Assembly: GCA_030148915.1 (NCBI GenBank)
Contig: JASBSN010000047.1
Span: 1 to 61,434 of the forward strand
DNA from: Thiogranum sp.
GTDB taxonomy: Bacteria > Pseudomonadota > Gammaproteobacteria > DSM-19610
Reading direction: 5' to 3'
Length of the DNA: 61,434 nt
Of this stretch, positions 1 through 61,434 are shown piece after piece (within the stretch, counting starts at the first letter, position 1; each line of letters opens with the position of its first letter). The notes below the pieces were generated by a model. That model searched no databases and was not told where the DNA came from. It worked only from the letters and a program-made list of their open reading frames with translations. A program made the position numbers and the translations under genes.

Positions 1-882
1 GGCGGCGGTCACCTGGTCAGCGTTCAGATAGGCGTCGGCGCCCATCACAGTGTCGGTATCCACGCCGTAGTCAAATTGCATGTCCTGCACGCCTTCCACC
101 AGTTCGTTGGCGCCGGCAGGATCGCAGGTGTTGAGAAACAGCGAGGTGCCCGTGCCCGAGGTGCTGGGGCACAGCCGGTAGGTGGAGGTGCCGACGCGAA
201 AGGCACCGGCGACCGAGGAGACGTCTGAGCCATATACCGTACCGAGGTCGCCGGTGAGGTTCGACTGACCGAGGGCCGAGCCGGCAGTGGCGATGACGCC
301 GCTGGTGTGTTCGATGAGACCCGCGCTGGTCTTCGGGTCGTTGGTGATCATGAACACCGAGGCGGTGCCACAGTCGCCGACCACCAGGATGTCGAACTGC
401 TCCAGCGCCTTGTAAGCGCTGTCGGTGTCGTCCAGTTGCAGTGCCGAGATCGGTTCGTCCATCGGCGTCGTTATACGGATACCGGAGGTCGCCGCGGCAC
501 GGCTGATGCTGATGGTGTCGCTGCCGTTGGCGCCGGTGCCCTCGGTGCCGAACAGCGGCGTGGCGAAATCGTAACCGGAGACCGCCGTCTTATCGGCCAG
601 ATCATTGGTGAACGGATACATCGGCGCGGCGCTCTCCAGGCAGCCCAGATAGCCGGCGGCTCCGATGTCGTGCGACAGGCGGCCCAGTGCGAAGCGGGCG
701 TTCTCCTGCAGGCGCGAGCTGCCTTCCTGCATGATATAGCTGGCCTTGGAGCCGCTGAATATCTGTACCACGCCGGCCATCAGGATCAGGCCGATGGTCA
801 TGGCGACCATCAGTTCGACCATGGAGAAGCCGCGCGGGGGGCGGCAGGATAGGTTGTCAGTCATTGTAGGCATGGCGTTCAT
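1..882 (-). CDS. pilW: Type IV pilus minor pilin PilW-like (C-terminus outside window)
   Basis: Minor pilin of the type IV pilus, expected in the inner membrane and at the pilus tip. The N-terminus has a short basic leader ending RGF, then SMVELMVAMTIGLILMAGV, a class III prepilin signal with the conserved Glu at +5. Downstream residues include SSRLQENARFALGRLSHDI and AGYLGC, the usual PilW landmark. The frame is open to the left edge, so about 294 codons are seen and the C-terminus is missing. The start at 882 overlaps the stop of the upstream pilV (TGATG), which suggests translational coupling; ATGs at 873 and 864 are alternatives. The order fimT-pilV-pilW is that of typical minor-pilin operons, so pilX and pilY1 would be expected further left. 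Confidence 0.85.
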   Translation of the reverse strand, partial: MNAMPTMTDNLSCRPPRGFSMVELMVAMTIGLILMAGVVQIFSGSKASYIMQEGSSRLQENARFALGRLSHDIGAAGYLGCLESAAPMYPFTNDLADKTAVSGYDFATPLFGTEGTGANGSDTISISRAAATSGIRITTPMDEPISALQLDDTDSAYKALEQFDILVVGDCGTASVFMITNDPKTSAGLIEHTSGVIATAGSALGQSNLTGDLGTVYGSDVSSVAGAFRVGTSTYRLCPSTSGTGTSLFLNTCDPAGANELVEGVQDMQFDYGVDTDTVMGADAYLNADQVTAA

Positions 883-1391
883 CAGGGTTGGGTGGTGATC
901 GATACGCAACGCAGGTCGGTTTTGTCGTTTGGATCGCAGTTGGTGCCGGTGGCGCCGGTGCGGTTTTCGTCCCACATGACGGTGATCTTGTACAGGCCGC
1001 CGGCGACAGCCGTAATGGTCCCCTTGCCCGCCGGCAGCGTGTCCAGCGCCGTATTCCATTCGGCGATATCGTTACCGGCCATTGCGCTCGGCGAGCAGCC
1101 GCTGCTATAACAGGACAGATCTGCCGCAGCCGGGGTGCCCGGGTAGTTGGCCGCCTCGCTCAGATTGGCGCGCATACGGTCGGCCATGTCGCTGGCCAGA
1201 TAGGCTGCCTGGGTCTGCGCCGATGAATCATTGTTGTAGCGCAAGCTGGTGGCCTGCAGGCTCGCCAGCCCCAGCAGCCCGATGGACAGCACCAGGACGG
1301 AGACCAGTACTTCGATAAGCGTAAAACCGCTCGCGTGTCGTGCCGGCGAAGATATCGATGGTTGAGCGTGCATACTGTTCATTCGGGCCAT
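882..1391 (-). CDS. pilV: Type IV pilus modification protein PilV
   Basis: Minor pilin of 169 residues. After a 20-residue leader the prepilin peptidase site is seen (ASG/FTLIEVLVSVLVLSIG), followed by LLGLASLQATSLRYN and QAAYLASDMADRMRAN, which are hallmarks of PilV. It lies 4 bp after the FimT-like gene and overlaps pilW by one base, so the three form one minus-strand transcription unit. The start may instead be the fourth residue (ATG at 1382), since the leader from 1391 is long and no clear ribosome binding site separates them. Confidence 0.88.
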   Translation of the reverse strand: MARMNSMHAQPSISSPARHASGFTLIEVLVSVLVLSIGLLGLASLQATSLRYNNDSSAQTQAAYLASDMADRMRANLSEAANYPGTPAAADLSCYSSGCSPSAMAGNDIAEWNTALDTLPAGKGTITAVAGGLYKITVMWDENRTGATGTNCDPNDKTDLRCVSITTQP

Positions 1392-1395
1392 CCCA

Positions 1396-1908
1396 CTAGC
1401 AACCGCTGTATTGACTGTTCAGGCTGATGCCGCCGGTCGCCATGATGCGCAACTGCCGGCCGGTCTCCCCGCTGCGGTTATCGCACAGGGTGACGTTGGC
1501 ATTCGGGTTGTCCACGCTGCCCTGTGGATCGATCTGAAAACTGTTCCGGGCGCTGACCATCTGGATGGAATCCGTCAACGGCTGCACCGTGCGGATCACC
1601 TCATTGGGGTAATTGAGCGTGCCGTTCTTGTTGACGTCCACCCACACCAGCCAGCCTTTGCGCCAGTCGGTGCCGCTGCAGCTGGTCTGAGTAGCGGTGT
1701 CACTGACGCATACGGAGGCGTTGCGACCTTGCTTGATCGCCTCGCTGCGGGCGATATTCAGCGACGAGACGAACACATTGGTGGCCGCGGTCAGCCGGTT
1801 GTTGGCGATCAGGTCACGCATACTGGGAACGCCCACAGTCAGCAGGATCGCGGCGACCGACAAGGTCACCATCAGTTCGATCAAAGTAAATCCGCGTGTT
1901 TTGCTCAT
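1396..1908 (-). CDS. FimT/FimU-type minor pseudopilin (GspH family)
   Basis: Pilin-like protein of 170 residues beginning MSKTRGFTLIELMVTLSV, a short leader cut before Phe by prepilin peptidase with Glu5. The region NRLTAATNVFVSSLNIARSEA is the GspH/FimT family signature. C-terminal cysteines (positions within CVSD, SCSGTDW, LCDN and the last residue) could form disulfides. First gene of the operon continuing with pilV and pilW. An AGGAG sequence lies about 11 bases before the start at 1908. FimU and FimT cannot be told apart from sequence alone. Confidence 0.82.
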   Translation of the reverse strand: MSKTRGFTLIELMVTLSVAAILLTVGVPSMRDLIANNRLTAATNVFVSSLNIARSEAIKQGRNASVCVSDTATQTSCSGTDWRKGWLVWVDVNKNGTLNYPNEVIRTVQPLTDSIQMVSARNSFQIDPQGSVDNPNANVTLCDNRSGETGRQLRIMATGGISLNSQYSGC

Positions 1909-2108
1909 GACTTGTTTCTACTCCTGCCGGCGGCGGCCCGTAAAACCAATTCCGATCAATGGAGCGGGATTCGCGACGAGCGGTAGATTCGGCCGTCACG
2001 CGCTTGTCCGCCGCGCACCTCTATAGGGGCTAAATGGGCGAAAACTTTATAGCGATCAATGGGTCCGTTGACCGACCCGCGGTGCTTGGAGAGCGACGAA
2101 CGGCGTAA

Positions 2109-2534
2109 TCAGGGGGTAGGCAGGAGCCAGAGCGCATCCCGGGGCTGGATGGCAGTGTTGCGGCTGGCGCTGAGGGCCAATGACCGGGTAGCGGAGCGCT
2201 GTCGCCAGGAGAACGCCAGACGGGTGATGAGCAGGGAGTCGGCCGGGGAAGGCGATTCAGACTGGGTGAGCGTCACAGCGTACCGGTGCCCCGCGAGACC
2301 CGGCAGCTCCGCTGCCGGGCTCTGCACAAGCCAGTCGACAGGGGCGGTTTCCAGCGCGTTGCCCGCCAACAGAAAGGCGTCGGCGTTAGTGCGCAGCTCA
2401 GCGCTGTCGCGCCACAGGCGAGCTTGTAATCGCCCCAGGCCGAGCAGACCCACACTTAGCACCAGCAGGGTTACCAGTGCCTCGAGCAGACTGAAGCCCC
2501 TGTCGGTTCCAGGGCGGTTCAAAAGTCTCTCCAA
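2109..2534 (-). CDS. PilV-like minor pilin, second set
   Basis: Protein of 141 residues with a class III prepilin signal (DRGFSLLEALVTLLVLSVG) followed by LLGLGRLQARLWRDS, as in PilV/GspI proteins. It overlaps the end of the PilX-like gene by 16 bases, so it is the last gene of a compact four-gene minor-pilin set. It is shorter than the PilV at 882-1391 and clearly diverged from it. The role as an alternative minor pilin is inferred from family and context. Confidence 0.75.
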   Translation of the reverse strand: MERLLNRPGTDRGFSLLEALVTLLVLSVGLLGLGRLQARLWRDSAELRTNADAFLLAGNALETAPVDWLVQSPAAELPGLAGHRYAVTLTQSESPSPADSLLITRLAFSWRQRSATRSLALSASRNTAIQPRDALWLLPTP

Positions 2535-3577
2535 CTGCCGGGAACCCTGACGCCGCGCAGCGCCGGCAGCGCCAGTCGCGAGCGCGCCGGGTCCGCCACC
2601 TGAATATGCTTCAGCCGCAGCCGGGCGTTACCAGTATTAAGAGCGCCGTCCACTGCCAGCGTACCGGTGATTTCCACGCCGACTGCGGCCAGGGGGTCGG
2701 GGCAGTCGCTCTCAATGAGCACCAGACCGACGATGTGCACACCGGCGGCAAAACGCGGGCAGCCGGCGGCAGCCGGAAACACCAGCACCACTGGCTGTGC
2801 AACGCTGCCGAGACTCAGCCGCCAGACGAGCGTGCCCGGGCGGGCGCCGGCCAGCCAGTAACGCCGGCGCGCCGCGGGCGAGGCAAGGTCGGCGTTGGCC
2901 AGCTGTGCATAGTCCTCGCGGGTGACGGTGAACAACCTGCCCCATAAGCTGTCCGCCGGCTGGCCCTGCGCGTTATCGACGAGCCCGCCGCCGTGCACAT
3001 CTACTGACCGCGGCAGGGGACAGGCGGCGCGGGCAAATTGCCACAGTGCCGCACCGGCTGCGCTACTGTCGCTGGCGCGCGGGTAGAGGTCCATCGCGCT
3101 CACTGTCGACAGGCAGCCGTTTAGGATCAGTGGCGGCGCGGTTTCCGCCAACGGTGTCAACACCGTCAGCAGCCGCAGTGTCTGACTGACGCGACCGGTC
3201 GGCGCTTCACCGTCGGCCTGCCTGGCCACGGCCTGCAATGAGATAAACGGATTGTCGGCGGCGGCGCGCCTGAGTAGGACACGAGTCCGCACCCCCTCGC
3301 GCCCGGCCGGCGCTGTGAACTGACTGACCAGGGCACCGTCCAGCGCCCGCCATTTCAGCGGGGTGATCTGTAGCAACCGGTCGCTGGCCTGCTCCCAGCC
3401 GGATTCGGCGCGCAAGCGCAGCCGGTAGTGGCTGTATTCGTTACCCACCATCTGCGTTTCCGCCCATTGAGTGCGGGCGGTCGACAGCGTGATCAGACTC
3501 ATCGACAGCATCAGTACCAGCGCCACAAGTAAGCTGGCTATACCGCGTTGGCGGACGGGAGAAGCGAAGACGTTCAA
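2519..3577 (-). CDS. PilX-like minor pilin, second set
   Basis: About 352 residues from a TTG start at 3577 that shares bases with the stop of the preceding gene (TTGA). The open frame extends further upstream, but the pilin-type N-terminus (RQRGIASLLVALVLMLSMSL) only begins after this TTG. The next segment, TQMVGNEYSHYRLRLRAESG, resembles PilX/GspK proteins, which lack the canonical Glu5. The rest is Ala/Leu/Arg-rich with a few cysteines and no recognisable catalytic domain. Family assignment follows from position between PilW-like and PilV-like genes and from the N-terminus. Confidence 0.65.
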   Translation of the reverse strand: MNVFASPVRQRGIASLLVALVLMLSMSLITLSTARTQWAETQMVGNEYSHYRLRLRAESGWEQASDRLLQITPLKWRALDGALVSQFTAPAGREGVRTRVLLRRAAADNPFISLQAVARQADGEAPTGRVSQTLRLLTVLTPLAETAPPLILNGCLSTVSAMDLYPRASDSSAAGAALWQFARAACPLPRSVDVHGGGLVDNAQGQPADSLWGRLFTVTREDYAQLANADLASPAARRRYWLAGARPGTLVWRLSLGSVAQPVVLVFPAAAGCPRFAAGVHIVGLVLIESDCPDPLAAVGVEITGTLAVDGALNTGNARLRLKHIQVADPARSRLALPALRGVRVPGSWRDF

Positions 3578-4299
3578 GGCGCGGCACTCACGAGCCGATC
3601 GTTGCGAACCGTTACCCAGCGCGTCAGCTGCAACGCAGTGTCCGGTCGATGACGCAGGCGCGCGCCAATGTCGATACGCACAACGCGTTGCAGCAGCTGT
3701 GCATCGGTGCCATGACAGGGTTGCGTATTGTCGGCGAGATTGAGGCAATGCTGGTGCAGTTGAAAGTGCAGGCGGGTGATTTCCACCTCGGGATCGTTAA
3801 CGCTCTGCCAGTAACCGCTGGCGCAATCAAATGTCGCCCCGCCGTAGCGCATCTGCAGGCTCTGATGGCGCAGCCGGAAGCCGAACTGTTCGACATTATC
3901 GCTATCGGTGGCGACCTTGCACCGCCCGTGCGGACATTGCCCAACCCCGACGTGGCCGTCGGCATCCAGGTCGTACGCCAGCAACGCGCAGGAATCCACC
4001 GGCTCGCCCCTCAGCGCAGCGACGCGCAGGCGGTTGTCGGCCTGCTGAAACGGATTGTCGAGTGGTGTTAACCGTGAGGGGTCGAACTGCCAGTAACCCG
4101 CGCGGCGCAGATCGCGGCTGATTAAATGAATCATGCCGTAGAGCTGCTGGCGCAGGTGCGCCGAGTGCAACTGCAGCGCTCCGTGCCGGGCGGTGGCGCT
4201 GTAAGCGGCGATCACGGCGGCCAGCGCCAGCAGCGACAGGGTCATCGCGATCATCAGTTCGACCAGCGTCATGCCGCGCTGTCTGCAGGCATTCAGCAC
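3574..4299 (-). CDS. PilW-like minor pilin, second set
   Basis: Protein of 241 residues from a GTG start at 4299 that overlaps the end of the FimT-like gene (stop at 4293). The frame stays open for about 97 codons upstream, but that part is antisense noise over the neighbouring gene. The N-terminus reads QRGMTLVELMIAMTLSLLAL, a prepilin signal with Glu5, and LISRDLRRAGYWQF matches the PilW landmark seen in the first copy. A DLDADGHVGVG stretch resembles a calcium-type loop, but no binding claim is made. Confidence 0.72.
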   Translation of the reverse strand: MLNACRQRGMTLVELMIAMTLSLLALAAVIAAYSATARHGALQLHSAHLRQQLYGMIHLISRDLRRAGYWQFDPSRLTPLDNPFQQADNRLRVAALRGEPVDSCALLAYDLDADGHVGVGQCPHGRCKVATDSDNVEQFGFRLRHQSLQMRYGGATFDCASGYWQSVNDPEVEITRLHFQLHQHCLNLADNTQPCHGTDAQLLQRVVRIDIGARLRHRPDTALQLTRWVTVRNDRLVSAAP

Positions 4300-4823
4300 G
4301 GCGCGAACACCCGGCCCGACACCGCGCAGGCGCGCACCCGCCCGAGCGGGCTGACAATCACCCGCACCTCCCCCGCGGCGTTCTGCAGAGCGAAGGAACC
4401 GGCCTCGGCCGTGCCGCGCAGCGCGGCGAAACGCAGCCCGGACACCCTGGCACGCCGCGGCCCGTGCAACGCCACGCGTGGAAAATCCCCCGCATCGCGG
4501 CGCTGCAATCCGGCGCCGTCGCGGCAAGCGCCCGGCAAGGCGGTTTGCAGCCGGCAGTCGCAACGCCGCCCGGCCCGCCAGCCATAACACCAGGCCCCGC
4601 CGGGCGGCGCGGCGAAGCTAAGGTACACATCCTGCTGCAACGTCAATGCACGGTTACGCGCCTGGCGAAGATCCTGCGTCAGCTGCTCCGCTGCGCCGCG
4701 CAGGCGGCCGTTGTCGACTAAGCGCGACATGGCGGGCACCGCAAGGCCGGCGAGCAGGGCTGCCAGGGCCAGGGTGATCAGCAGTTCGGTAAGCGTAAAA
4801 CCGGCGTGTCCTGTCTCGTCCAT
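4293..4823 (-). CDS. FimT/GspH-like minor pilin, second set
   Basis: Protein of 176 residues starting MDETGHAGFTLTELLITLAL, with the prepilin cleavage site after Gly and Glu5. LRGAAEQLTQDLRQARNRAL is the GspH/FimT family signature. The start at 4823 is chosen because GGGAGC lies about seven bases upstream and because translation from the upstream ATG would give an overlong leader. It heads the set running through PilW-, PilX- and PilV-like genes, all with overlapping starts and stops. It is divergent from the PilE-like gene. Confidence 0.75.
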   Translation of the reverse strand: MDETGHAGFTLTELLITLALAALLAGLAVPAMSRLVDNGRLRGAAEQLTQDLRQARNRALTLQQDVYLSFAAPPGGAWCYGWRAGRRCDCRLQTALPGACRDGAGLQRRDAGDFPRVALHGPRRARVSGLRFAALRGTAEAGSFALQNAAGEVRVIVSPLGRVRACAVSGRVFAPC

Positions 4824-4842
4824 GATCAGGCTCCCGGGCAAC

Positions 4843-4871
4843 TTGTTCCCTGTTGTCGGCGCAAGTATAGT
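4843..4871 (+). promoter_or_regulatory. Predicted sigma-70 promoter for the PilE-like gene
   Basis: TTGTTC and TATAGT are separated by exactly 17 bases, pointing toward the pilin gene at 4934, which would have a leader of about 55 bases. Prediction from consensus only. Confidence 0.45.
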
Positions 4872-4933
4872 CGAGCTTCCGGGCTGCGCAAGGATGTGTC
4901 TGCCCGTATCCACACAGCAAAAGGAGTTGCGCC

Positions 4934-5341
4934 ATGAACCGATTCCCGCTGACGGGTTTTTCCTTAATCGAACTGCTGATCACCCTGGCCATCGTTGCGA
5001 TCCTCGCCGTCATTACTGTTCCGTCCTTCAGTGGACTGGTCGCCAAGTCACGGCGCAGTGACGCCATGGCGGCGTTGCTCGAGGTGCAGCTGGCGCAAGA
5101 GCGCTGGCGGGCGCTTAATTTCAGCTATGCGCCGGCGCTGGCGGCACTCGGCTGGCGTTCCACCGCCTCCCCTGACGGCTACTACCGGTTACGCATCACC
5201 GGGGCCGACGACCATAGCTTTCAGGTCACTGCGCGTCCGGTGGGGTCGCAGCAGAGCGACCCCTGCGGGGTGTTCGCCGTGGGCGAGCAGGGCCCGGAGT
5301 ACGGGGGCGCGTTTGCCGATGAGGTCTGCTGGCGCCGCTGA
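4934..5341 (+). CDS. pilE: Type IV pilin PilE-like protein
   Basis: Protein of 135 residues. The prepilin signal MNRFPLTGFSLIELLITLAI is cleaved before Phe, with Glu5, and continues into a long hydrophobic helix (VAILAVITVPSFSGLVAKSR). A C-terminal cysteine pair (DPCGVF and EVCWRR) fits the D-region disulfide of PilE-type pilins. An AAGGAG ribosome binding site lies about eight bases before the ATG. It is divergent from the second minor-pilin set and followed 18 bases later by thiO. It is rather short for a major pilin, so a PilE-type minor pilin is likely. Confidence 0.82.
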   Translation: MNRFPLTGFSLIELLITLAIVAILAVITVPSFSGLVAKSRRSDAMAALLEVQLAQERWRALNFSYAPALAALGWRSTASPDGYYRLRITGADDHSFQVTARPVGSQQSDPCGVFAVGEQGPEYGGAFADEVCWRR

Positions 5342-5359
5342 CCCGGCGCAGGCCGCGCC

Positions 5360-6460
5360 GTGAAGCCCGATTGCATCGTTATCGGTGCCGGACTGATCGG
5401 CATGCTCACCGCCCGGCAACTGGCCGACGCGGGCTTGCGCGTCACCGTGCTGGAGAAAACCCAGCCGGCCCGGGAATCCTCCTGGGCCGGAGGCGGCATT
5501 CTCTCGCCTCTGTATCCCTGGCGTTACAGCGATGCCGTCAGCCGGTTGGCACGGCTGAGCCAGATCCGCTACCCGGATTATTGTCTGGAGCTGCGCGAAG
5601 ACACCGGCATCGATCCGCAGTGCCTGCAGTCCGGTCTGTTGGTCACCGACGTCGACGATGCCGAGCAAGCCGAGCAGTGGGCGCAGCGCTTTGGCGTCAA
5701 CCTGGCGTGGCTGTCGGCGGCCGAAGCGAAAGAAGTGGAGCCGCAACTGGGTATCGAGCCGGCGCGCAGCGCCTGGCTGCCCGAGGCCGGGCAGGTGCGC
5801 AACCCGCGCTTGGTGAAAGCACTGCGCGCACGCATCGAACAACTGGGCGTGGAGGTGCGCAACGACTGCCCCGTGCTCGGCTGGAATATCCAGCACGGGC
5901 GGGTCGCCTCGGTACAGACCCCTCAGGGCGATCTTTCTGCGGATACCTATATAGTGGCCACAGGCGCCTGGAGCGGCGACCTGCTCGCGCCCACCGGGCT
6001 CGCTCTGCCCATTGAGCCGGTGCGCGGCCAAATGATCCTCTTCAAAGGGCCGCCAGGCCTGCTGAGCCCGATCACCCTGCACCAGGGCCGCTACGCCATC
6101 CCGCGCCAGGACGGGCACATCCTCTTCGGCAGCACCCTCGAGTACAGCGGTTTCGATAAACAGACCACCGACGCCGCCCGGCAGGAACTCACGGGCGCCG
6201 CTTACGCGCTCCTGCCCGGTCTGAACGGCCTGCCGGTGGTCAAGCACTGGGCCGGCCTGCGCCCCGGCAGCCCCGACGGCACACCGGTCATTGGCCCACA
6301 CCCCGCGTTGGCTAACCTCTATGTCAATGCCGGCCACTTTCGCAACGGCGTAATCCTGGGCCTGGCCAGCGCCGAGTTACTGGTAGACGTACTGCTGGAA
6401 CGCCCGCTCGGCGTGGAAATAAACCCGTATCTACCTGAAAATAATATAAAAAAAGACTGA
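5360..6460 (+). CDS. thiO: Glycine oxidase ThiO
   Basis: FAD-dependent oxidase of the DAO family, 366 residues, expected to oxidise glycine to iminoglycine for the thiazole half of thiamine. The N-terminal Rossmann motif CIVIGAGLIGMLTARQLADAG binds ADP of FAD, followed by SSWAGGGILSPLYPW, typical of ThiO. The C-terminal HWAGLRPGSPDGTPVIGPH and NAGHFRNGVILG are the family's flavin and substrate motifs. The start is GTG at 5360, 18 bases after the pilin stop. No other thiamine gene or TPP riboswitch is visible nearby, so the pathway link rests on the family. Confidence 0.88.
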   Translation: MKPDCIVIGAGLIGMLTARQLADAGLRVTVLEKTQPARESSWAGGGILSPLYPWRYSDAVSRLARLSQIRYPDYCLELREDTGIDPQCLQSGLLVTDVDDAEQAEQWAQRFGVNLAWLSAAEAKEVEPQLGIEPARSAWLPEAGQVRNPRLVKALRARIEQLGVEVRNDCPVLGWNIQHGRVASVQTPQGDLSADTYIVATGAWSGDLLAPTGLALPIEPVRGQMILFKGPPGLLSPITLHQGRYAIPRQDGHILFGSTLEYSGFDKQTTDAARQELTGAAYALLPGLNGLPVVKHWAGLRPGSPDGTPVIGPHPALANLYVNAGHFRNGVILGLASAELLVDVLLERPLGVEINPYLPENNIKKD

Positions 6461-6472
6461 TCTCCGGTGATC

Positions 6473-6501
6473 TGGACTTTGTCTAAATCGCCGTCGTATA
6501 C
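6473..6501 (+). promoter_or_regulatory. Possible promoter of the Irr-like gene
   Basis: TGGACT and TATACT with an 18-base spacer sit directly before the start codon at 6509, so the transcript would have almost no leader. Weak -35; prediction only. Confidence 0.35.
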
Positions 6502-6508
6502 TGCCAGA

Positions 6509-6952
6509 ATGAATGAACCGGCGAGTTTTAAAGTACTTAGCGACGACGAAGCCGCGGCCCGTCTGCGCCGGCACGATATTCTCCCGACCCAGCAGCGCCT
6601 GCAGATTGCCCGGGTTCTGCTGACCCGCGACCAGCACGTCAGTGCCGACCAGGTGCTGGAACTGGTCAACGCCTGCGGCAACAGTGTCTCCAAGGCCACC
6701 GTGTACAACACCCTGGGCCTGTTCGCGGAGAAAGGCATTCTGCGCGAAGTCAATGTCGATCCGCGTCGCGCCTTTTACGACACCAACCGCAGCAACCACC
6801 ACCACTTCTATAATGTGGACACCGGCGAGCTCTCCGATATCCGCACCGGCCAACTGCCGGTCGACCAGCTTCCCGCACCGCCGCCGGGTACCCAACTCGA
6901 GGGTGTGGATGTCATCATCCGCGTGCGCAACAGCGATACGTCCAAGCCCTGA
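6509..6952 (+). CDS. Irr-like Fur family transcriptional regulator
   Basis: Transcriptional regulator of 147 residues. The winged-helix part (RLRRHDILPTQQRLQIARVL and VSKATVYNTLGLFAEKG) is typical of Fur. The second half carries RRAFYDTNRSNHHHFYNVD: the triple histidine is there, but the CxxC zinc motifs of classical Fur are absent. This is the Irr subtype, which in rhizobia responds to haem and iron. The start at 6509 is used because a TATACT-type -10 ends about eight bases before it, which implies an almost leaderless mRNA. The targets are unknown. Confidence 0.8.
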   Translation: MNEPASFKVLSDDEAAARLRRHDILPTQQRLQIARVLLTRDQHVSADQVLELVNACGNSVSKATVYNTLGLFAEKGILREVNVDPRRAFYDTNRSNHHHFYNVDTGELSDIRTGQLPVDQLPAPPPGTQLEGVDVIIRVRNSDTSKP

Positions 6953-6953
6953 A

Positions 6954-6983
6954 TTGGCACCTCCCGCGCGATTCTTTTATACT
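6954..6983 (+). promoter_or_regulatory. Predicted promoter of tRNA-Thr
   Basis: TTGGCA, an 18-base spacer and TATACT, followed by a GC-rich discriminator (CGCGACC) as in stringently controlled stable-RNA promoters, lie between the irr-like stop and the tRNA. Confidence 0.6.
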
Positions 6984-6997
6984 CGCGACCCCACCAG

Positions 6998-7073
<76 letters not shown>

Positions 7074-7235
7074 CTAAATTAAAGGTCCTTTCCGGTCACC
7101 TGGCTAGCACTTGTGGAACACATGGGTTGTGCCCACAGGCTCCACCCTGTTGCCCACCAACTGCCCAGCAAAGACGATACTCGGGTTAATAATGAGGTAA
7201 TATTCCCCTACTGCTGACTAGAATCCTCTTGTCCC

Positions 7236-7943
7236 ATGCCGCGAAAAAACAAAAGGCGCAAAGCGTCACGAGCAGCCGTGCGCTGGCTGTCTTTTACGGT
7301 TCTATTGGTGTTGTTGCTGAGCTGGTTGCCCATACTGCTGCTGCGCTGGCTGGACCCGCCGGTGACAGCCTTCATGCTCGAACAACGTATCCTGGAGGGC
7401 AGCGTCTATCACTATCAATGGAAGGACTGGCCCGCGCTGGGATCGGCGGCGCCGTTGGCGGTCATGGCGGCGGAAGACCAGAAGTTTCCCGACCACCACG
7501 GCTTCGACGTCAAGGCCATACAGGATGCCGTGGCTGACCGGCTGGAGGGGCAGTCGCTGCGGGGTGCCTCCACGATCACCCAGCAAGTGGCCAAGAACCT
7601 GTTTCTGTGGCCCGGGCGCAACTTGCTGCGCAAAGGAATGGAGGCCTGGTTCACCGTCGGCATCGAACTGATCTGGCCGAAACGCCGTATTCTCGAAGTC
7701 TATCTCAATATCGCTGAATTTGGTCCGGGCGTCTATGGCGTCCCCGAAGCCAGCCGCATCTACTTCGCAAAGCAGCCATCGCAACTGACCGATGCCCAGG
7801 CGGCACTACTGGCCGCCGTGCTGCCGAACCCAAAACAACTGCACGTGGACCAGCCCACCGCCTACGTTCGTGAGCGGCAACGCTGGATTACACAGCAGAT
7901 CGCAAGGCTGCGAGACTATGGTTGGTTGCAGCGCCTGGACTGA
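7236..7943 (+). CDS. mtgA: Monofunctional peptidoglycan glycosyltransferase MtgA
   Basis: Membrane-anchored GT51 transglycosylase of 235 residues that polymerises lipid II into glycan strands at the periplasmic face. A basic N-terminus (PRKNKRRK) precedes one transmembrane helix (WLSFTVLLVLLLSWLPILLL). GT51 motifs follow in order: AAEDQKFPDHHGFD with the catalytic Glu, RGASTITQQVAKNLFLW, and KRRILEVYLNIAEFGPGVYG. There is no transpeptidase domain, so it is the monofunctional type. It follows tRNA-Thr and is convergent with the dehalogenase gene. Confidence 0.95.
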   Translation: MPRKNKRRKASRAAVRWLSFTVLLVLLLSWLPILLLRWLDPPVTAFMLEQRILEGSVYHYQWKDWPALGSAAPLAVMAAEDQKFPDHHGFDVKAIQDAVADRLEGQSLRGASTITQQVAKNLFLWPGRNLLRKGMEAWFTVGIELIWPKRRILEVYLNIAEFGPGVYGVPEASRIYFAKQPSQLTDAQAALLAAVLPNPKQLHVDQPTAYVRERQRWITQQIARLRDYGWLQRLD

Positions 7944-7959
7944 TTCCCGCCTTGCAGGC

Positions 7960-8658
7960 TTATTTCTTCGCTTCACTTTCAGCAACGTCGCGCAGCACTT
8001 TCGCGAGTGCCGGAAGGTCGTTGACGACATAGTCGGGTCGCGCCACGTTTGGGTATAACGCCGTGCCCGGCCGCGCGATAAAGGCCGTCTGAAGCCCAAC
8101 CGCCTTGGCGCCCGCCAGATCCCAGGCATGTGCGGCAACCATCAAGGCTTGTTCCGGTTTTATGCCGAGATCACGCAGCACCATGCGGTAAGTGTCCGGG
8201 TGTGGTTTGTACACTTTCACGCTCTCAACGCTGTAGCGTTTTTCAAACAGCTCGGTCAGACCTGCGTTGCTTAATTGCGTTTCTGCCCCCTCTGCGGGCG
8301 AGTTGGTCAAGCTGACGAGCCGAAAACCGTTCTCGGCAAGCATTTTGAGCCCGGCAGCAACATCCTCGTGCGGCGGCAGCGAAAGAATTGGTATCACAAC
8401 TGCGGCCTTGGCGTCCTGGTGATCGAGTTCAATGCCTTGCGTTTCCGCCACCATCATTAGCGCGGCGGCGCCGATTTCTCCAAAGCTGTGATAGCTTCCA
8501 GTCAGGGTCTCTACCAGCGAGTAGTGCAGCATGGTTGAAAACCATAGCGGCACGAGCTCTTCTCGCCCGCCGAGTGCCTTGCCGACAGATGTTTGCAACG
8601 GGGCGAGATCGAGCAGAGTTTCGTTGACATCAAAGATAAGGACTTTGGGTTTAGGCAT
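7960..8658 (-). CDS. Haloacid dehalogenase type II (HAD family)
   Basis: HAD-superfamily hydrolase of about 232 residues. Motif I VLIFDVNETLLDL carries the nucleophilic Asp, SLTNSP is motif II, KVYKPHPDTYRMVLRDLG gives the motif III Lys, and MVAAHAWDLAGAKAVGLQTAF is the C-terminal motif typical of L-2-haloacid dehalogenases. The start at 8658 is preferred over 8664 because AGAGG lies six bases upstream of the former. It follows the SDR gene on the same strand and is likely co-transcribed under TetR control. Whether the substrate is really a halogenated acid cannot be told. Confidence 0.85.
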   Translation of the reverse strand: MPKPKVLIFDVNETLLDLAPLQTSVGKALGGREELVPLWFSTMLHYSLVETLTGSYHSFGEIGAAALMMVAETQGIELDHQDAKAAVVIPILSLPPHEDVAAGLKMLAENGFRLVSLTNSPAEGAETQLSNAGLTELFEKRYSVESVKVYKPHPDTYRMVLRDLGIKPEQALMVAAHAWDLAGAKAVGLQTAFIARPGTALYPNVARPDYVVNDLPALAKVLRDVAESEAKK

Positions 8659-8722
8659 GGTCATCCTCTGATCGCGTTTGGTGGTTGGCGGCGAGCGTCG
8701 TCCTTGACCGCCACCGCTTCAA

Positions 8723-9463
8723 TCAACCTTCCATCAGATTGGCTTCCACGATATTACTCGCGAAATCCCGGTAGACAGCGCCGACTTGTTTGGCCATCGT
8801 GTCAGGAAACGCGTGGAAATCGTCCGCCTCCAGTGCCGCAATAATGGCCTGGGGAACAAGCTCGGCGGGCTCGGCGATTTCACCGATGCCCAGGCCGCTT
8901 GCCATATCGGTTGCGATAGGTCCTGGGTGGACGCTGACCACGCGCGTGCCCTGCGCCTGCAAGGTGTCGCGCAAGGCTTGGGTGATGGAGTAGGCTGCGG
9001 CCTTCGATGCGGAGTAGGTCGCGAAGTCGGCAAAGTTTTTCATTGAGGCGACGGAGTTGAGCTGCGCGAAGGCGCCACCGCCGTTGGCCTTCAGCACCGG
9101 GGCAAACGCCTGTGCCATACGCATCAGCCCATAGACGTTGACTTCCATTTCCTCTTGCAGCGCCGCCACGGCATTGCTTGCCAACGCATTTGCAACCTTC
9201 GCTATGCCTGCGTTGTTAACCACAACCTCGACGTCAGTAGCGGTTTGCGCGGCGCTGGTGATGCTGTCCGGATCGTTCAGATCGATACGTAGCGGAACAA
9301 TGCGCTCACCGTGGGCGGCTGTCAGCGCATTCAGCGACTCCAGGTTGCGGGCAGCCGCGTAGATCTTGCGCGCGCCGGCGCGTAGAAATTCTTCAACGAT
9401 GCTCTTGCCGATACCACGGTTGGCACCGGTGACCAGGACAACACGATCTTTCACGGAATACAT
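8723..9463 (-). CDS. Short-chain dehydrogenase/reductase
   Basis: Classical SDR oxidoreductase of 246 residues. The cofactor motif is VVLVTGANRGIGKSIVEEF (TGxxxGxG), the NNAG motif is VVVNNAGIAKV, and the active site is LNSVASMKNFADFATYSASK with Ser, Tyr and Lys. VHPGPIATDMA follows. Arg after the second strand (AAARNLESL) suggests NADP use. AAGGAG lies a few bases before the ATG. It is first in a two-gene unit with the dehalogenase, driven by a promoter overlapped by TetR-type boxes at 9663-9707. The substrate is unknown. Confidence 0.9.
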   Translation of the reverse strand: MYSVKDRVVLVTGANRGIGKSIVEEFLRAGARKIYAAARNLESLNALTAAHGERIVPLRIDLNDPDSITSAAQTATDVEVVVNNAGIAKVANALASNAVAALQEEMEVNVYGLMRMAQAFAPVLKANGGGAFAQLNSVASMKNFADFATYSASKAAAYSITQALRDTLQAQGTRVVSVHPGPIATDMASGLGIGEIAEPAELVPQAIIAALEADDFHAFPDTMAKQVGAVYRDFASNIVEANLMEG

Positions 9464-9662
9464 GGGCTATCTCCTTTTTTAAGGGTCAATGCGCCGACCG
9501 TCCCCGGCCGACGCGCGGTTATTACGCGTCACTATCCAGCGCGCAGTATTTCGATCACGTCCGCGGGTACCTTGGCGGCCGGCGAAATTGTTGTCTGGGT
9601 GACCGGGCAAGCCGGTGCAGCGATGGCGGTGCTCCAATGGGCGCCTCGAAATCAGGCTTATC

Positions 9663-9678
9663 TAAACCGCACGGTTTA
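9663..9678. promoter_or_regulatory. TetR-type operator box 1
   Basis: TAAACCGCACGGTTTA is a 16-base palindrome with seven-base arms. It shares the pattern TARACCNNNCGRTYNA with boxes at 9692 and 10379, beside the two promoters expected to be controlled by the TetR protein encoded at 9752-10333. Confidence 0.6.
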
Positions 9679-9707
9679 AACATACGCAGTTTAAACCAAT
9701 CGGTCAA
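9679..9707 (-). promoter_or_regulatory. Promoter of the SDR-dehalogenase unit
   Basis: Read on the minus strand, TTGACC, a 17-base spacer and TATGTT form a good sigma-70 promoter. One operator box overlaps the -35 and the other covers the start-site region, the geometry expected for repression. The leader to the SDR start is about 200 bases. Within the leader an open frame without a start codon (about 9541-9640, ending ADVIEILRAG then stop) looks protein-like and may be a gene remnant. Confidence 0.6.
9692..9707. promoter_or_regulatory. TetR-type operator box 2
   Basis: TAAACCAATCGGTCAA matches the shared box pattern and overlaps the -35 of the SDR promoter. Between boxes 1 and 2 a further inverted repeat, GGTTTAAAC (9673-9681) and GTTTAAACC (9689-9697), spans the -10. 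Confidence 0.55.
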
Positions 9708-9751
9708 GAAAAGTTTTCAGGGGTGCTGCAGTGTCAAAAAGGCAGAGGGGC

Positions 9752-10333
9752 CTAGTCGAGCAGGCGCAAGGCTTGGTCGGCGATTGTGGTCAGACCAGAC
9801 CGCTCAGACGTACCGCGTCCGAGCACGCGGATGGCGACGATCATCGCCAGCAGCGCTTTAGCGGTCGCCTCTGGATTGAGATGCTTGGGCATGTCCTTGC
9901 GCGCCTGTGCGACCTCGATGCTGCGCCGAAAGAAGGCTTCGATTTCGCGCAAACCATTCCGGACGATTCGGTTTACTTCCTCGCCGTGGGTCGCGAGTTC
10001 AGAGGCGGTATTCACCAAAAAACAGCCTTTTTTTTCATTATCGCCAAGGGTTTCGGCAACAATATGGTCGAAAAACCCAACGATGGCCCGCTTCGGATCG
10101 TCCATCGCTTCCAGGTCGGCCAGCGTGGCGCGGCGGTGCTCCTGATCGTATTTCAGCAAGGTCTTGACGAACAAAGGCTCTTTGCCGCCAAAGGCATTGT
10201 AGAGACTGCCCCGCGTGATGCCCGTTCCGGCAACGAGATCGGTGATGGAGGCGGGCGCAAAGCCTTTCTCCCAAAACACCTGCATCGCTTTGCCGATCGC
10301 GTCGTCTTCGTCGAATGATTTTTCCCAGGGCAT
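9752..10333 (-). CDS. TetR/AcrR family transcriptional regulator
   Basis: Repressor of 193 residues. The N-terminal helix-turn-helix domain is seen in AMQVFWEKGFAPASITDLV and GITRGSLYNAFGGKEPLFV. The ligand domain contains EKKGCFLVNTASELA; a cysteine in this position is used by electrophile-sensing members such as NemR, but the function here is not shown. The start at 10333 (MPWEKSFDEDD) is preferred over the 14-residue extension at 10375 because the extension would run close to the operator. It probably represses itself (box at 10379) and the SDR-dehalogenase unit. Confidence 0.88.
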   Translation of the reverse strand: MPWEKSFDEDDAIGKAMQVFWEKGFAPASITDLVAGTGITRGSLYNAFGGKEPLFVKTLLKYDQEHRRATLADLEAMDDPKRAIVGFFDHIVAETLGDNEKKGCFLVNTASELATHGEEVNRIVRNGLREIEAFFRRSIEVAQARKDMPKHLNPEATAKALLAMIVAIRVLGRGTSERSGLTTIADQALRLLD

Positions 10334-10378
10334 CGTTTCGTTTTCGGTAGTTTTAATTGGGCTCGATTCTAGCATATA

Positions 10379-10394
10379 TAGACCGATCGATTCA
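10379..10394. promoter_or_regulatory. TetR-type operator box 3 (autoregulation)
   Basis: TAGACCGATCGATTCA matches the pattern of boxes 1 and 2 and lies 46 bases before the tetR start, consistent with autoregulation. The sequence resembles from memory the operators of NemR-like regulators; this was not checked. Confidence 0.5.
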
Positions 10395-10505
10395 AACCAT
10401 TAGATAGCAGGGCTTCGTCGCCCGGTGGCCCCTTCCAGTGGTTCCGGAAGGCGCCGGTAAATACGCTCACGGCTTACGCCACGTGGGCAGAGGGTTGTCG
10501 GGACC

Positions 10506-11795
10506 TCACTTGTTTGCGCGCACGTCCTCCGCCATCAGTGTCGTTATTAATCGCGCCACCGCCGCCGCCTGCCAATCCACGGCGCCAAACACGCCATAGC
10601 GGATGGCCCCCGTTTTATCCACCAAAAAACTGGTAGGGAAAGCCTGTACTTTCCACGCCAGCGTGGTGCGATTATCCGTGTCCAGCAGCACGGTAAAGTT
10701 GGCGCGCATGCGTTGCATGAAAGCGCGCACGGCGCCAGGGGATTCACCCATGTTGATGGCGAGGATGCTGAAAGGTTGCCCGGCCAGGCGTTGTTTCAGT
10801 TGCTGCATGGAGGGGATTTCGTGCACGCAGGGCGGGCACCAACTGGCCCAGAAGTTGACCAGGACGACCTTGCCTTGGTAGTCGGCCAGGCGGACCTGAT
10901 TGCCGTGCAGATCGGCCAGGGTGAATCCGGCGTGGGCGATGCTGCCCTGGTAGGGTAGCAGTTGCTGGCCGAGGGTTCTGGTATCACTGGCCGGTGATGA
11001 TGCCGTGACTGTCGCCGGGCGCGTTTCGGTGCCGACTGACGCGGGGGTCTGTTGCAGCAGCGCGGCGGCGCGGCGCAGCATGCCGGGTAGCTCTCGGGTG
11101 GCTTCGGCTTCCTTCGCGGTGGCGTCGGGACGGAAGAAGAAGCGGTCGCGCGCCTGGTCGATGGCCTGGGTGTAGGCGACGGTGCCGGCGGCGGCCAGGC
11201 GGGTCTGCATGGCCGTGCTGCGCAGATAGCCCACCGAGTGTTTGGGCATGATCATGAAAACCGGCAGGTTGCGCTCATCGATCACCGGCAGGTAGGCCGG
11301 GTCCTGGCCGGCCTTGGGGGTCTGGGTCAGCAAGTTGGGGCTGATGAGCAGGGCGCCGAGCACGTGGTCGGGCGCCGGAGCGTTTGCGCGGTAGTGCGCA
11401 GCGGCGCGCAGCGCCAGGCCCGCACCGTGATCGTTGCTGAACAGCAGAACAGGTTTATGGGTGGTTTGGAATACGTGCTCGATCAGCGCGCTGACCAGGC
11501 CGGGCTCCAGGGCGTTCAGGCTGGACACACCGGGGGGCAGAAAGCGCGCCGCAAACAGGTCGGCGTACCAGACATCGAAGCCGGCTTCGGCGAGCCTTGC
11601 AGTCAGCGGCGCGCGGGCTTCGCCGTAGGGTTGTTCGCCGGGCAGCCAGAGCAAAACCGCTTCAGGGTGCGCGCCGGTGTAGCGCTGCACAGGTATGTCT
11701 GTATCACCAACGGTGATGTCGAGGGAGGTTTGCGTTGCCAGTGCGGCGCGGCTGAAGAGCAGCGTGAGCAGGATGATCGCGCGTACTACCGACAT
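10506..11795 (-). CDS. Fusion of DUF3530-like alpha/beta hydrolase and TlpA thioredoxin
   Basis: Exported protein of about 429 residues. A signal peptide (VVRAIILLTLLFSRAALA) is followed to about residue 260 by an alpha/beta-hydrolase-like domain: VLLWLPGEQPYGEA, and LLFSNDHGAGLALRAA where a GxSxG elbow would be expected but Asp-His replaces Ser. From about residue 285 a TlpA/ResA-like thioredoxin domain runs: FTLADLHGNQVRLADYQGK, FWASWCPPCVHEIPSM with the CxxC pair, and the cis-Pro region FPTSFLVDKTG. The start at 11795 has GGTGAG upstream; an in-frame TTG at 11822 overlaps the nadC stop. It may couple thiol reduction to a lost or altered hydrolase fold in the periplasm. Confidence 0.8.
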   Translation of the reverse strand: MSVVRAIILLTLLFSRAALATQTSLDITVGDTDIPVQRYTGAHPEAVLLWLPGEQPYGEARAPLTARLAEAGFDVWYADLFAARFLPPGVSSLNALEPGLVSALIEHVFQTTHKPVLLFSNDHGAGLALRAAAHYRANAPAPDHVLGALLISPNLLTQTPKAGQDPAYLPVIDERNLPVFMIMPKHSVGYLRSTAMQTRLAAAGTVAYTQAIDQARDRFFFRPDATAKEAEATRELPGMLRRAAALLQQTPASVGTETRPATVTASSPASDTRTLGQQLLPYQGSIAHAGFTLADLHGNQVRLADYQGKVVLVNFWASWCPPCVHEIPSMQQLKQRLAGQPFSILAINMGESPGAVRAFMQRMRANFTVLLDTDNRTTLAWKVQAFPTSFLVDKTGAIRYGVFGAVDWQAAAVARLITTLMAEDVRANK

Positions 11796-11814
11796 GCGTT
11801 TCTCACCGCTGCGC

Positions 11815-12651
11815 TCAATCAAAGCGCATGGAAAAATCCACCGCGATGACGTCTTTGGTCAAGGCGCCTACGGAGATGTAATCCACGCCGGTTTTGGCGT
11901 ATTCGCGGATGTTGTCCAGACTGATGTTACCCGAGGCTTCGAGTTCGGCGCGCCCGGCGCTCAAGGTGACGGCTGCGGCGATCTGCTCGGGGACGAAGTT
12001 GTCCAGCATAATACGATCGGCGCCGGCCTCGAGCGCCAGGGCGAGTTCGTCCAGATTTTCCACTTCGATCTCCACCATCAGCTCGGGTTGCTGTTGGCGC
12101 GCGGTTTTAACGGCGGCCTCGATGGAGCCGCAGGCGGCGATGTGGTTTTCCTTAATCAGGAAGGCCTCGAAGAGCCCCATGCGATGGTTGTGACAGCCAC
12201 CGCAGCGCACGGCATATTTCTGTGCCCGGCGCAGGCCGGGGAGGGTTTTGCGGGTGTCCAGAATGCGCGTGGCCAAGCCATCGAGCTTGCGCGCGTAGCG
12301 CTGCGCCAGGGTGGCGGTGCCCGACAGGGTCTGGAGGAAGTTCAGCGCGGTGCGTTCGCCGCTGAGCAACGCGCGCGCCGGGCCCTTGAGGGTGCAGACC
12401 ACCTGGTGGGGTTCAATCGACTCGCCGTCGGCGCTATACCAACGGATCTCAATGCCTTCATCCAGCTGCCGGAACACGGCGTCGAACCAGTTGCGCCCGC
12501 AGAGGATGGCGTGATCGCGGGTGTACACACTGGCTTTCCAGATGCGCCCGGCGGGCACCAGCGCGGCGCTGATGTCGCCGCTGCCGAGATCTTCGGCCAG
12601 CGCCAGGCGCACGGCGTCGTCGATGTGAGCTTCCAAGGCTTCGAGTAGCAT
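11815..12651 (-). CDS. nadC: Nicotinate-nucleotide pyrophosphorylase (quinolinate phosphoribosyltransferase)
   Basis: Converts quinolinate and PRPP to nicotinate mononucleotide in NAD synthesis. 278 residues, the usual length. Family motifs include [69 protein letters not shown] and [11 protein letters not shown]. Lys and Arg of DTRKT and HRMGL contact quinolinate in characterised members. Lies in a minus-strand series of unrelated functions; nadA and nadB are not in the window. Confidence 0.95.
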
Positions 12652-12735
12652 CTATTCGGATAACTCCAGCAATTCGATCTCGAACACCGGGGTGCCAGTT
12701 TGCAGCCGGCCGCGGTCTGCGGTGATAGTTGTCAT
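12652..12735 (-). other. Possible 27-residue ORF coupled to the symporter gene
   Basis: A 27-codon frame starts with an ATG overlapping the symporter stop (ATGA) and ends right before nadC. Its tail, GTPVFEIELLELSE, resembles the last strand of FKBP-type prolyl isomerases, so it could be a remnant of such a gene rather than a functional peptide. Too short for a firm claim. Confidence 0.25.
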
Positions 12736-14117
12736 AGCGATGGTGGTGGTTGTCCTGTTGCTTGTCTGGCGGAAAAATACGCGTTCTTGAGGCGTTGTAC
12801 CAGTGCCGCCAGCAGCGCCAGGCTTAATAGGTTGGGCAGCGCCATCAGAATGTTGGTGATATCGGCGATATTCCACACCAGTTGCAATGGCACGGCGGCA
12901 CCCACCAGCACCAGGAAGGTGAACAACAGCCGGTAGGGCATCACCGCGGCCTCGCCGAACAGAAAGCGCGCCGAGCGATCGCCGTAGTAAGACCAGGCGA
13001 TGATAGTGGAAAAAGCAAACAGGCTCAGGCCGATGCCGACCACCGCGGCACCGGCGGTACCCAGTGAGGACTCGAAGGCGTAAGCGGTCAGTGCTGCGCC
13101 CACCAGGCCCTCCTGCTGCAGGGTGTACGCGCCGGTGACGACTATCACCAATCCGGTCATGGTGCAGATCACCAGGGTGTCGATGAACGGCTCCAGCATC
13201 GCCACCAGGCCTTCGCGCACCGGCTCGTTGGTGCGCGCCGCGGCGTGCGCCATGGGCGAAGAACCCAGCCCGGCCTCGTTGGAAAACAGCCCACGCGCCA
13301 CACCCCAGCGGATCGCTTCGCCCACCGCCGCACCACCGACCGCCCAGGGGTTGAGGGCGTGGCTGAAGATGGTCATCAGCGCCGCCGGTATTTGTGCCGC
13401 GTGGTTGAACAGCACCAGCGCCGCGCCGCTGATATACAGCAACGCCATGGCCGGTACGATGGCGCTGGCGACATGCGCGATGCGCCTTACTCCGCCGAGG
13501 ATCACCAGGCCAACCAGGAACGCCATCACAGCGCCGGCCAGCCAGGCATTATCGCGCACCTGCGGCAGCAGGTAACCGAGGCCGTCGACTACCGAGTTGG
13601 CCTGCACCATGTTGCCGATACCGAACGAGGCGATCAGCGCAAAGCCGGCAAACAGAGTCGCTGTGCGTTTCATGCGCAGGCCGTGCAGGAGGGTGTACAT
13701 GGGGCCGCCGGCGACGTCGCCGTCGACGCCGATTTCACGGAATTTCAGCGCCAGCGTGCACTCGGTGAATTTGGTCGCCATGCCGAAGAAGGCCGTCACC
13801 CACATCCAGAACAGCGCACCCGGTCCGCCGAGAGAAATGGCGGTGGCTACACCGGCGATGTTACCGGTGCCGACGGTGGCCGACAGCGCGGTGGACAAGG
13901 CCTGGAAGTGGCTGATCTGCCCCGCGTCGCTGCTGCAGTTGTAGCGCCCGGAGACCAGCGCCAGCGCATGGCGAAAACCACGCAGTTGAATAAAACCCAT
14001 GCGCAGCGTCAGGTACAGCCCCATGCCGAGCAGAATCACCAGCGTCAGGCCGTTGCCCCACAACAGGCCGGCCAGTGCACCGCTCCAGGCGGTGAGCGTG
14101 TCGAGAAGGTTATTCAA
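12732..14117 (-). CDS. AGCS family alanine/glycine:cation symporter
   Basis: Inner-membrane sodium- or proton-coupled amino acid symporter of 461 residues with about ten to eleven hydrophobic helices. Signature stretches are GTGNIAGVATAISLGGPGALFWMWV, given here by its end points (residues about 87-111), FGMATKFTECTLALKFRE, GGPMYTLLHGL and RGLFSNEAGLGSSPMAHAAA. The length fits DagA/AlsT proteins. It overlaps the preceding protease gene by eight bases. The particular amino acid carried cannot be read from sequence. Confidence 0.92.
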   Translation of the reverse strand: MNNLLDTLTAWSGALAGLLWGNGLTLVILLGMGLYLTLRMGFIQLRGFRHALALVSGRYNCSSDAGQISHFQALSTALSATVGTGNIAGVATAISLGGPGALFWMWVTAFFGMATKFTECTLALKFREIGVDGDVAGGPMYTLLHGLRMKRTATLFAGFALIASFGIGNMVQANSVVDGLGYLLPQVRDNAWLAGAVMAFLVGLVILGGVRRIAHVASAIVPAMALLYISGAALVLFNHAAQIPAALMTIFSHALNPWAVGGAAVGEAIRWGVARGLFSNEAGLGSSPMAHAAARTNEPVREGLVAMLEPFIDTLVICTMTGLVIVVTGAYTLQQEGLVGAALTAYAFESSLGTAGAAVVGIGLSLFAFSTIIAWSYYGDRSARFLFGEAAVMPYRLLFTFLVLVGAAVPLQLVWNIADITNILMALPNLLSLALLAALVQRLKNAYFSARQATGQPPPSL

Positions 14118-14637
14118 GCGGGCGCAGAATCAGGGTGTCGCCACGCTGGGTGAATGCCACCTGCTTGAGCACGCTCATACCGAGCAGGATTTCCATATCG
14201 TGCATCGCGGGGTTGATGCTGGCCGGCACGTTGCTGACCTGCAGCGGCCCGATGGCGAGACGCTCTATGGTGGTGCGCCACGCGGTGATGCGCCCGTTGG
14301 CGGTCTGGTACTGCACCGCGCGGCCGCGCTGCAGTCCCAGCCGTTCGGCCAGCGCGGCCGGTATGGCGACATCGCTGGCGCCGGTGTCGAGCAGAAATTC
14401 GACCGGCACGCTATTAACCGTGCCGCTGGTGACATAGTGGCCGAAGCGGTTGCGCTTGAGCACCACTTCGCGCACGCCGCTGGCGTCGAGGCGGCTGAAC
14501 ACGGCCTGGTTGGGGTTGCGCTGACGATTGAGCTTGTCGTTGAAAAACAGCGTTAGCAGCCCCAGGGCGACGATCCAGGCGGCGAAGGTCATGGCTTTGC
14601 CCAGACGGCGGGTGTCTTGCGGTGGCGGCGGGTTCAT
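14110..14637 (-). CDS. Retropepsin-like aspartic protease (TIGR02281 type), membrane-anchored
   Basis: Protein of 175 residues with one N-terminal transmembrane segment (AMTFAAWIVALGLLTLFF) and a periplasmic retropepsin-like domain. The active-site motif is EFLLDTGASDVAIPAALAE, followed by the flap and the ILLGMSVLKQ strand pair typical of clan AA bacterial proteases. It would need to dimerise to form the active site. It overlaps the symporter gene downstream by eight bases, so the two are probably coupled; the substrate is unknown. Confidence 0.85.
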   Translation of the reverse strand: MNPPPPQDTRRLGKAMTFAAWIVALGLLTLFFNDKLNRQRNPNQAVFSRLDASGVREVVLKRNRFGHYVTSGTVNSVPVEFLLDTGASDVAIPAALAERLGLQRGRAVQYQTANGRITAWRTTIERLAIGPLQVSNVPASINPAMHDMEILLGMSVLKQVAFTQRGDTLILRPLE

Positions 14638-14655
14638 GTGTTCAGTGTAAAACCG

Positions 14656-15816
14656 TCAGTACATCAGCCGCAGGCCGGCGAACATGTGCCGTTTATCGGC
14701 CTCGAAAAAATTGCGGAAGCTCGGGCGCTTGAGCGCCGGGCGGGTGTGCAGGCTGCCGCCCTTGAGGCTGTAGTGGCGGCCGTCGAACCAGGGTTGTGAA
14801 TATTCGTTATAGGGGAAGGGGGTGAAGCCCTCGTAGGGCTGAAAGCTGTTGCCGCACCACTCCCATACCCGGCCGGTCTGCTCCAGGATACCGATGCGGC
14901 AGGCCGCTTCCCACTGGTATTCGTGTGGCAGTTGCGCGCCGGCCCAGCGGGCGAAGGCGCTGGCTTCGAAGTGGCTGAGGCCGCTCACCGGTTCGTCTGC
15001 CGCCAGGGCGTAGGCGCCGCGCACGCCAAGCGCGTGCCATTGGTCTTCGCCATCGCGCCGCCAGTGATCGGGGTGGGCGGCCTGGCTGGTTTTGAGCCAG
15101 GCGCGCGCCTCGGTGTGCCACCAACGCTCGTCGGTGTAGCCGTGCGCTTCGATGAAACCGAGGTATTCGGCATTGGTGACCGGGCGCCGGTTGATGCTGA
15201 ACGGGCCGAGATCGGCCTGCAGCGGCGGCAGTTCGTTGTCGTAGGCGGCGGGCCGCTCGCCGCCGATGCGGTAATGGCCGGCGGGAATGTCGACGCTATC
15301 GCGCTGCACGGGTGCGGCGCGCAGCGCGGCGTGACCGCTGGCGGTGGCCTGCGGGCGAAATTCGGTCAAGCTTTTCTGCGTCAGGATCATCAGCATGGTT
15401 TCATAGTGCTGGGCGTTGTGTTGCAACAGAAAATGAATCAGGTAGTCGTTCTCCAGCAGCGGGTGCGCACGCTGGGCGGCACGCAGGTTGCGCAGGTAAT
15501 GTAGGTTGTAGGTCTGTATTTCGTGCGCCCACAGGAGCAAGTCGGCGCGCGGCGGCAGGCGCGTACCGCGCTCCGGCTTCGGCGTGCGGGGCGGGGTGTA
15601 GAAGTCCGCGATCGGCGCCGTCACGCTGTTATCGCCGCGTAGCTTTTCGTGCAGCCAGTAGCACTCGTTATATACACAATGACCCAAGTGCCAGCCGAGG
15701 GGGCTGAGATCCGGGTGGAACTGACCGCGGTAGGTGGCCTCATCGGCCTGTTCGACCAGCGCCTGCACCATGGACTGGGACTGCCCCAGAGCTTCGATCA
15801 AGGCTTCCCGGCTCAC
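14656..15816 (-). CDS. egtB: EgtB-type iron-dependent sulfoxide synthase
   Basis: 386 residues. An N-terminal DinB-like domain carries the iron-binding histidines (LGWHLGHCVYN and QHNAQHYETM), and a C-terminal FGE-sulfatase domain contains WEAACRIG, GRVWEWCGNSFQPYEGF, LKGGSLHTRP and HMFAGLRL. In characterised systems EgtB joins gamma-glutamylcysteine or cysteine to hercynine in ergothioneine synthesis. The next gene is an EgtC-like amidohydrolase overlapping by four bases, which fits the gamma-glutamylcysteine-using type. No EgtD methyltransferase is in the window. A related selenoneine or ovothiol-type enzyme cannot be excluded. Confidence 0.83.
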   Translation of the reverse strand: MSREALIEALGQSQSMVQALVEQADEATYRGQFHPDLSPLGWHLGHCVYNECYWLHEKLRGDNSVTAPIADFYTPPRTPKPERGTRLPPRADLLLWAHEIQTYNLHYLRNLRAAQRAHPLLENDYLIHFLLQHNAQHYETMLMILTQKSLTEFRPQATASGHAALRAAPVQRDSVDIPAGHYRIGGERPAAYDNELPPLQADLGPFSINRRPVTNAEYLGFIEAHGYTDERWWHTEARAWLKTSQAAHPDHWRRDGEDQWHALGVRGAYALAADEPVSGLSHFEASAFARWAGAQLPHEYQWEAACRIGILEQTGRVWEWCGNSFQPYEGFTPFPYNEYSQPWFDGRHYSLKGGSLHTRPALKRPSFRNFFEADKRHMFAGLRLMY

Positions 15817-16592
15817 AGCGATAACAGGTCCGGCGGTTCTTCGGGGTCGAGGATCAGAATCTGGTGCTCCGGCACACTTTGCCAGACGCCGGATTCGGTC
15901 AACGGTTCGGAGGCGATCAGTTGGGCATCGGGAAACGTTTCGTCATCGGTGGTGTAATACAGCGTTGGGCACTCGTCACCCCAGGCGTGGCGCACCGCAT
16001 AGAGACGCTCGCCGTCGCTGACCACCAGGTTCATCAGGGCACGGTGGCCATCGGCCCAGTCTTCGACCCGCTGCATCAGTTCGCCCAGCGCGCTCTCCAC
16101 CGGCATATCCGGGTTGTCGTTGAGCAATTGGCGCAGCAGCGCGAACAGGTATTCGGATTCGGTGTTGCCGCGAATCGACGGCAGATAGGTCGGGTCCAGT
16201 TCGGCCGTCAGCCGCGGGCGCACCTGACGGTGAAAATCGTCGATCAGGCCATTGTGGTCGAAGAGGAATTCGCCATCGGCGAACGGTTGCGTGTTGGCGT
16301 GATTGACGGGGTTACCGGGGGTGGCGCTGCGCACGCTGGCCAGCCACAGGTCGCTGACCAGGGTGTGCGCCAGGGGCGCCAGATTGGGGTCGCTCCAGAT
16401 CGGGCAGGGATTCACATACACCGCCGGCTGGCCGTCCTCGCTGTACCAGCCGAAACCGAAACCGTCGGCGTTAAGGCGCGCGTAGCGCAGCTCGCGCGGC
16501 GCCCAACCCTGTACCAGCAGACTGTGGGGCGGTTCCAGCAACAGCTTTTCCAGCGCTATGGCTGCACCGAGGTAGGCGGCGATACGGCACAT
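15813..16592 (-). CDS. egtC: EgtC-like class II glutamine amidotransferase
   Basis: 259 residues with N-terminal nucleophile Cys2 (MCRIAAYLG), the Ntn hydrolase fold motifs NADGFGFGWY, VRSATPGNPVNHANTQPF and FDHNGLIDDF, and GNTESEYLFALL. EgtC removes gamma-glutamate from the EgtB sulfoxide product. The stop overlaps the egtB start (ATGA), so the genes are coupled and listed in the order egtC-egtB. A stand-alone YafJ-type amidotransferase would look similar; the EgtB partner decides the call. Confidence 0.82.
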   Translation of the reverse strand: MCRIAAYLGAAIALEKLLLEPPHSLLVQGWAPRELRYARLNADGFGFGWYSEDGQPAVYVNPCPIWSDPNLAPLAHTLVSDLWLASVRSATPGNPVNHANTQPFADGEFLFDHNGLIDDFHRQVRPRLTAELDPTYLPSIRGNTESEYLFALLRQLLNDNPDMPVESALGELMQRVEDWADGHRALMNLVVSDGERLYAVRHAWGDECPTLYYTTDDETFPDAQLIASEPLTESGVWQSVPEHQILILDPEEPPDLLSL

Positions 16593-16686
16593 GATCCGTG
16601 GTCAATCCTACGTTTTAATCCTGATCGGAGATGGTAGCTCAACCCGGAGAATATCCCAAGGTCTACAGATAAAAGGCTTTTTCCGG

Positions 16687-16705
16687 TTCGTCATACAACC
16701 GTAAC
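16687..16705 (+). promoter_or_regulatory. Putative PHO box upstream of phoB
   Basis: The sequence TTCGTCATACAACCGTAAC resembles the PhoB half-site pattern CTGTCAT-N4-CTGTCAT with 11-base spacing, and a third weak half-site follows at TTACGGT. A possible -10 (TACTAT) lies about 15 bases on. This fits autoregulation of phoBR. Confidence 0.55.
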
Positions 16706-16798
16706 ATTTTTACGGTGTACTATTTCGGATAGATCGCGGCAGCGGGCTGGCGCCCGGTGCCCGGATGCCGGCAATTGGCCACACAGAGAAAACAGTCG

Positions 16799-17485
16799 AT
16801 GAAACGAATTCTGGTCGTAGAGGACGAGCAACCGATCCGCGAAATGGTGGGCTTCGCCCTGAAAAAGGCGGGCCTGCAATTCGAGGAAGCGGCGGACGCC
16901 GAACAGGCGCTGGTCGCGGTGGCCACCAACCCCCCTGATCTGATGCTGCTCGACTGGATGCTGCCGGGGATGAGCGGCGTCGATCTGGCGCGGCGTCTGC
17001 GCCGCGAAGACGTCACGGCGAAAATGCCGATTATCCTGCTGACCGCGCGCGTCGAGGAAAATGATCGCGTCCACGGCCTGGAAGTCGGCGCCGACGATTA
17101 TATCACCAAGCCGTTCTCACCCCGCGAGCTGATCGCCCGTATCAATGCGGTGTTGCGCCGCACCCAGGCCGCCGCCGGGGAAGATCCTATCGAATACGAC
17201 GGTTTGTCACTGGACCCGGTCGGTCACCGTGTGCAGGTCGATGGCGTGGCGCTGAATCTGGCGCCCACGGAGTTCCGTTTACTGCATTTCTTTATGAGCA
17301 ACCCGGACAGGGTGTACAGTAGGGAGCAGTTACTGGACCATGTGTGGGGGCGTGGTGTTTTCGTCGAGGAACGCACAGTCGATGTGCACATCAGGCGCCT
17401 GCGCAAGGCGCTGGCTGAGCAGTCTTACGACCGTTTCATCCAGACCGTGCGCGGCGCGGGCTACCGTTTTTCCATCAGGAACTGA
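16799..17485 (+). CDS. phoB: Phosphate regulon response regulator PhoB
   Basis: 228 residues. The receiver domain begins [16 protein letters not shown], with phosphoacceptor Asp52 in [11 protein letters not shown] and Lys104 in [10 protein letters not shown]. The C-terminal OmpR-type winged helix has [18 protein letters not shown] and RGAGYRF. The ATG at 16799 is preferred over an upstream in-frame codon because [10 protein letters not shown] is the usual PhoB N-terminus. It precedes phoR by two bases and pstS by 1.4 kb, which supports PhoB rather than another OmpR-family regulator. Confidence 0.95.
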
Positions 17486-17487
17486 GC

Positions 17488-18786
17488 GTGATTGACCCCT
17501 GGCGGGGCGAGCTGCAGCGTGTCGCCGGACTGATTCTGCTGGGGTTCATCCTCGGTATGATGCTCGGCAGCGTGATGCTGGGCCTGCTGCTGGTGCTCAG
17601 CGCCTATCTGGCCTGGCACCTCTACAACATGTTCCGCCTGGTGCGCTGGCTGCGCGAGAGCAAGAAGTTCGAGCCGCCCGAGGCCAGCGGCATCTGGGAC
17701 GATGCCTTCGAGCAGATTTTCCGTCTGCAGCAGCGTAACCGCAAGCGCAAGCACAACCTGCGGCGCATGCTCAAGCGCTTTCACAAAATCACTGTGGCCT
17801 TGCCCGATGCCACCGTGGAGTTGCGCCCCGGCAGCGAGGAGATCGAGTGGTGGAACAACGCCGCCTCGCGCTATCTCGGTTTTCAGTATCCGCGCGACAC
17901 CGGCCAGCGCATCAGTAATCTGATCCGCTACCCGCAGTTTCTTACCTACCTGCACACCGGCGACTGGCAGCGTGAAGTGGAAATACCCTCGCCGGTCAAC
18001 GAGGACATTACCCTGCGGGTACGCATCATCCCGTATTCCAAAAACCGCCGCCTGCTGGTGGCGCGCGATGTCACCCGCATTCAGCGCCTCGAGCGCACCC
18101 GGCAGGATTTTGTCGCCAATGTGTCCCACGAGCTGCGCAGCCCACTGACCGTGGTCACCGGTTACCTGGAAACCCTGGTCGACAACGAAGAATGCGCCGG
18201 ACAACTGGGCGACCAGTTGCGCAGCATGCGCTCGCAGACCGAGCGCATGAACCGCATTGTCAATGACCTGATGCTGCTGTCGCGGCTGGAGAGCGAAGAC
18301 CCGCAGATCGACACCGGTACCGTAGTGGTGGGTCCGTTGATCGACACCATTGCCGACCACGCCCGCGAACTCAGCGCGGCTAATGAACACGTCATTACGC
18401 TGGAGGTCGATGCCGGTCTGTGCCTCTCGGGGCACGAATCGGAGCTGTACAGCGCTTTCTCCAATCTGGTGTTCAACGCCATCCGCTATACGCCTGCCGG
18501 GGGTCATATCCTTATAAGCTGGGAGGAAATGGGGGGTGAACTGGTATTTGCGGTGAGCGACTCCGGCGTGGGTATCGCGCCACACCACATTCCTCGCTTG
18601 ACCGAGCGCTTTTACCGCGTTGATACCGGCCGCTCGCGCGCTACCGGTGGTACCGGCCTGGGGCTGGCCATCGTCAAGCACGTGCTGCTGCGCCATGAAG
18701 GACGGCTCGAGATCGACAGTGAGCCGGGCAAAGGCAGTAAATTCGCCTGCCATTTTCCCCTGGGGCGCAAGACCGAGTGCCCATGA
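17488..18786 (+). CDS. phoR: Phosphate regulon sensor histidine kinase PhoR
   Basis: 432 residues from a GTG start two bases after phoB. Two N-terminal membrane helices (about residues 12-45) are followed by a PAS domain (about 95-200), the HisKA box VANVSHELRSPLTVVTGYLE with His214, and the ATPase motifs NLVFNAIRYTP, VSDSGVGI and TGGTGLGLAIVKHVL. It phosphorylates PhoB when phosphate is limiting and has no large periplasmic sensor, as expected of PhoR, which reads PstSCAB-PhoU status. Confidence 0.95.
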   Translation: MIDPWRGELQRVAGLILLGFILGMMLGSVMLGLLLVLSAYLAWHLYNMFRLVRWLRESKKFEPPEASGIWDDAFEQIFRLQQRNRKRKHNLRRMLKRFHKITVALPDATVELRPGSEEIEWWNNAASRYLGFQYPRDTGQRISNLIRYPQFLTYLHTGDWQREVEIPSPVNEDITLRVRIIPYSKNRRLLVARDVTRIQRLERTRQDFVANVSHELRSPLTVVTGYLETLVDNEECAGQLGDQLRSMRSQTERMNRIVNDLMLLSRLESEDPQIDTGTVVVGPLIDTIADHARELSAANEHVITLEVDAGLCLSGHESELYSAFSNLVFNAIRYTPAGGHILISWEEMGGELVFAVSDSGVGIAPHHIPRLTERFYRVDTGRSRATGGTGLGLAIVKHVLLRHEGRLEIDSEPGKGSKFACHFPLGRKTECP

Positions 18787-18789
18787 AGC

Positions 18790-18818
18790 CTGTCACACAA
18801 CTGTAATATTTTCGTAAT
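18790..18818 (+). promoter_or_regulatory. PHO box upstream of pstS
   Basis: CTGTCAC, CTGTAAT and TCGTAAT recur at 11-base intervals (starting 18790, 18801 and 18812), a good match to tandem PhoB half-sites. The box overlaps the very end of the phoR-pstS gap and predicts strong induction of pstS at low phosphate. Confidence 0.75.
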
Positions 18819-18876
18819 AGACTCCCCACCAGCAGCAAACACCGATTCCATGATTTTGTGCTTGAGGAGAGCTTCA

Positions 18877-19848
18877 ATGAAATTAGGTAACTTCCCTGTT
18901 CTGGCCGGCGCGTTGGCGGTTTGTATGAGTGGCGCGGCCCTGGCCGACGCTAAAGTGGACAGCGCGCTGACGGATTATCAGCGTGCCAGCGGCGTATCCG
19001 GTAACCTGTCGAGCGTCGGTTCCGACACCTTGGCTAACCTGATGACCCTGTGGGCGGAGGAATACAAGCGCGAATACCCCAACGTCAACATCCAGATCCA
19101 GGCGGCCGGCTCCTCGACAGCGCCGCCGGCGCTCACCGAGGGTACTTCGAACTTCGGTCCCATGAGCCGTAAAATGAAAGACAAGGAAGTGGAATCCTTT
19201 GAAAAGCGCTACGGTTACAAGCCGACGCCGATCCGCGTGGCCATCGATGCGCTGGCGGTGTTCGTCAACAAGGACAACCCGATCAAAGGCATGACTATCC
19301 CCGAAGTCGACGCCGTATTTTCCTCGACCCGTAAGTGCGGTCTGCCCGATGCCATCGACACGTGGGGCGGGCTGGGCATGGACGGCGCCTGGAAGACGCG
19401 CGCCATTCAACTCTACGGGCGTAACTCGGTTTCCGGCACTTACGGCTATTTCAAGAAACACGCACTGTGCAAGGGTGATTACCGCAACAATGTCAACGAG
19501 CAGCCCGGTTCGGCGTCTGTCGTGCAGTCGGTGTCTTCCTCGCTGAACGGGATCGGTTATTCAGGTATCGGTTACAAAACCTCCGGGGTGCGCACGGTGC
19601 CGTTGAGCAAAGCCAAGGGCAAGCCGTTTATCGATGCGACCACCGAAAACGCCATCGACGGTAAATACCCGCTGGCGCGTTTCCTCTATATCTATGTCAA
19701 CAAGCACCCCAACAAGCCGTTGTCGCCGCTGGAAGGCGAATTCATCAAAATGGTGATGTCCAAGGTCGGCCAGAAGATTGTGGTCAAGGATGGCTACATT
19801 CCGCTGCCCGCCAAGGTTGCCGAGAAGGAGCTGGCGAAACTCAAGTAA
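18877..19848 (+). CDS. pstS: Phosphate ABC transporter substrate-binding protein PstS
   Basis: 323 residues with a signal peptide ([22 protein letters not shown]) and periplasmic phosphate-binding motifs [33 protein letters not shown] and [20 protein letters not shown] lies six bases before the ATG at 18877, which rules against an upstream in-frame start. It is controlled by a PHO box and followed by a strong terminator, so it is likely made in excess over the membrane parts of the transporter. Confidence 0.94.
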
Positions 19849-19872
19849 ACGCGGTCCGCAAAGCGATCCACG

Positions 19873-19904
19873 AGCCCCTGTGCCGCCCGGCGCAGGGGCT
19901 TTTA
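19873..19904 (+). terminator. Rho-independent terminator after pstS
   Basis: A 13-pair stem (AGCCCCTGTGCCG with CGGCGCAGGGGCT, one wobble) is followed by TTTT. It separates pstS from pstCAB and would lower downstream expression. Confidence 0.8.
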
Positions 19905-19920
19905 TCTCAGTGCCCCGGTG

Positions 19921-20238
19921 TCAGGCGGCGTTGAGCATGTAGCGCAGGGCATCGAATTCCCGGTATCCTACGTGCTGCAGCATCAGGCCGATGCCTCGGT
20001 CGCTGTTATGAACCACGAAGGCAGGCAGGCGGTGTTCGGTGGCTTTGCCGCGGGTTTGCGCGGTGAAGCAGATTTCCAGCTGCGTCTGGGCGGGAATATT
20101 GACGCCTTTGAGATCGACGAACATGCCTTCCAGGCTGACGTTGCGGGTTTTGCCGTTGATCATGCCGACGGGTGGATAATACAGGTTGACGTCTATATTG
20201 ATGTCTTTGCGGGAGCTCCAGCGGTGTTCAGTACCCAT
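19921..20238 (-). CDS. PilZ domain protein (cyclic di-GMP binding)
   Basis: A single PilZ domain of 105 residues. The c-di-GMP motifs are visible: RWSSRKDINI (RxxxR) and TRNVSLEGMFVDL (NxSxxG). The start at 20238 is used because GGAG lies seven bases upstream; ATG at 20250 is an alternative. The gene lies antisense between pstS and pstC, interrupting the usual pst order. A near-consensus sigma-54 promoter 54 bases upstream (20292-20307) predicts control by RpoN and an enhancer-binding protein, as is common for pilus and flagellar genes. Confidence 0.88.
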   Translation of the reverse strand: MGTEHRWSSRKDINIDVNLYYPPVGMINGKTRNVSLEGMFVDLKGVNIPAQTQLEICFTAQTRGKATEHRLPAFVVHNSDRGIGLMLQHVGYREFDALRYMLNAA

Positions 20239-20291
20239 AGTTTTCTCCATGCACAGTGGTCTTGGTGCGTACGCTTGGTGCCTGTGAGCCA

Positions 20292-20307
20292 AGCAATATC
20301 GGTGCCA
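20292..20307 (-). promoter_or_regulatory. Sigma-54 promoter of the PilZ gene
   Basis: Read on the minus strand the sequence is TGGCAC-CGATA-TTGCT, matching the -24/-12 consensus TGGCAC-N5-TTGCW at every specified base. The expected start site leaves a leader of about 40 bases to the ATG at 20238. Confidence 0.75.
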
Positions 20308-20351
20308 AAGAAAGCCGATCATGTAGCGCATGAAGTCCTGCGGGAAGTCCA

Positions 20352-22619
20352 TTGACCGATAACATGAATCCCCCCAGTCCGGATCCGGGTAGCGGAGAAA
20401 GCTACAAGGGCAGCGGGCATTTTCGCCTGCGGTTGCTGCGCGATCGCCTGGCGCGCTACGCCGTCGCTGTCGGCGGCAACGGGGTGATCGTCGCTATCTT
20501 ATTGATATTATTTTACCTTTTGTATGTTGTCATGCCGCTGGGAAGGTCCCCGGAGATGTGGCAGGAAGCGCAATACGCCATGGCGCAGCAAGCGCCGATC
20601 GAGTATTTGGCGATGGAAGAGCAGGCCGAGGTGGGCATGCTGCTGGACGGCGGCGGTCGGGTACATTTTTTTTCCACGCTCGACGGCAGTACGGTCAAGG
20701 ATGTGCGCCTGCCGGTGCCCGAGGGTGTGAGTATTGACAGTTTTTCGGCGGCCCGACCGAATACTGGCGTCCTGGCTTTAGGCTTGAGCAACGGTCAGGC
20801 GCTGGTGTTCAAGCCCCAATACCAAGTGAGTTATCCACACGACAAACGGGTGATCACGCCTGAGATTGTCTACCCGCTGGGCGAAGCGCCGGTTGACGTC
20901 GACACGCGTGGCCAGCCGTTGAAAATGCTGGCGCTCCAGGCGGGGGAATCCTACAGCCTGGTCGGCTGGGCCGAAGATGGCACCCTGTCATTGCTGCACG
21001 CCAGCGCCGCTGAGTCGCTGCTGGCCGACGAGGGCAGTTTTGAATTTGAGCACGGCAGCACCCAGACCGACGAGGAGGCCATTCAGGCCCTGCTGATCGA
21101 CCCGGGGCAACGCGATCTGTACGTGGTAGGTAAAGACGGCACCCTCGGCTGGTACGAGATCGACGCTGGGGCGGCGATGCGTTTGCACGAGCAGATCAAG
21201 ACCACGCCCGCGGGTGTCGATGTGGCCGATGTCCAGTTGTTGGCGGGGGGCACGTCGATTATGGTGGCGGCCAACGACGGTAAGATCAGCCAATGGTTTT
21301 CCGTGCGCGGAGAGGGGGGCGTGCGACATCTCAAACAGATCCGCAGCTTCGAAGCCCCCCGGGACGCCACCCGCATCGTGCCGGAGTTCAGCCGCAAGGG
21401 ATTTCTGGTGGCCGATGGCAGCGGCGGTGTCGGGGTGTATCACGCCACAGCCCATAAGCTGCTGATGCACCAAACCGTAGCCGATAGCGGTATCCGCATG
21501 TTGGCGATCGGGCCGCGCGCTCACGCCTTGCTGGCGTTGGACGATAACAACGTACTGCACTTCTGGCGCATGCGCAACGAGCACCCGGAAGTATCCTGGG
21601 AAGCGCTGTGGTCGAAAGTCTGGTACGAGGGCTACGACGAGCCGGCTTATATCTGGCAGTCGTCCTCGGCGGATAATACCTTCGAGCCCAAGTTCAGCCT
21701 TACGCCGTTGACCTTCGGCACCCTCAAGGCGGCTTTTTACGCCATGTTGTTCGCCATACCGCTGGCGATACTCGGGGCGATTTTCACCGCCTATTTCATG
21801 GCCCCGAAAATGCGCCAGGTGGTCAAACCATCGATTGAAATCATGGAGGCAATGCCGACGGTGATCCTGGGTTTTCTCGCCGGGTTGTGGCTGGCGCCGC
21901 TGGTCGAGTCGCATCTGTCGGGAATTTTTCTGCTCTTCGTGTTTCTGCCGCTGGTCGTGCTCATCACCGCCTACGCCTGGCATCTGATCCCCGAGGCGCT
22001 GCGCCAGCGAATCCCGGATGGCTGGGAGGCGGCGCTGCTGATCCCGGTGCTGGCGCTGACCGTCTGGCTGGCGCTGACGATCAGTTCGCCGCTGGAGCAC
22101 CTGCTGTTCGGCGGTGACTTGCCACACTGGCTGGACATTCACGGCATCGGTTTCGATCAGCGCAATTCGCTGGTGGTCGGCCTGGCGATGGGCTTCGCGG
22201 TCATCCCGACCATTTTCTCGATTGCCGAAGATGCGATTTTTGCCGTGCCCAAACACCTCACCAACGGTTCGCTGGCGCTGGGCGCCACCCCCTGGCAGAC
22301 GTTGGTGAGGGTGGTGTTGCTGACGGCCAGTCCGGGCCTGTTTTCGGCCGTCATGATGGGCGTGGGTCGCGCCGTCGGCGAAACCATGATTGTACTCATG
22401 GCCACCGGTAACACGCCGGTGATGGACATGAGCGTGTTTCAGGGAATGCGTACCTTGTCGGCGAATATCGCCGTGGAAATGCCGGAATCCGAAGTCAATA
22501 GCACCCACTATCGGGTGCTGTTTCTGGCGGCGCTGGTGCTGTTTCTTTTCACCTTTTTGTTCAACACCGGCGCCGAGCTGATTCGTCAGCGTCTGCGCGG
22601 CAAGTACAGCAGCCTGTAG
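20352..22619 (+). CDS. pstC: Phosphate ABC transporter permease PstC, enlarged form
   Basis: 755 residues, over twice the length of enterobacterial PstC. One helix (about residues 40-62) is followed by a large periplasmic region to about residue 450 with repeating beta-propeller-like segments (for example GRVHFFSTLDGS, GTLGWYEIDAG, GKISQWFSVRG, NNVLHFWRMR). Then comes the permease core: LTFGTLKAAFYAMLFAIPLA, MEAMPTVILGFLAGLWLAP, and the ABC-coupling loop LTNGSLALGATPWQTLVRVV followed by GRAVGETMIVLMATG. The start may be TTG at 20352 (GGGAAG upstream) or ATG at 20364. Long PstC forms are known in pseudomonads. Confidence 0.92.
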   Translation: MTDNMNPPSPDPGSGESYKGSGHFRLRLLRDRLARYAVAVGGNGVIVAILLILFYLLYVVMPLGRSPEMWQEAQYAMAQQAPIEYLAMEEQAEVGMLLDGGGRVHFFSTLDGSTVKDVRLPVPEGVSIDSFSAARPNTGVLALGLSNGQALVFKPQYQVSYPHDKRVITPEIVYPLGEAPVDVDTRGQPLKMLALQAGESYSLVGWAEDGTLSLLHASAAESLLADEGSFEFEHGSTQTDEEAIQALLIDPGQRDLYVVGKDGTLGWYEIDAGAAMRLHEQIKTTPAGVDVADVQLLAGGTSIMVAANDGKISQWFSVRGEGGVRHLKQIRSFEAPRDATRIVPEFSRKGFLVADGSGGVGVYHATAHKLLMHQTVADSGIRMLAIGPRAHALLALDDNNVLHFWRMRNEHPEVSWEALWSKVWYEGYDEPAYIWQSSSADNTFEPKFSLTPLTFGTLKAAFYAMLFAIPLAILGAIFTAYFMAPKMRQVVKPSIEIMEAMPTVILGFLAGLWLAPLVESHLSGIFLLFVFLPLVVLITAYAWHLIPEALRQRIPDGWEAALLIPVLALTVWLALTISSPLEHLLFGGDLPHWLDIHGIGFDQRNSLVVGLAMGFAVIPTIFSIAEDAIFAVPKHLTNGSLALGATPWQTLVRVVLLTASPGLFSAVMMGVGRAVGETMIVLMATGNTPVMDMSVFQGMRTLSANIAVEMPESEVNSTHYRVLFLAALVLFLFTFLFNTGAELIRQRLRGKYSSL

Positions 22620-22634
22620 GGGGCGCAGGTCACG

Positions 22635-24305
22635 ATGCGCAACGATATGAAAAGCTGGTGGCGTAGCGGCGCGCCCTGGATCTGGCTGAACGCCGCCGCG
22701 GTTTCGGCCAGTCTCGCCATGGTCATAGGGCTGCTCGGGTTGATCGCCTATAACGGCCTCGGTCATTTCTGGCCGCACGCGGTATGGGCCATTGAATACA
22801 ACGCCGCCGACGGCTCCGGCACACAGCATCTGATCGGTGAAATCACCGATGAAGAGGTGACCAGCGTCGAACGCATGCGCCACGCCGGCGCGCAATTGCC
22901 CGAGAATATCGGTGAAGACCTGGACCGCTATCTGCTGAAGACCGGCAACCGCGACGTTTCCGGCCTGGATTTCCGCTGGATCCTGCAACCGCTGATTGTC
23001 GAGCGCCTCAGGCCGCACGACCTGGTGGTATTCGAGCGCACCGAGTGGGGCAACTTTTATGGCTTCATCAAGAATATCAAGCAGGACGGTGTGATAGTCA
23101 GCGAGGGAAATGCCGCCTGGTTGGAGTTGCAGGCGCGCCTGGAGAAGATCGATGAGGTGCGTGGGCAGATCCGCCATCTTGAGAAAGGAGAAATCGGCGC
23201 GATCAATTACCGTATCGAGCAGTTGCGCCTGGAACGGCGTCGACTGGAGCTCGAGGGCCGCGATACGCCCGAGCGCCTGGCGCAGCTGGACAGCGAACGC
23301 CAGGTGCTGCAGACACAATTCGGCCACCTGCGCAAAGAGCTCGACGCCAAGTACCAGGCGATTTCCGGTGACAGCGTCACCATGGCGGTGATGAACCGGC
23401 AGGAAGTCGAGGTGCCGCTGGCCAAGATCGTGCGCGCCTACCGCCCGAACGATATGGGCGCGTTGCAGAAGGCCGGCTTTTATCTGTCGAAACTGTGGGA
23501 GTTCGTCAGCGCCGATCCGCGTGAAGCCAATACCGAGGGGGGGATTTTCCCGGCGATCTTCGGCACCGTAATCATGGTGATGTTGATGTCGGTTATCGTC
23601 ACGCCGTTTGGCGTGGTGGCGGCGGTATATCTGCGCGAGTACGCCCGACAGGGACCGCTGACGCGCTTGATCCGGATTGCCGTGAATAACCTCGCTGGCG
23701 TACCCTCGATCGTCTATGGTGTGTTCGGTCTGGGGTTTTTTGTCTATTTTCTCGGTGGCAACATCGACCAGTTGTTTTATCCCGAAGCGCTGCCGGCACC
23801 CACCTTCGGTACACCGGGTCTGATGTGGGCGTCGCTGACGCTGGCGCTGCTGACCTTGCCGGTGGTGATCGTGGCAACCGAAGAAGGGCTGGCGCGCATT
23901 CCCAGCTCGATCCGCGAAGGCAGTCTGGCGCTGGGGGCGACCAAGGCGGAGACGCTGTGGCGCACGGTGTTGCCGATGGCGAGCCCGGCGATGATGACCG
24001 GATTGATCCTCGCGGTGGCGCGCGCCGCGGGCGAGGTGGCGCCGCTGATGCTGGTGGGCGTGGTCAAACTGGCGCCCTCACTGCCGCTGGACGGCAATCC
24101 GCCCTTCGTGCATCTGGATCGTAAATTCATGCACCTGGGTTTTCATATTTACGATGTAGGTTTTCAAAGTCCCAACGTGGAGGCGGCGCGCCCGTTGGTT
24201 TATGCCACCGCGTTGCTGTTGGTGGTGGTGATTCTGGTGCTGAATATGGCTGCTATCGCAATCCGTAACCGCCTGCGCGAACGCTATCGTGAACTGGAAC
24301 AGTAA
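22635..24305 (+). CDS. pstA: Phosphate ABC transporter permease PstA, enlarged form
   Basis: 556 residues. After one helix (residues about 17-40) there is a periplasmic insertion to about residue 310 containing a charged coiled coil (WLELQARLEKIDEVRGQIR onward through RLAQLDSERQVLQTQ). The permease core follows: GGIFPAIFGTVIMVMLMSVI, NNLAGVPSIVYGVFGLGFF, and the coupling loop IREGSLALGATKAETLWRTV with ARAAGEVAPLMLVG. It pairs with the enlarged PstC, so both insertions probably contact each other or PstS in the periplasm. Confidence 0.93.
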   Translation: MRNDMKSWWRSGAPWIWLNAAAVSASLAMVIGLLGLIAYNGLGHFWPHAVWAIEYNAADGSGTQHLIGEITDEEVTSVERMRHAGAQLPENIGEDLDRYLLKTGNRDVSGLDFRWILQPLIVERLRPHDLVVFERTEWGNFYGFIKNIKQDGVIVSEGNAAWLELQARLEKIDEVRGQIRHLEKGEIGAINYRIEQLRLERRRLELEGRDTPERLAQLDSERQVLQTQFGHLRKELDAKYQAISGDSVTMAVMNRQEVEVPLAKIVRAYRPNDMGALQKAGFYLSKLWEFVSADPREANTEGGIFPAIFGTVIMVMLMSVIVTPFGVVAAVYLREYARQGPLTRLIRIAVNNLAGVPSIVYGVFGLGFFVYFLGGNIDQLFYPEALPAPTFGTPGLMWASLTLALLTLPVVIVATEEGLARIPSSIREGSLALGATKAETLWRTVLPMASPAMMTGLILAVARAAGEVAPLMLVGVVKLAPSLPLDGNPPFVHLDRKFMHLGFHIYDVGFQSPNVEAARPLVYATALLLVVVILVLNMAAIAIRNRLRERYRELEQ

Positions 24306-25142
24306 ATGAGTATGGAAATGAAAAACGCCCAGGGCATCGACCCGTCCGTGATCCCCCGATCGCTTGAAAGCAACGATCTGAGCCGCGAGGATCATTGCAT
24401 CCGGGTGCGCAATCTCAATCTTTATTACGGCAAGGCACAGGCTCTGAAAGACGTCAATATGGATATCGCCCGCAAGCGGGTAACCGCGTTTATCGGTCCC
24501 AGCGGTTGCGGTAAATCAACCCTGTTGCGCTGTTTTAACCGCATGAACGACCTGGTCGGCAGCGTGCGTATCGAAGGCAGTATCGAGCTCGACGGCGAGG
24601 AGATCAACGCCAAGAGCGTGCAGGTCGCGCAGTTGCGCCAGCGCGTCGGCATGGTGTTCCAGAAACCCAACCCCTTCCCCAAAAGCATTTACGAAAATGT
24701 CGCCTACGGGCTGCGTCTGCAAGGCGTTAAAAGTCGTCGCACGCTCGATGATATTATCGAAAAAGCCTTGCGCGGGGCCGCGCTATGGGATGAAGTCAAG
24801 GATCGTCTGCACGACAACGCCCTCGGAATCTCCGGTGGTCAGCAGCAGCGCCTGGTCATCGCGCGTGCTATTGCCGTGGAGCCTGAGGTTTTGCTGCTGG
24901 ACGAACCGGCCTCGGCCTTAGACCCGATTTCAACGCTCAAAATCGAGGAGTTGATTGACGAACTCAAGGATAAGTATACGATAGTTATAGTTACCCATAA
25001 TATGCAGCAGGCGGCGCGCGTCTCGGATTTCACCGCCTTTATGTATCTGGGTAAGCTTATCGAATACGACGCTACCAATAAAATATTCACCAATCCTGCC
25101 GAAAAGATGACGGAAGACTATGTTACCGGTCGCTACGGATAA
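24306..25142 (+). CDS. pstB: Phosphate ABC transporter ATP-binding protein PstB
   Basis: 278 residues. Walker A is [20 protein letters not shown], the signature is [16 protein letters not shown], Walker B is [13 protein letters not shown] and the switch His is in [17 protein letters not shown] roughly 30-residue N-terminal extension precedes the usual start of the ABC domain ([17 protein letters not shown]). It follows pstA immediately, with the start directly after its stop codon. Confidence 0.97.
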
Positions 25143-25154
25143 AGAGGCTTAGAG

Positions 25155-25871
25155 ATGGATAATCTGAACCTGGGTCAGCATATTTCCCGGCGTTACAACG
25201 AAGAGCTCGAAGACGTGCGCAGTCGCGTCTTGGCGATGGGCGGTCTGGTCGAGCAGCAGTTGTTGAACGCCATGGCGGCCCTGGAGAATCAGGACAGCGC
25301 GCTGGCCCTGCAGGTTATCGCCAATGACCTGCAGGTCAACGCCATGGAAGTGGCCATCGACGAGGAGTGCAACACCATCCTCGCCCGCCGTCAGCCGGCG
25401 GCCAGCGACCTGCGATTGATCACCGCGGTGATCAAAACCATTACCGACCTGGAGCGTATCGGCGATGAAGCCGAACGTATCGCGCGCATGGCCAACGACC
25501 TGGTGGACGAGGGACGCATCAACCGCCTGTTCACCCAGATCCACCACCTCGGGCAACACGCGCGCCTGCTGTTGCGCGGCGCGTTGGACGCGTTCGCCCA
25601 TCTGGATACCGAAAAAGCGGTGGCAACCTGGAACGAAGATCGCAAGGTGGACCGCGAGTATGAGGCGCTGCTGCGCGAACTGATGACCTATATGATGCAG
25701 GACGCCGATTCGATTCCGCACGTGCTGAAGACAATTTTTGCCGCCCGCGCCATCGAGCGCATCGGTGATCGGGCCGGGAACATCTGCGAGTACGTGATCT
25801 ATCTGGTGAAGGGCAAGGATGTTCGCCACACCCGTCTGCTCGAAGAAGGCGTCCCCGGCGGCCCCGATTAG
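25155..25871 (+). CDS. phoU: Phosphate signalling complex protein PhoU
   Basis: 238 residues forming two helical PhoU repeats. Motifs are VRSRVLAMGGLVEQQLLNAM, RRQPAASDLRLITAVIKTI, DLERIGDEAERIARMA and, in the second repeat, ARAIERIGDRAGNICEYVIY. It transmits phosphate sufficiency from Pst to PhoR. It ends the pst operon, 12 bases after pstB, and is followed by a 589-base repeat-rich spacer convergent with argF. Confidence 0.96.
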   Translation: MDNLNLGQHISRRYNEELEDVRSRVLAMGGLVEQQLLNAMAALENQDSALALQVIANDLQVNAMEVAIDEECNTILARRQPAASDLRLITAVIKTITDLERIGDEAERIARMANDLVDEGRINRLFTQIHHLGQHARLLLRGALDAFAHLDTEKAVATWNEDRKVDREYEALLRELMTYMMQDADSIPHVLKTIFAARAIERIGDRAGNICEYVIYLVKGKDVRHTRLLEEGVPGGPD

Positions 25872-25921
25872 CCTCGACAACTCCTCTCCTACCCAAGGAA
25901 CCTGATTGCTTCCTTATTCGG

Positions 25922-26034
25922 CATTCTGGCGTAGGCCAGACAAAAGCGCTTGCGCGTTGAACGCCCGCAGGGCGAGTAAAGCGAGTCATCCAGGGGTTTC
26001 AATAACCTGGATACCGGCCTACGCCAGTATGACG
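25922..26034. repeat. REP-like palindromes flanking a spacer, inverted pair
   Basis: Two copies of a REP-like unit in inverted orientation: CATTCTGGCGTAGGCCAGA (25922-25940; stem TCTGGC, loop GTAG) and the opposite-strand copy at 26006-26034 (CGTCATACTGGCGTAGGCC on the minus strand). The sequence between and beside them (GGCGAGTAAAGCGAGTCATC, 25971-25990) also recurs near 56859, so a unit of about 70 bases is repeated in the window. Confidence 0.75.
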
Positions 26035-26080
26035 AATTGATCAGAGTCTCCCTAATTCCCAACTGCCCGCAGCCCTTGAA

Positions 26081-26165
26081 GTCGTCTCGGGGTCGGTGCG
26101 AGGTTTTTGGTGCATGTGCGCTCGCGCACCCTAAGCCAAAAACCTCGCACCGACCCCGAGGCGAC
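26081..26165 (-). repeat. Two-tier palindrome, copy A
   Basis: Perfect 25-base arms (26086-26110 and 26136-26160), extended five bases further with one wobble, enclose a 25-base core. On the minus strand the core has CTTAGG, inner stem GTGCG-CGAG-CGCAC, then ATGCA. It lies between the convergent phoU and argF genes. Confidence 0.9.
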
Positions 26166-26194
26166 CTGCACCGTTACTGCACGCAGATCCTCGG

Positions 26195-26255
26195 GTGAAA
26201 GATTTCGGCGAGGGGTTTGTCCGGTGGCCTAAAACCTTTCACGGGACGCAGGTTC
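26195..26255. repeat. Degenerate hairpin between copies A and B
   Basis: GTGAAAGATTT pairs imperfectly with AAACCTTTCAC across about 25 bases. It lacks the CTTAGG/ATGCA core, so it may be a decayed or unrelated structure. Confidence 0.4.
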
Positions 26256-26291
26256 CCTACATCAAGGCTTCTGGTGCAATGCAATGAGTCC

Positions 26292-26368
26292 GGGTCCCGG
26301 CGTGGTACTGCCTCGCGTGCTTAGGGTGCGAGCACATGCGCTTGCGAGACAGTACCACGCCGGGACCC
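26292..26368 (+). repeat. Two-tier palindrome, copy B
   Basis: Perfect 19-base arms (26292-26310 and 26350-26368), then after one mismatch CTCGC pairs with GCGAG. The core reads GCTTAGG, inner stem GTGC-GA-GCAC, ATGC. The arm sequence is unrelated to that of copy A, 130 bases away. Confidence 0.85.
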
Positions 26369-26460
26369 TGGTGCAGTGGTTACTGACGCGATGGTGGGGT
26401 TGTTTCGGAATGGGTTGGGCGTAACCAGTTTTAGCGACGCTTGCGTAACTGCGGAGCCGG

Positions 26461-27387
26461 TCAGCTGCCGGCTGATACCGATGCGGGTGCCAGCAGAAAT
26501 TCCAGCAGGGCTTTCTGCGCGTGCAGCCGGTTTTCGGCTTCGTCCCAGACTACGCTTTGCGGGCCGTCGATCACTTGCGCGGTGACTTCCTCGCCGCGGT
26601 GCGCCGGCAGGCAATGCATGAACAGTGCGTCTTTGCCGGCCCGGCGCATCAGTTCGCCATTGACCTGGTAGGCGGCGAAAACTTTTTCGCGTTCGCGCTG
26701 CTCTTCCTCCTGACCCATGCTGGCCCATACGTCGGTGACTATCAGATCGGCGCCGGCGGCGGCCTCCAGCGGCTGATCGAACAGTTTGATACGCTCGCCG
26801 GCAGCGGCGACGATGGCGCGATCGGGCTGATACTGCGCCGGCGCGGCGATGTGCAGCTCGAAGTCGAACTGGCGGGCGGCGTTGATATAGGAGTGGCACA
26901 TGTTGTTGCCGTCGCCGATAAAGGCGACCGTGGCGCCGTTGATGCTGCCGCGGTGTTCGCACCAGGTCTGCATGTCGGCGAGCAGTTGGCAGGGATGATA
27001 CAGGTCGGTCAGGGCGTTGATCACGGGGCAGGCGGAGTACTCGGCGAACAGTTCGATTTTCTCGTGCTCGAACGTACGCACCATGATGGCATCGACCATG
27101 CGCGAGAGTACCCGCGCACTGTCTTCAAGCGGTTCACCGCGGCCGAACTGGGTGTCGCGTGGCGACAGGAACATGGCGTGTCCGCCGAGTTGCACCATGC
27201 CCGATTCGAACGACACGCGTGTGCGCGTCGAGGATTTCTCGAACACCATGGCCAGCACTTTGTTTTTCAGCGGTTCGTCGATGCGCCCCTGCCGGTGCCA
27301 TTGTTTCATCTCGATGGCCCGCTCGATCAGCTTGCGTAGCTCATCGGCGGACAAGTCCAGTAAGGTGAGAAAGTGACGTATGCTCAT
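26461..27387 (-). CDS. argF: Ornithine carbamoyltransferase
   Basis: Makes citrulline from ornithine and carbamoyl phosphate in arginine synthesis. 308 residues. The carbamoyl-phosphate motif is [15 protein letters not shown] lies in [12 protein letters not shown], and the ornithine site is DVWASMG and [13 protein letters not shown]. It overlaps argD by four bases (argD-argF order) and is on the opposite strand from argG at 44.7 kb. No ArgR box was identified. Confidence 0.97.
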
Positions 27388-28565
27388 GCCTGGCTATCCG
27401 TAAATTGCTCGATCAGTTCACTGACCTCGGCAATAATAGTGTCAGCCTGATCGTTGGTGATAATCAACGGCGGCAGCAATCGCACGACGTTGTCGGCCGT
27501 GACATTGATCAACAGCCGGCGCGCCAAGGCCCGCTGCATCAACGCAGCGCAGGGCCGATCGAGTTCTATGCCCAGCATCAGGCCGATACCGCGGATTTCG
27601 ACCACACCCGTTACCGCGGCCAAGCGCTCCTTGAAGCCCCCGAGCAGGTATCTACCAAGCTCAGCGGCGCGGGTTACCAGTGCCTCGCTCTCGATGGTGC
27701 GCAGAACGGCCAGCGCCGCGCTCGCCACCAGCGGGTTACCGCCGAAGGTTGACCCGTGGGTGCCGGGCTGGAAGACGTTGGCGGCCGCACCGCGCGCCAC
27801 ACAGGCGCCGATCGGCACACCGTTGCCGAGCCCCTTGGCCAGGGTCATGACATCGGGCCGAATGCCGGCATGCCGGTGCGCAAACCACTGACCCGTGCGA
27901 CCCACGCCGGTCTGGATCTCATCGAGCATCAGCAGCCAGTTGTTGGTGTCGCACAGGGCGCGCAACGCCGGCAGATAATCGACGGCGGGGATGCGGATGC
28001 CGCCCTCACCGGTGATCGGTTCCACCAGTACGGCCACCACGTCCGGGTTAGCCGCGGCCGTCTCGCGCAGCGCCGGTAGATCGCCGTAGGGCGCGCGCAG
28101 GAACCCCTGTGGTAGGGGCTCGAAGCCGGCCTGGATTTTGGCGTTACCGGTGGCGGTCAGGGTCGCCAGCGTGCGGCCGTGAAAACTGCCTGCGGTGACG
28201 ATGATCTGCGGCGTGTCGATACCGCGTTGATGGCCGTACAGGCGCGCCAGTTTGATTGCCGCTTCGTTGGCTTCGGCGCCGGAGTTGCAGAAGAAGGCGC
28301 GGTCCATCTCCGCCACTCGACACAGCTCGCTCGCCAGTTGTTCCTGCAGGTCGATGCGATACAGGTTGGAGGTATGCACCAGGCGCTGCGACTGGGCGCA
28401 CAATGCTTCGCTGACCGCCGGATGGGCGTGTCCCAGGCCACACACGGCGATGCCTGAAAGCGCGTCGAGGTAGCGTTCGCCCTGTGCGTCGAACAGGTAC
28501 GCGCCTTCGCCCCGGGCGAAGGTCACCGGTAACGGCTTGTAGGTTGTCATCAGGTGATCGGTCAT
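27384..28565 (-). CDS. argD: Acetylornithine aminotransferase
   Basis: PLP-dependent class III aminotransferase of 393 residues that forms N-acetylornithine from N-acetylglutamate semialdehyde. Motifs: [49 protein letters not shown] and the PLP lysine in [14 protein letters not shown]. The glycine-rich start [20 protein letters not shown] is typical. It is the first gene of the argD-argF pair. It may also serve as succinyldiaminopimelate aminotransferase, as in enterobacteria. Confidence 0.95.
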
Positions 28566-28591
28566 CAGGTTCCCCGATACGCGGCGCGCTC

Positions 28592-28620
28592 AAATAAAAA
28601 ACCCGGCCTCAGGCCGGGCG
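28592..28620 (-). terminator. Rho-independent terminator of the PuuD-like gene
   Basis: On the minus strand CCCGGCCTGAGGCCGGG is followed by TTTTTTAT, a perfect stem with a T tract. It separates this gene from argD. Confidence 0.88.
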
Positions 28621-28642
28621 TCGGCCGAAGCCGGATTCGGAC

Positions 28643-29236
28643 TCAGAATGGCAAGCCGTGCATGTGGCCGGTCATGCACATCAACATCGGTATCGACAGC
28701 AAGGTGTTGGTGCGCGAGGCCATCAGCGCCACTTTCTTGCCTTTGGCGATTTCCTCTGGAGTCGCCTGGACCATGCCGAGGATTTTTTTCTGGTTCGGCC
28801 AGATCAACACCCAGACGTTGAACAGCATAATCGTTCCGAGCCAGGCGCCGACGCCGATGACCTGCATGCCGGGGCTGAGGATAAAGGCCTTGAGCGCCCC
28901 GCCCTGGACCAGATTTTCCAGCGCGCCGACACCGGTCAGCCAGGTCACGACGGCACCCCAGCGGAACCATGCCAGGGCTCGCGGAGCGACATATTTATTG
29001 ATCGCCGCGGGTCCGGGGCCACCACTGTCGGCTTCCGCAGCGGCTTTGACGACCGCGGGGACCTGGACAAAATTGAAGTAATAGAGCAGACCGATCCAGA
29101 CCACACCTGCCAGTACGTGGAACCAGACTTCGATTTCGAGCACGTTGATAGTGGACGTGCCCAGGGCAAAAACAATAATCACGGCCAGTATAAAGCCGGA
29201 AATAATCGTGCCCCATATAGAGGAAAGTGGATTCAT
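28643..29236 (-). CDS. PuuD-like urate hydroxylase N-domain membrane protein
   Basis: Integral membrane protein of 197 residues with about five helices. VWFHVLAGVVWIGLLYYFNF and later IPMLMCMTGHMHG with conserved histidines match the membrane part (Urate_ox_N) of PuuD. The cytochrome c domain found in full PuuD is absent, so urate oxidation itself is doubtful; such short forms are common and uncharacterised. It is a single-gene unit ending in a strong terminator. Confidence 0.7.
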   Translation of the reverse strand: MNPLSSIWGTIISGFILAVIIVFALGTSTINVLEIEVWFHVLAGVVWIGLLYYFNFVQVPAVVKAAAEADSGGPGPAAINKYVAPRALAWFRWGAVVTWLTGVGALENLVQGGALKAFILSPGMQVIGVGAWLGTIMLFNVWVLIWPNQKKILGMVQATPEEIAKGKKVALMASRTNTLLSIPMLMCMTGHMHGLPF

Positions 29237-29893
29237 TGGTGCCGCTCCTCGGATCTGTATTTGGTTTTTTTATGCCAGCAGAAAAGCCAGCGTATTTGCT
29301 TGAGTTTGCGCAGTTTAAGTCGCGTCCTGGGGGATTGCAATACGCCCCGCCGTCGCCTGCATAATGGTCTCATGGATCTGTCCAACTGCGTCTGTTCGCG
29401 CCCCCTCCGTGGCCGTCATCGGTAAAAGAAATGGGCGCAGATCGTGAGCGGGCCGCACTGCGGGGCGAGGGGTCGATCCGCCGCTAGAACGTTCTGCTCC
29501 CCTCCGGGGCGTGTGACGGACCCAACGATGCCGTTGCGCCCGTGAGCGCAGCACCCAAGTGGCAATATTAATCTCGGTCTGTAACGCGGTTGCTGGGTAA
29601 ATGCATGAAAAATCAGTTACTAATAACTGGTCCTCAGTTTTTGTGACGCCGTTCAGATTTTTGACGCTGTGCCGCTAAACCCTTCGATAGCCGGGTGCCC
29701 GGTCGAAAATCAACAAAAACTCAACCGCTGCGGCTTCGCGCTGTATAGAGGTATGAACCGTCATGAAACCGTATTTTGCCTCAAGGCGCTGCGGCTGGGT
29801 CGGCTGCCGTGGCGTCGGCAAGGCGTCCGGCGCTCTGTTCGCCAGGACGTTCAACCGGGCTATCGAATCGGACCACCGCCGCTTTTCTCACTC
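29237..29893. other. Intergenic region without a supported gene
   Basis: The stretch between the PuuD-like gene and the diguanylate cyclase holds no convincing ORF. Frames open here have Arg/Pro-rich translations without family likeness. The cyclase frame stays open upstream to GTG 29669, with an ATG at 29753, but this part (RLPWRRQGVRRSVRQ) does not look like protein and may be leader. Confidence 0.5.
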
Positions 29894-31510
29894 ATGAGTT
29901 ATCGCTCCCGGCTGGTGCTATACGTTGGCATGCTGGTCGTGTTACTGGTGGGGATGATGGCTTTGTCGTTCAAGGCCGCCCGGGACGTTATCGTCACCAG
30001 TACTCAACAGCACCTGAGCTACATTGCGAGCCACCAGAGTGAGGTAGTCGAGTCCCAATTCGCGGCCGTGCAGCGTAATGCCGGGCTGATGGCCGAGGAC
30101 CAGCGCCTGCTGGAGTATCTGCGTGAGCCCGATCCCAATGCCTCCAGCGCAAAGGAACTGGTGGCGCATTACGTTCGGCGGTTCGCGCTGCTGCCAGGCG
30201 ATTCGTTGCTGATTTTGTCCGCGACCGGCGAGGTGCAGGTGGGTGCGGCGCCGCCGACTCTGGTCGCGGCCGTACGGCAGCGCAGCGGCGCTGATACCGG
30301 CCAGGCGTTTTACCTCGACACGCCGCACGGTGTCCTCATGAGTGCCCTGCAGCCGATTGTCGAGTCTGGCCGGCGGCGCGGTACGGTACTGCTGACACGG
30401 CTTATGGATCAGCGCTGGCTGAGTGAGCTCGAGCCGCCCTCCAGCGACTACCTGCTGTTTTTCGAGCGCCGCGGAAGGGTGACCGGCAGCAGTAATCCAC
30501 GCTTCAAGGACGCGCGGGTAGATGTACGCAGCGGGCGTCTGCGTTATCGCGGCCAGACCTACCGCATGGAGTCGATACCTTACGCGCCGCCCGGCGAGGC
30601 GCTGCCGGGTCTGTGGTTCGGCACCAGTGATGCCAACGTGACCGGTCTGCTGGCGAGCTATCAGCGCTGGGTGTTTGCTTTTGCCGCGCTGGGCAGCCTG
30701 GCGGTGGCGCTGGTCGGTTGGCTGGTGCTGCGTAATTTCAGTCGGCCGATGGCCGCGCTGATGCAGATCACCGCCCAGATGATCAAAGGCGAACTGCCGG
30801 TGATGGTACGCTCCGACGCCAAATCCGAGATGGACAGCCTGGTCAATCGGTTTGCCGACGTGATCGACAGCTTGCGCCGTGAACAGTCAAAACTCGAAAC
30901 GGCCAATCGCAAGCTGCAGGAGACCGCGATCACCGACAGCCTGACCGGTCTCTACAATCGCCGTTATCTGCAAGAGGTCACCCCCGGTCTGTTCGCTCAG
31001 GTGGTGCGCGACCAGCGTTACCTGACCGCGGTGCTGATGGATCTTGATTACTTCAAAGCAATCAACGATTCCTGGGGCCATCTGGGTGGCGATGCGGTGC
31101 TGGTGCATTTCGCCCAGCTACTGCAGCACAATTCGCGGGCCAACGACTTTCTCTTCCGTATCGGCGGTGAGGAGTTTCTGCTGCTCAACGTGGCCGAAAC
31201 TCCGCGCGACAGTGTGGCGCTGGCGGAGAAAATCCGCGAACTGGTGAGTCGTTCGCCCGCCAGCTACCAGGGTAGCAGTGTTACGATTACGGTGAGCATC
31301 GGCGTCAGTTGCTGTTACGGCAAGACCGGTGACGTCTCGCTGAGCACGTTGATGCGTGCGGCCGATAAATCTCTGTACGAGGCCAAGTCTTCGGGGCGCA
31401 ATTGTGTGGTGTTGCACGCGAGCTGTCGCGAGGCCACCGCCGATCGTCCCAAGTCACGACCGCGTATAGCACTGGTAAAAAGCGGAGAAAACACCAAACC
31501 CCAAGGCTGA
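29894..31510 (+). CDS. Membrane diguanylate cyclase (periplasmic sensor, HAMP-like, GGDEF)
   Basis: About 538 residues from ATG 29894. A first helix (LVLYVGMLVVLLVGMMALSF) and a second (WVFAFAALGSLAVALVGWLV) bracket a periplasmic sensor region of about 225 residues. A HAMP-like linker (NFSRPMAALMQITAQMIKGE) leads to a GGDEF domain: TDSLTGLYNRRYLQE, LMDLDYFKAINDSWGHLGGD and the active-site loop RIGGEEFLLL. RAND, five residues before GGEEF, is an RxxD inhibitory site. It should be active and product-inhibited. The start is uncertain (GTG 29669 and ATG 29753 are in frame). Confidence 0.88.
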   Translation: MSYRSRLVLYVGMLVVLLVGMMALSFKAARDVIVTSTQQHLSYIASHQSEVVESQFAAVQRNAGLMAEDQRLLEYLREPDPNASSAKELVAHYVRRFALLPGDSLLILSATGEVQVGAAPPTLVAAVRQRSGADTGQAFYLDTPHGVLMSALQPIVESGRRRGTVLLTRLMDQRWLSELEPPSSDYLLFFERRGRVTGSSNPRFKDARVDVRSGRLRYRGQTYRMESIPYAPPGEALPGLWFGTSDANVTGLLASYQRWVFAFAALGSLAVALVGWLVLRNFSRPMAALMQITAQMIKGELPVMVRSDAKSEMDSLVNRFADVIDSLRREQSKLETANRKLQETAITDSLTGLYNRRYLQEVTPGLFAQVVRDQRYLTAVLMDLDYFKAINDSWGHLGGDAVLVHFAQLLQHNSRANDFLFRIGGEEFLLLNVAETPRDSVALAEKIRELVSRSPASYQGSSVTITVSIGVSCCYGKTGDVSLSTLMRAADKSLYEAKSSGRNCVVLHASCREATADRPKSRPRIALVKSGENTKPQG

Positions 31511-31628
31511 CAGCGCTTTGTCCTGTTACTGTTTCCGGCTGACACTTTGACGTAGACTTGCGCTTTTGAAGGTCTGGTGGCGGGGCGCGATCATCGCTCG
31601 GTCCAGGCCGGTCCCGGGGTAGAGCAGG

Positions 31629-33407
31629 ATGTGCGGAATTTGCGGTGATTGGCGGCTCGACGGGCGTGCGCCCGAGACGGCGACGCTGTCGCGTATGTTA
31701 TCCAAACTGGAACGGCGCGGCCCCGATCACGAGGGGCGACATGTGGAGCAGGCCATTGCTCTGGGTCACCGCCGGCTGTCGGTCATCGATCTGTCGCCGG
31801 CCTCCAATCAGCCGTGGGTCGAGGCGACGCTGGGCCTGACGCTGGTGTTCAATGGCGCCATTTATAACTATAAAGAACTGCGCGCCGAGTTGCAGGCACT
31901 GGGGTACGCGTTTCGCAGCCAGGGTGATACCGAAGTGGTGCTCAAGGCCTATGCCGCCTGGGGCGAGGATTTCGTCAAGCGGCTGCACGGTATGTTTGCC
32001 ATCGCCCTCTGGGACAGTACCCGCCAACAGCTGGTGCTGGCCCGTGATCGCTTTGGCATCAAGCCCCTGTACTATAATCAGACGCGGGATTGGTTTCGGT
32101 TTGCCTCCAACACCCAGGCGCTGCTCGCCGCCGGTGGCGTGGATACCGGCATTGATCCGGTCGCTCTGCACCACCACTTCACGCTGCACGCCGTGGTGCC
32201 AGCGCCACGGACCCTGTTGAAAGGGGTGCGCAAGCTGCAACCCGGTCATATCATGGTGGTCTCGGCCGATGGCCGCGACCGGGTGCAGCCCTACTGGCAG
32301 CTGGCGTCGGCCGCCGGTGGACCGCGCAGCGAGGGCGAGTGGCTGGAGGCCACGCGCGCGGCGCTGGTCAAGGCGGTGCGGCGCCGGCGCATCGTCGCCG
32401 ACGTGCCGGTCGGGGTGCTGCTTTCGGGTGGTCTGGACAGTAGCCTGCTGGTGGCGCTGCTCGCTGAACACGGCGGCAATGACCTGTTGACCTTCTCGGT
32501 GGGGTTTGAAGATCACCCTGACGAGAGCGGCAGTGAATTTGAATTCTCCGATCAAGTGGTCGAGCGTTACGGCACGCAGCACCGCAAATTCCAGGTAGCC
32601 AATCACGAAGTGCTCGACCGGCTGCCGGAGGCCATCGACCAGATGGCCGAACCGATGGTGGGGCAGGATGCGGTGGCTTTTTATCTGCTCTCAGAATGCG
32701 TGTCGAAATACGCCAAGGTGGTGCAGAGCGGCCAGGGCGCCGATGAAGTGTTCGGCGGCTATTTCTGGTATCCGCAGATGCACCATGCAGAGGGTTCCGG
32801 AGCGGCGCGCTTCGCGCCCTTTTATTTTGACCGCGACCACGACGAATACCTGTCTATGGTCGATGACCGCTACGGCGGCCCGGATTACACCAGTGCGTTG
32901 GTCGAGGAGCGCCTGGAAGCGGCCGGTGCCGACAGCTATCTCAACCAGGTGCTGCATTTCGATGTCACCACGCTGATTGTCGACGATCCGGTCAAGCGGG
33001 TGGATAATATGACCATGGCCTGGGGGCTGGAAGCGCGGGTACCGTTTCTGGACCACGAACTGGTGGAAACGGTGATCGGCATGCCGGCGGAAATGAAAAT
33101 TCGCGATCACGGCAAGTACCCGCTCAAACAAATCGCCCGCGGCCTGGTGCCCGAGGCGATCATCGACCGGCCCAAGGCCTATTTCCCGGTGCCGGCGCTG
33201 AAGTTTGTCCGCGGGCAGTTTCTGGACTTCATGCGCGATTTGCTCGGCTCGCAAGCGGCGCGTGAACGCGGCCTTTACCGGGAAGACTACGTGCGGTCGC
33301 TCCTCGCCGACCCGGAACACCAGTTGACGCGTCTGCAGGGCAGCAAACTGTGGCATCTCGCCGCGCTGGAACTCTGGCTGCAGCGCAATGTGGACGGCCA
33401 CGGCTGA
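31629..33407 (+). CDS. N-acetylglutaminylglutamine amidotransferase (AsnB-like)
   Basis: 592 residues of the asparagine synthase family. The N-terminal glutaminase has Cys2 (MCGICGDWRLDG), RRGPDHEGRHVEQ and FNGAIYNYKELR; the synthase half has the PP-loop VGVLLSGGLDSSLL and SGQGADEVFGGYFW. Details such as LSKLERRGPDHEG and the length fit the enzyme (TIGR03104) that makes the osmolyte N-acetylglutaminylglutamine amide. The synthetase partner normally next to it is not in the window. Plain AsnB is a less likely alternative. Confidence 0.8.
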   Translation: MCGICGDWRLDGRAPETATLSRMLSKLERRGPDHEGRHVEQAIALGHRRLSVIDLSPASNQPWVEATLGLTLVFNGAIYNYKELRAELQALGYAFRSQGDTEVVLKAYAAWGEDFVKRLHGMFAIALWDSTRQQLVLARDRFGIKPLYYNQTRDWFRFASNTQALLAAGGVDTGIDPVALHHHFTLHAVVPAPRTLLKGVRKLQPGHIMVVSADGRDRVQPYWQLASAAGGPRSEGEWLEATRAALVKAVRRRRIVADVPVGVLLSGGLDSSLLVALLAEHGGNDLLTFSVGFEDHPDESGSEFEFSDQVVERYGTQHRKFQVANHEVLDRLPEAIDQMAEPMVGQDAVAFYLLSECVSKYAKVVQSGQGADEVFGGYFWYPQMHHAEGSGAARFAPFYFDRDHDEYLSMVDDRYGGPDYTSALVEERLEAAGADSYLNQVLHFDVTTLIVDDPVKRVDNMTMAWGLEARVPFLDHELVETVIGMPAEMKIRDHGKYPLKQIARGLVPEAIIDRPKAYFPVPALKFVRGQFLDFMRDLLGSQAARERGLYREDYVRSLLADPEHQLTRLQGSKLWHLAALELWLQRNVDGHG

Positions 33408-33582
33408 AACCCAGGGGCTGGCCGAGGGCCGCGCAAATGCCCCAACAGCCGCCTGCTCTGCGGTGGGGCACACCGCCGAAGAGCACAGGCGCGGGCAAAA
33501 CCCTTTGAATATGGGCTGTTTGTCGTGAGCCGGGCTAGGTACACTAGTATTAACGGCATATTGAATCGAGAGGTACTAACTG

Positions 33583-33906
33583 ATGGACGTGATGGATCGT
33601 ATCAAAGAAGCGGTAGACAGTAATCCCATCGTCATCTTCATGAAGGGCACCCCGCAGATGCCGATGTGTGGGTATTCGAGCCGCACCACGCAAATGCTGC
33701 AAGCCTGTGAGGTGGAGTTCGCCCACGTCAACGTCCTGGCCGATCCGGAGATTTTCGAGAATCTGCCGCGCTTCGCCAACTGGCCGACGTTTCCCCAGCT
33801 CTATGTGAACGGTGAACTGGTCGGCGGCCATGATATCGCCCTGGAAATGTATCAGAAGGGCGAGCTGAAACCGCTGCTGCAGGAAGCGGTGGCTAAGCAG
33901 CATTGA
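33583..33906 (+). CDS. grxD: Monothiol glutaredoxin GrxD
   Basis: 107 residues. The active site reads MKGTPQMPMCGYSSRT: the usual CGFS is CGYS here, a conservative change that retains the single cysteine used to bind a [2Fe-2S] cluster with glutathione. WPTFPQLYVNGELVGGHDI gives the cis-Pro and glutathione-binding residues. It carries and delivers iron-sulfur clusters. It is convergent with nhaD, eight bases apart. Confidence 0.95.
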   Translation: MDVMDRIKEAVDSNPIVIFMKGTPQMPMCGYSSRTTQMLQACEVEFAHVNVLADPEIFENLPRFANWPTFPQLYVNGELVGGHDIALEMYQKGELKPLLQEAVAKQH

Positions 33907-33914
33907 GGCTGTCA

Positions 33915-35378
33915 TCAGCCGCTGAATTTGCTGCTGTTGATCAAAAAGTGAACCCAGATGCTGGCGATGTAACCGAGCGCGATGGCCCAGCTCCATTTCA
34001 GATGTGTAAAAAAGGTGTAGATACCACGCGCCTGACCCATCACCGCCACTCCGGCGGCCGAACCGATCGACAGCAATGAACCGCCAACCCCGGCGGTCAG
34101 GGTCACCAGCAGCCACTGGCCGTGATCCATGTGCGGGTTCATGGCGAGCACGGCGAACATGACCGGGATATTGTCGATGACAGCGGAGAGGAGGCCGACC
34201 AGAATATTGGCCGTGGTGGGGCCGAGGTCGCCGTACATCAGTTGCGAGCCGACCGCGAGATAGCCGAGCGTACCCAGGCCGCCGACGCTGAGAATGATGC
34301 CGTAGAAGAACATCAGCGTGTCCCACTCGGCGCGTTCCAGCGATTTAAAAATATTGAACTGGGTCTGTTCGGAAGACGTCGTGTTGTTTTCCAGTTCCAG
34401 TGCATTGTCGGTGAGTGACTCGGTCGGTGCTTCGGGGTAGAACTGACTGCGCCGTTTGAGGTAATAACCGTACAGTTTGAGAAAACCCAGACCGGTCATC
34501 ATGCCAAGTACCGGCGGCAGGTGCAGGAAGTTGTGTGCCGAGACCGCCATCGCGATGGTTAGAATGAACAGCCCGACCACCACCCAGGCGCCGTGCTGCA
34601 GTTGCGCCTCCTCGCTGCAGGGATCCGGCTGCATGCGGGGCACCGTGAAACTGAGAATAGTGGCCGGGAGCAGCCAGTTGACGGTTGAGGGCACCAGCAA
34701 GGCAAAAAATTCCTGGAATTGAACCACGCCTTTTTGCCAGACCATCAGCGTGGTGATGTCACCGAATGGACTGAAAGCGCCGCCGGCATTCGCCGCGACG
34801 ACGATGTTGATGCAGGCAATCGCGACGAATTTGTGATTGGAGCCGCCCACGGCCATCACCACGGTGGCCATCAGCAACGCCGTGGTCAGATTGTCGGCGA
34901 TCGGAGAAATGACAAACGCCAGCAGACCGGTGACCCAGAAGATAGTGCGCAGCGAGAAACCGCGCGTGACCAGCCACACCCGTAGCGCATCGAACACGCC
35001 GCGCTCGTCCATGGTGTTGATATAAGTCATGGCCGCGAGCAGAAACAAGAACAGTTCGCCGAACTCTTCGAGGTTGTGTTTGACGGCGAGTTCAGCGGTA
35101 TGGGTGTCGCCGCTCGCACTGTAGACCAATGCTACGATCACCCAGATCAGCCCGGCGGCCACCATGGTGGGTTTGGATTTACGCAAATGCAGGGCTTCTT
35201 CGGCGATGACGAATCCGTAGGCGGTGACGAAAATCCCCACTGCCAGCCAGCCGGCCCAATGCGTGGTGAAGTTCTGCAGCTGAATCTCACCGGCGGCGAA
35301 GGCCCGCTCCGGTAGCAGGAGCGTCGCCAATAAGGCCGGCCAGAGTGCCAGTGACCTGCCGCCTGGTGTATGTTTCAT
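33915..35378 (-). CDS. nhaD: Na+/H+ antiporter NhaD
   Basis: Inner-membrane antiporter of about 487 residues with a signal-like N-terminus (LWPALLATLLLPERAFA) and about twelve helices. Motifs typical of NhaD are MTYINTMDERGVFDALR, SPIADNLTTALLMATVVMAV, ANAGGAFSPFGDITTLMVW, AVIDNIPVMFAVLAM and GSLLSIGSAAGVAVMG. The ATG at 35378 has GGGA upstream; the longer frame to 35435 runs through the promoter. NhaD exports sodium at high pH in halophilic and alkaliphilic bacteria. Confidence 0.93.
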   Translation of the reverse strand: MKHTPGGRSLALWPALLATLLLPERAFAAGEIQLQNFTTHWAGWLAVGIFVTAYGFVIAEEALHLRKSKPTMVAAGLIWVIVALVYSASGDTHTAELAVKHNLEEFGELFLFLLAAMTYINTMDERGVFDALRVWLVTRGFSLRTIFWVTGLLAFVISPIADNLTTALLMATVVMAVGGSNHKFVAIACINIVVAANAGGAFSPFGDITTLMVWQKGVVQFQEFFALLVPSTVNWLLPATILSFTVPRMQPDPCSEEAQLQHGAWVVVGLFILTIAMAVSAHNFLHLPPVLGMMTGLGFLKLYGYYLKRRSQFYPEAPTESLTDNALELENNTTSSEQTQFNIFKSLERAEWDTLMFFYGIILSVGGLGTLGYLAVGSQLMYGDLGPTTANILVGLLSAVIDNIPVMFAVLAMNPHMDHGQWLLVTLTAGVGGSLLSIGSAAGVAVMGQARGIYTFFTHLKWSWAIALGYIASIWVHFLINSSKFSG

Positions 35379-35406
35379 ATTGTTTATCCCTGTATTTTCC
35401 CGGCCC

Positions 35407-35435
35407 AGTGTAGAACCCGTCAGCGGCATTGGCAA
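35407..35435 (-). promoter_or_regulatory. Predicted promoter of nhaD
   Basis: Minus-strand TTGCCA, a 17-base spacer and TACACT give a leader of about 22 bases, leaving no room for a riboswitch downstream. Confidence 0.55.
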
Positions 35436-35552
35436 TCCGCGGTTACCGTATCAGCGAGCCAAAGCTGCGGCGCTCCCGTACGCTGTGGTGCGGTGTTCTT
35501 CCGTGCTAAGGTGGGCGCCACGGCTGTTGGTCAGTGTCGTCGCGGATGGATT

Positions 35553-35933
35553 ATGCCAAAGCAAATTACTGTTCGCTGCTCTGCGCAGCTCGCCGGCCTG
35601 TTGGAGGAGGCGCTGCACTGGTTCGTCGCCAGCCATTATCCCCACGGCGCCGATGAGTGCAGTATTGCCGCGCGTGAAACTCTGCTCGATCTCGCGGCTC
35701 GTTTCGGGCAGGAACTGGCGGCCACGGGGCAGTGTGTTTACAGCAGCCGGGTGCGCGCCTTTTTGTGCGAGGCGGTCAACAGCTATACCCGCCATCTGGA
35801 ACAGCACACGGCCCAGTGCTGGGAACAGCGGCGCGGCGCTCTGATCGCGGTCTGCCGGGGCTTATCGGACGGCAAAGCGTACTGCGAGGCGGCGCAGCGT
35901 GATGGCCAGGCGCCGACAGTGGGTGGGCGCTAA
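35553..35933 (+). CDS. Hypothetical protein, 126 residues
   Basis: Function not recognised. The frame from ATG 35553 (MPKQITVRCSAQLAGLLEEA) is predicted soluble and rich in Ala, Cys and Leu, with a His/Tyr segment (VASHYPHGADECSIAARE). It is divergent from nhaD, and its stop overlaps the convergent stop of the next gene. It may be lineage-specific; GGATGG just upstream of the start offers a weak ribosome binding site. Confidence 0.5.
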   Translation: MPKQITVRCSAQLAGLLEEALHWFVASHYPHGADECSIAARETLLDLAARFGQELAATGQCVYSSRVRAFLCEAVNSYTRHLEQHTAQCWEQRRGALIAVCRGLSDGKAYCEAAQRDGQAPTVGGR

Positions 35934-36484
35934 TGGGTGTCTTGTAGTGCCAGTTCCTGGAGAATGGCTACCACCAGCTTCTGACCTTCCGTGCCCATGC
36001 CGGCGGTGAGCTTGTCGGCGTCGCGTTCGCCCTGCACCAAGGGCCGCATAATAGCGGCCAGCCGCGCCATATCGCCGCCGGCTTTGAGCATCTGCTCGGC
36101 CATGCCGCCGAGCAATTGCAGGGTTTCCAGGTTGCCGTGGCGCGCGCCGTGAACCATGGCGGCGATCCCGGGCGCGGCCATGGCGCCGTTCACTTCGGCG
36201 TTGAGGTCGGGCAAGGTTTGCGGGTTCTGCAAGCCCTGGAGGATAGACTGGATGATCAGACGGTCCTCTTCGTCCAGACCGTTCAGCAGCGCCGGCTCGC
36301 GTGAGCCGGCGAGTATTCGGCGGATGACGGCGACCAACTGCAGCCAGCCATTCTGCTCGGCCTGCTTCAGTATCTCTTCAAGATCGGGCACCATGGCGCG
36401 GTTTTGACAGCCGATGACCACCCGGTGTATGAGTCCGGTGTGCGCCTCGATGATCTGTTGGTCTTTCGCAGGAAGTGTTGCCAT
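35930..36484 (-). CDS. Hypothetical helical protein, 184 residues
   Basis: Function not recognised. The protein is soluble, helical and free of membrane segments (for example IRRILAGSREPALLNGLDEE and EEDRLIIQSILQGL). The repeated leucine-rich helices and MVHGARHGNLETLQLLGG have an ankyrin- or scaffold-like flavour, but no family was identified. It follows rnt on the same strand after 45 bases and may be co-transcribed. Confidence 0.7.
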   Translation of the reverse strand: MATLPAKDQQIIEAHTGLIHRVVIGCQNRAMVPDLEEILKQAEQNGWLQLVAVIRRILAGSREPALLNGLDEEDRLIIQSILQGLQNPQTLPDLNAEVNGAMAAPGIAAMVHGARHGNLETLQLLGGMAEQMLKAGGDMARLAAIMRPLVQGERDADKLTAGMGTEGQKLVVAILQELALQDTH

Positions 36485-36529
36485 GGTGGGTCAATCCTCG
36501 CTAATTCCGCTCATCCTGAATATATACCA

Positions 36530-37189
36530 TTATGGCTCTTCGGCCAGTGCGGCCGCGGGTGCATTATTCACGCCGATCGCCGCATCCCAGCGGTTGACGA
36601 TAGTGCAGAACAACTCGGCGGTGCGCTCTGCGTCGTATTTTGCCGAATGCGCCTGTTCCTGATCCCAGTTCATGCCTGCGGCGATAGCTGCGCGCGCCAA
36701 CACCGTCTGGCCGAAGGCCAGCCCGGCCATGGTGGCGGTGTCGAAACTGCTGAAGGGATGGAACGGGTTGCGCTTGATTTTGCAGCGCTCGGTGGCGGCG
36801 TTGACAAAGCTCAGATCAAAAGCCGGGTTGTGACCGACCAGAATGGCGCGTGTGCAGGCGCTGTCTTTGACCGCGCGGCGTACCGGTTTGAAGATCAGTC
36901 GCAGCGCTTCGTCTTCGGGTTTGGCAAAACGAAACGGGTGATACGGATCGATACCGGTGAACTGCAGCGATTTTTCGTCCAGGTTGGCGCCCTGAAAAGG
37001 TTCCACATGGCAGGCATGGGTTTCGCTGGGACGCAGTTGGCCCTGCTCATCATAATCGAGTATGACCGCGGCGATTTCCAGCAGGGCGTCGCGCTTGGCG
37101 TTAAAGCCGCCGGTCTCGACGTCGACAACTACAGGCAGAAAGCCGCGAAAACGAGTCGCCAGTCTGGCGGGGTTGATATCCTCTGACAT
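36530..37189 (-). CDS. rnt: Ribonuclease T
   Basis: 3'-5' exonuclease of 219 residues that trims tRNA and other stable-RNA 3' ends. DEDDh residues are visible: [11 protein letters not shown] (Asp, Glu), [12 protein letters not shown] (Asp) and [15 protein letters not shown] (His, Asp). N-terminal [16 protein letters not shown] is characteristic of RNase T. The ATG at 37189 ([10 protein letters not shown]) is preferred over the extended frame at 37243, which overlaps the divergent gene. Confidence 0.95.
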
Positions 37190-37219
37190 GCGTGCAGCAT
37201 ACCGGAACCGAAGCAAGAC

Positions 37220-38125
37220 ATGAACGTGAAATCCCTTCTCCACAGATCCGCCGCCGGCGGCTTGCTGATTCTGCTCACCGCCTTAGCGGGGGCCGTCACC
37301 GCATTGGCGGGGGATACCTTCGAGCGTGGCCTGCTGTGGAAGATTCAGCGCCCGGGTAGCGAACCCAGCTTTCTCTACGGGACCATGCACAGTGAAGATC
37401 CCGCGGTAGTGCGCCTGCCGGGAGCGGTCCGGCGGGTCTTTGAGCGCTCGCGCGGCCTGACGCTGGAAGTGGTTCTGGATCCGGCGTCGCTGCTGGTGAT
37501 GACCAGCGCGTTTATGCTCTCTGACGGCAGCACACTGGAAGATCATATCGGTAAACCGCTGTATCGGGACGCCGTCAAGGCGATGGCGGATTACGGTATG
37601 CCGGAAGTCATGGTCTCGGGCATGAAACCCTGGGCGGTGGCCGTTACCCTGATGACCCCGCCGGGTAAAACCGGGATGGTGCTGGACTTGGCGCTCTATG
37701 AGGAGGCGCTCGCCGCCGGCAAGCCGGTCGACGGGCTGGAAACACCGATGGAACAGCTGGCGGTGTTCGACGGTCTGCCCCCGGCGGATCAGCGCCTGCT
37801 GCTCAAAGACGCGCTCGCCCACCTCAATGGTATGCGCCACATGCTCGATCAGCTCAAGACCGCCTACCTGGCGCGTGATCTGCGGCGTCTGGTGAGGATC
37901 AGCGATGCGTCCATGGACTCCCTGCACGACGCCGATGCCGATAGTGCGCGGCGCTTTAACGAGAAGCTGGTCGTCGAGCGCAACCACCGTATGGCACAGC
38001 GGATGCAGCCGCGGTTGACGAAAGGTCGCCAGTTCATTGCGGTCGGTGCCTTGCATCTGCCCGGCGAAGAAGGTCTGTTGCGTCTGCTTAGTAAACAGGG
38101 TTACCGAGTGACAGTGGTCTATTGA
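37220..38125 (+). CDS. TraB/GumN family protein
   Basis: Exported protein of 301 residues with a signal peptide ([20 protein letters not shown]). The TraB/GumN motifs are [14 protein letters not shown], the second GxxH motif [16 protein letters not shown], and [10 protein letters not shown] at the end. Conserved histidines and glutamates suggest a metal-dependent protease fold (Tiki-like), but the bacterial function is unknown. It is divergent from rnt with a 30-base gap. Confidence 0.88.
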
Positions 38126-38200
38126 TTACCCGGTAGCGGCCGGGCGCGCTGATCAAGCGCAATGCCGAATGCGATCCGGTCACCAGTGACGGCTGCCACT

Positions 38201-39247
38201 TCAATCTGCGTGTGCCGGGGTCCTTAGTTTCCAACTCAGAGTCTCTCCGGCGCGCATCGGCACCAGTTCCTCGCCGGCCAAGGGATAGGTATCGGGCACC
38301 TGCCAGGCGGACTTTTCCAGCACAATCTCCCCCTGGTTGCGCGGCAGGCCGTAAAAATCCGCGCCGTGAAAACTGGCAAACGCCTCCAGCTTATCCAACG
38401 CCCCCGCCTGTTCGAACGCTTCGGCGTAGAGTTCCATCGCTGCGTGCGCGGTGTACAGTCCGGCGCAGCCGCAGGCGCTCTCCTTGGCGCTGCGGGGGTG
38501 CGGCGCGCTGTCGGTGCCGAGAAAAAACTTCGCACTGCCGCTGGTCGCAGCCTCCAGCAACGCCTGTCGGTGTTGTTCGCGTTTCAATACGGGCAGGCAG
38601 TAGTGGTGCGGGCGCAAGCCGCCGGCGAACAGGGCGTTGCGGTTGAGCAATAAATGATGCGCGGTCAGGGTGCCGGCAATGTTATCGGCGCTGGCGCTGA
38701 CAAACTCCACGCCCTGCCGGGTGGTGATGTGCTCGAGGACAATTTTCAGCGCCGGTAGACGTTGCGTCAGCGGCGCCAGTATCCGCTCGATGAACACCGC
38801 CTCGCGGTCGAAGATATCCACCTGCGGATCGGTGACTTCGGCGTGTACCAGCAGTGGCAGGCCAAGCGCCTGCATGGCTTCCAGCGCCGGGTAGGTGTTT
38901 TCGATGGCGCTGACGCCCGCGTCGGCGTTGGTGGTAGCGCCGGCGGGGTAGAGTTTCACCGCGTGCACCTGCGCGCTTTCCCGCGCGGCGTGAATCTCTG
39001 CGGCGGAGGTGTTGTCGGTCAGATACAGCGTCATCAGCGGCTCGAAAGCGGTATCCGCGGGCAGCGCGGCGAGAATGCGCCGACGGTAGTCCAATGCCGC
39101 GGCGGTGGTGGCCAGCGCTGGTTTCAGGTTGGGCATGATGATGGCGCGCGCAAATTGCGCCGCGCTGTGGCCGACCACCGCCGCCATCGCCGCACCGTCA
39201 CGCAAGTGCAGGTGCCAGTCGTCGGGGCGTTTCAAGGTCAGTCTCAT
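38201..39247 (-). CDS. pyrC: Dihydroorotase
   Basis: Class II dihydroorotase of 348 residues, closing carbamoyl aspartate to dihydroorotate in pyrimidine synthesis. Zinc ligands and motifs: [13 protein letters not shown], the carboxylated lysine in [29 protein letters not shown] and FLGTDSAPH. It lies alone, convergent with the TraB/GumN gene and divergent from pdhA. Confidence 0.96.
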
Positions 39248-39474
39248 AGTTGTGGATTCCTATTGTTTTCCGTTGATTTTGCGACGCTTTTGCCGCAATT
39301 GCGGACAACTTTCACCTTGACCTGCTGGCGCAAAACAAAGATCATAGCGCGCTTGGTTTTGCTCCGGCAGCCGGTTGCCCACAGGCTGCCGCGGTCGGGC
39401 GGTGCATGGCCGGTCTGATGGCGGGCAGCATGCTTAATATTCTGTGAACTTTCAATAGTTTCTAATTCATTCAC

Positions 39475-39493
39475 GGGGTCTGGCTCAGACCCC
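39475..39493. repeat. Hairpin in the pdhA leader
   Basis: GGGGTCTG-GCT-CAGACCCC is a perfect eight-pair hairpin ending about ten bases before the AAGGAG of pdhA. It could affect translation or mRNA stability; no T tract follows. Confidence 0.5.
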
Positions 39494-39513
39494 TTGGAAC
39501 AGCAAGGAGCCTC

Positions 39514-40506
39514 ATGAACGTCGCCGACAAGAAACGGCTGCTGCGCGAAATGTTGTATGCGCGGCGCTTTGAGGAGCGCTGCTACGAAGCGTATGTCGAA
39601 CGAAAAATAGGCGGGTTTCTGCACCTGTACCCCGGCCAGGAGGCCTGTTGCCACGGCGTGCTGGAAGCGGCGCGCCCGGGTCAGGACTATGTGATCACCG
39701 GTTATCGTGATCATGTGCACGCCATCAAGTGTGGCGCCGACCCCAAGGAAGTGATGGCCGAGCTCTATGCCAAAGAGACCGGTTCTTCCAAGGGTCGCGG
39801 CGGGTCGATGCATATTTTCGATACCGGGCACCATTTCATGGGTGGCTATGCGCTGGTCGGCGGACCCTTCCCGTTGGCCGCCGGCATGGCCAAAGCGATA
39901 AAAATGAAAGGTGGCGACGAGATCGCCATCTGCTTTCTCGGCGACGCCGCGAATAACCAGGGCACCTTCCACGAATCGCTCAATATGGCCAAGTTGTGGG
40001 AGTTGCCGGTGTTGTATGTGTGTGAGAATAACCTCTACGGTATCGGCACCCGCATCGACCGTTCGACTGCGGTGATCGAGCAGTACAAGCGTGTCTCGGG
40101 TTATAACATTCCCTCGGCGCAGGAAGACGGCCAGGACATCGAGAAGGTTTTCAAGGCCGCCAAAAAAGCCGTCGATTATGTGCGCTCCGGCAACGGCCCT
40201 TATTTCCTCGAACTCATGACCTATCGCTACCGCGGTCATTCCATGTCCGACTCCAACGCCTATCGCTCCAAAAAGGAAGAGCGTATGTGGTCGGAGCGTG
40301 ATCCCATCATCATGCTGCGCGACCGTCTGATCAAGGCGGGCGAAATAAGCAAGGACGATTACAAGGCCATGGACACCGAGATTCTCGACAACATTGAAAA
40401 CGAAGTTATCGCTTTTGCCGAGTCTTCGCCGGAACCGCGCGTGGACGAGCTGGAGAAATATGTACTCGCCGAGAATGATCCGTGGGTATACGGAGGTGGC
40501 CGCTAA
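39514..40506 (+). CDS. pdhA: Pyruvate dehydrogenase E1 component, alpha subunit
   Basis: ThDP-binding subunit of heterotetrameric E1, 330 residues. Motifs: GQEACCHGVLEA, ITGYRDHVHAIKCG, RGGSMHIFDTGHHFMGGYALVG, the ThDP fold ICFLGDAANNQGTFHESLNMA, and the phosphorylation-loop region RYRGHSMSDSNAYRSKEE-like stretch (about residues 245-262). AAGGAG precedes the ATG. It starts the pdhA-pdhB-E2/E3 operon. Branched-chain or acetoin substrates cannot be fully excluded, but the resemblance is to pyruvate enzymes. Confidence 0.93.
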   Translation: MNVADKKRLLREMLYARRFEERCYEAYVERKIGGFLHLYPGQEACCHGVLEAARPGQDYVITGYRDHVHAIKCGADPKEVMAELYAKETGSSKGRGGSMHIFDTGHHFMGGYALVGGPFPLAAGMAKAIKMKGGDEIAICFLGDAANNQGTFHESLNMAKLWELPVLYVCENNLYGIGTRIDRSTAVIEQYKRVSGYNIPSAQEDGQDIEKVFKAAKKAVDYVRSGNGPYFLELMTYRYRGHSMSDSNAYRSKKEERMWSERDPIIMLRDRLIKAGEISKDDYKAMDTEILDNIENEVIAFAESSPEPRVDELEKYVLAENDPWVYGGGR

Positions 40507-41486
40507 TGGCACAGATCATGTATTGGGAGGCGCTGCGCCGCGCCCACGACGAAGAAATGGATCGCGATCCACTGGTGATCTGCATGGGCGAGGACATCGG
40601 TGTCGCCGGCGGTACCTATAAGGCCACCAAGGGTCTGTACGACAAGTACGGCGCGGAACGCGTCATCGACACACCGATTTCCGAGAACGGTTACACCGGT
40701 CTGGGCATCGGCGCCTCGTTTCTGGGCGTTCGGCCGATTATCGAAATCATGTCGGTGAACTTTGCCTGGCTGGCCATGGACCAGTTGTTCAACAGTGCCG
40801 CCAAGGTGCGCTATATGTCCGGTGGACAGCTGACCGCCCCGCTGGTGGTGCGTTCGGCCGGCGGGACCGCCCACCAACTCGGCGCCCAGCACTCGGCGCG
40901 CATGGAGAAAGTCTTCATGGGTATCGCCGGGTTGCGCGTTGTCACGCCGTCCAATCCGCGTCAGGCCTACGGATTGTTGAAATCCGCCGTGCGCTGTGAC
41001 GACCCGGTGTACATCAATGAACACGAGCTGATGTACAACATGAAGGGCGAGGTGCCGGACGAGGAGTATTTCCAGCCGCTGGAAGGCTCCGAGATCGCCC
41101 GTGAAGGCAGCGACGTGACGCTGTTCGGCTACAACATTTCCGTTCACTGGTGCTTGCAGGCTGCGCAGACGCTGGCCAAAGAGCACGCTATCAACGCCGA
41201 GGTGGTCGACCTCTTTGCGCTCTCACCGCTTGACCGCTCGGGCATTGCCGCTTCGGTGCGCAAGACCCATCGTGCGGTGATTGTCGAGGAGGCGGAGCCG
41301 GCGGTCGGCGTCGGCGCCGAGGTGATGGCGATTATCAACGAGGAATGCTTTTTTGAGCTGGACGCCGCACCGCTGCGCGTCTCTGCGGCCAATGTGCCCA
41401 TGCCCTACAATCACGGGTTGGAAAAAGCGGCCATCCCCAACGCCGGTGACGTGGTCGCCGCGGTGCGCAAAATGCTTGGCAAATAG
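40506..41486 (+). CDS. pdhB: Pyruvate dehydrogenase E1 component, beta subunit
   Basis: 326 residues. The start ATG shares a base with the pdhA stop (TAATG), so the subunits are coupled. Motifs: MGEDIGVAGGTYKATKGLYD, DTPISENGYTGLGIGASF, EIMSVNFAWLAMDQL and the C-terminal transketolase domain with VVDLFALSPLD. It is followed by a 104-base gap with a long hairpin before the E2-E3 gene. Confidence 0.94.
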   Translation: MAQIMYWEALRRAHDEEMDRDPLVICMGEDIGVAGGTYKATKGLYDKYGAERVIDTPISENGYTGLGIGASFLGVRPIIEIMSVNFAWLAMDQLFNSAAKVRYMSGGQLTAPLVVRSAGGTAHQLGAQHSARMEKVFMGIAGLRVVTPSNPRQAYGLLKSAVRCDDPVYINEHELMYNMKGEVPDEEYFQPLEGSEIAREGSDVTLFGYNISVHWCLQAAQTLAKEHAINAEVVDLFALSPLDRSGIAASVRKTHRAVIVEEAEPAVGVGAEVMAIINEECFFELDAAPLRVSAANVPMPYNHGLEKAAIPNAGDVVAAVRKMLGK

Positions 41487-41500
41487 GCCCGCGGGTCCCC

Positions 41501-41559
41501 GGGGCGCCAGGAACGCCGCGTGTTTCAGTTGTTGCCGGATCGGGCGTTCCTGGTGCCCC
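41501..41559. repeat. Long hairpin between pdhB and the E2-E3 gene
   Basis: Seventeen-base arms (41501-41517 and 41543-41559) differ at one position only and enclose 25 bases. There is no T tract, so it is more likely a processing or stability element than a terminator. Confidence 0.7.
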
Positions 41560-41590
41560 GCCGGTCTCAAATTCAGGATTTGGATCAAGC

Positions 41591-44500
41591 ATGGCTGAAC
41601 CCTACGTGATCAAAATGCCGCAGCTCTCGGACACCATGACCGAAGGAGTGGTCGTCAGCTGGGAAAAACAGCCCGGCGATAAGGTCGAGCGCGGCGATAT
41701 TGTCGCCACCGTTGAAACCGACAAGGCGATTATGGACGTGGAAGTGTTCCGTGACGGCTATCTGTCCGGCCCGCTGGCGGCCACCGACAGTACCGTGGCG
41801 GTAGGTGAGGCTATGGCTTATCTGGTGGCCGATGCCGAGCAGGCGCGCCGGGGCGCCTTGCCGGGCGGTGCGGCGCCGCCCGCAGCCCCGGCGAGTGAGG
41901 CGGGCGATCCGCCCGCGGCCGGCGCGGCCGACCCGGAATCGCCGGTGCCGGGTGCCACCGGCACACCGGCAGCACCTGAGGGCGCCAGTTACACCATCAC
42001 CATGCCGCAACTGTCCGACACCATGAGCGAAGGCGTAGTGGTCAGCTGGGAAAAACAGGTCGGCGACAAAATCGAGCGCGGTACCGTGGTGGCCACCGTC
42101 GAGACCGACAAAGCGATTATGGACGTCGAAGTGTTCCGCGAGGGTTTTTTATCCGGTCCGCTGGCGGCGGTCGATGCCACGGTTCCGGTCGGTGGCGCCC
42201 TGGCGTATCTGGTCGACAGTGCCGATAAAGTGGTGGACAGCCAGGCGGATCCTGTCGCCGCTTCACCGGCATCGGCACCTGCCGCCGCCGTGGCGTCGGC
42301 CGAGCGTGCGCCTCTGGCGGCGCCATCGGCGCCTGTGCCGGCGGGCGCCATGGCGTTGGCCGCGCGCCCGCAGGGGCGTGGTGCCAGTCCTTACGCGCGC
42401 TCGCTCGCCGCACAGCGCGGCATTGATTTGAATCCGTTGCGCGGCAGCGGGCCGGGCGGCGTCATCGTGGCTGCCGACCTGGCAGGGGCCGCGGCCGCTG
42501 CATCCGTGCAGGCCGGTTTTCCGCAAGTGGATGTTCCCGGCGACGGGCGTGCCATGAACAAGCTGGAAAAAGCGATCAGCCAGGCGATGACGGCCTCGTT
42601 GAGTATGCCGACTTTTCACGTTACCACGTATATCAAGCTGGGCGCGTTGATCAAGGCCTCTAAGGCTCAGGGCGTCTCGGTGACCGTGACTATCGCCAAA
42701 GCCTGCGCCCTGGCGATGCAGAAGCTGCCGAAAATGAACTGGTGTTACCAGCCGCAGGACAAACTGGTGGAGCGCACCCATGTGGATATCGGCATGGCGG
42801 TGGCCGCCGACGGCGGCGGCCTGGTGGTGCCGGTGCTGCGTCACTGCGAAAGCCGTGAACTGGATGAATTGAACGACGACTGGAAAGACCTGGTGGAGCG
42901 GGCGCGCAAGCGTCGCTTGAAACCCGAGGAGTACACCGGTTCGAGCTTTCAGATTTCTAACATGGGCATGTTCGGCGTGAATCATTTTGACGCCATCGCC
43001 ACGCCGGGTATTGCCGCCATTCTGGCGATTTCGGCGAACACCGAAGCGGGCAGTCCGTTCACCATTACCGCCGATCATCGGGTTGTCAACGGCGCCGATG
43101 TCGCGCTTTATCTCAAGGCGCTTAAGGAACTGGTGGAACAGCCTGGCAGTTGGATGGGGCCGGGCGGCCCGGCCATTCCGGAAGGTGACTGGGACTACGA
43201 TGTCGTGGTGGTCGGTGGCGGTCCGGGCGGTGAAGACTGTGCCCGCGACCTGGCCGGACACGGCCTCAAGGTGGCGCTGGTCAACGATGCGCCGCTGCCC
43301 GGCGGAGAGTGTCTGTGGCGCGGCTGTATTCCCTCCAAAGCCTGGCGCGCGGCGGCCGACCGGATTCGCGATCGGTTGCACGACGGCCATCTCGGTATCA
43401 CCCCGGGGAAACCGAAACTGGACTGGAACAAGCTCGAACAGACGCGCCGCAACGTCCTCGAAACCCGCGGCGAAATGGCGCTAAAGACCGACACGGGCGT
43501 GAAGATCAAATACATCCAGGGTTTCGGCCGCTTCGTCGACGCGCACACACTGTTCGTCGATACCTCTGGTAATAACGACAACGCGCACGCACGCGCCCGG
43601 CTCGGTGATCAGCCACAGGGCGAAACCCTGCGTTTCGGCTGTGCCGTAATCGCTACCGGCGCGCCGCCGTTTGTGCCGCCGATCCCCGGTGCCGTCGAGG
43701 GCCTGGCCGAGGACGGCGGGGTGCTGACCTCCGATACCGTCTGGATGCTGCCCGCGCAGCCGAAGAAGCTGGTGGTCATCGGCGGTGGCGCCATCGGTCT
43801 GGAGATGGCGCAACTGATGCAGGATTTCGGGGTTCGGGTCACTCTGTTGGAAGCGCGCGAGCGGATTCTCGCCGAGGTTGAAGCGGAAATCGCCAAACAG
43901 CTCACCGCCGTGCTCAACGATGATCCGCGGCTGGCTATTCATACTTCAGTGCGTATCGACAAAATCTCCGGCAAGGCCGGCGATGTGCGGGTGGCGTACA
44001 AGGACGCAGACGGTAAGTCGCACACGGTCAAAGCCGATTACGTCATTATGGGTACCGGCAAGCGCCCGGTGCTGGACGGTTTGGGGTTGGAGAACATCGA
44101 TGTGGCCACCGAAGGTCCGGCGATCAAGGTCGATACGCGTGGTCGCACCAGTGTGCCGCACGTGTTCGCCATCGGGGACGTAGTGCCGGGCTACATGCTG
44201 GCGCACACCGCGGCGCAGCAGGGTCGGGTGGCGGCTGCCACGATCCTCGGCGAAGACCGCCAGTATGATCAGGACAAGGACTGCGGCGTCATTTTCACCC
44301 GCCCGGAAGCAGCCTTTGTCGGGCTCTCCGTCGAGCAGGCCAAGGCCAAGGGTGTCGATGCCGTAGAGGTCAAGGTGCCGATCAATATCGACGCCAAGGC
44401 TATGATCAATGACGAACAGCACGGTATGATCAAGCTGGTGGCGGATAAGAAAACGCAGCGCATTATCGGCGTTCACCTGCTGGCCGATCACGCCGATACC

Positions 44501-44665
44501 CTCATCGGCGAAGCCGTGATGATGGTCTCGGCGGGTCTGACCTTGGAGCAGGTGGGTAACGCGATCCATCCGCATCCGACCCAGACGGAGCTGTTCGGTG
44601 ATCTGGCCCGGCGCCTCGGTTCACGCCTGCGGCGCAGCGCCAAAGTCAAAGTCAAAGCCAAATAA
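41591..44665 (+). CDS. Fused dihydrolipoamide acetyltransferase (E2) - dihydrolipoyl dehydrogenase (E3)
   Basis: A single frame of 1024 residues. Two lipoyl domains (about 1-80 and 132-210, lipoyl lysines 45 and 174 in [10 protein letters not shown]), each with an Ala/Pro linker; a subunit-binding domain (about 264-300, [16 protein letters not shown]); the acetyltransferase domain (about 315-525, with [17 protein letters not shown], His496). After a short linker E3 begins near 534: FAD motif [18 protein letters not shown], redox pair C574/C579 in [18 protein letters not shown] motif [15 protein letters not shown], second FAD motif [20 protein letters not shown] and catalytic HPHPTQTE. The redox loop resembles MerA-like E3 proteins. 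E2 and E3 are normally separate genes. Confidence 0.93.
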
Positions 44666-44697
44666 ATTTTTTAGCCACCAGTGAGCGCCTGAAGTTC

Positions 44698-45909
44698 ATG
44701 TCCAAAGTCAACAAAGTGGTGCTAGCCTATTCCGGCGGTCTGGATACTTCCATCATTCTCAAATGGCTGGAAGACACCTACGGTTGCGAAGTGGTGACCT
44801 TCACCGCGGATATCGGCCAGGGCGAAGAAGTGGCGCCGGCACGCGCCAAGGCCGAAGCCATGGGCGTAAAGGAAATCCATATCGAGGACCTGCGCGAGGA
44901 ATTCGCCCGCGACTATGTGTTCCCGATGTTTCGCGCCAATACGGTTTACGAAGGTGAGTACCTGCTGGGCACTTCCATCGCCCGCCCGCTGATCGCCAAA
45001 CGTCTGGTCGAAATCGCCAACGCCAGCGGCGCGGACGCCATCGCCCACGGCGCTACCGGCAAGGGCAACGATCAGGTGCGTTTCGAGTTGGGCGCCTACG
45101 CGCTCAAGCCGGACGTGAAAGTGATTGCGCCCTGGCGCGAGTGGGATCTGAACTCGCGCGAGAAGCTGATGGCTTATGCCGAGCGGCACGGTATCCCTGT
45201 GGATTTCAACAAAGGCAAAAAATCGCCTTATTCAATGGACGCCAATTCGCTGCATATTTCCTACGAAGGCGGCATTCTCGAAGACCCCTGGGCGGAACCG
45301 GAAGAAGATATGTGGCGCTGGAGTGTCGCGCCGGAGCAGGCGCCGGACACGCCGAGCTATGTCGAGCTTGGTTTCGAGAAAGGCGATATTGTTTCCATCG
45401 ACGGGCGCCGCGTGACACCGGCCGAGGTGATGGAGCGGCTGAATAAGCTGGGCGGTGACAACGGCATCGGCCGCGATGACATTGTCGAAAACCGCTATGT
45501 CGGCATGAAATCGCGCGGCTGCTACGAAACACCGGCCGGCACCATTATGCTCAAAGCCCACCGCGCCATGGAATCGCTGACGCTCGATCGCGAAGTGGCG
45601 CACTTGAAAGACGACCTGATGCCGCGTTATGCCAGTCTGATTTATAACGGCTATTGGTGGAGCCCGGAGCGGCGCATGCTGCAAACGATGATCGACGCTT
45701 CGCAGGTTCACGTCAACGGTACCGTCAGATTGAAACTCTACAAAGGTAATGTCACGGTGGTCGGGCGCAAGTCCGAGGGTGATTCGCTGTTCGACGAACG
45801 CATTGCTACGTTTGAGGACGACGCGGGGGCCTATCATCAGGGCGATGCCGAAGGTTTTATCAAGCTCAATGCGCTGCGCCTGCGCATCGCCGCGCGCCGC
45901 CGGGACTGA
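44698..45909 (+). CDS. argG: Argininosuccinate synthase
   Basis: 403 residues, joining citrulline and aspartate with ATP. Motifs: [20 protein letters not shown] (P-loop), [32 protein letters not shown] and [19 protein letters not shown]. It completes the argF-argG step pair present in this window, although the genes are 17 kb apart. It follows the E2-E3 gene after 32 bases on the same strand. Confidence 0.97.
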
Positions 45910-45964
45910 ACCCGCGCGCCACGGCGTTGTCTGATCGCGCGGCGCGCCAAGAGGAGATCACACC

Positions 45965-46348
45965 ATGCGGATGCTACATACCATGCTGCGGGTCGGCGAC
46001 CTGCAGCGTTCCATCAGTTTCTATACCGAAGTGCTGGGCATGCAACTGCTGCGGCAGAAAGACTATCCAGAGGGTAAGTTCACCTTGGCGTTTGTCGGTT
46101 ATGGTGGGGAGTCCGACCACACGGTGCTCGAACTGACGCACAACTGGGACACGTCGAGTTACACCCTCGGCGACGGTTACGGGCACATCGCGCTGGAAGT
46201 GGACGATGTCTATAAAGCCGCCGAAGATATTCGCCAACGCGGCGGAAAAATTCTGCGCGAAGCCGGGCCGATGAACGCCGGCAGTACGATTATCGCCTTC
46301 GTTGCCGATCCCGATGGCTACCCGATCGAGTTGATCGGCAAAAAATAG
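45965..46348 (+). CDS. gloA: Lactoylglutathione lyase (glyoxalase I)
   Basis: 127 residues, converting the methylglyoxal-glutathione adduct to lactoylglutathione. The metal ligands of GloA are in place: His5 (MLHTMLRV), Glu in TVLELTHNW, His in [11 protein letters not shown] and the last Glu in [16 protein letters not shown] lies upstream of the ATG. Convergent with the IclR gene. Confidence 0.96.
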
Positions 46349-46351
46349 CTT

Positions 46352-47098
46352 TTAGCTCACACGTGCCTGGATCGCCTCGCCGGCCTGCCTGACCAGGGCG
46401 ATCCAGGCGTCACGCCGACGTTCGATGGGCGCCGACAGTGACAGTCCCCCGATCACGGCGCCTCTCCCGTCGCGGATCAGTACGCCGATACAGCCCACCC
46501 CTTCCTCGGCCTCTTCGTTATCCAGCGCGAAGCCTGCCTTGGCTGCTGCGTACGCCTCATTGCGTAGCGCTTCGAGCGTTTGGTGCGTATGCGCGGTAAA
46601 GGCGGGCAGCCCGGTGCGCGCGACGTAGGCGCGCAGGAACGCGTCGCCGAGGTCGGCGAGCATCAGTTTTCCGACTGCCGTCACGTGCAGCGGGGCGCGG
46701 CTGCCGATGACCTGTTCGACGCGCATCATGCGTTGCGGGGTGACGCGCTCAATGTAAATTACCTCGTCGCCTTCGCGCACCGTCAGGTTGACCGTCTCGC
46801 CTACCTGATCGCGCAGCGCCTGCATCACCGGCAGCGCTTCCTGGCGTATGTCGACACCCCGTGTCACCCGTCCCGCCAGTTGTACGATTCTGCGCCCGAG
46901 CATGTAATGGCCCGCGGTATCGCGTTCGACCAGACCCACGCCGATCAAGGCGGCGAGAATCCGAAAGGCGGTGGACGGATGCAGCCCGGTATCGGCGGCG
47001 AGCACTTTGAGACTGGCAGGCTTGTCGAGCGCGCCAATGCTGTCGAGCAACTGAGAGGCTCGATCGATGACTTGAATGGAAGTAGGGGTCTTGGGCAT
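46352..47098 (-). CDS. IclR family transcriptional regulator
   Basis: About 248 residues: an N-terminal winged helix (VIDRASQLLDSIG, LHPSTAFRILAALIGVGLVER) and a C-terminal IclR effector domain (VREGDEVIYIERV, PLHVTAVGKLMLA, EEAEEGVGCIGVLIRD). The ATG at 47098 is preferred; a GTG at 47107 lies inside an operator-like repeat. It is divergent from the ThDP-enzyme gene, and inverted repeats at 47102 and 47218 lie at the two ends of the shared region. It probably regulates the downstream acid-sugar/glycolate module. Confidence 0.92.
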   Translation of the reverse strand: MPKTPTSIQVIDRASQLLDSIGALDKPASLKVLAADTGLHPSTAFRILAALIGVGLVERDTAGHYMLGRRIVQLAGRVTRGVDIRQEALPVMQALRDQVGETVNLTVREGDEVIYIERVTPQRMMRVEQVIGSRAPLHVTAVGKLMLADLGDAFLRAYVARTGLPAFTAHTHQTLEALRNEAYAAAKAGFALDNEEAEEGVGCIGVLIRDGRGAVIGGLSLSAPIERRRDAWIALVRQAGEAIQARVS

Positions 47099-47101
47099 AA
47101 A

Positions 47102-47116
47102 TTTCACATTATGAAA
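47102..47116. promoter_or_regulatory. IclR-type operator candidate, proximal to iclR
   Basis: TTTCACATTATGAAA: arms TTTCA and TGAAA with five bases between, matching the site at 47218. It lies at the iclR start codon region, consistent with autoregulation. Confidence 0.55.
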
Positions 47117-47217
47117 ACGATTATGTATTGCGAAAAAATCGTGGGCAGGCTATGTTTCAGTTATCCGGAGTCCCCCGGTGCGGTGTCTACCCACCGTGGG
47201 GAAGATGGTAACTGATA

Positions 47218-47232
47218 TTTCACATCGTGAAA
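47218..47232. promoter_or_regulatory. IclR-type operator candidate, proximal to the ThDP gene
   Basis: TTTCACATCGTGAAA has perfect six-base arms (TTTCAC, GTGAAA). It overlaps the -35 (TTCACA, 47219-47224) of a predicted promoter whose -10 TGATAC lies 17 bases on. Confidence 0.6.
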
Positions 47233-47247
47233 ATTATTCTCTGATAC
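47219..47247 (+). promoter_or_regulatory. Predicted promoter of the ThDP-enzyme operon
   Basis: TTCACA, 17-base spacer, TGATAC, with the TTTCAC operator over the -35, so binding there would interfere with or replace RNA polymerase contact. The leader to 47285 is about 31 bases. Confidence 0.4.
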
Positions 47248-47284
47248 GAAATAGAGAAAGTTTTGCCGTTATGAGGATACTGCT

Positions 47285-49501
47285 ATGAGTCGTCCCAGTC
47301 CCGCCGCACACCCCGTCAGCCCGCCCGCGTTCTGCGAAGGTATACGTTATTTTGCCGATGCATGGCCGGAATTCACCCGGTTCGCCGATACCGCGGTAAT
47401 CGAACCGCAGGCCACGGCGATCGCGGATGTCGACGCTCCCCGGGCCGTCTATCAGACGCTGCTCGGCGCCGATGCGTTGCGCTACGTCACCTTGCAGGTG
47501 TGCGGCTCCAAGGGCTCGGGCCATCCCGGCGGTTTTGCCTCCAGCGCCGAAGCGCACGCCGCACTGATGATGCTCGGTCACACTAACATTGTCACTGAGG
47601 TCGGCCACCACGCGCCGGGCTTCTACGCCTCGATGTTTCTCGACGCCTCGCTGGAAGCGATGGGTATCCATACGCTGTCCGATATGATGCAGCGCTTTCG
47701 CGAACGGCACGGACTGCTCGGTCATCTCTCCGGCGCTATTCCCGGCCTGTTGTCCCCGGCCGGCCCGCTCGGCCAGGGTCAGCATTTCGCCATGGCCGGC
47801 GCCTGGTTGCACCGCGACAAACTGTTTCCGGTCACCATCGGCGACGGCGGTATGGGCGAACCCTATGTGCTCAATGCGATGATGCACTTCCACACCGCTT
47901 ATCCGCACGTCACCAATTTCCTGCCGGTGCTGGTATGGAATGGCTACTCGCAGGAGCACCATTCAATGGTGTCTCTGTACAGCAATGACAACATGATCGA
48001 TTACTGGCAGGGTCACGGTTTTGACAACGTCGTGCTGGTCGATGCCAGCGAGTATGACGACAGCGCCCAGGAAGGTCCGTTTGTCGACAGTACGCGTTTT
48101 TCATTCCAGGGCAGACAGGCTTTCGCCGCAGCGGTGTTGCGTGGCGTCGACCAGGCCGCGCGCTCGGCCATGTCGGGCAAATTGACGGCCTTCATTATTA
48201 AGCAGCTCAAGGGCGCCGGCGTGCACACCGTGGGCGCCAAGTCGCATAACCTGTACCCGGCCGACACGCTGGATGCCGAGCATATCACCGAGGCGCTGAA
48301 ACGTCGCGCGCTGCCGCCCGAAGCCTGGCAGATCGTGCGCGACAACTTCAGCCGCGCCGGCGGTGGTCCGGCGGCCAAAACGGTGGTCACCGAGCGTGAG
48401 TTGGAACTCCCGCCGCTGCCGACACTAGCGCTGCAGGAGTTTGCCAAGGGCGAAAAAGCCGTACCCTCGACCGCCATGGGCGCGCTGGTGGCCCAGGTGG
48501 GGCAGGCCGACCCACGCTTTGTCGTCACCAACGCCGACGGCAACGAGGCCTCGGCGATGAAGAACATCAACGAGGCGCTGAAAATCCGCCATCCGACGCC
48601 CGACCCCCTCTACCATCAGTCACCGGACGGACAGGTTTACGAGCCTCTCAATGAAGACGCCTGCGCCGGCTTTGCCGCCGCTCTGGCCCTGTTCGGTTCG
48701 CGCGCGCTGTGGTTGTCCTACGAGTCGTTCGCCATCAACGGCTGGCCGATTGTGCAGACCGTCACCCAGGCCATGGCCGAGTTGCGCCGCAAAACGCCGT
48801 CCATCGTCACGCTGTTTACCGCCGGCGCGCTGGAGCAGGGGCGCAACGGCTGGACCCATCAGCGCCCCGAAATCGAGAACTACTTCGCCGCCATGATGCG
48901 CAACGGTAACCTCTATGCGCTGTTTCCCTGCGACGCCAACTGCATCCAGGTGGCTTACGAGTACGCCACCGACAGCTTTAACAAGGGTATGGTGTTGATT
49001 GCCTCGAAAAGTCCGCTGCCGGTCTACCTGTCGCTGAACGAAGCACGCCAGGCGGTAAGCGAAGGCGCGGCGATACTGTATGAATCGTCAGCCGGTGAGC
49101 AGGGCACGGTGGTGTTCGCCGTGACCGGCGACATGGTTCTGCTGCCGGTGTTCGAGGCCAGAGATCGACTGGAAGCGGAGGGTTACCGTGTACGTATTGT
49201 CGCGGTGATCAATCCGCGTCGCCTCTACCGGTCCACAGACGTCGCCTGGGACACTGTCTCCGAAGCGGACGACCGGTTCATGGACGACGACCGGTTCAAC
49301 GCCCTGTTCGACGGCGATTGGCTGCTGGCGGTAAGCGGCGGCCCGAGTGCGCCGCTGGAACCGGTATTACTGCGCACCCGTGCCCCCCGCCGTGACACCG
49401 TCTGCTGGAAACGCGGTGAGACTACCGCCTCTCCTGGGGAGATCATGGCGTTCAACGGCATCACGGCGGAAACTATGGTGCAGTGCGTCAAGCGGCTCTG
49501 A
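47285..49501 (+). CDS. Phosphoketolase/transketolase-like ThDP-dependent enzyme
   Basis: 738 residues. The N-terminal part has GSKGSGHPGG (about 74-83), a transketolase-like loop, and the ThDP motif GDGGMGEP (186-193) ending at Asn219 in VLVWNGYSQEHHS. The second half resembles phosphoketolases: LWLSYESFAINGWPIVQTV, RNGWTHQRPEIENYF and LFPCDANCIQVAYEYAT, with a transketolase C-domain. It is shorter than typical phosphoketolase (about 790-820) and lacks its GHGHGGP loop. GAGGAT precedes the ATG. It heads an operon with an acid-sugar kinase and glcDEF; some homologues have been named xylulose-5-phosphate epimerase, but the reaction here is unknown. Confidence 0.7.
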   Translation: MSRPSPAAHPVSPPAFCEGIRYFADAWPEFTRFADTAVIEPQATAIADVDAPRAVYQTLLGADALRYVTLQVCGSKGSGHPGGFASSAEAHAALMMLGHTNIVTEVGHHAPGFYASMFLDASLEAMGIHTLSDMMQRFRERHGLLGHLSGAIPGLLSPAGPLGQGQHFAMAGAWLHRDKLFPVTIGDGGMGEPYVLNAMMHFHTAYPHVTNFLPVLVWNGYSQEHHSMVSLYSNDNMIDYWQGHGFDNVVLVDASEYDDSAQEGPFVDSTRFSFQGRQAFAAAVLRGVDQAARSAMSGKLTAFIIKQLKGAGVHTVGAKSHNLYPADTLDAEHITEALKRRALPPEAWQIVRDNFSRAGGGPAAKTVVTERELELPPLPTLALQEFAKGEKAVPSTAMGALVAQVGQADPRFVVTNADGNEASAMKNINEALKIRHPTPDPLYHQSPDGQVYEPLNEDACAGFAAALALFGSRALWLSYESFAINGWPIVQTVTQAMAELRRKTPSIVTLFTAGALEQGRNGWTHQRPEIENYFAAMMRNGNLYALFPCDANCIQVAYEYATDSFNKGMVLIASKSPLPVYLSLNEARQAVSEGAAILYESSAGEQGTVVFAVTGDMVLLPVFEARDRLEAEGYRVRIVAVINPRRLYRSTDVAWDTVSEADDRFMDDDRFNALFDGDWLLAVSGGPSAPLEPVLLRTRAPRRDTVCWKRGETTASPGEIMAFNGITAETMVQCVKRL

Positions 49502-49513
49502 TGAGTAACGGAT

Positions 49514-50902
49514 ATGACCGAGACCAAAATAATCGTCCTCGACGATGACCCGACCGGATCGCAGACCGTGCACAGTTGCCTGCTGCTCACGCGCTGGGAC
49601 GTCGCCACGCTCAGAGAAGGGCTGGAGGATGCCGCACCGCTGTTTTTTATCCTCACCAACACGCGCGGCATGGATGCGCAGCGGGCGGCACGACTGACCC
49701 GCGAAGTCTGTGGCAATCTCAAACAGGCGCTCTCAGAGCTGGCGGGCGCGGGCAGGGCCGTCAACCCGCTGATAGTGAGCCGTTCCGATTCCACGCTGCG
49801 CGGCCATTATCCGCTGGAGACCGATGTCATCGCCGAACAGCTCGGGCCTTTCGACGCCCACTTTCTGGTGCCGGCGTTTTTCGAGGGCGGGCGCCTTACC
49901 CGCGACAGCGTACATTATCTGCTGGTCGACGACGTACCGGTGCCGGTACACGAAACCGAATTCGCCCGTGATTCGATCTTCGCCTATGAGCACAGCTACC
50001 TGCCGGACTACGTCGAAGAAAAGACTCGCGGACGGGTCAATGCCGCGCAGGTCGAACGCTTCGTACGCGAGGATATACGGGGGGATATCAGCGACCGATT
50101 GATGAACCTGAGCGACAACCGCTGCTGTGTGGTGGACGGCGAATCTCAGGCCGATCTCGACCATTTCTCCATGCAGTTGCTGCAATGCGCCGGGCGCGGC
50201 AAGCGTTTCCTGTTTCGCAGTGCCGCCAGTTTGCTGACCTCGTTGGCCCAATTGCCGCCGCAGCGGGTCGCGGCCGCTGATATGCGTGCCTATGTGCCGG
50301 GCGGCAGGCCCGGTGCGGTGATCGTCGGCTCCCACGTCAACAAAACCACACTGCAGCTCGCAGCGCTGCTGACTCAGCCGGGCATCGCGGGCATCGAAGT
50401 CGATGTCGAGCGTATCGATGACGCTGGTGAAGCGTTGCGCGACGATATTTTTCGGCGTATTGAACGCGCCCACCGCGACGGCCTTACCTGTGTCGTCTAC
50501 ACCAGCCGGACCGAGAAGGTATTCCCCGATCAGGCCGGGCGCCTGGCCTTCGGCGAGCGGGTTTCCGGCCTGCTTATGGACATCGTGCGCGGTCTGCCGC
50601 AGACGCTGGGTTTCCTGATCAGCAAGGGCGGTATCACCTCCAATGATGTGCTGAGCGCGGGCCTGGCGCTGCGCACGGCGCGGGTGCTCGGCCAGATTAT
50701 CCCGGGCTGCTCGGTGGTGCGCTGCGCGATGGATCATCCACGTTACCCGGGTATACCGGTGGTGATCTTTCCCGGCAATGTCGGCGACCAGTCGGCGTTG
50801 GTGCGCGTCTGGGCGCGCCTCGCCGGTAAGGACGAGCCCGGAGCCGCCGCCAGCCCGCAGCCGCTACCGGCTGTCAATAGCCCCTCGGGTGGCAGGGGAT
50901 AG
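49514..50902 (+). CDS. Four-carbon acid sugar kinase family protein (DUF1537)
   Basis: 462 residues. The substrate domain begins IIVLDDDPTGSQTVHSCLLL, with SRSDSTLRGHYPLETD and a LVPAFFEGGRLT motif. The C-terminal nucleotide-binding domain has VIVGSHVNKTTLQLAALL, LGFLISKGGITSNDVLSAGL and IPVVIFPGNVGDQSALVRVW. Characterised family members phosphorylate threonate, erythronate or 2-keto-tetronate. It starts 12 bases after the ThDP enzyme. No PdxA2-type dehydrogenase or OtnI-type isomerase is present, so the pathway differs from the known ones. Confidence 0.88.
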   Translation: MTETKIIVLDDDPTGSQTVHSCLLLTRWDVATLREGLEDAAPLFFILTNTRGMDAQRAARLTREVCGNLKQALSELAGAGRAVNPLIVSRSDSTLRGHYPLETDVIAEQLGPFDAHFLVPAFFEGGRLTRDSVHYLLVDDVPVPVHETEFARDSIFAYEHSYLPDYVEEKTRGRVNAAQVERFVREDIRGDISDRLMNLSDNRCCVVDGESQADLDHFSMQLLQCAGRGKRFLFRSAASLLTSLAQLPPQRVAAADMRAYVPGGRPGAVIVGSHVNKTTLQLAALLTQPGIAGIEVDVERIDDAGEALRDDIFRRIERAHRDGLTCVVYTSRTEKVFPDQAGRLAFGERVSGLLMDIVRGLPQTLGFLISKGGITSNDVLSAGLALRTARVLGQIIPGCSVVRCAMDHPRYPGIPVVIFPGNVGDQSALVRVWARLAGKDEPGAAASPQPLPAVNSPSGGRG

Positions 50903-50964
50903 TTCAGCATCGACAGCGATATACGGTAACCTTGCGCCATCAACTACTGCCTCACAACGAGACC

Positions 50965-52455
50965 ATGAACCGCTCAGTGCCGAGTCAACAATCTGCCAGC
51001 ATCGATAAGCCCGGCCTGCTGCAGGCCTTGCGCCGGCTGGTCCCGGATGAGGCGCTGCTCGATCAGCGCGAGGATTTGCGGCCCTACGAATGTGACGGCC
51101 TGTCGGCCTACCGCGAATTGCCCTTGGCGGTCGTCCTGCCGAATACACTCGAACAGGTGCAGGCGGTGTTGCGCCTGTGTCACGGGGTGGGAGTGCCGGT
51201 GGTGGCGCGTGGCGCGGGGACCGGTTTGTCCGGCGGTGCGCTACCGCACCGCGAAGGTGTCGTGCTCAGTCTGGCTAAATTCAGCGCCATCCTCGATATC
51301 GATGCCGACAAGCGCCTGGCGCGCGTCCAGCCCGGTGTACGCAATCTGGCCATTTCACAGGCCGCCCAGCCCCACGGACTGTATTACGCGCCCGACCCTT
51401 CCTCGCAGATTGCCTGTACCATCGGCGGCAACGTGGCGGAAAACTCTGGCGGCGTGCACTGCCTGAAGTACGGGCTGACCGTGCACAATATCCAACAGCT
51501 GAAAATCATTACCATCGAGGGGGAGCTGCTGACGCTCGGCGGCAGCGGCCTGGATTCGCCCGGCTACGACCTGCTGGCGCTGATGACCGGCTCGGAGGGC
51601 ATGCTGGGGGTGATCGCCGAAGTCACGGTGAAACTGCTGCCCATCCCGGAACGCGCGCAGGTGATACTCGCGGCGTTCGACGATATCGTCGCGGCGGGCC
51701 GTGCGGTCGGCGACATCATCGCCGCCGGCATTATCCCGGCCGGGCTGGAAATGATGGATCGGCTGGCCATTCAGGCGGCGGAGGATTTCGTCCACGCTGG
51801 GTATCCGCGCGAGGCGGCGGCGATCTTGCTGTGCGAAGTCGACGGTACTAACGAAGAAGTCTCGGCGCATATCCTCCAGGTGCGGGAAATTCTGCACGCC
51901 GCCGGCGCCAGCGAAGTGCGCACGGCGCGCGACGCCGCCGAACGCGAGACCTTCTGGAAGGGGCGCAAGGCGGCCTTCCCGGCCGTCGGGCGCCTTTCGC
52001 CCGACTATTACTGCATGGACGGGACTATTCCGCGCAAGCACCTGCCGCGGGTGCTGCAAACCATTGAGGAACTCTCGCAGCAGTACGGTCTGGCGGTGGC
52101 CAACGTCTTTCACGCCGGTGACGGCAATCTGCATCCGCTGATTTTATACGATGCCAACAAGCCCGGGGAGCTGGAGCGCACCGAGGCGTTCGGCGCCCGC
52201 ATCCTGGAGCTGTGTGTGCAGGCGGGCGGTACGATTACCGGCGAACACGGCGTCGGTGTGGAGAAAATCAATCAGATGTGCAGCCAGTTCGCCAGCGGCG
52301 AACTGGCGCAGTTTCACGCCGTCAAGGCGGCGTTCGACGAACAGGGTCTGCTCAACCCCGGCAAGGCCGTGCCGACCCTGCACCGCTGCGCGGAACTCGG
52401 TGCCATGCACGTGCACCACGGCCAATTACCGTTTGCGGAACTGGATCGCTTCTGA
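50965..52455 (+). CDS. glcD: Glycolate oxidase subunit GlcD (FAD-linked)
   Basis: 496 residues, vanillyl-alcohol-oxidase fold. The FAD domain shows PVVARGAGTGLSGGALPHRE, CTIGGNVAENSGGVHCLKYG and LMTGSEGMLGVIAEVTVKLL; the C-domain ends GGTITGEHGVGVEK and FHAGDGNLHPLI. Oxidises glycolate or a related 2-hydroxyacid, passing electrons via GlcF to quinones. ATG 50965 is preferred over the TTG 33 bases upstream. GlcE and GlcF follow directly. Confidence 0.93.
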   Translation: MNRSVPSQQSASIDKPGLLQALRRLVPDEALLDQREDLRPYECDGLSAYRELPLAVVLPNTLEQVQAVLRLCHGVGVPVVARGAGTGLSGGALPHREGVVLSLAKFSAILDIDADKRLARVQPGVRNLAISQAAQPHGLYYAPDPSSQIACTIGGNVAENSGGVHCLKYGLTVHNIQQLKIITIEGELLTLGGSGLDSPGYDLLALMTGSEGMLGVIAEVTVKLLPIPERAQVILAAFDDIVAAGRAVGDIIAAGIIPAGLEMMDRLAIQAAEDFVHAGYPREAAAILLCEVDGTNEEVSAHILQVREILHAAGASEVRTARDAAERETFWKGRKAAFPAVGRLSPDYYCMDGTIPRKHLPRVLQTIEELSQQYGLAVANVFHAGDGNLHPLILYDANKPGELERTEAFGARILELCVQAGGTITGEHGVGVEKINQMCSQFASGELAQFHAVKAAFDEQGLLNPGKAVPTLHRCAELGAMHVHHGQLPFAELDRF

Positions 52456-52462
52456 CTCCCGC

Positions 52463-53527
52463 ATGAGCGATCAGGATATCAGCACCGACTTGCAGGAGCG
52501 CGTCTGTGCGGCTGCGCACCAGCCCACAGCCGTGTGTATTCGTGGTGGCGACAGCAAGGCCTTCTACGGTCGGACTGTCGCCGGCGAAGTGCTGCAGGTC
52601 GGTGGCCACCGCGGTATTATCAATTACGCGCCGACCGAGTTGGTGATTACAGCGCGTGCCGGCACCCCGCTCAGCGAACTCGAACAGGCGCTGGCCGCGC
52701 ACCGCCAGATGCTGGCGTTCGAACCGCCGCACTACGGCGAAGGCGCCACGCTCGGCGGTACCATCGCCTGTAATCTGTCCGGGCCGCGGCGCGCCTGGGC
52801 GGGGGCGGCGCGCGATTTTCTGCTCGGTTGCCGGTTGATCAACGGCAAGGGTGAGTCGCTGTCGTTCGGCGGCGAGGTGATGAAAAACGTGGCCGGTTAC
52901 GACGTTTCGCGCCTGATGTGCGGCGCCATGGGCACCTTGGGGGTGCTGTTGGAGGTCTCCTTGAAGGTTTTGCCCCGCCCCGAAGCCGAGGCCACCCTCT
53001 GTCTGCAAATCAGCGACAGCGAAGCGCTGGGGCAGCTGCATACCTGGGCGCGTCGCTGTCTGCCGATCAGTGCCTCCTGTCACGACGGCAGCGAGCTGTC
53101 GCTGCGATTGAGCGGCACCCAGGGTGCGGTCGACGCTGCACGTAAGCGCCTGGGCGGCGAGGCGGTAAGCGACAGTGAGCTTTTCTGGCAGCGCTTGCGC
53201 GAGCAGCGCCATGCTTTTTTCCATACTCAAAAGCCGCTCTGGCGCCTGTCGCTGGCCTCTGATACACCACCGTTGCCGCTCGACGGTAAATGGTTGTATG
53301 AGTGGGGCGGCGCATTGCGTTGGCTGATTTCAGAGGCCCCTCCCCGGATGGTGCGCGCGGCGGTAGAAAAAGTTGGCGGACACGCTACGTTGTTTCGCGG
53401 TGGTGATCGAGACGGCGCGGTGTTCCAGCCGTTGCCGGCCGGTCTGTTGAAGCTGCACCGCAATCTCAAACAGGCGTTCGACCCGCACGGCATCTTCAAT
53501 CGCGGGCGTTTGTATCCAGATCTCTGA
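52463..53527 (+). CDS. glcE: Glycolate oxidase subunit GlcE (FAD-binding)
   Basis: 354 residues. It has the FAD-binding half only: CIRGGDSKAFYG, ITARAGTPLSELEQALA, PHYGEGATLGGTIACNLSGP and GEVMKNVAGYDVSRLMCGAM. Length and the KNVAGYD motif are typical of GlcE. The ATG at 52463 lies seven bases after the glcD stop; the frame is open further upstream inside glcD but only as overlap. It forms a complex with GlcD and GlcF. Confidence 0.93.
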   Translation: MSDQDISTDLQERVCAAAHQPTAVCIRGGDSKAFYGRTVAGEVLQVGGHRGIINYAPTELVITARAGTPLSELEQALAAHRQMLAFEPPHYGEGATLGGTIACNLSGPRRAWAGAARDFLLGCRLINGKGESLSFGGEVMKNVAGYDVSRLMCGAMGTLGVLLEVSLKVLPRPEAEATLCLQISDSEALGQLHTWARRCLPISASCHDGSELSLRLSGTQGAVDAARKRLGGEAVSDSELFWQRLREQRHAFFHTQKPLWRLSLASDTPPLPLDGKWLYEWGGALRWLISEAPPRMVRAAVEKVGGHATLFRGGDRDGAVFQPLPAGLLKLHRNLKQAFDPHGIFNRGRLYPDL

Positions 53528-53547
53528 CCCATAAGCGATAGCACTCC

Positions 53548-54819
53548 ATGCAGACGCGCCTTAGCAGCGAATTCATCGATACCCCGGAAGGCGAGGAAGC
53601 TGACAGTATCCTGCGCGCCTGTGTACACTGCGGCTTTTGCACCGCGACCTGTCCCACCTACCAGCTGTTGGGCGACGAGTTGGACGGACCCCGCGGGCGT
53701 ATCTATCTCATCAAGCAACTGCTGGAAGGCGAACCCGCCAGCGCCCGAACGCGTCTGCACCTCGACCGATGCCTGACTTGTCGCGCCTGCGAAACGACCT
53801 GTCCTTCCGGGGTACGCTACGGACGCCTGGCCGATATCGGCAGGGAGATTGTCGAGCGTAAAGTGCCGCGCCGCGGTCCGGCGGCGCTCCAGCGCTATCT
53901 GTTGCGAAAATTGCTGCCCTGGCCGCGGCGCTTTGGCCCCCTGTTGCGGGTCGGACAGTGGCTGCGTCCGCTGTTGCCGCGCGTGCTGCGCAACAAGATA
54001 CCCGCGCGGCAACACGCCGGTGCCTGGCCTTGCTCGCCCCAGGCGCGCCGCATGCTGGTGTTGGCCGGCTGCGTGCAGAGTGTCGCCACCCCCGACACCA
54101 ACGCCGCCGCGGCCCGCGTATTGGCGCGACTGGGTATACGCCTGGAGGTGGCGTCTGGGGCTGTTTGTTGCGGCGCTGTCAGCCATCACCTGGCCGCAAG
54201 CGAGGAAGGCCTGGCATTCATGCGTCGCAACATCGACGCTTGGTGGCCTTATATCGAAGGCGGCGTAGATGCGATTGTCATCACCGCCAGCGGTTGCGGC
54301 GCACTGGTCAAGGAATACGGTCTGTTGCTACGCCACGATGCCCGGTACGCCGACAAGGCACAACGTGTCAGTGCGTTGGCCAAGGATCTCAGCGAAGTGC
54401 TCCTGGCCGAGCAGTTGCCGGCGCTCGATGGCCGCTTCGTGCAGCGCAAGGTGGCGTTCCACAGTCCGTGCACCTTGCAGCATGGCCAGCAATTGAACGG
54501 GGTGGTGGAGTCGATATTGAGCCGCGTCGGTTTTCAATTGACGCCGGTGAGCGACGCGCACTTATGCTGTGGCTCGGCCGGTACTTATTCGATTTTGCAG
54601 CCCGCACTGGCCGGGCGGCTACGTGAGAATAAGCTCGACGCGCTGCAACGCGGGGCGCCGGAGCTTATCGTTACGGCCAATGTCGGCTGCCAGCTGCATC
54701 TGGCCGGCGCCGCGGGGGTCCCGGTACAACACTGGATAGAACTATTGGACGCCGCGCTTGCGCCCGCAGCAACTGCTTGCGACTCACGCGCCCGCAGACC
54801 TGAATCTTGTCCAACCTGA
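53548..54819 (+). CDS. glcF: Glycolate oxidase iron-sulfur subunit GlcF
   Basis: 423 residues. Two 4Fe-4S motifs are visible: CVHCGFCTATCPTYQ (residues about 25-39) and CLTCRACETTCPSGV (about 75-89). Two CCG domains follow: LVLAGCVQSVATPDTN with ASGAVCCGAVSHHL, and FHSPCTLQHG with DAHLCCGSAGTYSILQP. It takes electrons from GlcDE to the membrane. Its end overlaps the TTG start of the next gene by 13 bases. Confidence 0.95.
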   Translation: MQTRLSSEFIDTPEGEEADSILRACVHCGFCTATCPTYQLLGDELDGPRGRIYLIKQLLEGEPASARTRLHLDRCLTCRACETTCPSGVRYGRLADIGREIVERKVPRRGPAALQRYLLRKLLPWPRRFGPLLRVGQWLRPLLPRVLRNKIPARQHAGAWPCSPQARRMLVLAGCVQSVATPDTNAAAARVLARLGIRLEVASGAVCCGAVSHHLAASEEGLAFMRRNIDAWWPYIEGGVDAIVITASGCGALVKEYGLLLRHDARYADKAQRVSALAKDLSEVLLAEQLPALDGRFVQRKVAFHSPCTLQHGQQLNGVVESILSRVGFQLTPVSDAHLCCGSAGTYSILQPALAGRLRENKLDALQRGAPELIVTANVGCQLHLAGAAGVPVQHWIELLDAALAPAATACDSRARRPESCPT

Positions 54820-56792
54820 TTAAGTACCGCAGAGATATAGACGGCTTGCGGGCGCTCGCCGTTATCCCCGTCGTGCTGTTCCACGCCGGTTACGACTGGA
54901 TTTCGGGCGGCTTTGTCGGCGTCGATATATTCTTCGTAATTTCCGGTTTTCTCATCAGCTCGATCCTGATCAGAGAGATGAACGCCGGGACTTTCACCTT
55001 TGCCCGATTCTACGAACGGCGTGTGCGCCGTATCGTTCCGGCACTCCTCACGGTGTTGTTTGCGACGCTGGTCGCGGGCTATTTTCTTTTGTTGCCCGAA
55101 GAGTACGTCGATCTGGGCAAGGCCGCGGCCGCGGCCCTTGGCTTTGTGCCCAACGTGTATTACTGGAGTACTTCGAGTACCTATTTCGGTATCGATATAG
55201 CCACGCTGCCGCTGCTGCACACCTGGTCGTTGGGCATCGAAGAGCAGTTCTATATTTTCTTTCCTTTGCTGTTGGTGGCGCTACGCAAGCTGCGCGGGTT
55301 ATTGCTACTGGCGCTGGTGTTGGGCGCGTTGTTCGCCGTGTCGCTGGCGGCAAATTTATGGATGGTGAACAACGACCCGCGCTTCAGCTTTTATATGCTG
55401 CCGACCCGTGCCTGGGAATTGCTGGCGGGCGTGCTGCTGAGCCTGGGTGTGCTGGCGCCGGTCAGACACCGCTTGGCGGCCAATCTACTGGCCCTGGCGG
55501 GGCTGCTTCTGATCCTGCTACCGATGGTCCTGCTGGATGATAAGTCGGTGTTTCCGGGGCTTAACGCGGTTTATCCCGTGTTGGGCGCCGCTCTGCTGAT
55601 CCACAGCAACGCGGCCGTAGAAACCTGGGTGGCCTGGCTGCTGGGGCGAAAGGTTTTTGTCTATGTCGGTACGATTTCCTATTCGCTGTATTTGTGGCAC
55701 TGGCCGATCGTGCTCTACACGAAAATGCTCTGGGACACGCCCGACAATAAGCCGTTGATCGTGGCCTTATCAGTGCTCTGCGCGTCGCTGTCGTATTATT
55801 TTGTCGAGGGTCGTTACCGCAATCGTCGCTCGGCGCCGGAGCATCGCCCGGGGAGGCTCGGCGAACTGGCTGGGGTCGCGGCCGTGCTGGCGTTAATGAT
55901 GACGACATTGGTGTTGACCCACGGTCTGCCCGCCAGGATGCCGGCCGCGGTGAGCGCGGTGATCGACAATCCGGCCAATCATGCCGCCCACGACGATTGC
56001 CAAGCCTTTGCCAGCACGCAAAGCGACCGAGAGGCGTGGCGGTGCCGGTTGGGTGTCGAGGACGCGGAGCCGCGTTTTCTTGTTTGGGGAGATTCGCACG
56101 CCGGGGCTGTCGCCTACGCCCTCGGCCTGGCCGCCAAAAAACTGGGTGTCGCCGGGGTCAACATCTGGACCGGTGGTTGCCGGCCCTTACTCGGCGTGTT
56201 CCGCGAGGGCAAACCGCGCTGCCTGGACTTCAATCGCGAGGTGCGCCGTTATATCGAGGCGCACCCGTCGATCGAGCAAGTTTATCTGGCCGGCTATTGG
56301 CGGGTGCCGGTGAGCGGCGAAGGCTACGATAACAACAACTTTTTGATTATGGACCAGCAGACGCGGTCCGTGTCGACCGACGAGAACGCCCGGGTCTTTA
56401 TTCGTGGTTTGCAGCGAACTATGCACTCGCTTGCCGGCCGACAGGTATTTCTGATTCAGGATGTGCCGGAGATCGGCGCGCAGTTCGGTAAATCTGTGGT
56501 GAGTCTGCTGGCGCGGCAGGTATGGACCCATCAGGAAGCGCCTCGTGGGCAGTACTTCGATGAGCGCGCCGATGTTTTCGAAGAAAAATTCCGTGAGCTG
56601 CTCACCCGGATGCCAAACCCGCCTGTATATATCCGTATCAGGCCGCGTCTGTGTCCGGATAAGCAGTGTCCGCTGCAGTCCGGAAACACCTTGATCTACA
56701 GCGACGGCGATCACCTGTCCAGATACGGAGCTTCACTGTTGGAGCCGGTGTTTCTGCCGTACCTATCTCAAACTCTAACGGCGAAAAAATGA
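54807..56792 (+). CDS. Acyltransferase-SGNH hydrolase fusion (OafA/YrhL type)
   Basis: 661 residues. The N-terminal acyltransferase-3 domain has about ten helices and begins YRRDIDGLRALAVIPVVLFH, with FFVISGFLISSILI, FYERRVRRIVPAL and HTWSLGIEEQFYIFFPLL. A periplasmic SGNH domain follows: FLVWGDSHAGAVAYAL and near the end LIYSDGDHLSRYGASLL. Such proteins O-acetylate surface polysaccharide. The start is TTG 54807 inside glcF; no clear ribosome binding site supports it. Function in the neighbouring module is not evident. Confidence 0.9.
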   Translation: MSNLIKYRRDIDGLRALAVIPVVLFHAGYDWISGGFVGVDIFFVISGFLISSILIREMNAGTFTFARFYERRVRRIVPALLTVLFATLVAGYFLLLPEEYVDLGKAAAAALGFVPNVYYWSTSSTYFGIDIATLPLLHTWSLGIEEQFYIFFPLLLVALRKLRGLLLLALVLGALFAVSLAANLWMVNNDPRFSFYMLPTRAWELLAGVLLSLGVLAPVRHRLAANLLALAGLLLILLPMVLLDDKSVFPGLNAVYPVLGAALLIHSNAAVETWVAWLLGRKVFVYVGTISYSLYLWHWPIVLYTKMLWDTPDNKPLIVALSVLCASLSYYFVEGRYRNRRSAPEHRPGRLGELAGVAAVLALMMTTLVLTHGLPARMPAAVSAVIDNPANHAAHDDCQAFASTQSDREAWRCRLGVEDAEPRFLVWGDSHAGAVAYALGLAAKKLGVAGVNIWTGGCRPLLGVFREGKPRCLDFNREVRRYIEAHPSIEQVYLAGYWRVPVSGEGYDNNNFLIMDQQTRSVSTDENARVFIRGLQRTMHSLAGRQVFLIQDVPEIGAQFGKSVVSLLARQVWTHQEAPRGQYFDERADVFEEKFRELLTRMPNPPVYIRIRPRLCPDKQCPLQSGNTLIYSDGDHLSRYGASLLEPVFLPYLSQTLTAKK

Positions 56793-56816
56793 AGGAATCT
56801 TTGATTGATTCCTTAC

Positions 56817-56890
56817 CGTCATTCCGGCGTAGGTCAGAATCCAGTAAAATCACCGCATTGGATGACTCGCTTCGCTCGCCCTTCGGCTGG
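56817..56890 (+). repeat. REP-like repeat with adjacent TGGATGACTCGC segment
   Basis: CGTCATTCCGGCGTAGGTCA (56817-56836) continues to a CCAG at 56844 and, after 15 bases, TGGATGACTCGCTTCGCTCG. The same two blocks occur in inverted orientation at 25970-26034, so this is one dispersed unit of about 70 bases. Confidence 0.75.
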
Positions 56891-56949
56891 AACTCGAACC
56901 GGAGCCACTGGCAGTTTTGACGTTCCGGTATGGCTCACCTTTGGTGGAG

Positions 56950-57033
56950 GCGACTTGCACTCGGTGCGGGGTTTTTGGCTTAGGGCGCCGCGGGCGGCGC
57001 ATGCACCAAAAACCCCGCACCGAGTGCAAGCCG
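56950..57033 (+). repeat. Two-tier palindrome, copy C
   Basis: Perfect 25-base arms (56954-56978 and 57006-57030), near-perfect for four bases more. The core (56979-57005) reads CTTAGG, inner stem GCGCCG-CGGG-CGGCGC, ATGCA. It lies between the convergent acyltransferase and murA genes. Confidence 0.92.
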
Positions 57034-57096
57034 CTTTAAGGGGGGTGCTACTTTCATCCTGGGATTTTAATTTTCGCCAGGGTTACTGGGCGGTAA

Positions 57097-58428
<1,332 letters not shown>

Positions 58429-58492
58429 TCACCGAGGCGTGCTGATACCTGCCTGGCAGCGCGCTATCTCTAGGTCAGCGCTCATTTAACGT

Positions 58493-59689
58493 TTAATTCG
58501 CCGCAGCCGTGTGCTCCGTGTCAAGGCCGGCGAAGGCCTCGATGATGCGGTCGATCTGCTCATGGCTGTGCGCGGCGCTGACGCTGCAGCGCAACAGGCT
58601 GTCGGTGCTCGGCGAAGCCGGCGGCATGACCAGATTGACGTACGCGCCGCGATGCAGTAACTGGCTCCAGCAGGCGATGGCCCGATCGCGATCCTCGATA
58701 GTCACAGCCACTACCGGGCTGGCCTGCGGACTGACCTTGAAGCCCAGCGCTTGTAAACCGTCGTAAAGTCGCCGGGCATTGTCCCACAGGCGGGTGCGCA
58801 ATTCGGGGCGTTCCTGCATCAGGCGCAGGGCCACACGGGTGGAGGCGATCACCGAGGGCGACGGCGACGCGGTGAAGATATAGGAACGGATGGCGAAGCG
58901 AATCGCTGCCAGTTCAGCGTGGTTGCTGACGCAGTAGCCGCCGATGGCGCCGAGACTTTTACTGAATGTGCCGACGGTGAAGTCGACGTCCTCTTCGACG
59001 CCGGCGGCTTCGGCGACACCGCGTCCGTGTTCGCCGAGCATGCCGAGGGAGTGCGCTTCGTCGACCAGCAACAGCCCGCCGTAGTGCTTTTTCAGCGCAG
59101 CGATATCGGCCAGCGGCGCCTGATCGCCGAGCATGGAATACATGCCCTCGACAATGATCAGCGTATTGGCCGTGCGCGCACCGAGACGACGCAGGCGTTT
59201 TTCCAGATCGGCGGCATCGTTGTGTTTAAAACGCACCACTTCGGCGCCGCTCAAACGTACGCCGTCGTAGAGGCTGGCGTGGCTGTCGGCATCGAGCACG
59301 ATCACATCGCCGGGACCGGCGAGCGTGGCGGCCATGCCCATGGTGGCGGCATAGCCGGTGGAAAACACAATGCACTGCTGTTTGGCGAAGAACGCCGCCA
59401 GTTCCTGTTCCAGCGCGACGTGGGCGGCAAATGTACCGTTGGCCATGCGCGAGCCGGTGGTGCCAGTGCCCTGTTCGGCCAGCGCCTGTTGCCCCGCCTG
59501 GATGCACTCGGGCTCGAAGGTCAGACCCAGGTAGTTGTTGGTACCGGCCAGGATGACCCGCTGACCGTTGACGATAGCTTCTGTCGGCGAGAGGAGCTTT
59601 TCCGTCACCGCACCGAACGGCATCACGCCGACGCCTTCCAGCTCGCCGCGTATATCGATCAGCGGCTGAAATTTATCGAACAGGCTCAT
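58493..59689 (-). CDS. Alpha-oxoamine synthase, serine palmitoyltransferase-like
   Basis: PLP enzyme of about 398 residues (AOS family), condensing an acyl thioester with an amino acid. Motifs: GTNNYLGLTFEP, GTGTTGSRMANGTFAAH, STGYAATMGMAATLA, LDADSHASLYDGVRLS, LLVDEAHSLGMLGEHGRG and the PLP lysine in GTFSKSLGAIGGYC. The start at 59689 (MSLFDKFQPL) matches bacterial serine palmitoyltransferases. An acyl carrier protein gene lies four bases upstream, as in sphingolipid loci; BioF or Kbl is less likely since no bio or tdh gene adjoins. Confidence 0.8.
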   Translation of the reverse strand: MSLFDKFQPLIDIRGELEGVGVMPFGAVTEKLLSPTEAIVNGQRVILAGTNNYLGLTFEPECIQAGQQALAEQGTGTTGSRMANGTFAAHVALEQELAAFFAKQQCIVFSTGYAATMGMAATLAGPGDVIVLDADSHASLYDGVRLSGAEVVRFKHNDAADLEKRLRRLGARTANTLIIVEGMYSMLGDQAPLADIAALKKHYGGLLLVDEAHSLGMLGEHGRGVAEAAGVEEDVDFTVGTFSKSLGAIGGYCVSNHAELAAIRFAIRSYIFTASPSPSVIASTRVALRLMQERPELRTRLWDNARRLYDGLQALGFKVSPQASPVVAVTIEDRDRAIACWSQLLHRGAYVNLVMPPASPSTDSLLRCSVSAAHSHEQIDRIIEAFAGLDTEHTAAAN

Positions 59690-59693
59690 CCCG

Positions 59694-59936
59694 CTAGTGA
59701 TCCAGCTTGTCCAGTTGTGCCGCCAGATCATGCACTGTGCGGATATCCGGCAGGATGTTCAGCGGAATGGATATATCGAAGTGGTCCTCCAGCTGCTCGA
59801 TCAGCTCCATTACCTGCAGCGAGGTCAGCCCCAGCTCGGTGACCAGCTCGCTATCCTTGTTGAGGATGACCCCCTGCTTGGTAAAGGGTTTGAGGATCTT
59901 GAAGGTGCGGTCTAGGAACTCGTTGTAATCTGGCAT
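59694..59936 (-). CDS. Dedicated acyl carrier protein
   Basis: 80 residues with the phosphopantetheine serine in TELGLTSLQVMELIEQLED (Ser39) and conserved acidic helix II. The ATG at 59936 is used; the frame extends upstream without likeness. It directly precedes the serine-palmitoyltransferase-like gene and probably delivers its acyl group. Confidence 0.9.
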   Translation of the reverse strand: MPDYNEFLDRTFKILKPFTKQGVILNKDSELVTELGLTSLQVMELIEQLEDHFDISIPLNILPDIRTVHDLAAQLDKLDH

Positions 59937-60068
59937 GGAAAACCGGTTTTGAGTTAGCTGTCGCGCGGCTTGCGCCGGGAGGCCCGAGCCGCTAGATTCC
60001 AGAATCCGGATTGTACTTGGACTTGGAGTGGGGCGCCACGATTGCCGCAATAGCCATTGACTACACTT

Positions 60069-61172
60069 ATGAATCAGCCTGCCAGTGCCGGCGGGCGAAC
60101 CGGCCCGCGGCCCGCTTCCACACCGCGAGTGTGGTTGGTAAGCGGCTATCGGGCCGGCGAACGCAGCCAGATGCTCGCGCTGGCCGAAGCGCTCGGCTGG
60201 CCCTACGAACTCAAACAACTCACTTATCGGCGTCGCGGTTTTACCGCCAGTCTGCTGCGCGGCAGTGACCTGCGCGGTATCCGTCCCGGTCTATCCAGTG
60301 CGTTGCAGCCGCCGTGGCCCGAGTTGGTGATTTCCGCGGGTATGCGCAATGAGCCGGTGGTACGCTGGATCCGCGCCCAATCGGGCGGCCGGACACGCCT
60401 GGTGCATATCGGCCGACCCTGGGCACGACCGGAAACCTTTGACCTGGTGATCACCACGCCTCAGTATCGGCTACCGGCGCAGGCCAGCATCCTGCATAAC
60501 ACCATGACGCTCAGCCAGGTCACCGCCACGCGCCTGGCGCTTGAAGCTGACACTTGGCGACCTTACTACGCGCACCTGCCGGAACCCTATTTGGGCGTCG
60601 TGCTCGGTGGTCACAGCGGGCCTTACACCTTGGGCACGAACACCGCGGCGCGCACCGCTCGACAGGTGAGTGCGCTGGCCGCCGACAGGGGGGCGTCGGT
60701 ATTGGTGACCAGCAGTGCGCGCACACCCGTGAAAGCACTGCAGGTATTCGAGCAGCACCTGTCGGTGCCCTATAAGCTGTATCGCTGGCGTCCAGAGAAT
60801 ACCGAGAACCCGTATCTGGGCATACTCGCACTGAGCGAGGCGCTAGTGGTGAGTGCCGACAGTGTCTCCATGCTCAGCGAAGCGTGCGCTACCGGCAAGC
60901 CGGTGTATATGGCCGAACTGGCGGCTTACGGGCACCCCATGCGGCCTGCCAGCGACATCGGTGGAGATTTCAGGATGGCGGCGCTGGCCTACAGCACAAT
61001 GATGCGTTTCGGCCCGCCGCGTCTCAGCCGTGACTTGCGCCTGGTGCACCGCGCCCTGCTCGAGCAGGGCCGCGCCGTTTGGCTGGGGGAGCGCTTTGAG
61101 CGGCTACCGCCACCACCGGGCGACGAAATCGGTCGCGCGGTGCGTCGCGTGCTGGCGTTATTCGCCGCCTAG
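60069..61172 (+). CDS. ELM1/GtrOC1 family putative glycosyltransferase
   Basis: 367 residues from ATG 60069 (TTG at 60057 is possible). Motifs of the ELM1 family are VWLVSGYRAGERSQMLALAE, PELVISAGMRNEPVVRWI, RLVHIGRPWARPETFDLVIT, LGVVLGGHSGPYTL, ASVLVTSSARTP and LVVSADSVSMLSEACATGKP, the nucleotide-sugar end of a GT-B fold. The actual donor and acceptor are unknown. Divergent from the ACP/serine-palmitoyltransferase-like pair, which suggests a glycolipid role. Confidence 0.83.
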   Translation: MNQPASAGGRTGPRPASTPRVWLVSGYRAGERSQMLALAEALGWPYELKQLTYRRRGFTASLLRGSDLRGIRPGLSSALQPPWPELVISAGMRNEPVVRWIRAQSGGRTRLVHIGRPWARPETFDLVITTPQYRLPAQASILHNTMTLSQVTATRLALEADTWRPYYAHLPEPYLGVVLGGHSGPYTLGTNTAARTARQVSALAADRGASVLVTSSARTPVKALQVFEQHLSVPYKLYRWRPENTENPYLGILALSEALVVSADSVSMLSEACATGKPVYMAELAAYGHPMRPASDIGGDFRMAALAYSTMMRFGPPRLSRDLRLVHRALLEQGRAVWLGERFERLPPPPGDEIGRAVRRVLALFAA

Positions 61173-61223
61173 TGAGCTCTGTACTAACTTTGGCACTACC
61201 GGGTTCCGTCCCCGCCAGACCCA

Positions 61224-61306
61224 GAGGTCCAGCCGGGCAAAGCCTCGCTGGTGCATGCGCCGCTCGCGGCGCCCTAAGCCAGCGAGGCTTTACCCGGCTG
61301 GACCTC
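61224..61306 (-). repeat. Two-tier palindrome, copy D
   Basis: Arms of 28 bases (61224-61251 and 61279-61306) with one G-T type mismatch. On the minus strand the core is CTTAGG, inner stem GCGCCG-CGAG-CGGCGC, ATGCA. It lies downstream of the ELM1-type gene. Confidence 0.9.
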
Positions 61307-61370
61307 GTCCCGCACCACCGTAGCTCTCGGCTCAGGCATACATAACTGTCCTCGGTGCTGGCGGGTTGCG

Positions 61371-61434
61371 ACCGGTACAGGGTTTTTGGCTTAGGGCGCC
61401 GCGAGCGGCACATGCACCAAAACCCTGTACCGGT
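61371..61434 (+). repeat. Two-tier palindrome, copy E (may continue past the edge)
   Basis: Arms 61371-61389 and 61417-61434 pair with one extra T on the left. The core (61390-61416) reads CTTAGG, inner stem GCGCCG-CGAG-CGGCAC, ATGCA. It is in the opposite orientation to copy D, 65 bases away. Confidence 0.85.

Follow-up and report, generated by a model that had tools for sequence, protein, structure and literature searches.

We found that a single gene in a 61,434-nucleotide stretch of Thiogranum sp. DNA (contig JASBSN010000047.1, the whole of which is called the window below) encodes an intact E2 joined to an intact E3, and this chain very probably supplies both activities to the pyruvate dehydrogenase complex of the cell. 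The enzymes of pyruvate dehydrogenase are normally separate proteins, and in the textbook complex E1 and E3 are loosely bound around a self-assembling E2 core. The fused gene is retained in 87 distinct full-length proteins, lies beside genes for a two-subunit E1, and excludes the one-polypeptide E1 AceE in a class-wide sample of Gammaproteobacteria. The parts of E2 that serve core formation are shortened in the fused chain, and this bears on how the complex might assemble.

Searched against Pfam, the 1024-residue chain gave lipoyl matches in two stretches, followed by E3_binding (265-297), 2-oxoacid_dh (321-522), Pyr_redox_2 (536-878) and Pyr_redox_dim (899-1003), each above its own cut-off. 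The fused chain has the architecture of an E2 acyltransferase at Pfam cut-offs, with lipoyl domains, a subunit-binding domain and a PF00198 core, and its E3 part carries the features of a dihydrolipoyl dehydrogenase, namely the FAD/NAD glycine motifs, CxxxxC, a C-terminal His-Glu pair and a dimerisation domain. The catalytic residues of both enzymes were found in the window's chain (E2 Ser456, His496 and Asn500; E3 Cys574, Cys579, His995 and Glu1000) and no internal stop interrupts it, which bears out the original prediction of E2 and E3 in a single frame. Third-position GC ranged from 0.72 to 0.79 and was similar across E1 alpha, E1 beta, the E2 part, the E3 part and argininosuccinate synthase, giving no sign of a chimera. 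A structure model of the whole chain reached a pLDDT of 83.9 and a pTM of 0.61. The coordinates of all features are collected in Table 1.

Table 1 Features of the E2-E3 fusion gene and its surroundings in the window.
Feature	Coordinates	Strand	Details
E1 alpha (pyruvate dehydrogenase, acetyl-transferring)	39514..40506	+	330 aa; PF00676 1.5e-84; TIGR03182 410.9 bits, cut-off 393.85
E1 beta	40482..41486	+	334 aa longest frame; Transket_pyr and Transketolase_C; NF006667 376 bits, cut-off 321
Inverted repeat	41500..41560	+	intergenic, E1 beta to fusion gene; 18-nt arms, 94% complementary
E2-E3 fusion gene	41591..44665	+	ATG start, 1024 aa, 107 kDa, stop-free frame
Lipoyl domain 1	41603..41824	+	residues 5-78, lipoyl lysine K45; PF00364; in 72/87 proteins
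Lipoyl domain 2	41990..42211	+	residues 134-207, lipoyl lysine K174; PF00364; lysine 87/87
Peripheral subunit-binding domain	42377..42481	+	residues 263-297; PF02817 40.9 bits, cut-off 23.7
E2 acetyltransferase domain	42545..43153	+	residues 319-521; Ser456, His496, Asn500; PF00198 5e-48
Short helix H2	42641..42670	+	model residues 351-360
Shortened interior hairpin before DHR	43016..43072	+	19 residues
E2-E3 linker	43154..43192	+	residues 522-534
E3 lipoamide-dehydrogenase-like domain	43193..44605	+	residues 535-1005; CLWRGC 43310-43327; HPHPTQTE residues 993-1000
C-terminal Arg-rich helix	44591..44662	+	residues 1001-1024
Argininosuccinate synthase	44698-45909		downstream of fusion gene
Lactoylglutathione-lyase-like (glyoxalase) gene	45965-46348		after argininosuccinate synthase

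The chain is a genuine fusion and not an assembly error. Ninety-eight loci, the window's included, were stop-free from the lipoyl domain to the end of E3 and gave 87 distinct full-length proteins, the other 86 of which shared 54-84% identity with the window's protein. The loci were taken from a scan of species genomes, from which the best 80 of 350 related loci were kept in order of whole-chain score and are thereby biased toward fusions, and from near relatives, of which 28 of 56 genomes matched at E <= 1e-100. The frameshift that had been thought worth checking near 43180-43200 was absent, all 98 loci being uninterrupted, and a frameshift or assembly error is ruled out by the 87 distinct proteins open across the junction. 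The second lipoyl lysine, both E3 cysteines, His995 and Glu1000 of E3 and Glu754 after the NAD motif are invariant in all 87. The catalytic Ser, His and Asn/Asp of E2 (DHRxxN/DG) are equally well kept, with Ser456 and His496 in 87/87 and Asn500 in 86/87, the single exception having Thr. The first lipoyl domain is recognised in all but 15 proteins, which either lack it or start at a contig edge (L028, L081).

The linker between E2 and E3 is 13 residues long in 67 of the 87 fused proteins and 14-40 in the others. That E2 and E3 are separate proteins after all, through an artefact such as an overlooked frameshift, or through an internal start or proteolysis, is very improbable. Near the junction, 13/87 proteins, including the window's, show a start codon together with a crude match to a ribosome site, and linkers of 21-40 residues, many of them Ala-rich, occur in 16/87; both points speak for separate products. 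Against this, the junction is open in all 87 proteins, and with M in 55, L in 21 and I in 11 of them, residue 522 offers no conserved start codon; the same ribosome-site motif was found at the true start in only 10/87, so the test has little power in either direction. Provided that the chain stays uncleaved, the fusion sets E2 and E3 at the 1:1 ratio that had been proposed.

Regarding its spread, the fusion was detected at E <= 1e-100 in 47 of 229 genomes of a gammaproteobacterial class sample picked independently of fusion presence, and almost all of these matches span the E2-E3 junction in one frame. The exceptions are genome G142, with two pieces within one 1051-aa frame, and G171, where the match is split over two contigs. 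For G224 the tabulated match covers the E3 part only, yet E2 lies in the same frame, and for G095 and G101 one stop each was reported. Named isolates with the fusion include Thiohalobacter thiocyanaticus Hrh1 and Thiohalophilus thiocyanatoxydans DSM 16326. Among the matches listed for a phylum sample of 120 genomes, the only genome with the chain was the window's own. Plasmids were searched with the whole chain, E3 and E2. Among the 15 best of the matches listed for the whole chain, E2 and E3 are two genes wherever both are annotated, and they occupy separate frames in the unannotated H7, H10 and H1. The description of the fusion as uncommon needs to be qualified, as the fusion is frequent within part of Gammaproteobacteria. 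Fusions with 60-68% identity (62-68% for the first two) were also present on contigs labelled Desulfobacteraceae (L066), Halobacteria (L068) and Betaproteobacteria (L071), which may be mis-binned. A further frame of 1051 aa with E3 (L170:196-2784, minus strand), from a member of the class, was considered as a second fusion and rejected, being a VTT membrane domain with a disulphide reductase.

The neighbourhood was surveyed in 92 loci, some representing the same species twice; upstream flanks of 2.2 kb or more were available for 71 and downstream flanks of 1.4 kb or more for 88. In 71/71 of the loci with sufficient upstream sequence, homologues of both E1 subunits lie upstream of the fusion gene on the same strand, with gene centres within 4.5 kb. 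The E1 adjoining the window's fusion gene is predicted to be pyruvate-specific, as its alpha subunit passes the TIGR03182 cut-off; the longest frame of E1 beta overlaps the end of E1 alpha, and its true start may be further downstream. The accessible part of PMC2663715 assigns the one-polypeptide E1 of the AceE kind to Gram-negatives and the alpha/beta kind to Gram-positives and eukaryotes, which makes the alpha/beta E1 here notable, although it is not unique to this lineage among Gram-negatives, being also present in Novosphingobium pCAR3 (L161).

AceE (TIGR00759, E <= 1e-100) was found in 0/47 genomes with the fusion versus 155/182 of the others (Fisher 6e-30, shared ancestry ignored), and 27 of the 229 genomes had neither. 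The scans for the fusion and for AceE covered 229 genomes each and were equated via genome labels, every label in the AceE listing recurring in the fusion scan and the 54 non-matching genomes being unnamed in the AceE listing. In the window's genome, AceE gave two weak matches only, both below the cut-off, and the only other E2 is SucB, whose neighbours are a 2-oxoglutarate dehydrogenase E1 and an Lpd of its own; all three pass their cut-offs. Among 18 fused genomes hand-picked from the 47, the fusion is the sole E2 domain in seven (G038, G045, G054, G062, G064, G140 and G143), whose completeness is 97-100%. The E1 neighbours, the exclusion of AceE and the absence of another E2 in those seven genomes argue for a role as the working E2 and E3 of pyruvate dehydrogenase. 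It is very unlikely that the chain is instead a MerA-like reductase or part of a different 2-oxo acid complex (acetoin, branched-chain). The equivalog cut-offs for E2 and E3 are not reached, which would suit such an assignment, the curated pyruvate E2 models giving 308.2 of 445 bits (TIGR01349) and 178.5 of 722 bits (NF008814); however, E1 alpha passes its pyruvate-specific model, fusion and AceE are mutually exclusive in the class sample, and the E3 groups with Lpds, away from MerA.

For the substrate, catalysis, E1 docking and assembly of the fused complex we infer the following scheme. The separate alpha/beta E1 from the same cluster would decarboxylate pyruvate and acetylate a lipoyl domain of the chain, and the lipoyl arm would hand this group on to the E2 domain, which by its family is a trimer, to give acetyl-CoA. 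The dihydrolipoyl arm would then reach an E3 domain, of its own or a neighbouring chain, where FAD, Cys574-Cys579 and His995-Glu1000 would reoxidise it with formation of NADH. As E3 is covalently attached, the subunit-binding domain would be left free for the docking of E1. The first five of the seven genomes named above lack both a second E2 and any Lpd that passes the curated cut-off, and their fused E3 might therefore also serve other lipoyl proteins, e.g. the glycine cleavage system.

The E3 domain had been described as MerA-like rather than a usual Lpd, and this description was not supported. Judged by sequence, the fused E3 is a clade of its own on the lipoamide dehydrogenase side. It scored 377.0 bits with the Lpd profile TIGR01350 (cut-off 408.8) versus 299.0 bits with the MerA profile TIGR02053 (cut-off 454.45), and since the TIGR01350 cut-off is missed we term it Lpd-like. 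In a tree of 63 proteins that included 14 of the 87 fused E3s, these 14 formed one clade (100/100) on a long branch, inside a 95/96 group of 54 rows made up of the 14 fused E3s, 38 Lpds, E. coli SthA and one own protein, within which the tree leaves the exact sister open; two MerAs and glutathione reductase fell outside this group. The phylogeny thus places the fused E3s with Lpds and not with MerA. The motif CLWRGC is present in 87/87 fused proteins; its counterpart is mostly CLNxGC in Lpds and CVNVGC or CVNIGC in the two MerAs. Among frames of at least 150 aa in the loci analysed, CLWRGC occurred in 120 and in no unfused E3; all 120 exceed 600 aa except L117, a 350-aa fragment whose match spans the E2-E3 junction. 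Profile scores, tree and motif together lead us to reject a MerA-like E3. The closest structural match is an Lpd, but structure comparison separates the two families little (Lpd 1ebd, Z 42.8, versus MerA 5x1y, Z 41.3). The chain ends in an Arg-rich helix (ARRLLSRLRRS-like) with R1007, R1008, R1012, L1013 and R1015 in 87/87 proteins, and this end differs from those of the ten Lpds and two MerAs compared. A MerA relative is encoded at another site of the same genome (C80, L004).

Compared with unfused E2s, the fused E2 is shortened in two places, and the full H2, interior hairpin and free C-terminal knob of core-forming E2s were not found in it, while the terminal W521 is kept. The interior hairpin, counted from AIL to DHR, has 19 residues in the fusion versus 31-32 in 34/34 unfused E2s, and the H2 segment has 31 residues versus 37-42 in 33/33, corresponding to a loss of about 12 residues in the hairpin and 6-11 around helix H2; both lengths are identical across all 87 fused proteins. 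The unfused E2s came from the loci analysed and mostly adjoin an Lpd gene, with L169 counted for the hairpin only; excluded were L002 and L126, whose SucB is that of L171, together with frames lacking a DHR-like motif (for example L167, which is partial). The spacing of S456 and H496 is 40, compared with 52 between Ser558 and His610 in Azotobacter E2 (residues given in the 1dpc entry title), a difference that matches the 12 residues missing from the hairpin. At the end of E2, W521 and P518 of H7 are present in 87/87 fused proteins, and W521 stands 26 residues past the DHR aspartate; from that aspartate to the chain end the distance is 28-31 in unfused E2s. The knob formed by H7 continues via the linker into E3 and has no free end. 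The E2 domain modelled alone reached a pLDDT of 88.9 and a pTM of 0.84, and its best structural match was a pig E2p core (Z 27.6, 2.0 A over 203 residues). According to the available part of PMC9681731, H2 and the C-terminal H7 contribute to the knob and socket between trimers, and the hairpin faces the core interior.

As for the assembly, with a shorter interior hairpin and H2 and an E2 knob that continues into E3, we tentatively favour E2 trimers held together by E3 dimers, in the manner of actinobacterial OdhA, as a hexamer or another E3-bridged particle rather than the classical cube. In known relatives, E2 domains form trimers and E3 domains form dimers. The complex could then be a coreless pyruvate dehydrogenase in which covalent E3 dimers replace the knob-and-socket core, and the only pyruvate dehydrogenase of a broad gammaproteobacterial set, a picture we hold with the same reserve. 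It is possible, if less probable, that the fused E2 keeps the classical 24-mer cube via W521 knobs, with 12 E3 dimers on the two-fold axes. The invariance of W521 and P518, the resemblance of the E2 fold to cubic cores and the two-fold symmetry shared by E3 dimer and cube edge are in keeping with a cube, and so is the position of W521, which is reached without an insertion like the three residues to which PMC10415282, in its accessible part, attributes the trimeric state of actinobacterial AceF. The short hairpin, the short H2 segment, H2 being part of the socket in the portion of PMC9681731 cited above, and the start of E3 only a short linker after the knob speak against it. The original picture of 24 E3 domains crowding a cubic core, to which this reading is close, is doubtful, because the core-interior and inter-trimer-socket parts of E2 are shortened and the knob is not a free end. 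With W521 and P518 kept in every fused protein, a knob-like contact may persist. A short E2 need not be coreless either, given the compact E2 of Thermoplasma (3rqc/4ofs), which we take to be part of a large 42-mer.

The domains of the fused chain and their chemistry are already known, and the new element, within the open-access literature searched, is the E2-E3 fusion of pyruvate dehydrogenase. No such fusion was found in that literature, which was searched largely by abstract openings, with most subscription journals and all preprints outside its scope. Two apparent precedents were set aside on the portions available: the "E2 and E3 domains" of PMC1472686 concern ubiquitin, and "fused" in PMC2663715 concerns the alpha and beta parts of E1. 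Actinobacterial OdhA/KGD, as presented in the accessible part of PMC10415282, resembles the fusion in carrying two consecutive 2-oxo acid dehydrogenase activities per chain and in combining a trimeric E2 with a dimeric partner. It differs in that E2o is fused to the dimeric E1o of oxoglutarate dehydrogenase, giving the OdhA hexamer, and receives its lipoyl group in trans, whereas the present chain joins E2 to the E3 of pyruvate dehydrogenase and has its own lipoyl domains. The E2-lpdA-pdhA-E1 beta cluster of Novosphingobium pCAR3 has the same activities and kinds of domain, with E2 and E3 as adjacent genes; in the fusion they are one gene, the E2 hairpin and H2 are short and the E3 has CLWRGC. 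A Caballeronia protein (L164) likewise has a lipoyl domain and E3 in one chain, but it is without the E2 acetyltransferase and has CLNVGC. This protein and the E3 of Neisseria (5u25/1ojt), which presumably also has an N-terminal lipoyl domain, share about 32-35% identity with the fused E3. The compact E2 of Thermoplasma acidophilum (3rqc, 4ofs) has a similarly short catalytic domain of 214-217 aa (Z ~25), but it is archaeal, shares 25% identity and was solved as a chain without E3.

A lineage with E2 and E3 in one chain, core contacts seemingly cut back and AceE absent would offer a natural test of whether a large core is needed, and its fusion would mirror the actinobacterial E2-E1 fusion OdhA as a counterpart. 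The fixed 1:1 ratio of E2 to E3 would also provide a simple system for channelling studies. In genome annotation, genes of this kind could be mis-annotated as only Lpd, E2 or MerA.

Around the fusion gene, argininosuccinate synthase was found in at least 59 and the glyoxalase in at least 29 of the 88 loci with at least 1.4 kb downstream, many of which end early. The inverted repeat ahead of the window's fusion gene had an RNA fold z of -3.06 and is a possible attenuator or processing site; a 14-base pattern from its arm occurs genome-wide only at the two arms, and the 11-base core of this pattern occurs once more at 13514. Further along the window, positions 47285-50902 hold two genes 12 bases apart: first one for a divergent protein resembling phosphoketolase, with a best NCBIfam score of 112.6 bits of 962, then a sugar-acid-kinase-like gene that scored 64.7 of 450 with the D-threonate kinase model.
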